In this document: positions 1 to 64,000 of the stretch, piece after piece
How the letters are laid out: each line of letters starts with the position of its first letter
Position numbering within the stretch: the first letter of the stretch is position 1
Translations under genes and position numbers: made by a program
Source of the DNA: Tubiluchus corallicola
Taxonomy: Eukaryota; Priapulida; Priapulimorpha; Priapulimorphida; Tubiluchidae
NCBI GenBank assembly: GCA_030141605.1
Contig: JAQGDQ010000012.1
Span: 824,359 to 888,358, forward strand
Length of the DNA stretch: 64,000 nt
Direction: 5' to 3'
The notes under the pieces: generated by a model
Database searches by the model: none
What the model saw: the letters and a program-made list of their open reading frames with translations, nothing else
Told to the model about the DNA's origin: nothing

Positions 1-153
1 CCAATACACAAAAATTGAAATAAACAACATAAATAAGACAAATGTTATAATTTAGCAGTGAAAAATATAAACATGCTTTCTCTTATTTGTCCATTTATCA
101 GATTCAAATAATCATCAGTGTACGCTAAAACAATTTAGATGCAAGAACCTTAC

Positions 154-12027
<11,874 letters not shown>

Positions 12028-12109
12028 TCAACATTAATAAAGATCTGATACAGTTTTAAACACAAATGAAATAACGCTGTTACTATGACAAAAGTCTCGA
12101 ATTACTGGA

Positions 12110-12152
12110 GAAACTTCTCGAACACACCGGCAAAACACAGAAATTTCTAGAC
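12110..12152 (-). promoter_or_regulatory. Heat-shock elements upstream of the HSP110 gene
   Basis: Positions 12110-12122 read GAAACTTCTCGAA, a perfect three-unit heat-shock element (GAA-nn-TTC-nn-GAA). A second array lies at 12140-12152 (GAAATTTCTAGAC), with two perfect units and one 2-of-3 unit. They sit about 140-180 bp upstream of the HSPA4 ATG at 11973. HSF trimers bind such inverted nGAAn arrays, so the gene is probably heat-inducible. The match is direct; function is inferred. Confidence 0.7.
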
Positions 12153-13899
12153 GGCAAAAACGAGCATCATGCGCAAACATAGCGCCAGATTCGTCTGATA
12201 ATTTCAAAATAATATTCCTTCAGACAAAGTTCTATGCCACAAAGACCTTCACATCTTCTACGATGGTTTCGAACTACACCATTTCAAGGTGAAAGTGCAC
12301 AGCAAAAAATCAAAAACCCAATAAAAAATGTTAATTTGTTTATGTCAAATGCACAGGCTCTTCTAATGTTAACAACATTACTGAAATCAGCTTCAGGAAC
12401 ACGTATGTTGTGTGCACGAGTAGTACCTAAGTGCACATAAAATCTGCTAATCAAATATTTCGTCACATAACTTTTGAACGTTCTGCTAAGTTTCTAGCAA
12501 TAAAAATAATGCTAAATAATGCTGTCATGCTGATGGTGATAGCTGACATTTTATTAACTATCTTTCTAAGGAAACAAATAGTAGCCCATTAACTCAGAAA
12601 ATGACATTTTCAAAATGAGAATCATAGTTTAAAATTCCAGTCATTTGTTCATTGAAATTTTGACCAGAAGAGCAGTCCCAGCCCTGCCGCACTTAAAAAT
12701 GGAAGCAAATTAATTTGTTAAATTTGAATAAAAACAGGTACCGGCAGTACTATTTCAACTTATAGCAATACTATGTACGAATTTTACATTATGTTATCAT
12801 AATTACTATTCTTATTACATGTACTTCTTCTATAAAGTAACATATTGTTGTCGTCACCTTATTTCTGATATGGCCTCAAAAATCTCTGCAAGCCATAAGT
12901 CAAGTATAATTTGATGCCATCCGCTCCCAGAAGACTCCTTTCCAAAAGTCAATCAACAGGCAATTACCCGCATCGAAATCTTGCTAATTAATTATACTTA
13001 TAAATTCAAACAGGGGAAATGTTGGAGATTGTCCCATTTTGGGCAGTATGCGAGGTTTCAAAGTAAAGATGTCAGGCTAACGTTTGCATGATTTTTTTCA
13101 AATTTCATCAGTGAATAGCTTTGCAACTACTTATTGAAAATTGTAAAACTCGTGCAAGTGGATAGAAGACTAAAGCTAGATCAACGTTTGATAAGAAACA
13201 GCTAGCTATCAGTGTTATTAAAAATCGTCAAAAAAATGTCATAATTATTTGCGAAAGCGCGTGCATATAATATGGATGTAACAAACAATTAACGTCATAA
13301 AATGTTAATCTATTAAATTAAATAACACGAAAATAGTAATAATATTATTATTATCATAATTTCATTCGTTTAATATTACTGACGCAAAAACATATACATA
13401 ATTTACACAGTAGTTAACAAATAAATGGCTAATTGATTAGTGATTGCAATATTAACAGCGTTCATACATGATTAAATTTTATCATTTCTGTTAGTTAGAT
13501 AAAATTTCTTTTAGTTGTTTTTATGTTCTACGTGATGTAGCACGTAGAAAAATATGATATTATATATAAATAATAAACACATTTCGTTCGAGCGTAATAG
13601 AGGTACTCAAATCCAAAATTTTATATTTTTTAGAGCTTGATTAGCTACATACGCACATGATTACAGTTTATTTATTGACTGATTGAATGATTGATATTTT
13701 TATTGTTAGCCACAGTTCATTTTACAAAATGCAAAATCACACACGTGCAGTCAAATTACAAGAAATAAAATAAAGAAAATTATAAAAATAATAACAATGA
13801 AAAAATGAGATAATTATAGCGAAAGAAAAGTTACATACACAATAACAATAAATTATTGGAGCAATACTACATGTAACAAAAATCGAGTTAATTACAATA
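12153..13899. other. Gene-free interval upstream of HSPA4
   Basis: AT-rich sequence with stops in all frames and short open frames only. I see no conserved exon, RNA gene or clear repeat here beyond small A/T-rich runs. Confidence 0.5.
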
Positions 13900-14680
13900 T
13901 AAAATTGCATGCCTATTTCTTCTAATGGGTTTCCAAAGTTGAAGTGCATTGTCTCTGACGAGACTGTACGCCATCTTGTCCGCCATAATCCTGTCTTTAT
14001 GCCTTTTGCACCCCAGTAGAGGGTATATTTGAACTGAAGTCGAGCATGTCGATATGCATCGGAGGCAGGACCTAACCGTGACTTCCCTTGTGTCACCCAT
14101 AGCTGAAAACACCAGGTACAACTTTTCTGCTGTCATTTTGTCCTGTCTGATTGTTCAGTCTCTTCCTGGGTAATTTATCCACAGCCTAACAAAGAAGTAT
14201 ATCCGTGATCAAATTTTAGATTAAACTCAAACGATGCTTATGCTCGCCCTGCATATACTGCTCGTCTGAGCATAATAACGACTCATAGGGTACGTTAATG
14301 CTTGAAAGCGGGCTATGAGTTTGATGTCAGCAGGCTAGAAGATCATTATCGCGGGCTATCTAGTATTTGTTGTACAGAAAGAAAATATATTTGGAGTACG
14401 AGGACAACGGACGCTGCCACTATCGATAACGACCCAATTCGTGACCTGTCTGCCCTACTTGGGAAGCCCATGTACGACGCGTCCTACTTGTACAGCAATT
14501 GTCTTCTTCAGCTAGTGTCCTACTCCGCTCCCGACAAATGTGTAAGCTGGTCACAGGGCTGCCCATAGCTGATGTACAGATTACGTGGTTTAGCCATGAA
14601 GTCGTACGGTGTGCCACATTCATAAACGTAAATAATGTGGACTGCTGTTTATATAATATGCAGTGTACTTGATTATGCAA
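13900..14680 (-). mobile_element. Degenerate non-LTR retrotransposon (LINE) fragment
   Basis: Read on the minus strand, 14680-14520 encodes RTTSWLNHVIC, which resembles the conserved SWLDH-type end of LINE apurinic-like endonucleases. Further downstream, 14100-13910 encodes YRHARLQFKYTLY in one frame and then MADKMAYSLV...WKPIRRN in another. That is the arginine-rich linker usually found between endonuclease and reverse transcriptase. The order endonuclease then linker is right for a minus-strand LINE, and the frame change shows a broken copy. Base composition is less AT-rich than the surroundings. Family assignment rests on motif memory only. Confidence 0.55.
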
Positions 14681-15640
14681 GCAATCAGCAACGTAAAAAT
14701 TAATTGAATAACTTGTTTCATTATGATTTGCTATCTCTAGTTTTTACCATTCTCGCTGCAATTAATGAAAACATAAAGGACTGGAACAACAGCATTGACA
14801 ATAAGAACACTCACATTTAATAGCATGTTAATGTGACATTTGCAAAAACACAATTTTAAATTATTTACACCATGCAATGATGCGCTGCTTCCGTATGTCG
14901 ATCTTGTCCACTGCGTTTTCATTCACCAGTAGCTGTCCTTTCCGTATTTTTACATCATCATTTGGGTTTTGTCGCTGAAGTGTTTTCTTCTTACTTCTGA
15001 GACGAGCGTATTTTTTCTTTTCCAATACTGTTTAATCGTGTTTGAAAAGACGTCGCTGTTTCTGTCCTTAAGAACTTTTGCCTTTGCCATCCACGAATAT
15101 TTGTCGCCACCGTTTTTGAAAGCTACACGTATTGGTCTAGCTTTTTTCGCTTCATGAGTACGAGTTACTTTTATAGTTAAGAGGATTGCGAAAAAATCAA
15201 AATTTAAATTAGGAGAAAATGGCTTTCAAAGTTTGTGTTACAACTTTCAGTGAATTTGCATGGCAAGTGGAAAAGGCATTAGTTGCTGTGGGGTTAGGGT
15301 GAGTACTATGAGTTATAGGCTAATTTTCTTTCTTTTTTTGCAATTTGCAGGTAAGTGTAGCCAAAGCAGTTATTTTTGATGAATTCTGAGTGCTATTTGC
15401 CGCTGCTACGTTGTTAATTTAATTATAGTTAGTCATAATAATTTATTTTCTCACACAAGGTTTTAATATTTGTTTATTTTTGCACGTATCTGCCCAGTCT
15501 CAAACAAAAATTTCCAAAAGTTGTTTCTATCTAACATAGCATAACATGTTGTTAAGTTACAGGATGAAAGCTCTGGGTGCTAGAATTCACGTATTTATAA
15601 ATATCGCAAGGACGGCGCTATTCTACATAAACAAGCTAAC
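14681..15640. other. Gene-free interval
   Basis: AT-rich intergenic DNA. Short open frames carry no recognisable domain. No RNA gene seen. Confidence 0.5.
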
Positions 15641-15644
15641 ATGT

Positions 15645-15805
15645 TGCATTTTCGATTTTTCGCTGTGCACTTTTGACTTTTTGTTGTGCACTTTCGATTT
15701 TTTGCTATGCATTTTTGATTCATTGCTCTGTACTTGATTTTTTGTTGTACACTTTTGATCTTTTTTGCAGAGAACAATAGATTTTTTACTGTGCACTTTT
15801 GAACT
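15645..15805. repeat. Minisatellite of about 20-bp units
   Basis: Six to eight degenerate tandem copies of a unit close to TTTTTGTTGTGCACTTTTGA. The short open frames here on both strands are translations of the repeat, not genes. Confidence 0.8.
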
Positions 15806-15876
15806 TGAAAAGGTGTAGCTATACAAATGCCTCACTGTACAGTGTACATTTTTCAGAAATACTTTTCAAAGACTAC

Positions 15877-16897
15877 TGTGACGCTCAGGCTTATTTTAGG
15901 CCAGGTTATGTAACTAGTTCCTAACTGTTATAATTCCACCATTTGTTATTGTCAATTTTTATAAAAGAAGTTTAGTTAAACTGTGTAATGATATAAAGCT
16001 AGAAGCCAACTTGTTCTGAAATCAGATTTCACCTGTACATTTAATGATACTGTTTATGCATTACTACTGCATCATGTGATTGAAGCCACGTAGACGAAAT
16101 TTTAACTGTTCAGTTCGCCCAGGTATTCCGCTTTAAGTTGTCGAGTTAAGCGGACGTTCTCATGTCATAAAATGATGGTTTAGTAGTAACGGTGCTTGCT
16201 TGTAGAAAAGCGATCTGTCTACATGGTTATGACAGAGATGATAGTTGCATACCAGCGATGATACTTACCTGTTGCTGATTATATTTTCCTGACACTGATG
16301 ATACATCACTTATTAAAGATTGTACTTACCAATTGTCGATGATATCTGCTGCTGATGATACCTACCCGTATTTACCTGACGTTGATGATACTGTCGTTGG
16401 TGCTTCCATGCTGTGATTACGAAACTGGAAATCCTTACCTTGCGACGAGTGCAGGAGCTTGGATGCTACCCTATTTTGGCGTCATATAAGTGGAGGCGTG
16501 TACATCAGGAGTCGTCAAAGTTTGGAGACGTCGTCCACGTAATCAGGTCCATGAAGAGGTAGTGTAGTCAACCGTTCTATGGTGCACCATATTTCGATGA
16601 AGCCCTTGGTGAGGAGATGACGTGGAATGGGAGCAGGAGAAAAGTCGCTTGATGATGCCAAGACAGGACTGGTGAAAAACGTTACGTTGTTCTTTTTTTC
16701 TTAGCCGGCTTAATCTTTATTATTACTATTTGTCTTGCAATGTAATTTGAGATATTCATTAAATTGTTATATTATTTTATTAATTCAGTGGTTTCTTCCC
16801 AGTGTTTTCGACTAAGTGTTTTATTCTTTACCTAAGGGTTGCACTTAAGTCACGAACCACCTATTTGCAATAACGAAACTTAGACTACATCGTCACA
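15877..16897. mobile_element. Solo LTR (Ty3/gypsy-like) with ACTAC target duplication
   Basis: The segment begins TGTGACG and ends CGTCACA, the TG...CA inverted ends typical of gypsy-class LTRs. It is flanked by a perfect 5-bp direct repeat ACTAC (15872-15876 and 16898-16902). Length 1021 bp. No gag/pol frames or second LTR adjoin it, so it is most simply a solo LTR left by recombination. An irregular GATGATACT(T)ACCTG-like motif repeats inside at about 16230-16400. Confidence 0.8.
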
Positions 16898-16902
16898 ACT
16901 AC

Positions 16903-17535
16903 TCATATTCTTTTTTTAATTAACTTTTATGTTTATTATGATTTTCCACCAACAACAACCTTATAATGAGTAATGTAGGTTGCATGGCTTTTTATCTTTG
17001 ACAACCAACAAGAAAACTCCGTGACTTTTAACGTCGTCTAAATTTTAACCTTACAAACAATTGAATAAGCCATTTCGTTGTGCACACGCGCAGTTGCTAT
17101 AAGTCAAAGGTTAAGTGTACCATAGCAACGCGTTTAAACACTATCGTCACGTGACATTTGAGTAAAGCAAATCCGTCTGCCGCATCAATTCAGTAACTTC
17201 AGTTGTTTTATGTGGTCTTTGCTTAATTATGCGTTAGTGTGCACGTAGAGATTTGCTAGCAGGCTCTTGCTTGTTGTTATTACAAGACAATAGCCTGCGA
17301 GGCGTTTTCAAGTGTACACAAATGCGGTGTCTGGTACACTTAACCTTTGATTTTTCATGATCATCATGAATCGCTGGAACTGCGAAAAGGCTTATCGTCG
17401 TGAAAGCATATCGCTACTAAAAACTCTCGTAAAACTGTGAACAAGGGTTTGATTTTTTTCTTTTGTCTCTGTGGAAGCTCTTGATCAAAAATGTTGTCAC
17501 TTACAATCATTGTAAAAATAACTCATTCATAGAAG
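16903..17535. other. Gene-free interval
   Basis: Nothing recognised; no open frame of note. Confidence 0.4.
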
Positions 17536-17539
17536 GTTT

Positions 17540-17645
17540 TGGCGCAGTTTTTACAGGCGGATGCCCTTCCTGACCCTAATCCTCCCTATTTATCCGGGCT
17601 TGGGACCGGCACTGAGTTGGGCTGGCTTCCCCCCCCCCCTTGAGA
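17540..17645 (+). mobile_element. L2-clade LINE / SINE 3' tail motif
   Basis: The stretch contains GGCGGATGCCCTTCCTGAC, then CCTCCCTATTTATCCGGGCT and TGGGACCGGCACTGAG. From memory this is very close to the conserved 3' tail of L2-type LINEs and the SINEs that parasitise them, well known in fishes and other animals. It ends near a C-rich run and is GC-rich against its surroundings. Only the tail is seen; no reverse-transcriptase frame adjoins it. Confidence 0.65.
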
Positions 17646-18780
17646 ACTCGTGAACCCAGTGAATTATAATATAAACATATTATAATTATGTTTTAGCATT
17701 GTAAATTTTACTGGCAGAAAATCATAATAAAAATACAAGTTAACTAAATAATAATATGAGCAGCGTTCTAATAATAACACTGAAAAATGTATACTGTACA
17801 GTGAGACATATAAAATGATATTATAACTTATATGCATACAACAAATTAGAAAGCAAAAAATAAGCGAATAACACAAAACTTGTGCTTATAACAAATTTCG
17901 TGCATAATTGTATTTTTATAGCGTTTTAATTGTCACGTAGGACCAAATATATGGCCCAAATATGGTAGCACGGATGCCTGCACTTAAAGCACTTTTGTTA
18001 TAATAATTCAAGATAATCACGGGGCAGATCGTACTTATTATGAGTCATATAAAAATACATGAGTTATAATCTATGATTTTCATGAGTTTTCTGGAAGTAA
18101 CAGTTGCTGTTGCGAACATTTTTTTAAACTACTTGTGCTAGTTAGAGATGCCTGCAATATTCTCTTTTAATCAGACTAACTGTAGTGAAAGGTCCTAGAG
18201 TTTAAATTACATTATTACGTTAAATTATTCTTCTCATGCATCAATGTAATTACTTTCAAGTATTCTGTGTTGTTTGATTCACGACTTATTATTATTAGTT
18301 AACCAAAATGCAATTAGTTTCATTTCGACTCTGCCAAGAGGACGTAAACACGTAACATACGAAAGTTTCATTAATATAATTTAAAATTTCATTATTTTAT
18401 TGATTAAAAAAAATAGCAGTGTTTTATCATAATACAGGGGATAAGTACGACGTACCATTGTGCAGTATGATTAATTTTTCTCTATTCTTCTTTTCCCCGT
18501 CCTTCGCCTAATAAAAAGCAATTGTTTACAATTTCAAAATTAATATAAAACCATACTGTCGTCCATGAGCGTAGTCCTCGACACGTTGCCATTGGCCATT
18601 GCTAAGACTTATTTTGCGCCATTTTCTTATTTGTCTACTACTGCGCCTCTCCATCCCGCCTCACGACGCGTCCAAAGCATCTCAGAAAACATGATATATC
18701 TCCGAGTTATTCTTTCAATATGTTTTCAATGAACCCAAAATTAGTAATGCAGTACATACAGTTTAAATGTGGGACGATAT
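17646..18780. other. Downstream region of the beta-lactamase-like gene
   Basis: Mostly AT-rich DNA that probably includes the 3' UTR of the gene ending at 18781. A minus-strand AATAAA lies at 18396-18401 as a possible poly(A) signal. A less AT-rich patch at about 18560-18670 has no open frame of note. Confidence 0.4.
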
Positions 18781-21700
18781 TCATACAAAGAAGGTCGTTA
18801 TTGATATAAAACAAATGATCAAAAACAAATCATAAAGTGGATTTAAAGTGCTCCCTTTTCCCTCAGTTGACCACGGGGGGCAAAGAGTTGTAGGTGGCGC
18901 AGTTGTTGGATCTGGAAGATCTTTTCTAAATATAGGATAAAGTTCGCCACTTATCCAAGGTATCAACACTGAAGAAATTTTCTCTGGATCTTCTTCATCT
19001 GGTAAAAATTGCAAAGCGGTGTTAAACATTTGAGTACTATTGCTATAAAACCACATAGAACCATAAAACATAATGAAGAAGACGTCCTTTTCAATTGGTT
19101 TGAGGTAGCCCACTCCTAGTCCTAACTTGAAATGAAGTTCTTCTACTTCCAAATCGTATGTGATTTCCACAACACCTCCGAAATAATGCCTATAGTGCCC
19201 GACATAGTCCTCAAGTGGTCTTTGGGCTTTATGTTGTGCTATCTGCTCAGGATAGTCGTCCATTGGCACATAAAATAAGTCAACATTAGCAATTGGAGGC
19301 GCAGTATTAGAGCCCTGAGTCTCCCATGGTTCTGGAAATGTACAAGCCGTAGTATCGTTGAGCCAAGGAACTAAATCGAGCAGCAAATCTAAGCCATGAA
19401 ATATGGAAAGTTGTATTGCGATGCCATTCTGTAGATCAGTTGGCCCATTGTTGATGACAATAATGCCCACATTCATGTCCGTTAGTCCCCACATCTGTGT
19501 ATTGTATCCTACCAATCCACCACTGTGGTACTGAACACGATAACCTAAAAAACTGATGAATTTATACCATTGCAAATATATCTGTTATTGTTACTATAAA
19601 ACCCAAACTATTCTTGATGTTTAAGCTAGTAAGCTGCTAGTTGTCACACACAAATCTACTGTAAATAACTATGAACACTGCGTTCATAAACCAACGTGCA
19701 TGACAGAATTTGAATTATTGTTGGCTATGCTTTTCATTATTTTCAAATTATTTTTTTCAGTTACTGTTAAAGAATTTTACCTGACCATGAATTTGATATT
19801 GAGAATTGTTTGTACCTCTGTATGTTCCAGTGAAGAATCCAAGGCCATATGCAAAAGCCGTAATTGTCACAGGATAAAATGGTTCTCCAACGTAACTGCT
19901 CAAGCTAAAAGGCAGTTGCTGATGTTCTTTGTGCATGATTAAGAACAGTTCTTCGCTAGTCAGAGGAGGGCCACCAAAAGGATTGCTGCCATCGCCAAGG
20001 TGGAATCGAATCCAATTAGCCATGTCAGGCATGGTCATGCAGAGGGAACCAGCGGCTTCTGTTGGGTGAATCATTCTAATAAGACAAATTATCAAATTTA
20101 TTATATCATGCAAATACCTAACTTAAAAAACAATGTTTAAAATTATGTTTGTTTAGAGTGATAGTAGAAATTATATGAGAAAGTAGTTAATGGCTACATG
20201 AAGAGTCATCCTTAAATATAAAATTTTTTCGTATAGTATTTATTTATTTGTGATGTTTTTTATATATTATATAAATTATTTTATCTGCAGTCTGTACTTC
20301 TGTTCATACATTTGGACGGTGACGGAACGAACGATGAATCATTTATAAAAACTGTCTGACGTAATCAGGCCGGATTTATGACCTTTTGAGGACCTGACGT
20401 TAATGAAATTATGGGGCACCCCTGAAAAGAAACCACCCTCTAACTCGCCCGCCCCATCTTGAAAATTTCTGATTCCTGACATATTTTAGCTACATTTACA
20501 TAGCTTGAAGTAAACTTATTGCAAATTCTTTAAATAAATTAGAATGGCTATCATTTGTTTGTCAATAAAACTCTCCTTTAAGAAACACTACTATTTTACT
20601 ATTTATTGCAAATCAAATTAGCACATATTTCAACACAACCTTTTGACATCGCCCGTCAAGCTTGAGAGCCCTAGGCTGCAGCCTATACTAGGATAATTCG
20701 GCCCTGGATCTAATCCAAATAAGCCATGTTTAAGCTAAAGCAGAAATCACACAGTTATAATAGCACTGAGCTTTCTATATAATAAGTATATAGTAAAGTG
20801 CTAGAGTACAACTTCAGTGCAACACTGCTGCAGCTACTTACTTGACTGCTTCCTCGTGGTGTCTAACAAATCTGCCATCCAGAGTGTATGTATGAGGTTT
20901 GGCTGTCATGCTCCAGTTTTGAAACGCAGGGTTCATCCACGTAGCTGAGTTTATTTTGAGTGGTTTTAGAAGACGCTCCTCAACAAGCTCTTCGTATGTT
21001 TTATGTGAATCATCTATCATTTCTGCAGCAAGACCAGCCAACATGTAGAAATAGTTATTGTAGATAAAGTCTGTTCGTAACGGTACCACTTCTTCCAAAT
21101 ATTGCAAGCGGCTGAAACAATTTTTTGTTTGTTTTTCAAAACATATTATTAGATATGAGTTTGCAGTTCTAACCAAGCATCTTTGACCTGCTGGTTGTAC
21201 TGTGCTTTGCAGCTGTTTTCCACTTTCGTACTTGACAACTTTTACGAATTAGGTTGCCATGAGAACCTTATAATACAACACCTCTGCTGTTTCGCCCTGC
21301 TGTATTAATAAAACCCCAGACTTCAGTACAGGCCAAGTCCTACTGTCACTAATCATTGGTTTATAGCACATTAAACCCACATTTATTGTCATAGACAGGT
21401 GATTACATTTACAGATAGGTCAACCAATGGTGTCTTTTCAGTCCTAGTCTTCGTCATTTTTGGTATTAGAACCAACAACCACCTATCGGGCAGCAAACCT
21501 CCATAATTTGTGTCAACTGCAGACCAGGATATACCTTTGCTTTGTTTTACGATATGAAGTGGTAGAACCTCTACAGACTCTCAACAGTTTAAAACATAAA
21601 CTTCAGTTCTACTCATATTTTTGAGTTTTAAGATTACTGTACGTAGTGCAAAATTGTGTATAAAGTACCTTGCCAGTTCTTCTGAACTGGTGTTCCAGTA

Positions 21701-23182
21701 TTCGCCCATAATAAGAGATCCATCAAATCGCTGAGATCCCATTCTGTGAGCCAAAAGATCCTGCAGCATTGCATATTTGGTTCGCTGTTCCTCCTGAAAC
21801 TTGAAATCTGGTCCAAAAATGTCCTGTATTTTCGTATTGAAGTCTAAGTCGCTAAATGAAATAGTCAATTTATAGAATTCGGTTGGTACAAACGTGAAAC
21901 TAATATTAGAAAAGATGACTCCACTTTTAAATTTATATGTTTAACACCACAAAATCTCACTTGACAAGCAGCTGTAACATATCTGACTCAAACATTAGGA
22001 TCTGAATATTCGTGCAAAAACATTTAAGTAGCAAGTGGGAAAAATAAAAAACGAACAATTAATATTAACGTGAAAAACATTGAATATCCTAGCTTGTAAT
22101 CTAAAAATAATTATTTTTATTTACCATTAATAATTATTAATTCATTAAGTATGTAAAAGTAGTAATACTTCATTAATACTTATTTATATTTGTTTTTAAA
22201 TATTTTGAGACTACAAGGGACTTCAATATTTGTTTTATGTTAAAATGACAAGTCTCAGACAAGCATATTTTAATTAACATTAATTTTTGGAACTTTAGAC
22301 GGTAACTTGGATTAGAGTTAGTAATTAAGAAATACGTTCGTGATAAATGTGTAATAATATCAATGAATCCAAAATTTGGTCAAGTGATATACAAGCAAAG
22401 TTGTAAATGCATAACAAATAAACAGGTAGCACCAGAAAAAAATTGTAATTTAAGAAATATCGGATGTGTTGAACTTGCGTTTTTCCAGTCATCACATTAG
22501 CTAGTAGTGTGGCTGTGAAGGATTTTGTCACAGATCCAATGCAGAATCGGTGATCTTGAGTTGCATTTTCTCCAGTCTCTACATCTGCCAAACCAAATGC
22601 CTTGCTGTAAACTATTTCATCGTCTCGCACCATGACAATGCTTATCCCTGGTCCAAAATGTCGACAGTTCATCAGCTGAAGTCAAACATTTCGAACGCAT
22701 TACACAAAAGTAGCGTTGACGTGGTTCGAATTTCCTAGAATTTTAGCGCCTTTGCCCTTGGTTGGTAAAAATAACAAAATAATAAACGTACAATGTAATT
22801 AACAATGGTTACTGCACCCCAGCGGGTATATTTTTGAAGTACCGGCAGAACAACCACGACCGACAGTCGACTTGGTTGTAACGGAGTTTGGCTGTTCTGT
22901 GGAAGTAAACTCAAGACTGTTCAGCGCACAATGGCGTCATTAATATTGCAAAGTGTCACAAAGTGAAAAATCACCTTGCAATAAAGTGAACATTTCAATC
23001 ATGCTTGTTAGGTATTAATTGTCCTATAAAAAAGAGAAACCCACACAGTGACTTACAGATTCTACAAAGCTATCCATTGATTCCTCCTGCGATTGAGAAA
23101 GCTTCCTCCCGGAGCTATGTGCAAAGAGCAAAACAAATACACTTATAAAGTTTATTATTTTGCCTACCCTAGCGTCTGACAT
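18781..23182 (-). CDS. Secreted serine beta-lactamase-like hydrolase
   Basis: Exons in coding order: 23057-23182, 22479-22675, 21669-21851, 20842-21111, 19816-20075, 18781-19544; they join in phase to 599 residues. Residues 1-25 form a signal peptide (hydrophobic core IINFISVFVLLFA). The beta-lactamase/penicillin-binding fold follows with all three signature motifs: S90-V-T-K93 (SxxK nucleophile), Y186-N-N188 (YxN) and H352-S-G354 (in place of KTG). A C-terminal accessory region (about 400-560) contains LEDYVGHYRHYFGGV. A Pro/Thr-rich stalk and a final hydrophobic segment ending at the last residue suggest a GPI signal or tail anchor. Metazoan members of this class C-like family are mostly of unknown substrate. 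Two junctions need care: the intron after exon 2 has a GC donor (GCAAGT), the only join found that keeps frame; the exon 5 donor could also be slightly downstream. The introns argue against bacterial contamination. Confidence 0.85.
22478..22478 (-). other. GC-AG intron donor (intron 2 of the beta-lactamase-like gene)
   Basis: The coding strand reads GGAAAAAC|GCAAGT and joins to TTTAG|CGACTTAG at 21851, giving GKT-DLDFNTKIQD in frame. The nearby GT (GTTCAA) would leave the wrong phase for this acceptor. GCAAGT is the usual context of GC donors. Confidence 0.7.
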
Positions 23183-26100
23183 AGTTTTAAATCAAAAATA
23201 TAAAATAGACGAAAATAATGAAATCAAGATTAGAATTATAATCCTATCACTTCTGAAGTTAATGTTTCACGGTCACGTGAAATATGAGCTGAAAAAAGGA
23301 TTACGCAAATTGCACTTCCATTTTATTTATCTTACGAAATATAGGTAAATAAAGTGGTTGCTCTTCGACCCGTATAAATATGTAATATCTTGGGTAGGTC
23401 ACTGAAAGAAATGCTAGAACTAAGAATAATTAACTTGTTCATATTGATTTGGAGGTTTGGAGATTTTTGCTGTACAGTAGGCCTACGAAATATCTATATA
23501 CAGTGCATGCATTCGATCAAGATGTTTCAAAGATCTAACAATGCACTCAGTAAGCATTGAGTTTTTCTCCAATGTTAACCCAACATGCAGTGATATCATT
23601 AACTTTTTAGTTGAGCATAAGCTCATCAAGACAATATTGTTAACTGAAGAAGCAATATAGGACGCCTGTATATTATATCAAAACCTTACTGATAGTTTGT
23701 TACAAAAGTACGTAAGCAATCGTTAACTTGGTTGTACTTTCCAATTTTACTGATTTGATTTGATATATTTTCTCACAAAAAGCAATGTACATACAGTGAT
23801 ACGTAACAATAATAATAATATGACATACCAAAAAAACTAATTGCTTACAATAAAATGCTTCAATGTGCTGAAAGATTATCATTTATCTCATTATGTTTGC
23901 TATAGCTACGCAAATTGACGCCTTGACCACCGAAATTGTTCCAGTCCGTGTCGACGTAGGCCTCCTTATAAGGAGATATTTATGAGTCTTCAGTCTAAAC
24001 TGACACTAATTCCCCAGGAAATGTGCATGAGGTCTTAATGGTGCACTAATTATCTCATAACGGCATTACAATTGAAATTATGTCTTTTCGTTTGCGACAA
24101 TTTTAACTTTCAAAATTTGTAAACAAAATTAATATATGGGCTGATTTAAGAGCATTTAAAATCACGAGGCCGCCTCGAAGTTAGCACAGCTGTATAACAA
24201 CAAGAGTTACAAGACTGAATGACTTCAGATCCAAAACTACGAGCGTAAAGCTGTGACAGTGGTTAACTCATATCAATACTTGTGCATTAATAGGTTCAAA
24301 AGCGATTAAAAGTGTGAACGCTGCTTGCGACTAATTAGCAATGGACTGCACCTGGTCCAATGCGGTTTACCCGTGTGTGATTGAGCAGTTTGGCCTAATT
24401 TTCGCAGTTCGACTTCTATCTCGGTTTCGACTCCTACCTGAGCCCCTCAAACAATTCCGATTCAACCATTATTATCGTTCGACTATGTTTGGTCCATTGC
24501 GATTTACTCATGTGCAAATAGACGCTTAACAAACCTCAAAAACTCGTTGCGTACTCCTAGTCGGAAGCCTCTTGAAATTCGCGCTGCTTGCGGGTTAAAA
24601 ACGTGTGTAACTTGGACGCCTCTCATATAAGCGGAATTTTTAACAACAATTGCAGTAATAAAATATTAATAATGGAAATCTAAATACACGACTTGATGAA
24701 CAAAGCCGTTTGCACTAATTTTCACATTTTGGCTCTTGTCTAGGACTTTCAAACAATCCTAGGTTTTTATCTACACCACTCTCTGAACCCCTAAACAGAA
24801 AAGTACTGTGTCTATCAGAGTAACAATTGCCACGTGCTGACCGTGTGCCGTCATATTCTTGGATGTGATAAAATGCAAACTTAGCGTGTGTGCTTAAAAC
24901 ATAAATTATTTAATAATGGACACCTTGCATGCCCAAGAAATTGTTCTGTGGCTGTTGCCACTGCAGTCAAAGGACCATCAAATAAAAATATGCAGATCAG
25001 GCAAATTTCAACCGAAAAACCATTTGAGATACATTTGTTTTGTGTTTTGAGGTAATTATATTAATTATTTGCAGAGATTAAACTATTGAGTTCTGCATTA
25101 TTTATTTTTCAGTACCTTCTATTCACTAGACGGCAAACGCTGTTTTGTGCATTGAATAATCCCATGGATGCACTGAAAAAGTTTGTAATTTTGTTAAATT
25201 TAAGTTTCTGTAAATTTGAATGTATAAAAATTTTTAAATTTAACTTTATAAGGTTTACAAAACAGTTGGAAATACATGGCAGTATCTTGGTGTAACTCAT
25301 AACAACTGCTGTACACGGTTGAAATGAGAATTACGTGATTCGCGAGAACCAAATCTTATCTATAAGTGGCTTTTATTCTCTAACTAGCCTTAAACAACAG
25401 TCCGTTGGAGCCAAGGTGTTATCGCAAGACAAGAAAAAATAAATCTTCCCAGTACACAGCAAAGTTTATTTTTATAGGAATGGCACACCTACTTGGAGTT
25501 GTAATTACGGTGAATGGAATCTCAGAAAAAACGAGTAACATGTTTTATGCCTTCTTGCAACGATCGGTAAACATTAAGACTTCCCAAACACATTTCATAA
25601 TGGCGACAAGTAACTTGTGATTCCTCTTTTTAGAATTATGCAAGGCGTGGTGGTGATTTGACCTACAGTCCTTTGTCCCCACACATCTACATCACAACAT
25701 CTAAATACTTATGAAAAAATTGCATTTTACTCAAAGCCTTAGGAGTTGAATGGCAATCGAAAACCTGACCAATATCTAGTGTCCTTGACTTTGAACGAGG
25801 TCACCGTTCACCATACCACTTTCAATGACCAGGTATCTTCGCTATAACTTTCGTGACTCTAACCATCTGCGTTTGCGAATTAAAAAGTGGATAACTGGAT
25901 GTCTAACATAATGAATAATAAAAAAGATCAGGGTATAGGTTTTCCTAGCCTTAATCTCCTTGATCCGCGACGCTAACTTTGTGGATAAAAACAATGCTGT
26001 CTCCAACGTGGATTTTCATTTTCTCTGTTTACTGAGTTTACAAAAATGAGAGTACAAAGTGGTGCAGCCTTCGTCTGAGCTCTGTTCAATTTTGCCTGAA

Positions 26101-26683
26101 CATCATCTTTGGTTTGTTAAACTTATTTAGCCTTATAGACTTTATCCGTTACGAAAGGGTCGGGGAGGGGGCCTCGTTGGAAGGGCGTCTCATGTCGATT
26201 CTATATTTTTCTTGCAACGGACTGTTGAGGATCGACCAATCAGCGAACTAATAGAACTAATGAAATATTAAGTCTGTCTTGCCTTTGAACATACGAACAT
26301 CATGCCTGCAATGCGTTTATTCTATATTAACTGATCATGTGACGCGCAAGATTTATTCAGTTTTTGTATTTTTCCGTTTGTCAGGCTACGGAAATGGAAT
26401 AAATTTGACTATTCCATTCGATACACGACCCTGATATTGAATGCCCATAGAGTCACATAAGTCCCAATGACATCTTTTAACCATTATTATAACCAGAAAA
26501 ATAGCGTAAAATTAGCTAATGTTACATTGAAGTATAATGTAAGTTTTGACAACATTTGAATTAACTTTGACTGTGAAGATCTCATTGAGGCTTATAAAAG
26601 CTGGCCAGAAAAGAAAACATTTTGTTTTGTCCTTATTTAAAGTTAATCAAATAGTTGTTTTTATCTAACTTGCAAAGCCATAA
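23183..26683. other. Gene-free interval between divergent genes
   Basis: AT-rich DNA between the divergently oriented beta-lactamase-like and CHST-like genes, containing the promoter of the former. I find no convincing exon, RNA gene or transposon. The longest open frames are under 75 codons and show no domain. Confidence 0.5.
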
Positions 26684-27180
26684 ACTAAACTAAACTAAAC
26701 TGCATATTTTCTTGATTGCAAAATGGTTTAATCAGCAACTCATACACGTAAGCGTTGGGCATGTGTTTTTTTTCCTATAAACGAAACTAGACTATACATT
26801 TCCACTAATTCATTTGCAATTTCAATTGACAATCTAGAACCAGGCCAATCTTTCTCTCGCTAACTAATGAAAAGTTGAGCATTTTTTCATAACAGCATTA
26901 GACGTGGCTGTAGCTTAATATTTTTCTTGCTCATTTATTGCAAAACAAGCCAACTGGCTTAGTTTTTTATTATATATGTCTCTATATTTTGTAGTGCTTT
27001 GAAACTTCGTCTCTACATTCTGTTTAAATTAAAAAGTCATTTTTGGCTATTAGAAGTGTTAATTTCGTGTTAAAATAGCTGATGCTCTGCAAATTTGTGT
27101 TTATGAAAAAGATCAATCAGTTTATCTGCTGATTGGACATTAGTTGTGATTGTCATGTTCTTTAGTTTAGTTTAGTTTAG
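26684..27180. repeat. Segment bounded by inverted (CTAAA)n / (TTTAG)n tracts
   Basis: At about 26684-26700 the motif CTAAA is repeated, and at about 27162-27184 its complement TTTAG is repeated. The two tracts are inverted and about 460 bp apart. This may be a small foldback or MITE-like element. No clear target duplication was found. Confidence 0.45.
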
Positions 27181-27249
27181 CTTAGACAGCTGTTGTCGTA
27201 CGTGAGCTGTTGTCCCGTTGCTTACGTTGCCTTAATAGACCAATATATT

Positions 27250-27257
27250 TGACGTCA
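27250..27257. promoter_or_regulatory. Possible CRE (TGACGTCA)
   Basis: A perfect palindromic cAMP-response element core about 0.7 kb upstream of the CHST-like start. A single 8-bp match in AT-rich DNA can occur by chance. Confidence 0.3.
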
Positions 27258-27965
27258 ATTAGGCGAGAATGCGGAACGCACTGCTGCGTGCGTTGGAATA
27301 TTTAGCTGAAAATCACTAGCACTTTTCGTATGATAATTGGAGCAGAAAACTGGATCTTGAACGTGCACGGAAACGTAACGACACCTGCATATCCAGCAGT
27401 GCTTGTTGCAGTTATTGACACGTGTTGGTAATATTTAATATGTAATCTGTAGCTACAAGAAGAATAGTTAATTAAACTCATTCTTCAACGTTAAACAGGT
27501 TGCGGTGCAAGCAGTAAACCGGAAACAATAATGTATTGAAATACGTTATTATCATTACTATCATCATTATCACGTAGAGTGAAAACTGAGCAGCAACATC
27601 GCAGTTATATGAAGAACTACGACGTTTAAAAATAACAGTTAAATGGGAGAGTAAAATAGATTATAGAAGCCAAATAAGTTGTCTACAGAACTTTGGTTTA
27701 GTAGTCATTTTTGTATGTGACATTTTCCTGATGAATAATTTAATCTGGATTATTGGAGGTCATAGTATGCTAACTGTGATTTGTTGTTTTATCAATTAAG
27801 AGACGCTCTCGTCGGTTCCAAAAACCTTTGTTGCTGCTTGATTCATATCAGCCATGAATGAACTATGTGTGGTGCTCAGTCTTTGACATTCAAAACGCCT
27901 GGTGTTCCGTACATTCTAAAAGTGAAAAGAAGCCTACTTGTGTATTCTGCCAGTGGCATACTATC

Positions 27966-30900
27966 ATGACAACGCGTAGGGTAAAGCCACACGTGAAGCG
28001 GATATTTGCCGCATGCGTTCGGGAAACACTTTCATTGCACTCAATTGCCAGAAAAGGGCTGCCGTACAACAAGCGGTTAAAGTCAGCAGAAGTTTCGAGG
28101 TTGGCGCACACCATTGCCACTGCGATAATTGTTGTATTCACCATGTGTTGTTTTGCACTGTCGATTTATAGTCTTTCAACTTTAGGTTTGTATAATAAGG
28201 GTCAAAATATTGCTAATTTTTTATTTTAAAAATGTGTCTACCACATTACTAGCAGTGAACCCTCAGACGGAGACGACAAATTCAACACACCTGTTCCAAG
28301 AGATGCGTTAATAGGCCTCTATAATAATCTTAGAAATATGATAAATTAACAAATGCAAATTTTATCTGTAGGAAAGCAGTCAATTATCACTCCTGGTGAG
28401 AGTTCATTCGCAATACTAAAAGAGCAAATTTCTACTGAAAAAGCACTCTCCAGCGACCATTGGAATCACAAAAAGAAAACAGCGGTAATTATAGTGACCC
28501 GCTATCGATCTGGTAAGTCATAAACTGTGCATGATTGAGTACATAAATTTGAAATTAGTATGTCTTTTTTAAGTAGCGTGAAGGTCGCCATTATTAACTC
28601 AGTTAAAAATTATCGATCTTCAACATCACAATTGGGCTAACATACTGCTTTAACGCAAAACAAAATGTTTGCCACATATAGGACATTAATCACCAGCTGC
28701 TTTTGAAACATCTTTTTCCGGGGCAGAAATCTTCATTATATTTCCCACAGCAGAGTCTTTGCTATAACTGTTGGATAAATTTTTTGTGCATAATTTTGAT
28801 CTGAGGTAATAATCTTAGATTCTGAGCTTAGTGCTCTTGGATGTCCTAATGTACAATGTGTAGAGGTAGACCTATAATTATACGGTTCAATGAACCTTAA
28901 TTGATAGGATTACTGTACTACAAAACAATTATCCCCAAACAGCTGACTGCAATCCTTCCTACTTTTGGCTTACATTCTTTACATCTTACAGCATATTACA
29001 AAAAAAACGCGTTCTTCCTTCTGCTATCCGGTTATTAAAAACTCTAGTAATTTTATAGTAATTTAAACAGAAACTAAACGCAACTTTGCCATAGAATAAA
29101 ACTTTAGTAAGTCTCCAAAACAAAAAGTATGATAAAAATATTTATAACTAGTTTAGCACACTTTGTTTCAGGTTTAAAACCTTTGACAGCAACGCAAAAT
29201 CAAAACACAAATCATTATGTCGTTTTTAAACATTTGAGCTTTTAATAAAGATTTTAAACCTGAAACTGTTCCGAAGCTCCAGGCACTTACCGTACGCCAA
29301 CATCACACGTTTGTATCGTGTTCAGTGGTATGCCTGCACGGGTTATACACACTTGCGATAGTTTTAAATTGGTCTCTTTAATTAGTTAATACAAATTGTA
29401 CAAAAAGAGAGAAGACGATAAAAACAATGGGTTTGACACTCTCTTGTCAATTCAGGCAGAATATTTGATGACTTTTGTCCATTTCATGGTGCTTCGTCTG
29501 TGCTAGGTTTAGGTGCATGTTTTTAATGTTTTAATGATGAGAAAACAATAGCACTTAGATTTCAAAATGTCAGCAATTAGTAAACCATTTATAAGTAATA
29601 CGAATGTACCAATGTAAGATAAAGGTCAACAGTACAAAATCTAAGTTGTTAATGTTTTAAATTTCACTAATACCGTGAACTGCATGTGGTTACTTTACCT
29701 GATTGTAAAAAAATAAAAGATAAATAATGAATGGATAATTGTCGTGAAAACAATGATAACTATTTATACTTTTAATGTATAAAGCCTTAGGTTACCAACT
29801 TATTTAGGTTAAAAGATAAACTCGCAACCAAAACAAAACTGGTTTTGTGCAGTGCAGTATGCAAAGCAACCACAAACAGGCAAAGTGTCCATACCACAGA
29901 ACATATCACAGTCTAAAAACAGACATATAACAAAATATCTGTGTAGGTAATAAATTCAATGACAAAATTTTATATTAACTACTTTCACTAATTTTATATT
30001 AACTACTACTATATCCAAATGACATTTTTATATGTCTTCCACGCATCATAGATTACATGACATTATTATTACGAATTATATAAACATACAAACTTATTTA
30101 AACATTTTGCTGCAATCTTTGTCTATGTAGCCTCAAGGCAAGAGAGCATTGATAATAATGAAAATAGTCAAAACAATGAGATTTGAAAGAGCAAGAAATT
30201 ACTTTTTTATGCATCATTATTACAACCCATTGGCGCTCGTAGCTGCACACCCGCCTGTTGAAATCATATAGGTCTTTTTAATCTTGTAAGCAGCCCACAA
30301 CGCCATTACTTCAACTCCCAAGCTATATCAACAGCATCCTTTTGTAACATAATTATACCAATATATTGTGTCAGAAGATAACATTTTTTAGTTTACTGAT
30401 GGTTCGAGAGTTTTAACTAAGGCTATGAAAAGCGAAAATTCGTCTGCCAGCCTTATTACACATCCAATTCGATTCAGTTTCGTTTGAATTTGTTTACAGC
30501 CATTTGGTGAGAGACGTCTTTGGAGAAAATCTATTTCCTTTTGTTATTTTACTTCGGCTGTCCACGGTTCAGCGTTACAAAAAATTAGTATTCTATGCTA
30601 TTGATTCTAGTAACTCTAATTTTTTATTTCAGGGTCATCTTTTACTGGAGAAATTTTCAATAACCATCCAGACGTTTTCTACATTTACGAACCTCTCCAT
30701 GGAATTTTCGGACACAAAGATTTAAAACAAACTAAGTATAAGGTAGTTTCTGTAATAGGCACACTTTCCACACGACTATAAATGCAAGCTACCCAGCTAA
30801 ACTCGTTACTTTTATAACCGAAACGTGTTCACGCTAAAATTATTTTAATGTGAACTGTCTGTCCTGTTTTTTTTGTAATTTCTGCCTTCTGTTCAGGCAA

Positions 30901-33436
30901 AGAAACGTCTGATTTAAATATCGGGGCTGAGTAGCTAACAAGAATCATTTATATTTTATATTGTGGGAAAAAATTTACGTTCCAAAAAAGTAGTGTGAAT
31001 TTAACCGTTATCACAGATGCAGTTGAGACTGGTTCAGCGATTAAAAGTCCTGCCTAAGGAAATGTATCAACAAAAAAGTTTGTACCTGTATATATAGTGT
31101 AGTTTTTTTGACAAAAACTACTCAATATAGAGTTACAAACTTGAATTAACATTAAATCTCGGGACTAGCTTCGAGCCATAAACGTGTTTGTTATTTTCTT
31201 ATAAAAAGTAGTACAACCTGCATATGAGTAGCCTATTTTGCTCTCTGTCTCCAAAATAATTAAACATCTGTCTGGCTCTCTCTGTCTGTCTGGCTCATCT
31301 GTCTGTCTGGCTCTCTCTGTCTGGCTACACATATACAGGTTCTACTGCCATTTACAAGCTCTGTGTAATTTATTTTGCGCAAGCACACGAACACAAACAG
31401 CCGGTTTGCAAAACAAGTGGAGTGTTGTGCCATGAATGGCGTCGTCTATAGAGCTTTTTTAGAAACAACGTTATGTTAACAATCGCGTTACGTTTAGCAA
31501 CTGAAATAATTACGCGAGCAGCAAAGGTGAATTCAATGTTTTCCTCAACAAGTAAAATTCTACATTTTACAGTCAGACCGCTGTGGAGGAAACCCAGATT
31601 TTATGGTTCACAGAAAGACTAACACCAATGTGTAATTTTTTACAACTGTCAAAAATCGTTCCTATGTTTTTGTGACATTTTTTGGCGTGACTGCAAACGG
31701 ATATTAGTCGTGCTAAGAAAACTGTTTTTTGGCGAGACTAGTTGTTATTACGGTATTCACCTCACATATCATCTCTTCATTATTATTCTGCTCGGTACTA
31801 CCTAGTACATTCACCTAAAGCTATGACCCATATGTGACCAGCATTTTATTTGCGTGACAGATTTCTAATAAGCATAATATGTCACACATTTTTCAGTCTG
31901 CGTACTAGATTCTTTATGGCTAGTTCATTAAATTATCCGAATTGAAATGCCTGTTATCTTACATGTACAAGTGCTTGAGTGTTGCTGAAAATCGTAGATT
32001 GACTGAAAATTCGTACAATTTTCCGTTTTATTTTTAAAACAAAAATTCGCAGCTTTGATAATAAATCTTTCCGCATAGCCTGCACGCAATATTTAAATAA
32101 ATAAATGAAATTTTGTAACTAGCCTCATCAACATTAATATAGCGAGAATATTCTCTGATTTTTAATGTAAACATATCCGCTTGACTTCGTCTACAAACAG
32201 TGAAATTTTTAAATTTACAGTGATTATTACAATTGATATCGCATATCTTTGCTGCTTGCGTAATTAAAGCGCGACTTCGATAGGTCTTACGTTTTCAGAA
32301 TAAAAACGACCAAACGCAACAAACTGGTCTGGTCCATTCTTCATACGTTAGTTAAATTTCCCATTCATTAGTTGAAGTATCTCTTAAACATCTTAAATGT
32401 ACATAGTTGCTGCCGCAACCCGAGAATTCGCTGTTCTCTCCGTTTTCTCTCTTCGCATATTGTAACAGGAATTACTATTATTTATTTTAGAAATAAAATC
32501 AAAGACAAAAAATACAAAAAAAATTAAAATTTGTGTTCTGTTTGACCTGTATTCCGGTCTGGTATCTTTTTTCATAGTAAAAGTCGCATTTGTTAAATGC
32601 TTCAGAGCTCTACCGCCCAAACGTTCTCGCTCTAATAATTATTTAATTTCCAGGCTGAAGCAGAAGCATCAACAATAAAAGAAGAGGTGCTCTCAAAACT
32701 CATTTCTTGTGAGAAGAGCAAGTTCTACATCCCACGACCCGACCTTCTTTCCGCTTCAAGAGCGATCATCCAGAATCTGAACTGTACAAGATACCAGCAA
32801 ACGTGGCGGTGTATACAAGATTCGCTCAAACATAAACCGCGTTTACTGGAAGAGCTGTGTTCAAAACACAACACGATTGTGATTAAAACAATCAGAACTA
32901 AGCTGCGCGATGTCATCACCTTGATCAAAAACTCAAGCAGTCACGTTAAGCTGACAATATTGCACGTTGTTCGAGATCCCAGAGGCATGATGAATTCTTG
33001 GATGAGGTCAAGGTCAAAGATAGATACAGTCAAGTTCAAAACCGCCCAGGAATCCAGTGATCTGTGCACATCCCTTTACGAAGACATGCTTGAGGCGGAA
33101 GAATTTGTCTCACTCGGGAACTACTTTTTGTTGCGCTATGAGGACCTGGCTGCCACACCAGAAGCTGTAGCAGACAAAATATATAGGCTTTTGAACATTC
33201 CTTTGCACGAGAATGTTCACAGGTGGATACGCCAAAATACGAATGCATCGCTAGCAGTGGGCGGTGAGGTGGGCGAGGAGAGAAGAATGGGACAGTACAG
33301 GCGAAATTCAAAAGCTACCTCTTTGGCGTGGAGAAGCATTTTAGACGCTGACGATGTTAGCATTATTGAGGAAAACTGTAAAAAGTTTATGGAGAAGGCT
33401 GGATACGCAGTAGAGAATAAGACAAAAGCACATTAA
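27966..33436 (+). CDS. Carbohydrate sulfotransferase, type II Golgi membrane protein (CHST-like)
   Basis: These enzymes transfer sulfate from PAPS to sugar hydroxyls of glycans in the Golgi. Exons: 27966-28185, 28372-28512, 30633-30742, 32654-33436, in phase, 417 residues. Residues about 48-70 form one hydrophobic helix ([19 protein letters not shown]), the type II signal anchor. The 5'-phosphosulfate-binding loop is [11 protein letters not shown] (R119 to about 127), split by a phase-1 intron exactly at Gly121. It is followed by [12 protein letters not shown], as in the CHST1/3/7 (Gal/GalNAc/GlcNAc-6-O) group. The 3'-phosphate-binding motif is [14 protein letters not shown] (R264-D-P-R-G268). 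A frame open upstream to the ATG at 27858 would add 36 residues. I prefer 27966 because it has A at -3, while 27858 has a weak context and overlaps a short upstream frame starting at 27854. Which sugar is sulfated cannot be told. Candidate poly(A) signals AATAAA lie at 33863 and 33884. Confidence 0.88.
29165..29276. repeat. Small inverted-repeat element in CHST-like intron 2
   Basis: GTTTCAGGTTTAAAA (29165-29179) is perfectly inverted as TTTTAAACCTGAAAC (29262-29276), with 82 bp between. It may be a tiny foldback element or a hairpin-forming site. Confidence 0.6.
31258..31328. repeat. TCTG/GGCT-rich microsatellite
   Basis: Interrupted TCTG repeats with interspersed GGCTCTC in intron 3 of the CHST-like gene. 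Confidence 0.8.
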
Positions 33437-34349
33437 CTGTAAGCCGACTACCAGTTGTGCTTTATACGGCTGGATTAGTTCCTTAAGTCTAAATTAGGCT
33501 TCGATGCATGGAGTTCTTTTAGGAAAATTTATTAAACCAGAAGAGGTGACTTGTCGTCTGATCTTAACTTCTCCTTGAAGCAACGTGTTTTACAAGTATT
33601 ACATAAAAATCGATTTGTGCAATATTAAACTCGTGTCGCTAGAGGACCACGAAAATAAGCTTAAGTTTGTGAGAGCAAGCGCTGCTGATTAGGGCAATAT
33701 AGGTACACGCTAGTTGTTTTATGTTTTGCATTATTACCTACTGAAAATTGTAAAAAAATGAAATTTTTGTTTTTGCAGGAATTATATAATTTTGCTTGCA
33801 TACTTAAGATAGTCACTTATAGGATTTTGTTTTATAGCAGAGTTATTCAATTTATTTTAATTAATAAACGAGCACGTCAAGTTAATAAACTGTTAATTTT
33901 AAAATACTGAAAAAAGCCAATTTTATGATTCAAGTGCATGATTATAACTAAAAACAAAACCGAAAAGTCAAAAGCAACGACAATGACAAGTACTTCTGAA
34001 ACAATTGATGAAATCACAACCATAAAGCCTGAAAATTGTTGTTCTATAACAAAAATACCGGGAAGTAGCTTAAATCAAATATTTTGCTGTCTGGGCTACA
34101 GTGCAAACAGACGTTCTGAAACACTAGGCTTGTTATAAAACATTTTTTGTTGAAATCTTATTTTTTACATTTTAACAAATGAATTTTAAAAGCTTGACTG
34201 AGATCTTGCCATTATCACGAACGCGTCACACATATTAGTTCAACAAATTCGAGTCAGCGTTGCACCCCTGGTCCGCTTAACGAGCTTTCAAAGAAAAAAG
34301 ATTAAGATTAACCAAAGATCGGGAGCTTGCAAGGACAAAGGTCCTACTG
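33437..34349. other. 3' flank of the CHST-like gene
   Basis: Probable 3' UTR and terminator region of the CHST-like gene, with AATAAA at 33863-33868 and 33884-33889. Nothing else recognised up to the element at 34350. Confidence 0.45.
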
Positions 34350-35968
34350 TGTTAATAACGGATAATGTAATAAACGCGCGATATTGTAATACCAAAAAAT
34401 TAACGCATATTGTAATAAAAAATCAACGCATAATGTAATAACTTAAAGTTTAACGCATATTGTAACACCACAAAACGCATAATGTAATAACAAAAATTCT
34501 AACCGGTATTGTAATAACTAGCAAAGTCCAAGTTACCTGATACATATACAATTTTCTTATACATGTATAGTAAAACAATTTGAATTTTTTGGAATATGAA
34601 GACAATACACATTAGACCCTCGACTTTTTGGCTGCACATCCCTCTTCAACACTACCATCAACTCAATCAGTTAATGACAGATGAGCTACTCAACAAACCT
34701 GCTACTTTATGTGACGATGTTTTTGGTTTTTCCGTTTTTTCTCACTGCATGACTGCTGTTTCACTGAACGCGTCAAATATTTAAAGGGATGACAGTCAAG
34801 TGTGTAATAAGTACTCCCTCACTCGCTCTCCTCTCCTACCTTTAAGGCTTTAACTGTCCGTGAGAAAGTGCGTACAGCATTTGTAATTTTAGTACATTTT
34901 TAAATCACACTAATTTAACGCAAGACACCACTTGTCCTTGTGACACTGCATTTTCTGTATGACTGTCGTATATCGTCAACAGCCAGAAAAGATGAAATTT
35001 TCTGAGGGCGATGGCAGCTAGCCGATCTGCACAGTATTTGCACAAGTAAAAGATGAAATGTGTTGAAGAACTTAGAATAATATTGAAATTTTTAACGTTA
35101 TCTGTTTTTAATGAAGACGTCACAAATCAAAAATAATATGGTTTTGAACATAGATCAATAAAGGAGCTTACCTGTGAAGTATCATATCTGCAAATTTTGT
35201 GTAAATTGCGAGGTTGTACCACCCATGTTAATTCTGCTATGCTGAATTTGAATAATTCATAATACTGGGGAGCAGCAGTTTGTCCTACACCATGAAGAAG
35301 TCTAGAATAATGAAATGCATTGCAAAGCGCCACCAACCTGTACAGGACATGGGTAGGGATAGACAGTTACTGTATCATGATTTGATATTATCATCCAGTT
35401 ATCTGGTACGAATATATTGTCATGTCATTTTAATCTTAAGTTTTTTTTCTATTTGATTTTATTTAATCCTTACATGACGTTTTGCCATTCGTAATTTCTA
35501 GAGCATCACAAACTAGAAAATGAACATTGACATTGTGATCAGTAGTATTGTTTGTAAAACAATATAAACTATATATGCGAAAAACGTTTGTGTTACTCAA
35601 TACTTCTTACCCATTTAATATTTACCCAATCACCCTGTTATGCTCGTTTGCCAAACTACAGTAGAAAACCAGATTTTTCTTCTCTGTGGTCACAGTCCAA
35701 CTAGGATGTATACATGCAATTAACAGTGATTAATGTGCAATTACCAGTTGGGAGTGAAAGAATTACAAGGAATTACAAGAATTTTTATTACACTATACGT
35801 TTCTGCGGTGTTACAATATACATTAAACTTTTGGGTTACATTATGCATTTTCGGCGTCTTACATTATGCATTAATTTTTTTATTACATTATCAGTTTTAT
35901 TATTACATCATGCATTAATTTTTTTCGTATAACAATATCAAACATTTATTACATTATAAGTTATTACA
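34350..35968. mobile_element. Transposon-like element A with repeat-built inverted termini
   Basis: The left terminal zone (34350-34521) starts TGTTAATAAC and is a string of degenerate units like AACGCATAATGTAATAA. The right zone (35761-35968) is the same type of string in inverse orientation; its outer end reverse-complements to TGTAATAAC. Both ends share the order ATAATGTAATAA, then GATATTGT(A/T)ATA, then more units. The 1.2 kb interior has no recognisable gene. The same termini bound element B at 39936-44060. No target duplication is evident, so the transposase class is unknown. Confidence 0.6.
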
Positions 35969-37187
35969 TTACAAATAACTGTGATTGAACGAAACATAAT
36001 GATGTCACTATTAATAGAGTAACTTCAGAGTAAGCAATAAAACTCTTCATTATCTGCATAATTTCCAATATTTTTTCCGAAAACTAGCCAACTGAGCAAA
36101 GTATCATTCAAAAATTCTACCAAGTTTACTGAAAAAAGTTTGATGTGCCAAATAAAAATTGCACACGTATAAACTAGAAAAAAAACACAATTTAAATGAA
36201 GAAAATATTTTCCATGCAGAAACTCTGTCGCATAAAAATACCAGATGGTCCTGTATGAAGTAGACTGCAGTTGCTAAATGGCTCATGGTTACTGAACAGA
36301 AGTGATGTTTACATAACCCTTAGAAAATAAAGAACTTCTGAACACTTAATATATTAAACATTTAAAATAAAGAATACATATATTCGCCTAAAGCGACCTC
36401 AGATTATGATTTTTATGGCATCGGACAATTAATAAGCAATTTTTACGTTATGAATTGTAGAAGGGTAGGTTTTTATGTCTAATTTTTGTCCATTAAACCG
36501 TGGTGCCACCTGCACGCAAAATAGTTTATTACTGCATTACAATGCAGACATCAAGCAGTTACACTGCTACTTTCGACAGTTTGTCTCTACACTATAATAC
36601 TCCGGTAATAAAAGATCAACGCTAAGATAATAACAACATTTACAGACAGCCAGCAAAATCTGATTTAAGAAAAATCTTAAAGGGCGAAAATATTACCGTT
36701 TTTAAACTAATCCAGAGATTTGACAGATATCACTATTTCAAAAAATATGATACCAACTTGTGTGATTGATTTATCATATAGAAAACAATTTTGAGAAAGC
36801 ACATTGCATTACATGTATTTAGTACAGAGAGCTTACAATTTTAGACTCGGCAAAGCTGCACAAGATTTTACAAATTAAAATAACTCAACGACGTCGTTAC
36901 CACGTTTGCAGTGCTGCTACATAACCCATCCTGTATTTGTAAGCCAGGACCAGCAGCCCAAACTTATTTACAACTATCAAGCGGTAAAACGAACACTTGT
37001 TCAACTAGTTATTTATAAAACCGATGGTAATTTCGGATGTGCTTTAAACAATGATTTAAATAAGAACTGTATTTACCTCACTTTCGTATAAAGTGAAACA
37101 AAGAAACATAATCTGATTAGTAACACGAAAGGACAATAAGAGTGTGATGAGTGGATTACGTCTTCAACCGTTTCTCTCCTTTTTATG
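35969..37187. other. 3' flank of SLX4
   Basis: Probable 3' UTR and downstream DNA of SLX4 (minus strand). A minus-strand AATAAA at 36525-36530 is the nearest candidate poly(A) signal I noticed. No gene seen. Confidence 0.4.
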
Positions 37188-38541
37188 TCACCTCTTTTTG
37201 CTTCTAGATTTTCTTCGCTGCTTACTCCTTGGCTTCCCATAAGTAAAGGTAATGCATTGTTCATCCAAAAAATCAAGCAAGTAATGCTTGGAGCATTTTA
37301 TACCAGCTTCCCTTAGTTGCTCATAAATATCACTGATCAGAATTGGCTGGAAAAGAAATAAGTTAAATAAATTGTTTATACACAATTAACACTAACCTTA
37401 GTTTACTTATAACCACATTTAAATGCCATTGAATTGCAGGCCAAAAACTAACACCCAGTGGTAGGCCCTACTTGTAAAGGAGACTGGACTGAGCGCATTA
37501 TCAAAGATACGATGAACTAGCAGAGCAATATTAGCAAAAAACAATTTGTGTGTACAATGTGTTATGAGTATTACCAAGATAAATAGCCAGAAATACAGCA
37601 GATGAAGCCACCTAGAATCGGGTTTTACAATATCCATCCAATTACTAACCAAGCCCAGCCCTACTTTGTAACCAAGAATGTAATCATTCCAAATACATTT
37701 AACAGACATTCGTTTTTCATTAAGCAAATTTATAAAATTGCTACTCAAAATATTATGTATTAATTAGAAACTGCAATTAATGACATGTTATTCCTTTGTC
37801 AAATGAAAGGCTGACCCACAACATTTTTGACGGACTGTATTCTGATAGCTTCATACGTCCTTTAATGGCTCCTAGGATTTTTAATCGGTTTTTGCAGATT
37901 TTTTCGATAACCAGATTTGTCGTCAGAATGGTCCCCAGATCTTCAAAGTATTTCAACATTTCAGTTATTTTTCCACGGCTTCAAACATTTTTTGAATACA
38001 ACAGCAAAAGCTGTGCATCCTCTCGCTTCAATCGATACTAAGAGTAAGTTCTTATTTCCCACCCGCCTTCTTCCACTTAATGTGGTAAATGCGTGAAATT
38101 AACCCACAGTACAAAAACTTTTATATATTGAGTGCCTGACCGTGTTACATTACGCGTACCTGAAAAAAGAAGTCTACACATACTGCGCACATTTAGGTTG
38201 AAGTGTTCTAAAACATATTGCTATCAGAATATTGGGTTTCATCATAAAACAGGCAAAAAATGATTTTAATATTTTACTAGTGCTTAGACAAGTTTCACGT
38301 TACAGTTTTTATATGAAGGGGGCTTACATACAGATGCATAGCAGTGTATGTGTATTCTAATTGTGTTTTGCACTTACACTTGAAAGACAGACGTAATGTG
38401 CGTTACGAAGATCGATTCGTGATGAGAATACAAAATATATGTTGCTGAGTGACGTACCTCAAACTGCAATATTTGATTATATAAGCTGGTGTTTTGTCTA
38501 ATGAAGTCCATGATCAAGCATCGTGTATCGACTTGCGACGT
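37188..38541 (-). other. SLX4: SLX4 terminal exons: SLX1-binding C-terminal domain
   Basis: Exon 14 (38458-38541) encodes [18 protein letters not shown] and exon 15 (37188-37346) continues [18 protein letters not shown], then [15 protein letters not shown] and a basic tail ending SRSKKR. This is the conserved C-terminal helix-turn-helix domain that binds SLX1. Both introns on either side are phase 0, matching exon 13 at 53190-53250. These exons lie 14.6 kb from the rest of the gene, so an automatic annotation could easily split them off as a separate short gene. Confidence 0.9.
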
Positions 38542-41500
38542 CTGAAAGGTAAGATTAGCAGAGAAAACATTATAACTTACTCTTTTGTATAGTCAGTGGG
38601 CAGTTTTAGAAACGCCTAGTTACGCAGTGTTTTTCCAATTCAAAGTCAGAATATTTAACTTCTTTATTTATTTCTTTATTTTACGCATTAGAAAACATTT
38701 ATACAGGATGAACTCATTGAGCTACTTTACAGTGAGTTACCTTACAACGAGTTACTTTCCTATGAGAAGAAATTTAAAGTTTGTTTGCAATTACAAAATA
38801 CAGTAAATGATAAAATCGAAAACACATAAAAATATAAATCTAGTAACAACGCAAATTTTAATCACGTGTTCAAATCAGCCAAAATAATACTGCGAAATTT
38901 TTTTTTGGTATTTTGTTGAACTAATTTATAGTTTTTTGTCCACGAAGATCTATGGGACACAGGCGTACGAGCCGATTTTTCCAGCGGGTAGGCTGAGCCA
39001 ATTTTGTCCAAAAAATATAGCGCCAACCGAAAAAAGTACTGGCAAAACTTGACCAGATAATGCGTTATAAATTCGCTAAGAGACTAAAATGTACAAAGAC
39101 GGGTATAAAACAGTGTATTGTTCACCATCATCGCCGCACATATTCATCATCATCATTCCATTGTGTATAATCCAACTTATGTTTATAACGTATTTGACGT
39201 ATTTGAATGAAAAATCTCGAGAAAAGACAATATTCACAGAACAGAAAGGCATCACCATGATCACAGAAATAAATGTGCCAAACATCTGCAAACATGGAAT
39301 TCCCACCGCCAGTACAGAGTACAGTGAGTGGTAGACAATGTTCGATTCCCTATTTTCACTATAGAATCACGAAGCTTGCAGGATAGGCACCTAATACAGG
39401 TAGCCACAAAACGGTATAGAAATGATGACCTCCGAATCAATGGTTAGTGCAGCAGGACACAAAATGTGAAAATTGGGCGAATAACTTTGTCACTCAACTC
39501 CACTTACATCATTGGACTGGTTTTTGAGCGTATGCATAGGCTAGTAAGGGTAGATGTGCACCAGGTATGTTTCAAAAAGTGGGCGTGGCAACGTCACGTG
39601 TCATATGCAAAAGTTTTAAAAGAAAATGGATGTCCTAGGTAATCATGCATGGAGAATTCAGCAATAGCAAAATTAGGATCTTGAGACAAAGATCAAATCA
39701 GCAAAGATTTTTCACGTCTTGGTCATAATGCAGAATCTTACGTTTATGACTGGGTCATAAACAGCAGTCAAGTTATCATTATACATAATAGTTATTACAC
39801 ATAGCTATATAGGTTTGCGCATGTGAATTTAGCTTTAACGTTTCGTGGTTTGCATAAAAGTTCAAAACACTAACAATGTAGTGTCACAACCATGGTCGCA
39901 TGGATGATACACAAAAATTAAGAGATGAAAGAGATTGTTACAACTAATAATGTAATAAACGCCTGATATTGTAATATTAAAAAATGAACGCATAATGTGA
40001 TAACAAAAATTCTAAAGATAATATAATAATATAAAGCCATAACTAGCTGAATTAATGTTACTTGGTACAAGTGGTGTACTGCTGCTGGAATACGTGGGAG
40101 TAGTGCGTTTCCTTACTCTATTTGGAAGGGGGAGGTGTTCACACCACATACCTAGTGCTCATGCAGCAGCGGTTGGTGCTGACTTGGGACTATAGGCAGC
40201 TGCTTATATTATTCCTTAAAAAATATACAATTTTATAAAAGCAATAAGCCATCAGGCTTAAAGTACTTATGCTGGCCCTTTAGACATATTATTAAAGCAC
40301 TTATGTGGTCTTTTAGTTACACTGTTAAACCACTTATGCTATAATATATGGACAGCACTGCTAGACCGGAATGGTTGTGAATTTAACTGTAATCACAGTT
40401 TTTTATACTTTGCAACGATGCTATGATATCGCCGAATTCTCACCCGCAAATTCGCAGCAGCCAGTGCAGCGAGGAGACCTAAGTTACATCACAGTTATAA
40501 TTGCATTTAAAAATGAAGCCTAGTGAGTGAAAACCCTCCCTCCACTTAATTAGCAGTTACATTAATTCTTGTCTGCATATAAACTATTTATAAAGTCTGT
40601 TTATAAATTCTAGCTTATCACAGTTTAATATCTAAAAATCTAATATTGTCAGATAGATGTATCAAATGAAGTGTTTTATATCTAAAAATTTTACTATCCA
40701 ATTAAACGTAGTTAATAAACCAAAAAATTCTGTTGATGCAACGAGAAAAGCACCTCCAATCTAGCTTTGCATTGGGTTAACAATAACTTTGCAAAACGCG
40801 CTGAATCTTGTTATGCAAATATTTGCAATATACCGAAATTTGTTGAGGCCGCTTAAGAAACACTATATATAGGCGAGAAATTTTGTACTGGTGCAATCTT
40901 GTTTTGCAAATATTTGCAATATACCAAAATTTGCTGAGGTTGCTTAAGAAACACTATATATAAGCGAGTAAAGGTGCCAATCTACAAAGCATACAGTGCA
41001 GTATGAAGTTGCATGAATGGCATACACAACTGCAATGTTATCTGCAATTTTTAATTTTCGAGCGTAATTTTCTTCTCAATCTAACATTAATGCTGTAAAC
41101 AGTCATTACATTTTTCTTGCAGAATAATATACGGCATGTACTTTGGTTTTGGCCATTGCATAAAATTTTCAGAGAAATTTGTAATTGCATATAAGTTATT
41201 AGCTGGAAGATTTTAAGTTTTTTTTCAGAAAATAGTAACTGAAATACAACCTTTCAGCCTTCGGGTTTTCAACCTTTTGTGTTATACATGTACCAAATAA
41301 TTTCTTTAGGAAACCTTTGAATAAAAACAAAGGGATGTTTTGTCTTTCTGAAAGGCATTTGAATTGTTTATGAAAAATTGTCTTTTATGTATAAGCTTTG
41401 CTTGTGGTTATTGTAGCTAAAATTAAAAATTTGCTAATACTATAAACACGCTACACATACGACAGTTTTTTATGAGTGTTTATTCCAAACTTTGCTTTTC

Positions 41501-44500
41501 CATGCGTTATTACTAGAAAATAGGTTTATTTTAATTTAGGTCATTTTTTGTGTAATTTTGTATGTAATGAATAGTAAGCTATCGGTGCCAATTTAAATTT
41601 GACATAAAGGCTGTAAAGTGTAGATTGAAGAAAATTTATTTATTTGAGCATTAATAACTTGCTTAATGAAAGTCTATTGCGAAATTATGTAAATATTGTG
41701 CAGGTACTATTAGACAATAGCATGATTGTTGCTTAATGGCATGTAGAGGTGGTCTGTGAAATAGGTACATCGAAATACGTATACCAAAAGTTCTGTGCAG
41801 AAATACAGATTACAAGCAATTTCAATGCTAACCATGGATATCAACAACACAGACAACTCAGCAATAACAAATACGACAATGATGAAGCCAACAGCAATAG
41901 CAAAGACAACAGTAAGAACAATAAAAACAATTACGACAGCAGCAACAGCAACGACGACAAAGACAACGATAACAATGACAGTAATGACAATGACAGCGAC
42001 TATGATATGAAAACACATTGACAACGAGTGATGGCAACAACAATAACATTTATCACAGTAACAGGTGGATGGAGTACCGGTATGATTTCGTTTTATAAAG
42101 CATTTAGGCACAATTCAGTTTTGTAAATCTGCTTTTAATATGTGTTATAGTTTCAGTCACTAAACGTATCTCCATTTTATTAAATTTTGTTATTAGTTTT
42201 ATTTTATTTTCAAACATTATCCCTCCTGCTAGCTTTTTTATATGATGCACTCAGAATATATTACCTACTACCTACTACAAGAACTTCATTCTGCTTAGTA
42301 CAAATGTTTAAAATATCGTAAATTGTATCGTAAAGTACTAGTATTACAATTATAATTACCCGAGAAAATAATTCTTACCGTTTTTTTATTTTGAAATTAA
42401 AATACAAATGTATAATGATAACAGCACACAGGCTTCAAGTATTGATAAAACTGGAAAAGAAACAATTAGACATGGCATTTCTTTCTAAATACATTAATAA
42501 TTAATCAACGCACTGCAAAAGTAACACAGCTTACTTGACTAGTCGCTTGATAATAATATCATTATTGTTAATATATAATTTCTCTTTTTTAATAACTAAA
42601 GACAAAAGTAAAACAACTACTGTCAGTCTGCCACTGCTTTGAATTCGCTGTAGGTGCGTAAATCGTATTTCATAAGCATTTATTTCGCTACGGAAGGCGG
42701 CACAGTGCCGCCGAAGCTCAACGCTAAGCGCAGTCACTCAGGTCTCTTTATTTCGCTGCTACGGCCCTGCAAAAACATTGTAGAAACGTTTAGCAGCCGT
42801 GGGACTGGGGTTGCTGAGCAACAAGTAAGCGCAAACCTGCCAATCAGCTCAGCGTCTGAAGCCAGGTGAATTGCACAGTTATATTACTATATGTGCGTTC
42901 TCACGCAAAACCACTTGTTGCTGGTGAAACGTTTATTTAGTCGATTGTCTTGTATTTCTTATAAAATGGCAGTCAAACTGTTTGTTAACCAAGTCCTAGA
43001 TGAGCCAAATAATGATGGTAAAAGTGATTCCGCAAGTGATTCTAGTGACTATTCTGAAAGTGAAACTGAAAGTTTAGCAAGTGATGGGGTTCATGCAAGT
43101 TTTTGTGAAGAAAAATTACAATATGTAACTTTTGTGATAGATATGTAAACCATTATCAATATAGGTGGGTTTGCACACCAACTGAAATGAATTATTATTT
43201 TAATTATGTCACTTGGGCTTATGTCATAACTATAATCATGATCATGATATCTGAAAAAACTTTAAAGTGGTGATAATGGTGACGATGGTGGTGGGTGATG
43301 CTAATGCTGCTGCTGATGATAATGACGACGACAACGACGACGACAGTGACGATGATTGACAATGATGATAAAATGTACATAACAGTAATGAATAATTATT
43401 GTTATTATTACTTTTCTTAATAATCGTAAACCAAAATACCAATATGATCGAACTTCATGATGACACATCACTTGAGATTATCACAAAATTCTTAAAAAGG
43501 CATAACAATGATTTCAAGGTCTACTTAAAAAGTCATGACGACAGGGACACGACAAAAAGGAGTGCTTCGTGGAAGTCTCGGAAGGAATTTTATAGGTCAT
43601 TGGAAACAGGATGAGCTTTGCCGGGGGTCTACTGCCAACTGAGTGCATTTCAGTTTTATATATGCCATTTTTCCTACGTTTCCTTCTATTCCCTTATTTC
43701 CTGAGCAATTTTTACCTGTGCCATTTTTTCCGGTGCCATTTTTACCTATGACATTTTTACTTACATTCTTCATTGACACATTGGGCAAATTGTAATGCAT
43801 TGAAGAGGGTTGTAATGCCAGTGAGTCACGGGGTTAATGCAACACCTTCACATTCCAAAAAATGAAGTTATATTACTATATACATGTATAAAATAAAATT
43901 GTACTAAGTAGCATTAATTCTACTAGTTATTACATTATCAGTTAGAATTTTCGCTATTACGTCGTGCGTTAAGTTTTTGTTATATTACCAGTTAATTTTA
44001 TTACAATGTTAGTTTTTTCGTATTACAATATCAGGCGTTTATACATTATCAGATGTAACAGGTGTCATCAACGAGTAATGTCTACTCCCCCTTCTGGTCG
44101 GAAAATGCTTAAGGAAGAACTAACCCTCGAACAACATTTAATGCATTTTAATGTGCAATTAAAAATATAGAAATCACAATACAATATATGCACGTAGAAT
44201 GCTTTGCTTAAAAACGTAAACGAAATTTAATTATTTCTTATCTCCCGCCAAACGAACGTTGATGCCGGCATATTTCAAAAAAAATGAGCGTGAATACCGT
44301 GACAGCAAGCTGTGTGAAGGTACGCGTTGCAAAATTTCTACAGTTTGCTTAGAAGTTCCGTTATTCTAACGCTGTGTTTAACTAGAAATTAGTCATTCGA
44401 TCAATTACGATCAAAGTTAAAGTGGTTACATTGATTTAATCTGTAGGATTATACCTTAAAATATGTAAGTAATTAACATTAATTGTGTAAATAATTAATT

Positions 44501-47500
44501 TACAGATTTTTGTTGACTTTTAGATAAGCTTGTAAACTTGCCAGCATGTAGTAGGTGCCGAGCTGGTTACTTAGTTTGTAGTTTCGCTCTATAAGTTAAA
44601 AAAAGATTCTGCAGCACTTGGCGCGGGATAAGTGTTTATATTGCACGGAAACCAGATGACGTCATTTTTCGTCTAAAATGAGCGCGCGCAAGCGTAAAGT
44701 AATCACGACTTTAAATTGATTTTAGTAATTACACGAGATGCTTATCACAATTTTATTACTGAAACTTTCTAACAGTTTATTCAAATACAGCTAAAATAAG
44801 CTCAACTTCCCGAGAGACTTAGCTTTTGCTTTAATACTAGGCGTTAAAAACATAACTTTGGAAATTTATTGAAAGTCTGAACACGGTGAACAACTTGGTG
44901 GGTAAATTCAACTTAATGAACATACGAAAACAATCGGTAGTTTACGTACAGAGTAATAAGTGTCAACGACCAGTTGTCACCTGCACGGCACAGAAAATTT
45001 ATTGAAAGTCTGAACACGGTGAACAACTTGGTGAGTAAATTCAATTTAATGAACATAACGAAAACCATCGGTAAGTTTACGTAGAGTAATAAGTGTCAAC
45101 GACCAGTTGTCAGCTGCAGGGCACAGGGCAGTAATTTTTACGCATCGTGTAATACAATACTGGTTTTACAAGTAACTGCGAACATTCAATATAAGACTTT
45201 ATAGTACCAAAAACGTAGCAATTCTGCCTCATTGTGTTACAGGCTTGACATTCGCCAGAAGTTTACGGGAAGGCACCTATGTTTAGAATCCGAAGCATCA
45301 AGAGAAAAATAATCTGGCTTATCCTTGTGATAGTGTTTGTGCATACAGTATGGAACTTAGCAGCAGTAAATACAAATACAGGATCGTCCAACAATAAGGA
45401 AACATTTATTAGTGAACCACGTGTTGTAGCACAGAAAGGAAAAGATGGAGAAGTGGGCGCGAAATTGGAGAAATCAAGAATACCAGAAAATTATGTAAAA
45501 TTAAAAGCACAAAAACTGAAAGCCCGTGAAAAGAGCGCAGAATCAAATGTAGAAAAGTCGAAAGTGGAAGAAGAGAGTGTACACTCATTTCTGGACAAGC
45601 CAAATCTTGAAAGAAAATCAAATAAAGAAAAACCAAAACTCTTTGGAAACGTAGTAGAGCTGAAAAAATCGAAATTACCAAACAGATCAAATAACTTTGC
45701 AAAGAATACAAACTACGTACAACTACAGGGTAAGTAAACTTGTCATTCACGTCTGGCATATTTACGAACAACTGTGGTTCCTTAATATAAATATAATAAG
45801 AATAAAATTAATAATTAGCCATCCTGCTTTTACCCATTACAATTATTACTAAATCAATGTGCTAACGATAGAATACGCACGCAAATTATTAAATATTTCA
45901 ATAATTGACGAAAGAAATGTGAATAGTTTACTACTAATAAATAAGCAATTATGCGGCTTAATATTTATTGCTGGTTAACATATTATGGCTACATTATATG
46001 CTTATTGCAATGTATAGAGAGCAGTAGTATTCAAACTACATGTATTTTATATATCGAAACCCGCCAATTAAAGCAGGTGGAAATCAGCATAACCCAGGAA
46101 CTAACACATTTTCTGCAATTTTCTTTAGTCAATTTTAAGTCATAAAAATTTAAAAAAACCTTAAAACAAAATTCTGGATTAAAAAGTGGCTAGAACTGTG
46201 TTTTGAAATGCATTTATTTGTTTTATTTACGTTTGCTATTTGCAGCTTGGATTTAGATAAAAAATGATTGTGATGTAGCGTTGTTGTAACTTTAGAAATA
46301 AAGATGATTTTAGCAAGGACGGTTTTCACTCCATTAAAAATATAATACCCAGTTTATTGTCTGGTTTATAATTTCTTCTGCACACGTAATTCATGGAACG
46401 AGTTGAGTGCAGTTGTGGCTTGGACAACAGAAACTCACTCCACATTTACAAAGAACGCGGCAAAGAGAACACCCTAGCAGCAAATTAGGTTTGCAATTAA
46501 CTTTCGCTATTAACCTTTTAATTATTTAAATAATGGCATGCAACAAACACGTCAATTTCGTCATACACGCCACATCACACTGACAGAAACAAATCAATAA
46601 AAAATGCATGTATATTAAAATAATGTTCCACAGGTGCATACATTTATGATGTAAATTGCTCAGCTCTGTATTTAAACATTATTTTAGCATAAACTATCAG
46701 TTACATTTAATTATTGAAAACATATGTGCAGTTTTGCAACATATCAATGAATATTGGCTTATCGTGAATAAAATAAAGAGCTTGTTGTAATTATTTTTGA
46801 CATTTTAATTTATTTTAAGTACAACTGCTACACAACTCTTTTTCTTTTCATTATTTACAGCATGGCTTTTAAGCTGTGTCGAACCAGATCAAGTTTTCCC
46901 AGACGACCCAGAAATCCACATAACAGATTTTACCAGTGATTGCATACAGCAGTGCGAGGACAAGATTTTGCGGATACCTCGGTACCATTAAACTAATATC
47001 ATATAAAATGCCCAATAACTGGTAATGTTGAAAAATTAATTGTCCAGTGCAACGCTTATTGTGTTGTTTGTCCTATAGTCATGAGAATGGCAACTAAGCC
47101 ATAGAACTTGTATAGTGAAAAACACAAGTACACTGTAAAAAGTCGACGACCTGAGGTATTTGCAATGTAGCAAAAAACTTGATTTGAAATGCAGGTGGCA
47201 TTTCTCCAAGGTTTTTGGTAAATACATTGTAGTATCCATATAACATATGCCCATTGCCCATTGCTGCTCTCACGAGCAAGTTTTGTTAATGGGGGGGGGG
47301 GCGGAGGGAATATGTGACTATGTGTCTTGTCTGCTTGCTGGCTGCAGTTTCCATTTCAATGATTGTGTTTCACGATGATGGTTAACTTAACTTTAGCCTA
47401 ATCTCCACGTTACCTAGTTTGCCAATTCAAAACACTTGCTCAACTATCTATACAACGTAAAAATCCACAATAAACCGAAGAACGAACACAAACATTGCTC

Positions 47501-50500
47501 TCCAGAACACATGTAGTGTTATATCATTTAGCTACAAGTTCAAAGCGAAAAGTAGTAGAAATATTACCACAAATATCACACAATGGTTGCAGCCAAATGA
47601 CTGTATACAAAAAACGATCAAAGGATTGAAAATAACCCTGTAAAGGTTTTTACAATAAGGTTAGTCTGCATCTAGAAGGGCAGATAATTGTTGCAAACTA
47701 TTCACATATTGAACAAAGTGAAGTGATATTTGCTTTGGGTCATATTTCAGGTACAATGTACTAAAGAAAAGGTACAAGCAAAACGAGAAACTCGCAGTAA
47801 TCAACCAAAAAGAGGCAATGTGTTACTGTCTACTACAAAAACAAGCGTCAGCAGCAATAAAAAATTTGCAAGCTTTGCTCAGGAGACTCAAACGTCGCCC
47901 TGCAGGTTCATGTGAATATATAATTGCATATAAAGAAGGTAAGAGCATAAACTGTTGGGCTACTAAGACTTACTCATTAATAATCATCCTGCTGAAACGT
48001 CGTTTGCAAAATGAAGAACGAGTTTCTTCACCCGAACTAGCTGGTAAAGAAACGCAGATAAAGAAATTACAACACTGCAAGACAAATATGGTTTGACATG
48101 CATTTGAAATTCTGTTATGTAGAATTAGAGGCCAACTAAACAGCTGCAAAGGGTTTCACTAAATATTTGTCTGACAAAAACTCGGTGGTGTTAATGGAGT
48201 TATCTTCGATTACTGATAACTGAAATATCAATAATTGTAGTTGGACAATTTTGTAAGGGCCAGAAATATTTCTCAGCACCCGTTATGATGAAAAGCTAGT
48301 GATCAGCACGTTTCTATGTGAAGCTCACAGTATTCAACACACAATTCCGTGTTATGTTCAGCTATTGAGTTCGATGAAGGTTTCAGTCCAATGTGTTGCT
48401 AACCACGCATAAAAGATGCTGGCGGCAAAGTGAAGTCACCTATTGTCTGATACTGAACTGATCTTTAATAGTGTCATTTACTGTAGTTAGTTCATACTAA
48501 GTTTAAAAAATTGTGTTGAATCGTATTCAGCCTCTAATTTAGGACGAAAAAATAAAATTTCCAAATATGTTACTGCAGTTGTAATCGTGCTTAGCTAGTT
48601 TAAACATATTTTTATTGAATAAGAAATATTGCAATAGGGCTTGAACAGACAGTTTTTAACAACTGATAAATGTTCTCATCAATGAAACGTGGCACTTAGT
48701 AGAGTGCAGACAATAAACAAACAGTAGAAGCATTACGGTATGACTACTAGCAGTATAGACACATACGTAGCATAACGTTGAGAAACACATTAATATTACT
48801 ATGTAATCAATATAAACTAAAACAAAAAGATTAGAAGCGCTTAGTTAGCAATATAAATTTATGTACAAGCTTAAATACTTGAATATTAACAGTTATATTT
48901 AAGTGTTGGTTACCACGAAGAAGCAGATAAACGAGTTCATTTGTTGACATAATATAAATTCTAATATTAATCGAGCCAGGTGATATAACGGGCAGCTAAT
49001 TAGAAAATGTACTTACCATAGTTGATTGCCTTTATGTACCTGTTGACCAAATTATCCTTGCATTAACAGATGATGACTATGATGATTATGACTACGAAAG
49101 AGATGCACGAAGTGATGGAGAAAGTGGAATAGAAAAGCTAGTGTTACCTAAAGCTGCTCTCCTAACAGAAAGAAAACAGAACCTCAATGTACACCGAAAA
49201 GGATTTGCCACTATGATAAAAAATAGGACAACAAGAAAACAGAACCTCGATGTACGACGAAAAGGATCTGCCACCATCATAAAAAATAGGAAAACGATTA
49301 AGCAGACCCGAGACAAAAATTTGAAATATAAACTGCTGAAAGGAGGTTAGTAGTTTACGGTCGTTGCCCATAAAGTGATAATTATAAGTCGTTCAATCTA
49401 TATTACAGGAATTAGTTGTACAGAATCTATTGGCAACTAAAATTTTTTTCCATTAAGACCTTCTGCAAAATTAGGCATCACAAACAACCATCACTTGATG
49501 ACACTTCAGCATAACAATAAATTTACAGAATTTAACCTGTGAATATTTTGATAGGCAGACGTGCCAGTGTATACATATTTTTTTTAATACATGCAGTTGT
49601 GATATTAAAATATACTATTTAAAATATATTTCTCATAAATACCAGTTTCACACCAAACTAAGACCATATAATATAGTGATTTTATATTTTTAAAGCTCAG
49701 TTTTTAACTTGTGCAAAAAATGGACAAGTTCAACACTTCCAAAAGATCTCTGTGACAAATGTCACGGGTGATTATGTCAAAGACTGCCTGCAAAGATGCC
49801 AGCTCACTACCATCAACATTTCACGTTCAGAGAAGTACGACTGATATTATTTTCAAGATGTTTGTTCTTTGACATAATTTTAAACTGTCTTCCATATAGT
49901 AATCATTGCAATGTGTGTAAAATTTTTACATGTCACCTTACAATAGTACTTTACTCTATTTTGCCTTCATGTTATATGAATGAATTAGTAATATATGTTT
50001 TTAATAACAATTTAGAGACAAACTGCCAAAGAACATCTATAGAAAGTTCGACAAGTTTGTGGCTATCGATCGAAATAGAAAACTCTGTTTCTGCGATAAT
50101 ATCAAAACTGTTGCAAAATCCATACAAAATGTAAGGACTCTGTACAAAAGACCAGCAACAATAACAGTACCATGTGAGCTAGATGTCTACGCATTGGAGG
50201 CACACCTTCAAAGAGTCAATGGTTTGTGTCATAGATGTGCAAAATGATTCTAATACAGTTTATTCGAGAAGCACTCTTAACACTTATGGTATCAATATGT
50301 TCCCAAATTAGCTGGCAACTAACGATATCATTAATTGATTATGACTGTGATTGTGTGATCAACAGTCATATTAGTTAATGATTTTTAAGACTTTTTCATT
50401 GAGTTTATGATCACATTGCTGATCCAGTTTATATTTATTTAGTTTGGAAATGCTGGAAATGTTTTTACTTTGGAAAAGCTTCTAGTATTACCTTGCAAAA

Positions 50501-53500
50501 ATGTTATTTTATAAAAATACAAGCAATTTTTATCTAAGCAAGTTGAGCTGTTGTATGCAGTGATAATCTATATACAATTTTTTATATGAAGCATTCTACG
50601 CCAGAATAAGTACATATATGTAAATCTTGGTTGTAAACAGTTGTAAATCTTACACATGCGCAATAGTAAATGTTACAAGTTCCATTCTTGTTGTGCCAAC
50701 CATGTACCTGTAGTCTTTTTTACTACAGACACTCGATGTGGTTTAATCTGTATGGCTGCCAAATCCACATACAAACGAAGAGCTTTAGCTAGTCTACCAG
50801 GGTCTGGTAATACATGGATGAGAAACATTATCGAACTGATGACTGGAGCATTTACAGGATCTGGATACAATGATGAAACATTATACAATTCAGGTATGTG
50901 GATTCATGAGGGTCCAGATGTTATACGGAATTATTACATAGTTGGTCGATAGGTTTCAAAAATATCTATGTCAAAAGTTTCACAGACTATTAATGATAGA
51001 GAAACTATGTTTGCAGAATTGATTTTTTCTGGTTTAGTTAAATGGTTTAAGTAGAAAATTTCATTAGCAGTAGGTAAACATTACTAACTAAACAAATGGA
51101 TAAAGTATACTTTTCAATTGTTAAACCGTACTGGACTGTTGTTGTGCTGTACATTATAGGAAGTGAATTACAAGTGTTACCAATTATATATATATATATA
51201 TATTTCAAAATTTTTGTTTTAATCTAGTCATAAGTGTTCAGTCAATACGCAGAAGACAACAACATAAGCAGTTAACAAATGAATAAAGTACACTTTTTTA
51301 ATTGTTAAACTGCACTGGACTGTTGTGCTGTACAATATTGGAAGTGAATTACAAGTGTTACCAATTATATATATATATATATATATATAAGTATCATTTG
51401 CAATAGAACTGAAATGCTGACTGTTCAAAAGTTTTGTTTTAATCTAGTCACAAGTGTTCAGTCAATACGCAGAAGCCCATAAATAGCTCAAATACTTCGA
51501 GCATTTCACACAATTTCGCAAATTTTGTGAACAGTCTTCAACTTTTTCTTTGTCACAGGTTTTTTGGGTGAACGAGAAAATCCAACTGGAACTACGATCA
51601 TTGTCAAGACACATATGGTCAAATACGCAATTCAACTGTACAACAAGAATGGTGCTATACTACTGATACGCAATCCTTACCATGCAACAATGTCTGACTA
51701 TAAACGACGTTATTCTGAAGATGGCAATTTGAAAAGCAACGATCACATGGCAGAGTGGTCTGAAGAAATTTTTTTGACTGAAGGTGCAGAAATCTCATTA
51801 TATGAAATTTAGTATTTCATAACAATTATCTTACTTACAATAAGTATACAGTCAAAAATTCTTTATTAAGTAATTACATTGTATGGTAATTAATAATTAA
51901 ACTAATTTATTGCAAGAAAATTCTTGCTCTGAGTTTTAAAAATGCATAACTGAATAACACGAAAAAGATTAAGTCAAGCTTTAGAACATAGTAGTTGTCA
52001 TTGTACAATGACGACTTCTTGAACATTAATTCCAAAATTTTGCTCTTTGCAGCATTTCAGGAATATGCTGAAAATCATGCAGAATGGTGGCACACCATCA
52101 ATTCCCTGTTTCTCCAGAAAATCAAACCACTTTTGGTTGTTCACTATGAGCACCTGCAGATGGACTTAACAGGTGAGGTGACTAGGATTGCAAATTTCTT
52201 TGGAGAAAATGTTGCAGCTGAGCAAATCAAGTGTGCAATAGAACACAACCGGGGACAATTCAAGAGGAGTGGCGTAAAGCAAAACAAAATCGATCCTTTC
52301 ACAGATGAGCAAAAAAACACAACTAATTACTATATCAGCGAAATCTCGAAAATGTTGACTGAAGAGGGACATCCTGATATACCAAAAGACTACTGGTTAT
52401 ATAATGATTCAAAATTGAACATCCGTTTAATGAATGAAACCAAAGATATATAGTGTTCAATGTTTGTGATTTGCTCCTCTCAACGATGTTACTTAAAGAC
52501 TATCATACAAATACAATTACTTGTACTTTGGTGTTACCAAGTTTTTTAGTGCTTATTAGAACCACTAGAGCTGAAGCTAGGTCAACTGTAAAGTACAGAT
52601 CATTCTAAACTGCTTTTGTACTTGTATTTCTAAGTAAATCTCCATAAAAAGTTGGTATATTATTATTTATAAAGTTAATTTCATCTTGGCATAATCATGA
52701 TTGAAAATATAGAATTTGTTTATGTATTTTTCTCTACTATTGCTTTACAATTTATATGCTAGTAAGCTAGTATAAGGTATTAAGATCAGTAACTACTGTA
52801 AAAGAACAGTTTATTAGTCAAATTTGACAGACTTTATATACCACTAAAATAATCGAGTGTCATTTTTCATAAACCACCAATACCATTCTTTTCTTCCCAT
52901 TACATAATATAAAAAAAGAAGAGCAGCACTCGACACACGTAATTTTATGGTTAGTCACTTGACAACTTTAGCAATGGCACAACATGACATTTTGATGATC
53001 TTGCTTTCAACTTTTATAGTTCCACTGTCACAGCTTAATTTATTTATTAAGATTGTTTGTGAGAATAGCATGTTTGCCATTTCCTCCTTGTGTTTTGTGA
53101 TCTATTTATACATTTTACTGTTACAGAGAATTGGGCATCTATTTGCACCAATGTCGAACTTTTTATTATGAATAAAAACCAATAAATACCTGTTGGGAGA
53201 GATGGTCAAAACTGTTCAGCATACTTTCTTCTGGCATATCTTCTGTATCACTACAAAACATTAGGTTTTTACTTGCAAAATAAGATACAGAGATAAAGGT
53301 AAAACAGAAACAGTTGGTAGCTTTGTACAGTATTGTTGCCTTACACTTTATTCAAAAATTATCACAATTTAAGCCACTATATGACTGCTAGATAATACAA
53401 TAACACATTTCGTTTTATTACTAGCTTAGAGATGATTCAGACTGTGGAAGCTTGATTCCAGGCACAACTATTTCATAAACTTGCACGCAAAAAACACCCT

Positions 53501-56500
53501 AGCCAACAGCTCCAACACTTGTGACATTAATGGTTAGAAGTAAAAGAATTTAATATCAATTCAGCTTTTTAATTTGCGATATTGCAATTCTAGAAAGACC
53601 TTTTAGATGTGCAGTGTGAGTGTAAAGGTTCAGTATTAGTTTAAAAAAACACTTTTATTTTTCAAACGAAAATAATCTTTGAAAAAGTATTAGTTGATTT
53701 GGCAAGGCATGTTGATTCCGAAATGCTCTAATAATAACATATTTGCAAACACATTCAACAGGGCATTCTAGCAGTCTTGAGGATTTAAAACTAATTTATT
53801 CCAAGTAAACACAAAATCTGTCTTAAGATGCCACGTAGTTTGTATGGAATAATTAATTCACACAGGATTTCCTGCTTATAATTAATGACGCACATAAATG
53901 CAAAATCACACATAAGAATGACAATGCAAAATCTTATTAAAAATCATAGTGCAGAGTTCCACTGAAAAATTACGTGGATATTCTGGATACTTTAAATTCT
54001 GTTAGAATATGTTAGCAGCTAGATCAACAGCAACATTTTTAACATTTCACTTAATCACTCTCTTTCTTAAGGTTTATAAACAGGTGTACTTACACCGGGT
54101 ACTTTTAAACATACCTATCTGATATGTTTGCTTCACTAATGTCATCATCACCATCATTGCTCATAACAACCACGACAGTTTTTGTTTTGGATACCTGCTT
54201 CTTAATCTGGTTTCTGAAGCCTGACTTTTTGTCTCTCTTCTGCACGCCTTTCTTTCGCCCGTCAGCAGTGGCAACAGCATGGTTTCCCTGCACAGGCTTC
54301 TTACGGTCATTACTTTGCTTTTTAGTTTCAGTCTTGTTCTTCACCAACTCAGTGGTTAAAGATTGTTTGTACTGTTTTTTATCATAAGTAATTTTACTAA
54401 TATCATTTTTACTGTTATCTCCTCCACCCTGGCATATAACTGGATGAGTCTGTTCATACACATCATCTAGTACAGCAATCATTTTCTTTTTAGGCAAGCG
54501 TCGGATGCCCAAATCTGTAACACGTTTCTAAAAAATATGACACTTGTCAGTTAGGCATCTAAATTAAGAAACAGATGAACGGTTAGAAATTAATTGCAGT
54601 TTACCTTAATAAGTGATAACATTTTTTCAATTAATTATCAGTGTCGCAAAAAACATTACTGCTAACACCTGTGGTATATGGCTTAAAGAAAATACTTTAT
54701 TAATGTCAGATAATTTTCATTACTTACTTTCAGTTCTGGTGTGATCATATTGGCAAAGTCCGGCTTTGGAGTAACTTTATCAGAGATGATGAAACTAGAA
54801 TTTTTACAAAGATCGCCAGGTGTTTTCACTATAGCAGCTGTCCTTCCCTGTTACAAAGCAAATAGCTCAGAGAACACTTTTGCAACACAGTATGGTCTAG
54901 CACTCAGCTTACCAAACAAATACTTTAAATTATTAATACTTATGCATCAGCATCTGAACATCATTTTTAAACATAAAATTTTACACTTATATCAAAGAGA
55001 AACATCATCAATATAAATGTTTTTAACACGTCAGTTTCTTAATATGATCAGGAAATGTGCTAACATAAATGGTGAAAAATAAAAACCTTTAACTTACATT
55101 ATTATTACTACTTACATGAACTGCCTCAGGTGGAACAAATTCATTTGAGGAAACTTGTTCTGAAATCATCTCATAGAAACAGCCATCAGACATGTCCCAT
55201 AAGGAGGAATTATTTCTTTCATGTGTCTCGGAGACACCGCGGGGCTGCTGCTGTGAGCAGAATGGCAACCCAATCGCTCCATGGCTGTCAACAACTCCAT
55301 CAACTGTTGAGGTGTGACGGGCAGTCACAGTATTATTAGCGACTTCGTTATCATCACTATCAATAATTTCAATTACAGACACATCTTCTGCTTCGTTATC
55401 AATATTTTCATGTACGAGGATGTGTTTCAGTTCTGCAAAGTCACCTTCAATAACGCTCTTGTTACAATCAGTTGTCATCTTGTGACCAAAACTATCACAT
55501 TCGCTAGAAAATGGTACAGCTGTAGTTTCTAGCTCCCATTTTGCTCTTTTTACACATTGAGGCGAGAATGATGCTGACATTATTTTGCGTTTTGAAGTCT
55601 GGTGCTTTTGGAAGGCATCTGTGTCATTAACCAATGTTTTATCAAATGAGTCAGAAACAGAAGAATCTAATAACAACTTTTCACATAGTCTTTTTGAATT
55701 TGACAACTTTGCAGAAGATTCAGCAGTGCTTGTTGGAGTAAGCATAATGTTATCTCTTAGCTTGGTTTCAGGGTTATTAGTTACTGGAGAAACACCATCT
55801 GTTGTTCTTGTATCATCCTCAACTATTCTAATTTCTGCATTCATACTTTTTTCACAAATGCCATCTGAATGTTTTAAAAGGTTGCCCAGTTCTTTACAAC
55901 TATCAAACAAGTTATGCTTTTCAGTAAAAAGTTGCCGACAATGAAAAGGTAACCTTGACCAACTTTCCTCCATTTTGTCAAACTGCGGACTGTGAGAATC
56001 AAACAAATCTGGCGTTGTGTCACCATCTACAGAAAGGCACTTAGAAGCAGGTGTGTCAACATTGTTGAAATCATGCACGCTTAAATCTGGCAACTCCCAC
56101 TGATCAATTATGGTACTATCAACCGCTTTCATTGTGGAGTCTGAATCATTTCCACAAGCTGTTTCTACAATTTCTGTATTGCTGTGAAAATTTAAATTAG
56201 GACGAAGTTCAGCTAAAACTTTAACACTATTGACACTAGAAGGAGAATCACATCGCGAGGACACTGATTTAGATAGTAAAACCTCTTCAGATGTTTCACT
56301 AATTGTGGCACTAGAGTTGACACAGCCTTGAGGCTTCTGCACATTAGACAGACAAAAGTTTTCAAGTGCTTGCTTACAACAGTCATCTTTAACCATATTA
56401 TTTACTAATGGCCCCATGTCACAAAAACCATTTTTGTTCAGTTCCAGGTTGGTATCATTTAAAAGCACTTCGCAAAAGTTCTCATCTGGCGTACAGATCT

Positions 56501-59500
56501 GTGAAAACGGCACATTAGGACACGACAAAGGCAATACCCCATTTGAAATATCATCTTTAACTACTTCTGCACTTTGCTCCATTGCTTCGCCTTTTTTTAA
56601 GAAAATCGCAATATCCTTGCTAAAATTTTCTTGTAAATTTGACTCAGCAATCGGAGATATGCATTTATTGACACAAAAGCTCTTTTCACCATCAGTTTCA
56701 CCCATAGGCTCAGGTAAAACACTTTGTATTGATCTGTTTTCCAAGTTGTAGCTTTTACCTACTTGTATGCCATCACCACCACCACCATCATCATCATCAC
56801 CATCGTCACTTAACAGATTTGCCAGGATATCTTGAGTAGCAATTGGCAAAGACGAATGAGAGTCTTTTAACTCTTTGTTGCAATTTTCAACGAGTTCAGT
56901 CAGTCCATATCTAAAACCAGTGTAAATAAGAACAATATAGTTTTAATCATCTACTACTTACTACTTGTGCCTCAATTTCTAGGGTAACAGGGACATTAGC
57001 CAAGCTAATCTCCAGAAAAAACTTGAAACACGAACGTAGAGTTTTGTTTTACTCCTGTATACAAACCTGGACGCAAATAAGTAGAACTAATTGTTAAAAA
57101 GTTTTTTCAAAGATCCAATCATCTGATCTAATACAGTACAGATTCACAGACCAATTTTGTAGTAAATGTACAGACCTTTGAGCAAGCTGTAAAAATGCAG
57201 ATTGGTCACACTGCCCTGCATCTATTTTTCCTGTATAGAGATACTTTAACATAGATAACACAACATCCTCATTATAAATTTCCCAATTAATGTTCTTGCT
57301 GGACTCAAATTCCTAGAAACAAAATAAAGAAAAAGGTTAAAAAAGTTAATAACTTGCGTACAAACTTGGTTTGTGCACATGACTTACCTAAAAATAAAAG
57401 TATACTGTCCTAAGCTTTGACTTAGTGAAGCAGAAATATAATGTCCATTAAATTCAGTATATATAACAGCTTTTGCTCTCACAAGCCTCATCAAGTGAAA
57501 GCAGCAAATATGAAAGCTTGCCTTTTAACTTTGTGTATTTGCTGTTTTTACACTAATGAAGTCTGTTAGAGTAAAAGCTCCTACAACAAAACATTTTAAT
57601 TATGATTTACTTATTTAATCTCAATGTGCTAAACTTAACTGATTACTGCAAATCTTGTTACCACTATGATCTTACTGCCGTTGACACATTGTACAAAGAC
57701 GAGGGATGTATATCATTTAATATATTACATCAAATAATAAAGTAGGTGCAAAATAAAAAGAATCAAATGAATCCTAGTAAATGGAACACGATCAAACCAC
57801 CTGTTTAAAAAATTAAACAATATATGATATAAACGCATTTCAAAAACTGAATAGACTGCATACCTTGTATAACATACGACATCTAGCTGCAAATACAAAT
57901 CTATGTGCGGGAATCTTGCTTTGCTTTGTACTTATGATGACATCACTTGCGATCTCGCTTGCAACCATTTTCCCAAAGTCGTCCAATACTGACATAGCAT
58001 TACATGGCTGAAAAATTACTTAGAAAGTAATTTCATATTCTCAAAAGTAATAGTTTACATATTTATTAATTTTCACAGAAATCCATTTGAATCTGTCGTT
58101 ACCCCTAATCGCATCTTACAGAGTAATTATAATTGATTTTAAAACAATACAATCAGTCTTAAAAAGCCAATTTTAAAGTATTTATTTTCAAACTGCTTGA
58201 AAATAGCTATACTATACATGTGGCTATTTATCAATAGGAGCCAAATTTAAAAATAAATTTTAAATTGCTTAACCAGGCACATTAAGCAAATTCTTCATTA
58301 AAATAAGCTGCATGGCTTCCTGCATGCTAAATTGTTCAGTTTTACTAGTATTTAGAGCAAATATCAAACCCATCAAAAGCCATTCAACTTTTAGAAGAAC
58401 AATTCACACTATAGAATGTTTGTTAATGTAAGAAATGAATTTTAACATGAATATCAAAATTTACATTTTATTTTGCAGCAATTTGACAACGAGTAGCTCA
58501 CAGTGATCAATAAAAGTGATTCTGTAAAAGAAAGCTCTTGCACATAATTTAAGTTGTAATATTTTTTACGGTTTGGTTGCTGTTACCCAAACTACTTTCA
58601 CACTGTTCGTCCAACCCAACCACTTCACCATTGTGCTAATGAGCCCATTATAAGGCATTCCTCACCACTGTTTGGCGGGCTTGTTAGTTTGAAGTTTTAT
58701 TTTTATCACTACACCAATACAATAGTTTTAGTCGCTGTACAAACAATGACTTCACTTTTACTCTGATAATTTGCTTGATATAGAAATACCAATACTATTA
58801 TTCAATGCTGCAGACCTCAAATGGAACATCTAGTATATAAAGCAAGCACACAATTAAATGAGCAGTCTAATCACACGTCAATAAAGTTATATGCAAGTCA
58901 TTACCTGTTCTAATTCCACATATCCAGCAAGGGTATCTTCCAGTTCTAACAATGTTGCAGCAGGTGGTGCAGGATGATGCTGTGATAAACAAGGATCATA
59001 GAGCTGACTGGCATGATTTTCCTGAGAAATCTTGGTTTCTCCTTTTTGCTTCACATCAACCTAAAAGCACCCAACAAGTGTAAAATAGAGACTAAAAACT
59101 AAAACATAACATAAGTGCAGGCCGTTGTGTTACCTTGCATAGGCATGACTATAGTGCTCAGGACAGAAAGTAACATTATTGTTATCTAGCCAACAGTTAC
59201 ATTTGATTTTTGGTTAAATGTTAGAGCGTGAGTGAAAAATTACACATGTAAAATATACTTGGACAACCTTTCTACAATAATCAAAACACATCTATCATGA
59301 TGAATACTACCACTGTTTTGAAGTCTTTTATTGGGATCATATGAAAACACTTCATTCACACAAGAAAAGGCATACAGATATTCAATTTCATTATGATTTA
59401 TATCACCAAAGTTATGAATGTTAAAGCAAAAGCCAAATCTGTCCACCAGCTTTTGCCATTTTTTTTCAAATATTCGTTGGTGGACATATGGATGACATAA

Positions 59501-62500
59501 AATTCTTTTGCATTTTTAAACAAAGGCATTTTATATATTATGTAGGAATTTTCGTATTTTTAAACAAGACATTTTATGTGTGTATATCATACGGTAATTT
59601 CATTATTTTAAGAGTATACTAAAACACAACGAATGTTGTTTGACAGTTGGTTTTTATTTCAAGGTTAACAACTAGCCTATAAGAACGACATAATTTACGA
59701 TTAATCCATAGGCACAGTGAAAATTATCAAATAAAAATCAAAGCTACGCAATGACTTTCTCTGTAAAGGTTCTTCTTACATGGTCATTTGCAATACACAC
59801 AGACTTATTCCATCCATAAATTTCAGAAAATCGTCGTAACTTGCTTCCCGTTTCTATTTTACAAGGTGAAACTGGAGGCACCAAGGCTGAGACATAGTAA
59901 GAACTTCGATCATCATGTATTGATTCATCGCCACTGGCAGAACACAGATTCCATAAAGTAACATCCTACAAGTAATATCACAAATTTTTATTATCAATTT
60001 GATACATTCACTAGCCCATGTTTACAACTTTGCATTAACTCATATCTATAAACAATTGATAATTGGACAAATGTCTGACACTATTACCAAGAACTCTTTA
60101 TTTATTGGTAAAGTACAACTAAAATAGAACAAACTCCTACTGTTGGTAGTTATTGGATAATGACAACTGTGTAACACTAAAAATTTAAAACTTAAAACTT
60201 CAAATTTCAACAACATTGTCGATTTCGAGTTAAATTATGCAACATTTTTCAATTTTTGGAAATCACCTATGCAATCGTCAAAAAAGTTAGGTAGCTCTTA
60301 TTTTGATTATCATTACAAAACAGAATAACTATATCTACATAATATCACAGAAAAAAAAATCAGCAATTAATAAAACGTCACCAGTTTAGCCAAGCATGGT
60401 ATCAAATCTGCGCCAACCCCAAATATCTACTAAAAACAAAAATAAACATAGCACTCAACCAGCCAGCACATCTAAATTCATTTATTTGCAGTTGACTAAA
60501 ACATAAATAAAAAATCAGAGAAGCCATTACATTCTCCCTATTCTCGTCTTGAGCGTACTTGACAGCTAACTTGCTTGGTGGAAATTTGAGACAACTCTCC
60601 TCCTGATACAATGCCTCTAATATACTCAACTCTTCTTTGCTCTAGAAAAAATAAAATGTTACAAATAAAATGATCCACTAATGAAATATCCATAAGATTA
60701 CTCTGTGTAGCCAGTTCCCAAATACAGTCTGAGTACTTAGATGTAAAAATTTTCATGTAAGCAACCAACTGGATAGATGGTGAAAACTCGAAATTAAACA
60801 ATTACTCCCTAGATGTAATTATAAGAAGTCATGCATTAATTAAGACATCTTGCTACCATTGCAGGGAATAATACATAAAAATCACAACATCATGCAGTAG
60901 ACCATCAGGTTGCATGATCTCACCATCCAACTGTGAATGCCAGTGCAATTTCACAACTTTTAGCAATGTTCAGCATTTTAATGAAAAAAGTACAACATAA
61001 ACAGTGCATAAATAAAATTTATTTGTCAACTGGATCAATAATATACTTCAATCATAATTTTTTACTATATAATTCCAAGCATGTCACATGTAAATAAATA
61101 AGTAAAGCAACCTCACAATATAGACAATATAGTCAATAATGCAATAAAGTTAATAAAGGTTACTACTAGCAAATACCTGGCGCATATTATTTGCTATTTT
61201 TTCCTGTAACATGCGATTTGTTTCCTCAATTGTTCTCTGTAGTAATAAGGGAACAACATCTGCAGCAGCTTTCTTGCCTCTGCGTTTGCGTCCATTAGTT
61301 TTTCTACCTGCACCAAATGGCAGCAAATGGCTGTCACTAGATGTGCATTCTGAAGCTGAAGCCGACAATGCCATAGCCATTTGAATTTGTAGCATCTCAT
61401 CTACTGCACTGCAAAATAAGCATGAAAATATTGTTATAAATGCTTTGAAATTATAAAACACAAAATCTTAATTCTTAATTTTTGTACTGTAGTAATGAAA
61501 TAGGCTAAATTTAAAAGATTCTCACTACTGCCACTTGATCTACTACTAACGTACGTGTATAACCATCAGTGATGCGCATTGACTCACATGGCTGGTAGTA
61601 CTGCTCAACTCAACATAACTCATTAACTGTAATTCACACTGCAAGTGCCCTGACCTATCACAATTTTTTAATAATTGAACAAAATAGTGTATTGAAACAG
61701 AAAACATTAAAGTGCTGCACAAACAAATTACAAAACAAAATCTTTTTTACTTTTTCATCGGAAAAGATTTTATCCAAAAAAAGCAAAAAGCAAAATCACA
61801 ATTTGTGCTTTATAAAATGGCAGCAAATGAAGCAGTAACTAAAAACTAAAAGTCATCAGTGATTGATAACATGAGAACTTTTTTATATAGATTACCCCAA
61901 ACAAGGCCAATGATAAGTCAAGGTACATGGCTTATAGCAGAGAGATGAAAATATGATACATGTCCACAGAAATACCATTCACATAACTAATTTGCTAGTG
62001 GTAGCATGTATCCATTGACAAATTGATTTATAAACAACTGTTCTGCATCTAGGAATGTCTAGTGTAAGATTAAATGCTATGTGCAAACTGTCGGCACTTC
62101 AGAACCAGTGACAAGAGAGTCTGAGAGGACCTTACATGGAAGTAGCGGTAAATAAGGCTTAATACAGCAACTGATGTTCGAATAGCAAAGGCTGCAATCG
62201 TCACTCCAAATTAGAAACAGTCAGACAGGCGACAGGATTTTGCAATTCATCAAGAAGCTGAGGCACCAGCCCAGATGTGACAGCAGTATTCCATGTTTGT
62301 AAAAACACTTATTCAATGTGTTCTTAAAATATCACAACATTTGACGAGAACCATCATCTATGAACTTGTCATCAGACTGCAGTTCATCAATGCAAAGTAC
62401 ATGCTGTTAATCCATTAATCACAACTTCATTGTTTGGTATATCTGTTATGTGAACACATCAATATTTTTATTATAACACAGAGCCTGATGATAAACAAGG

Positions 62501-63884
62501 TATTGCCGCTTAGTCACTTTTAGATGTTAACCTCAGTTTCGAAACAAAGTAAGGATTACGAAGCAATGATTAAGTTTATTAATATGCATGGCACCTTTTG
62601 GGCGCTAAACGCTTTGTGGTTGTGGTAAACTTGCGTATTCGAGATGATATTAGGGAAGGTGGTAAGCTACCAGCGGCTTTCAATGCTGCAAATTCTTCCT
62701 CCTGTTTCTTGGACTTGACCAACAGAACAGCGGATGGAATTTTCTTCGTACGAGCACATCTTTTTAAGTGCATAGTTCTGGCCTTAAATAAAAAACAAAA
62801 ACGTGGGCACATACTCATCATTACAATACTTGTCCTTTAAGAACTAATACGATAGTCTAAAAAATTAATTAGTAATGAAAGTTATTGCCAAACTATCTAT
62901 GTAATATTAAAAATAGAGAAAAAGAAAGCAGCATAATAAAAATGAGACAGAAATAACTTTACTAAGTTAGAACTAAAAATCGAGAAATTCAGCTCACCAT
63001 TGAGAATTGATTCTGATTAGAGCTTTGAATAACCAATAATTTCCCCCGGGTATCTCAAAATACGAGTAATTTCAATTGTCTTTATTAATTCTTTGACAAT
63101 TTCTTAGAAAATATAAATCGTTTCTGATTGATCTTCCAGAACAAACACTAACGGTAATCAATGCAGCACAAACAGTTTGGCAATTGGTTGTCTCAATTAC
63201 ACTGATTTTACCTTTCTAGACTTCAACACTCGATCACACAATGGACAATTAGGAACAGAAGCTTCTACCAAACGTTTTCTTTCTTCTTTTTCTTCATGGT
63301 CATCTAAGCAGCTAAAAGCAACAAAATATAAACTAACAATGCGAAGCAGCACATAGGGGAAACAGCGAGTTTAAAACTTAGAGGATAAAAGTTAAAAGAG
63401 CTATTGCTCCACCTGCAAAACAAACTGTATACTGCTTATGGACACATTAGAAAAGTTAAGATTTTTTATTTTTTTCCCTAGAATGAACATGGCATTCGAT
63501 GGATTAAAATCCGCCCAAATTGACTACACATTTAGAAATAGCAGTAAAACAACGTATAGCAATTTTACGAACTATAGTAGCTCATGACGTCACCAGAACT
63601 GCTTAACAAATTTTTTTCTGCGGGACTTTATATATAATATTTCCGATTTGAGCATATATTGGTCTGCCACTGCTTAACTTCCAGCCTGAATAGAAGTTCA
63701 AACTTCCATTACTTAAAGCTGCACTGTTAAGAAAATCTAAACAACTAAAAATGAAAGTTAATGCTATCTACACGGCATTCCTCAAAACTCTTGTACGTAC
63801 CGATTATAATGCTGTTGGCGTCCAGCTGCGCCAAGGTGAGTAATGTCTTTATTGCATAATGCACATAATTCCTTTAATTCATCT
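37188..63884 (-). CDS. SLX4: SLX4 structure-specific endonuclease scaffold (5' end outside window)
   Basis: SLX4 (FANCP) is the nuclear scaffold that holds SLX1, XPF-ERCC1 and MUS81-EME1 for Holliday-junction and crosslink repair. Exons in coding order: 63801-63884, 63212-63311, 62595-62782, 61177-61408, 60531-60641, 59780-59965, 58905-59060, 57864-58007, 57176-57312, 55098-56910, 54728-54847, 54115-54527, 53190-53250, 38458-38541, 37188-37346. All fifteen join in phase, about 1328 residues. Domains in order: two UBZ4 fingers, LCALC...RQQHYNRCLDD (exons 1-2) and [10 protein letters not shown]...MHLKRC (exons 2-3); the (M)AMALSAS segment; a BTB domain (exons 8-9, [20 protein letters not shown] to LKYLYTG); a long acidic, disordered exon 10 with a SUMO-interaction motif VIEIIDSDD; the SAP-like region [15 protein letters not shown] + [11 protein letters not shown] (exons 11-12); and the C-terminal SLX1-binding domain (exons 14-15). 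Exon 10 has two possible GTAAGT donors (ending 55098 or 55116). The human protein is about 1834 residues, so an N-terminal part is missing. Confidence 0.93.
40804..40971. repeat. 91-bp-period tandem duplication with palindromes and TATA-like runs
   Basis: Copy 1 (40804-40879) and copy 2 (40895-40971) are near identical. Each carries a palindrome, TGCAAATATTTGCA (40814-40827 in copy 1), followed about 40 bp later by TATATATA and AGCGAG/GGCGAG. Copy 1 includes a perfect octamer ATGCAAAT. Confidence 0.8.
41858..42000. repeat. AAC/GAC trinucleotide-rich tract
   Basis: Imperfect AAC, GAC and AAT triplets. The Asn/Asp-rich, Thr-rich and Cys-rich open frames seen on both strands here are products of this simple repeat. 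Confidence 0.85.
43266..43370. repeat. GAT/GAC trinucleotide-rich tract
   Basis: Imperfect GAT, GGT and GAC triplets inside element B. No gene is implied. Confidence 0.85.
44226..44841. repeat. Dispersed repeat, copy 2 (beside element B)
   Basis: Similar to 7460-7900 with the same landmarks in the same order and orientation. It has about 200 bp of extra sequence (about 44606-44790) before the TCAACTTCCCGAGA block. It begins 166 bp beyond the right end of element B. Confidence 0.6.
44862..45126. repeat. 133-bp tandem duplication just upstream of the WSCD-like gene
   Basis: Copy 1 (44862-44994) and copy 2 (44995-45126) are nearly identical, both starting AAATTTATTGAAAGTCTGAA and containing AGTGTCAACGACCAGTTGTC. 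The second copy ends 152 bp before the ATG at 45279, so the pair probably lies in the promoter or 5' UTR. Confidence 0.9.
45279..52453 (+). CDS. WSC-domain sulfotransferase (WSCD-like), nested in an SLX4 intron
   Basis: WSCD1/2 are Golgi membrane sulfotransferases; the vertebrate proteins are described as sialate O-sulfotransferases. Exons: 45279-45729, 46861-46981, 47751-47938, 49070-49345, 49696-49834, 50016-50221, 50729-50893, 51559-51783, 52053-52453; in phase, 723 residues. Residues about 11-30 are a type II signal anchor ([20 protein letters not shown]). A Lys/Glu/Ser-rich stem runs to 150. WSC domain 1 has cysteines 156, 178, 182, 215, 217, 245; WSC domain 2 has 351, 376, 380, 416, 418, 445, with nearly the same spacing. 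Between them a charged linker (exon 4) contains a 21-residue tandem repeat. The sulfotransferase domain has [15 protein letters not shown] (PAPS 5'-loop, P484-W490), [18 protein letters not shown] (3'-phosphate, R553-S561) and NRGQFKRSG near the end. The protein is longer than vertebrate WSCDs (about 570) because of the stem and linker. The exon 5 donor (AA|GTACGA) was chosen by phase. Confidence 0.88.
49171..49296 (+). repeat. 63-bp in-frame tandem repeat in exon 4 of the WSCD-like gene
   Basis: Two 21-codon copies, 49171-49233 and 49234-49296, encode [21 protein letters not shown] and [21 protein letters not shown]. The repeat is basic and lies in the linker between the two WSC domains. Confidence 0.95.
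51091..51475. repeat. Direct duplication with (AT)n cores in WSCD-like intron 7
   Basis: Copy 1 (51091-51255) and copy 2 (51274-51475) share AACAAATG, TGGACTGTTG, GGAAGTGAATTACAAGTGTT, an ACCAATTATATAT run, and TTCAGTCAATACGCAGAAG. Copy 2 has about 40 bp of extra sequence after its (AT)n tract. Confidence 0.9.
52454..53189. other. 3' flank of the WSCD-like gene, up to SLX4 exon 13
   Basis: AT-rich sequence with no gene. The first plus-strand AATAAA motifs I find after the WSCD-like stop are at 53171 and 53181, next to the donor of SLX4 exon 13. The WSCD-like 3' UTR may therefore run against or into that antisense exon. Confidence 0.4.
55350..55376 (-). other. SLX4: SUMO-interaction motif in SLX4 exon 10
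   Basis: The coding strand gives VIEIIDSDD, a hydrophobic core followed by acidic residues, as in known SLX4 SUMO-interaction motifs. A second candidate, [13 protein letters not shown], is encoded near the end of exon 12 (about 54140-54180). Confidence 0.7.
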
Positions 63885-64000
63885 CTATTAAAATTACACA
63901 AAAATAACAACATATTAATTTAACACACAGCTCTGTAATGATTACATACTGATGCAGCTACGGCTGTATTTTATGAACCCTTAATTGGACCAAAACAAAC
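63885..64000. other. SLX4: Right edge: SLX4 upstream intron sequence
   Basis: Sequence upstream of the first recognised SLX4 exon, ending in the acceptor TTTTAATAG before 63884. The missing N-terminal exons lie beyond the window. A GTATGT at about 63950 on the minus strand could be a donor, but I cannot support an exon from this little sequence. Confidence 0.4.

Follow-up and report, generated by a model that had tools for sequence, protein, structure and literature searches.

A probable WSCD sulfotransferase gene on the opposite strand of a 14.6-kb SLX4 intron in Tubiluchus corallicola

Opposite-strand nesting, with one gene lying in an intron of the other, is a common and described arrangement in animals (PMC8467205; PMC3192792). 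Nested genes amount to 4.3-8.7% of the protein-coding genes in seven vertebrates, and about three quarters of the simple nested pairs lie on opposite strands (220 of 296 in human and 193 of 248 in mouse); the internal genes often arise via duplication and are typically short and intronless (PMC8467205). The first-pass annotation of the locus described here, in which a sulfotransferase gene is placed antisense inside SLX4, therefore overstated how surprising such an arrangement is. Of the two partners, SLX4 has a conserved C-terminal domain, through binding of which SLX1 is activated (PMC8287910). The closest described counterparts of the other partner are Wscd1 (572 residues) and Wscd2 (571 residues) of the mouse, two sialate O-sulfotransferases with one membrane span, and Wscd orthologues have been reported from echinoderms to vertebrates (PMC9304399). 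No published description of a nested pair of SLX4 and a sulfotransferase gene was found in our literature search.

The window (the whole stretch of 64,000 nt that was analyzed) contains SLX4 as 15 modelled minus-strand exons, running from 63884 to 37188, which join into one uninterrupted frame (1,322 residues) whose only stop is at the end. Because the first modelled exon begins within the coding region, the 5′ end of the gene and further exons must lie outside the window; exon numbers, "exon 13" included, are counted from the window edge. The features relevant here are the following:

53190-53250, minus strand: SLX4 exon 13, the last exon before the long intron (open frame, GT-AG borders)
38542-53189, minus strand: SLX4 intron 13, 14,648 nt long, containing the nested gene (rebuilt exon model)
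38458-38541, minus strand: SLX4 exon 14, which opens the SLX1-binding C-terminal domain (phase 0 junctions; Pfam Slx4)
37188-37346, minus strand: SLX4 exon 15, the remainder of the C-terminal domain and the stop codon (frame, junctions, Pfam)

Both the 13/14 and the 14/15 junctions are in phase 0 with GT-AG borders, and exons 13-15 share one frame down to the stop, which bears out the claim of the first-pass annotation that exon 13 joins exons 14-15 in phase 0. Intron 13 measures 14,648 nt, versus 200-1,186 nt for the other 13 introns modelled within the window (864 nt for the one between exons 12 and 13), as expected from the earlier statement that all of these are shorter than about 2 kb. 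Elsewhere in the window, also on the minus strand, there are an exon of a beta-lactamase-like serine hydrolase (22328-22681; PF00144, E 1.4e-14) and three with a match to HSP70 (1268-10743; best E 1.1e-18).

When the joined 100-residue C-terminus was compared with Pfam, it matched Slx4 (E 1.2e-16; 60.8 bits, cut-off 24.8; residues 30-84), which confirmed its previous assignment as the SLX1-binding domain of SLX4. As exon 13 ends at approximately residue 20 of the joined 100, this match stems wholly from exons 14-15. Together with a BTB domain in the upstream part (Pfam, E 7.3e-14), it indicates that the two halves make one SLX4. UBZ-like and SAP-like regions are typical of SLX4, and the corresponding regions of the present model are presumably akin to them; the N-terminal region gave one zinc-finger match below the Pfam cut-off (E 0.0085), and the SAP-like peptide gave none in Pfam. 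NCBIfam left the SLX4 end unmatched, and no solved structure matched it at E up to 1. Searching the whole genome with the same 100 residues returned the three window exons and one match at chance level (E 0.97, two stops), that is, no second copy of the C-terminal end.

An alternative is that SLX4, at least as a common form, ends in the intron right after exon 13, in which case exons 14-15 would be a remnant or belong to a different transcript. If reading continues past exon 13, the frame stops after seven residues, with a minus-strand AATAAA at 53167, which allows a candidate short form of SLX4 ending just after this exon. The exon-14 acceptor ranks only 100th among the 676 AG sites of the intron and lowest among the 22 acceptors scored, by a small splice matrix built from 21 other introns of both genes, the other 21 acceptors thus being scored in-sample; by the same matrix, the exon-13 donor ranks 7th among the 922 minus-strand GT sites in the intron. 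On the minus strand, neither AATAAA nor ATTAAA was found from the SLX4 stop down to 36700. What makes an early end improbable, despite these points, is that exons 14-15 keep an intact conserved domain, that they fit exon 13 in phase, that no in-frame ATG lies ahead of the domain as far back as the closest preceding stop, and that the genome search revealed no second copy of this SLX4 end.

Inside the intron, on the plus strand, lies a gene whose parts are:

45279-52453, plus strand: nested sulfotransferase gene from ATG to stop, nine coding exons, 723 residues (joined frame, GT-AG borders)
45279-45729, plus strand: exon 1, encoding a short N-terminal tail, a hydrophobic stretch from residue 11 and a charged stem
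46861-46981, plus strand: exon 2
47751-47938, plus strand: exon 3
49070-49345, plus strand: exon 4
49696-49834, plus strand: exon 5
50016-50221, plus strand: exon 6
50729-50893, plus strand: exon 7
51559-51783, plus strand: exon 8
52053-52453, plus strand: exon 9
46861-47938, plus strand: first cysteine-rich WSC-like module, exons 2-3 (phases, cysteine spacing)
49696-50221, plus strand: second cysteine-rich WSC-like module, exons 5-6 (phases, cysteine spacing)
50729-52453, plus strand: sulfotransferase domain, exons 7-9 (Pfam, solved structures)

Its coding region (45279-52453) is wholly contained in the intron (38542-53189), and the exon coordinates thus agree with the antisense nesting that had been proposed. 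That the gene is a complete sulfotransferase gene of nine exons and 723 residues was likewise upheld, by its intact frame, its GT-AG borders and its domain: Sulfotransfer_1 of Pfam covers residues 481-671 (E 1.1e-10; 41.7 bits, cut-off 22), and 31 chains of solved structures match this part at E up to 0.1, the top one being a sulfotransferase (2.9e-6). In NCBIfam, the sulfotransferase part was unmatched. The most hydrophobic 19 residues of the protein begin at residue 11 (mean 2.28, hydropathy only) and resemble a type II membrane anchor, from which we infer that the enzyme could be held in a membrane by its N-terminus. In exon 4, between both WSC-like modules, 63 nt (21 residues; 49165-49290) are duplicated in tandem and in frame. 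Directly ahead of the ATG, two 133-nt tandem copies with 93% matches (44862-45126) may mark the site of an untranslated first exon or the promoter.

The two cysteine-rich modules have their intron phases in common, carry the same cysteines at the same spacing, and are 31% identical (alignment of five modules). Pfam WSC matched neither of them; among the modules of three relatives, it gave one match below the cut-off (E 0.029), and a profile comparison against ten of this genome's own WSC domains yielded 1% probability (E 0.053). Of the label "WSCD-like", the sulfotransferase part and the N-terminal hydrophobic stretch therefore stand, while the WSC modules lack a Pfam match. The predicted architecture of the gene resembles that of a WSCD sulfotransferase, and it probably belongs to this group.

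The sulfotransferase part had 40 matches in the genome at E 0.001 or better, three of which are its own exons, and they are spread over the contig of the window and 15 others; some may represent duplicated haplotypes. Given the matches on 15 other contigs, placement of a duplicated copy in the intron is plausible. Among the matches listed, the top-scoring one apart from the gene itself is 48% identical, and outside the window identity reaches at most 61%, across one exon, so that no recent copy is in sight. In the four family loci that were compared, breaks in the matches fall close to the borders of exons 7, 8 and 9 (locus L012 overruns by ∼15 residues). The N-terminal ∼450 residues, before exon 7, had no convincing match in these four relatives; exons 1-6 thus rest on frame, borders and pattern. 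Past the SLX4 end, and sharing the strand of the nested gene, there is an exon of another sulfotransferase (32639-33436; Sulfotransfer_1, E 7.2e-14), for which the genome yielded 52 further matches. A common origin of the two was considered, since both have relatives on contigs C1594 and C2064, and was set aside, the neighbor's relatives there being only 26-30% identical to it.

One might also suspect an assembly error by which either SLX4 exons 14-15 or the nested gene had been wrongly joined here. The assembly is at contig level (2,344 contigs), and WSC domains, of which this genome has many (129 matches at E up to 1), occur with identical scores on different contigs, for example, C354 and C2254, which hints at uncollapsed haplotypes. 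A search of the genome for the COX1 family was negative, as was one for a family intended to mark tunicates; the latter was equally absent from all 14 control genomes and is therefore uninformative. The window, on the other hand, contains 0 N, and the single SLX4 end is found on the present contig in correct order, strand and phase, which renders a misassembly most improbable.

The part of the intron ahead of the nested gene is rich in interspersed sequence:

38958-40533, no strand assigned: interspersed repeat stretches (about 38958-39158, 39362-39790 and 39930-40533), with matches elsewhere in the genome
42683-42969, no strand assigned: high-copy interspersed repeat, in at least 39 other places (the best 40 of 1,116 first-look candidates were scored)

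Since several of these segments recur at many sites in the genome, repeats have probably contributed to the length of the intron. Within this repeat-rich part, an inverted repeat of 35 nt (39955-39989 and 44008-44042; 89% complementary, 4,018 nt between the arms) perhaps represents the ends of a DNA transposon. That such an element carried the nested gene was discarded because the inverted repeat lies wholly ahead of the gene and does not bracket it.

At the other end of the intron lie AATAAA motifs of both strands:

53162-53186, both strands: opposed AATAAA motifs next to the donor of exon 13 (53171 and 53181 on the plus strand, 53167 on the minus strand), near chance density

Cleavage takes place some 10-30 nt past a poly(A) signal. 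Between the stop of the nested gene and 53400, the plus-strand motifs at 53171 and 53181 are the only AATAAA/ATTAAA, and cleavage directed by them would fall at about exon 13. The 3′ untranslated end of the sulfotransferase transcript could hence extend into this exon, and the genes would not be strictly nested, a refinement that is compatible with the main reading; as variant signals are found closer to the stop (e.g., at 52633, 52643 and 52668), we regard such an overlap as possible, albeit rather unlikely. With 114 and 111 AATAAA on the two strands of the whole window, one or two per 800 bases is near chance. Transcriptional interference between SLX4 and the nested gene is possible on the basis of the layout. 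A more specific proposal builds on the opposed motifs, which lie no more than about 30 bases from the donor of exon 13: the form of SLX4 that is made might depend on whether the sulfotransferase gene is transcribed, antisense transcription favoring a stop after exon 13 and, with it, a product devoid of the SLX1-binding end. We consider this very unlikely; if true, it would tie the expression of a glycan enzyme to a repair nuclease.

Taken together, the locus is very probably an ordinary nested pair, in which a leftward SLX4 is spliced across the 14.6-kb intron and a rightward sulfotransferase gene of the WSCD kind resides inside. The SLX4 pre-mRNA would be spliced over the whole intron to reach the two exons encoding the SLX1-binding end, and a separate, membrane-anchored enzyme, one of the family present in this genome, would be transcribed rightwards from within. 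The nested copy may have arrived by gene duplication, and repeats may have added length to the intron; the enzyme would be expected to act in the Golgi and to transfer sulfate to a glycan, which may be sialic acid. A gene finder operating with a short intron limit could lose the SLX1-binding end, and SLX4 would then seem truncated. The arrangement is real but ordinary, and of a kind already known; it is another clear instance of nesting on opposite strands, in which the internal gene has several exons and the C-terminal end of the host was found once in the genome.

Compared with animal SLX4, the present gene likewise has a BTB domain followed by the Slx4 C-terminal domain, and an N-terminal region that may be zinc-finger-like, but it differs in the one very long intron ahead of its last two exons. 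With WSCD1 and WSCD2 (PMC9304399), the nested protein shares the N-terminal hydrophobic stretch and the C-terminal sulfotransferase domain, with two cysteine-rich, putatively WSC-like modules in between; it is longer, however (723 versus 571-572 residues in mouse), its modules are so divergent that Pfam WSC does not recognize them, and the present genome contains several relatives. Like the animal nested genes described in PMC8467205 and PMC3192792, it is a complete gene in one intron, on the opposite strand, and belongs to a duplicated family. Those internal genes are typically short and intronless, whereas the present one has nine coding exons, which makes it one of the less frequent forms of a common arrangement.
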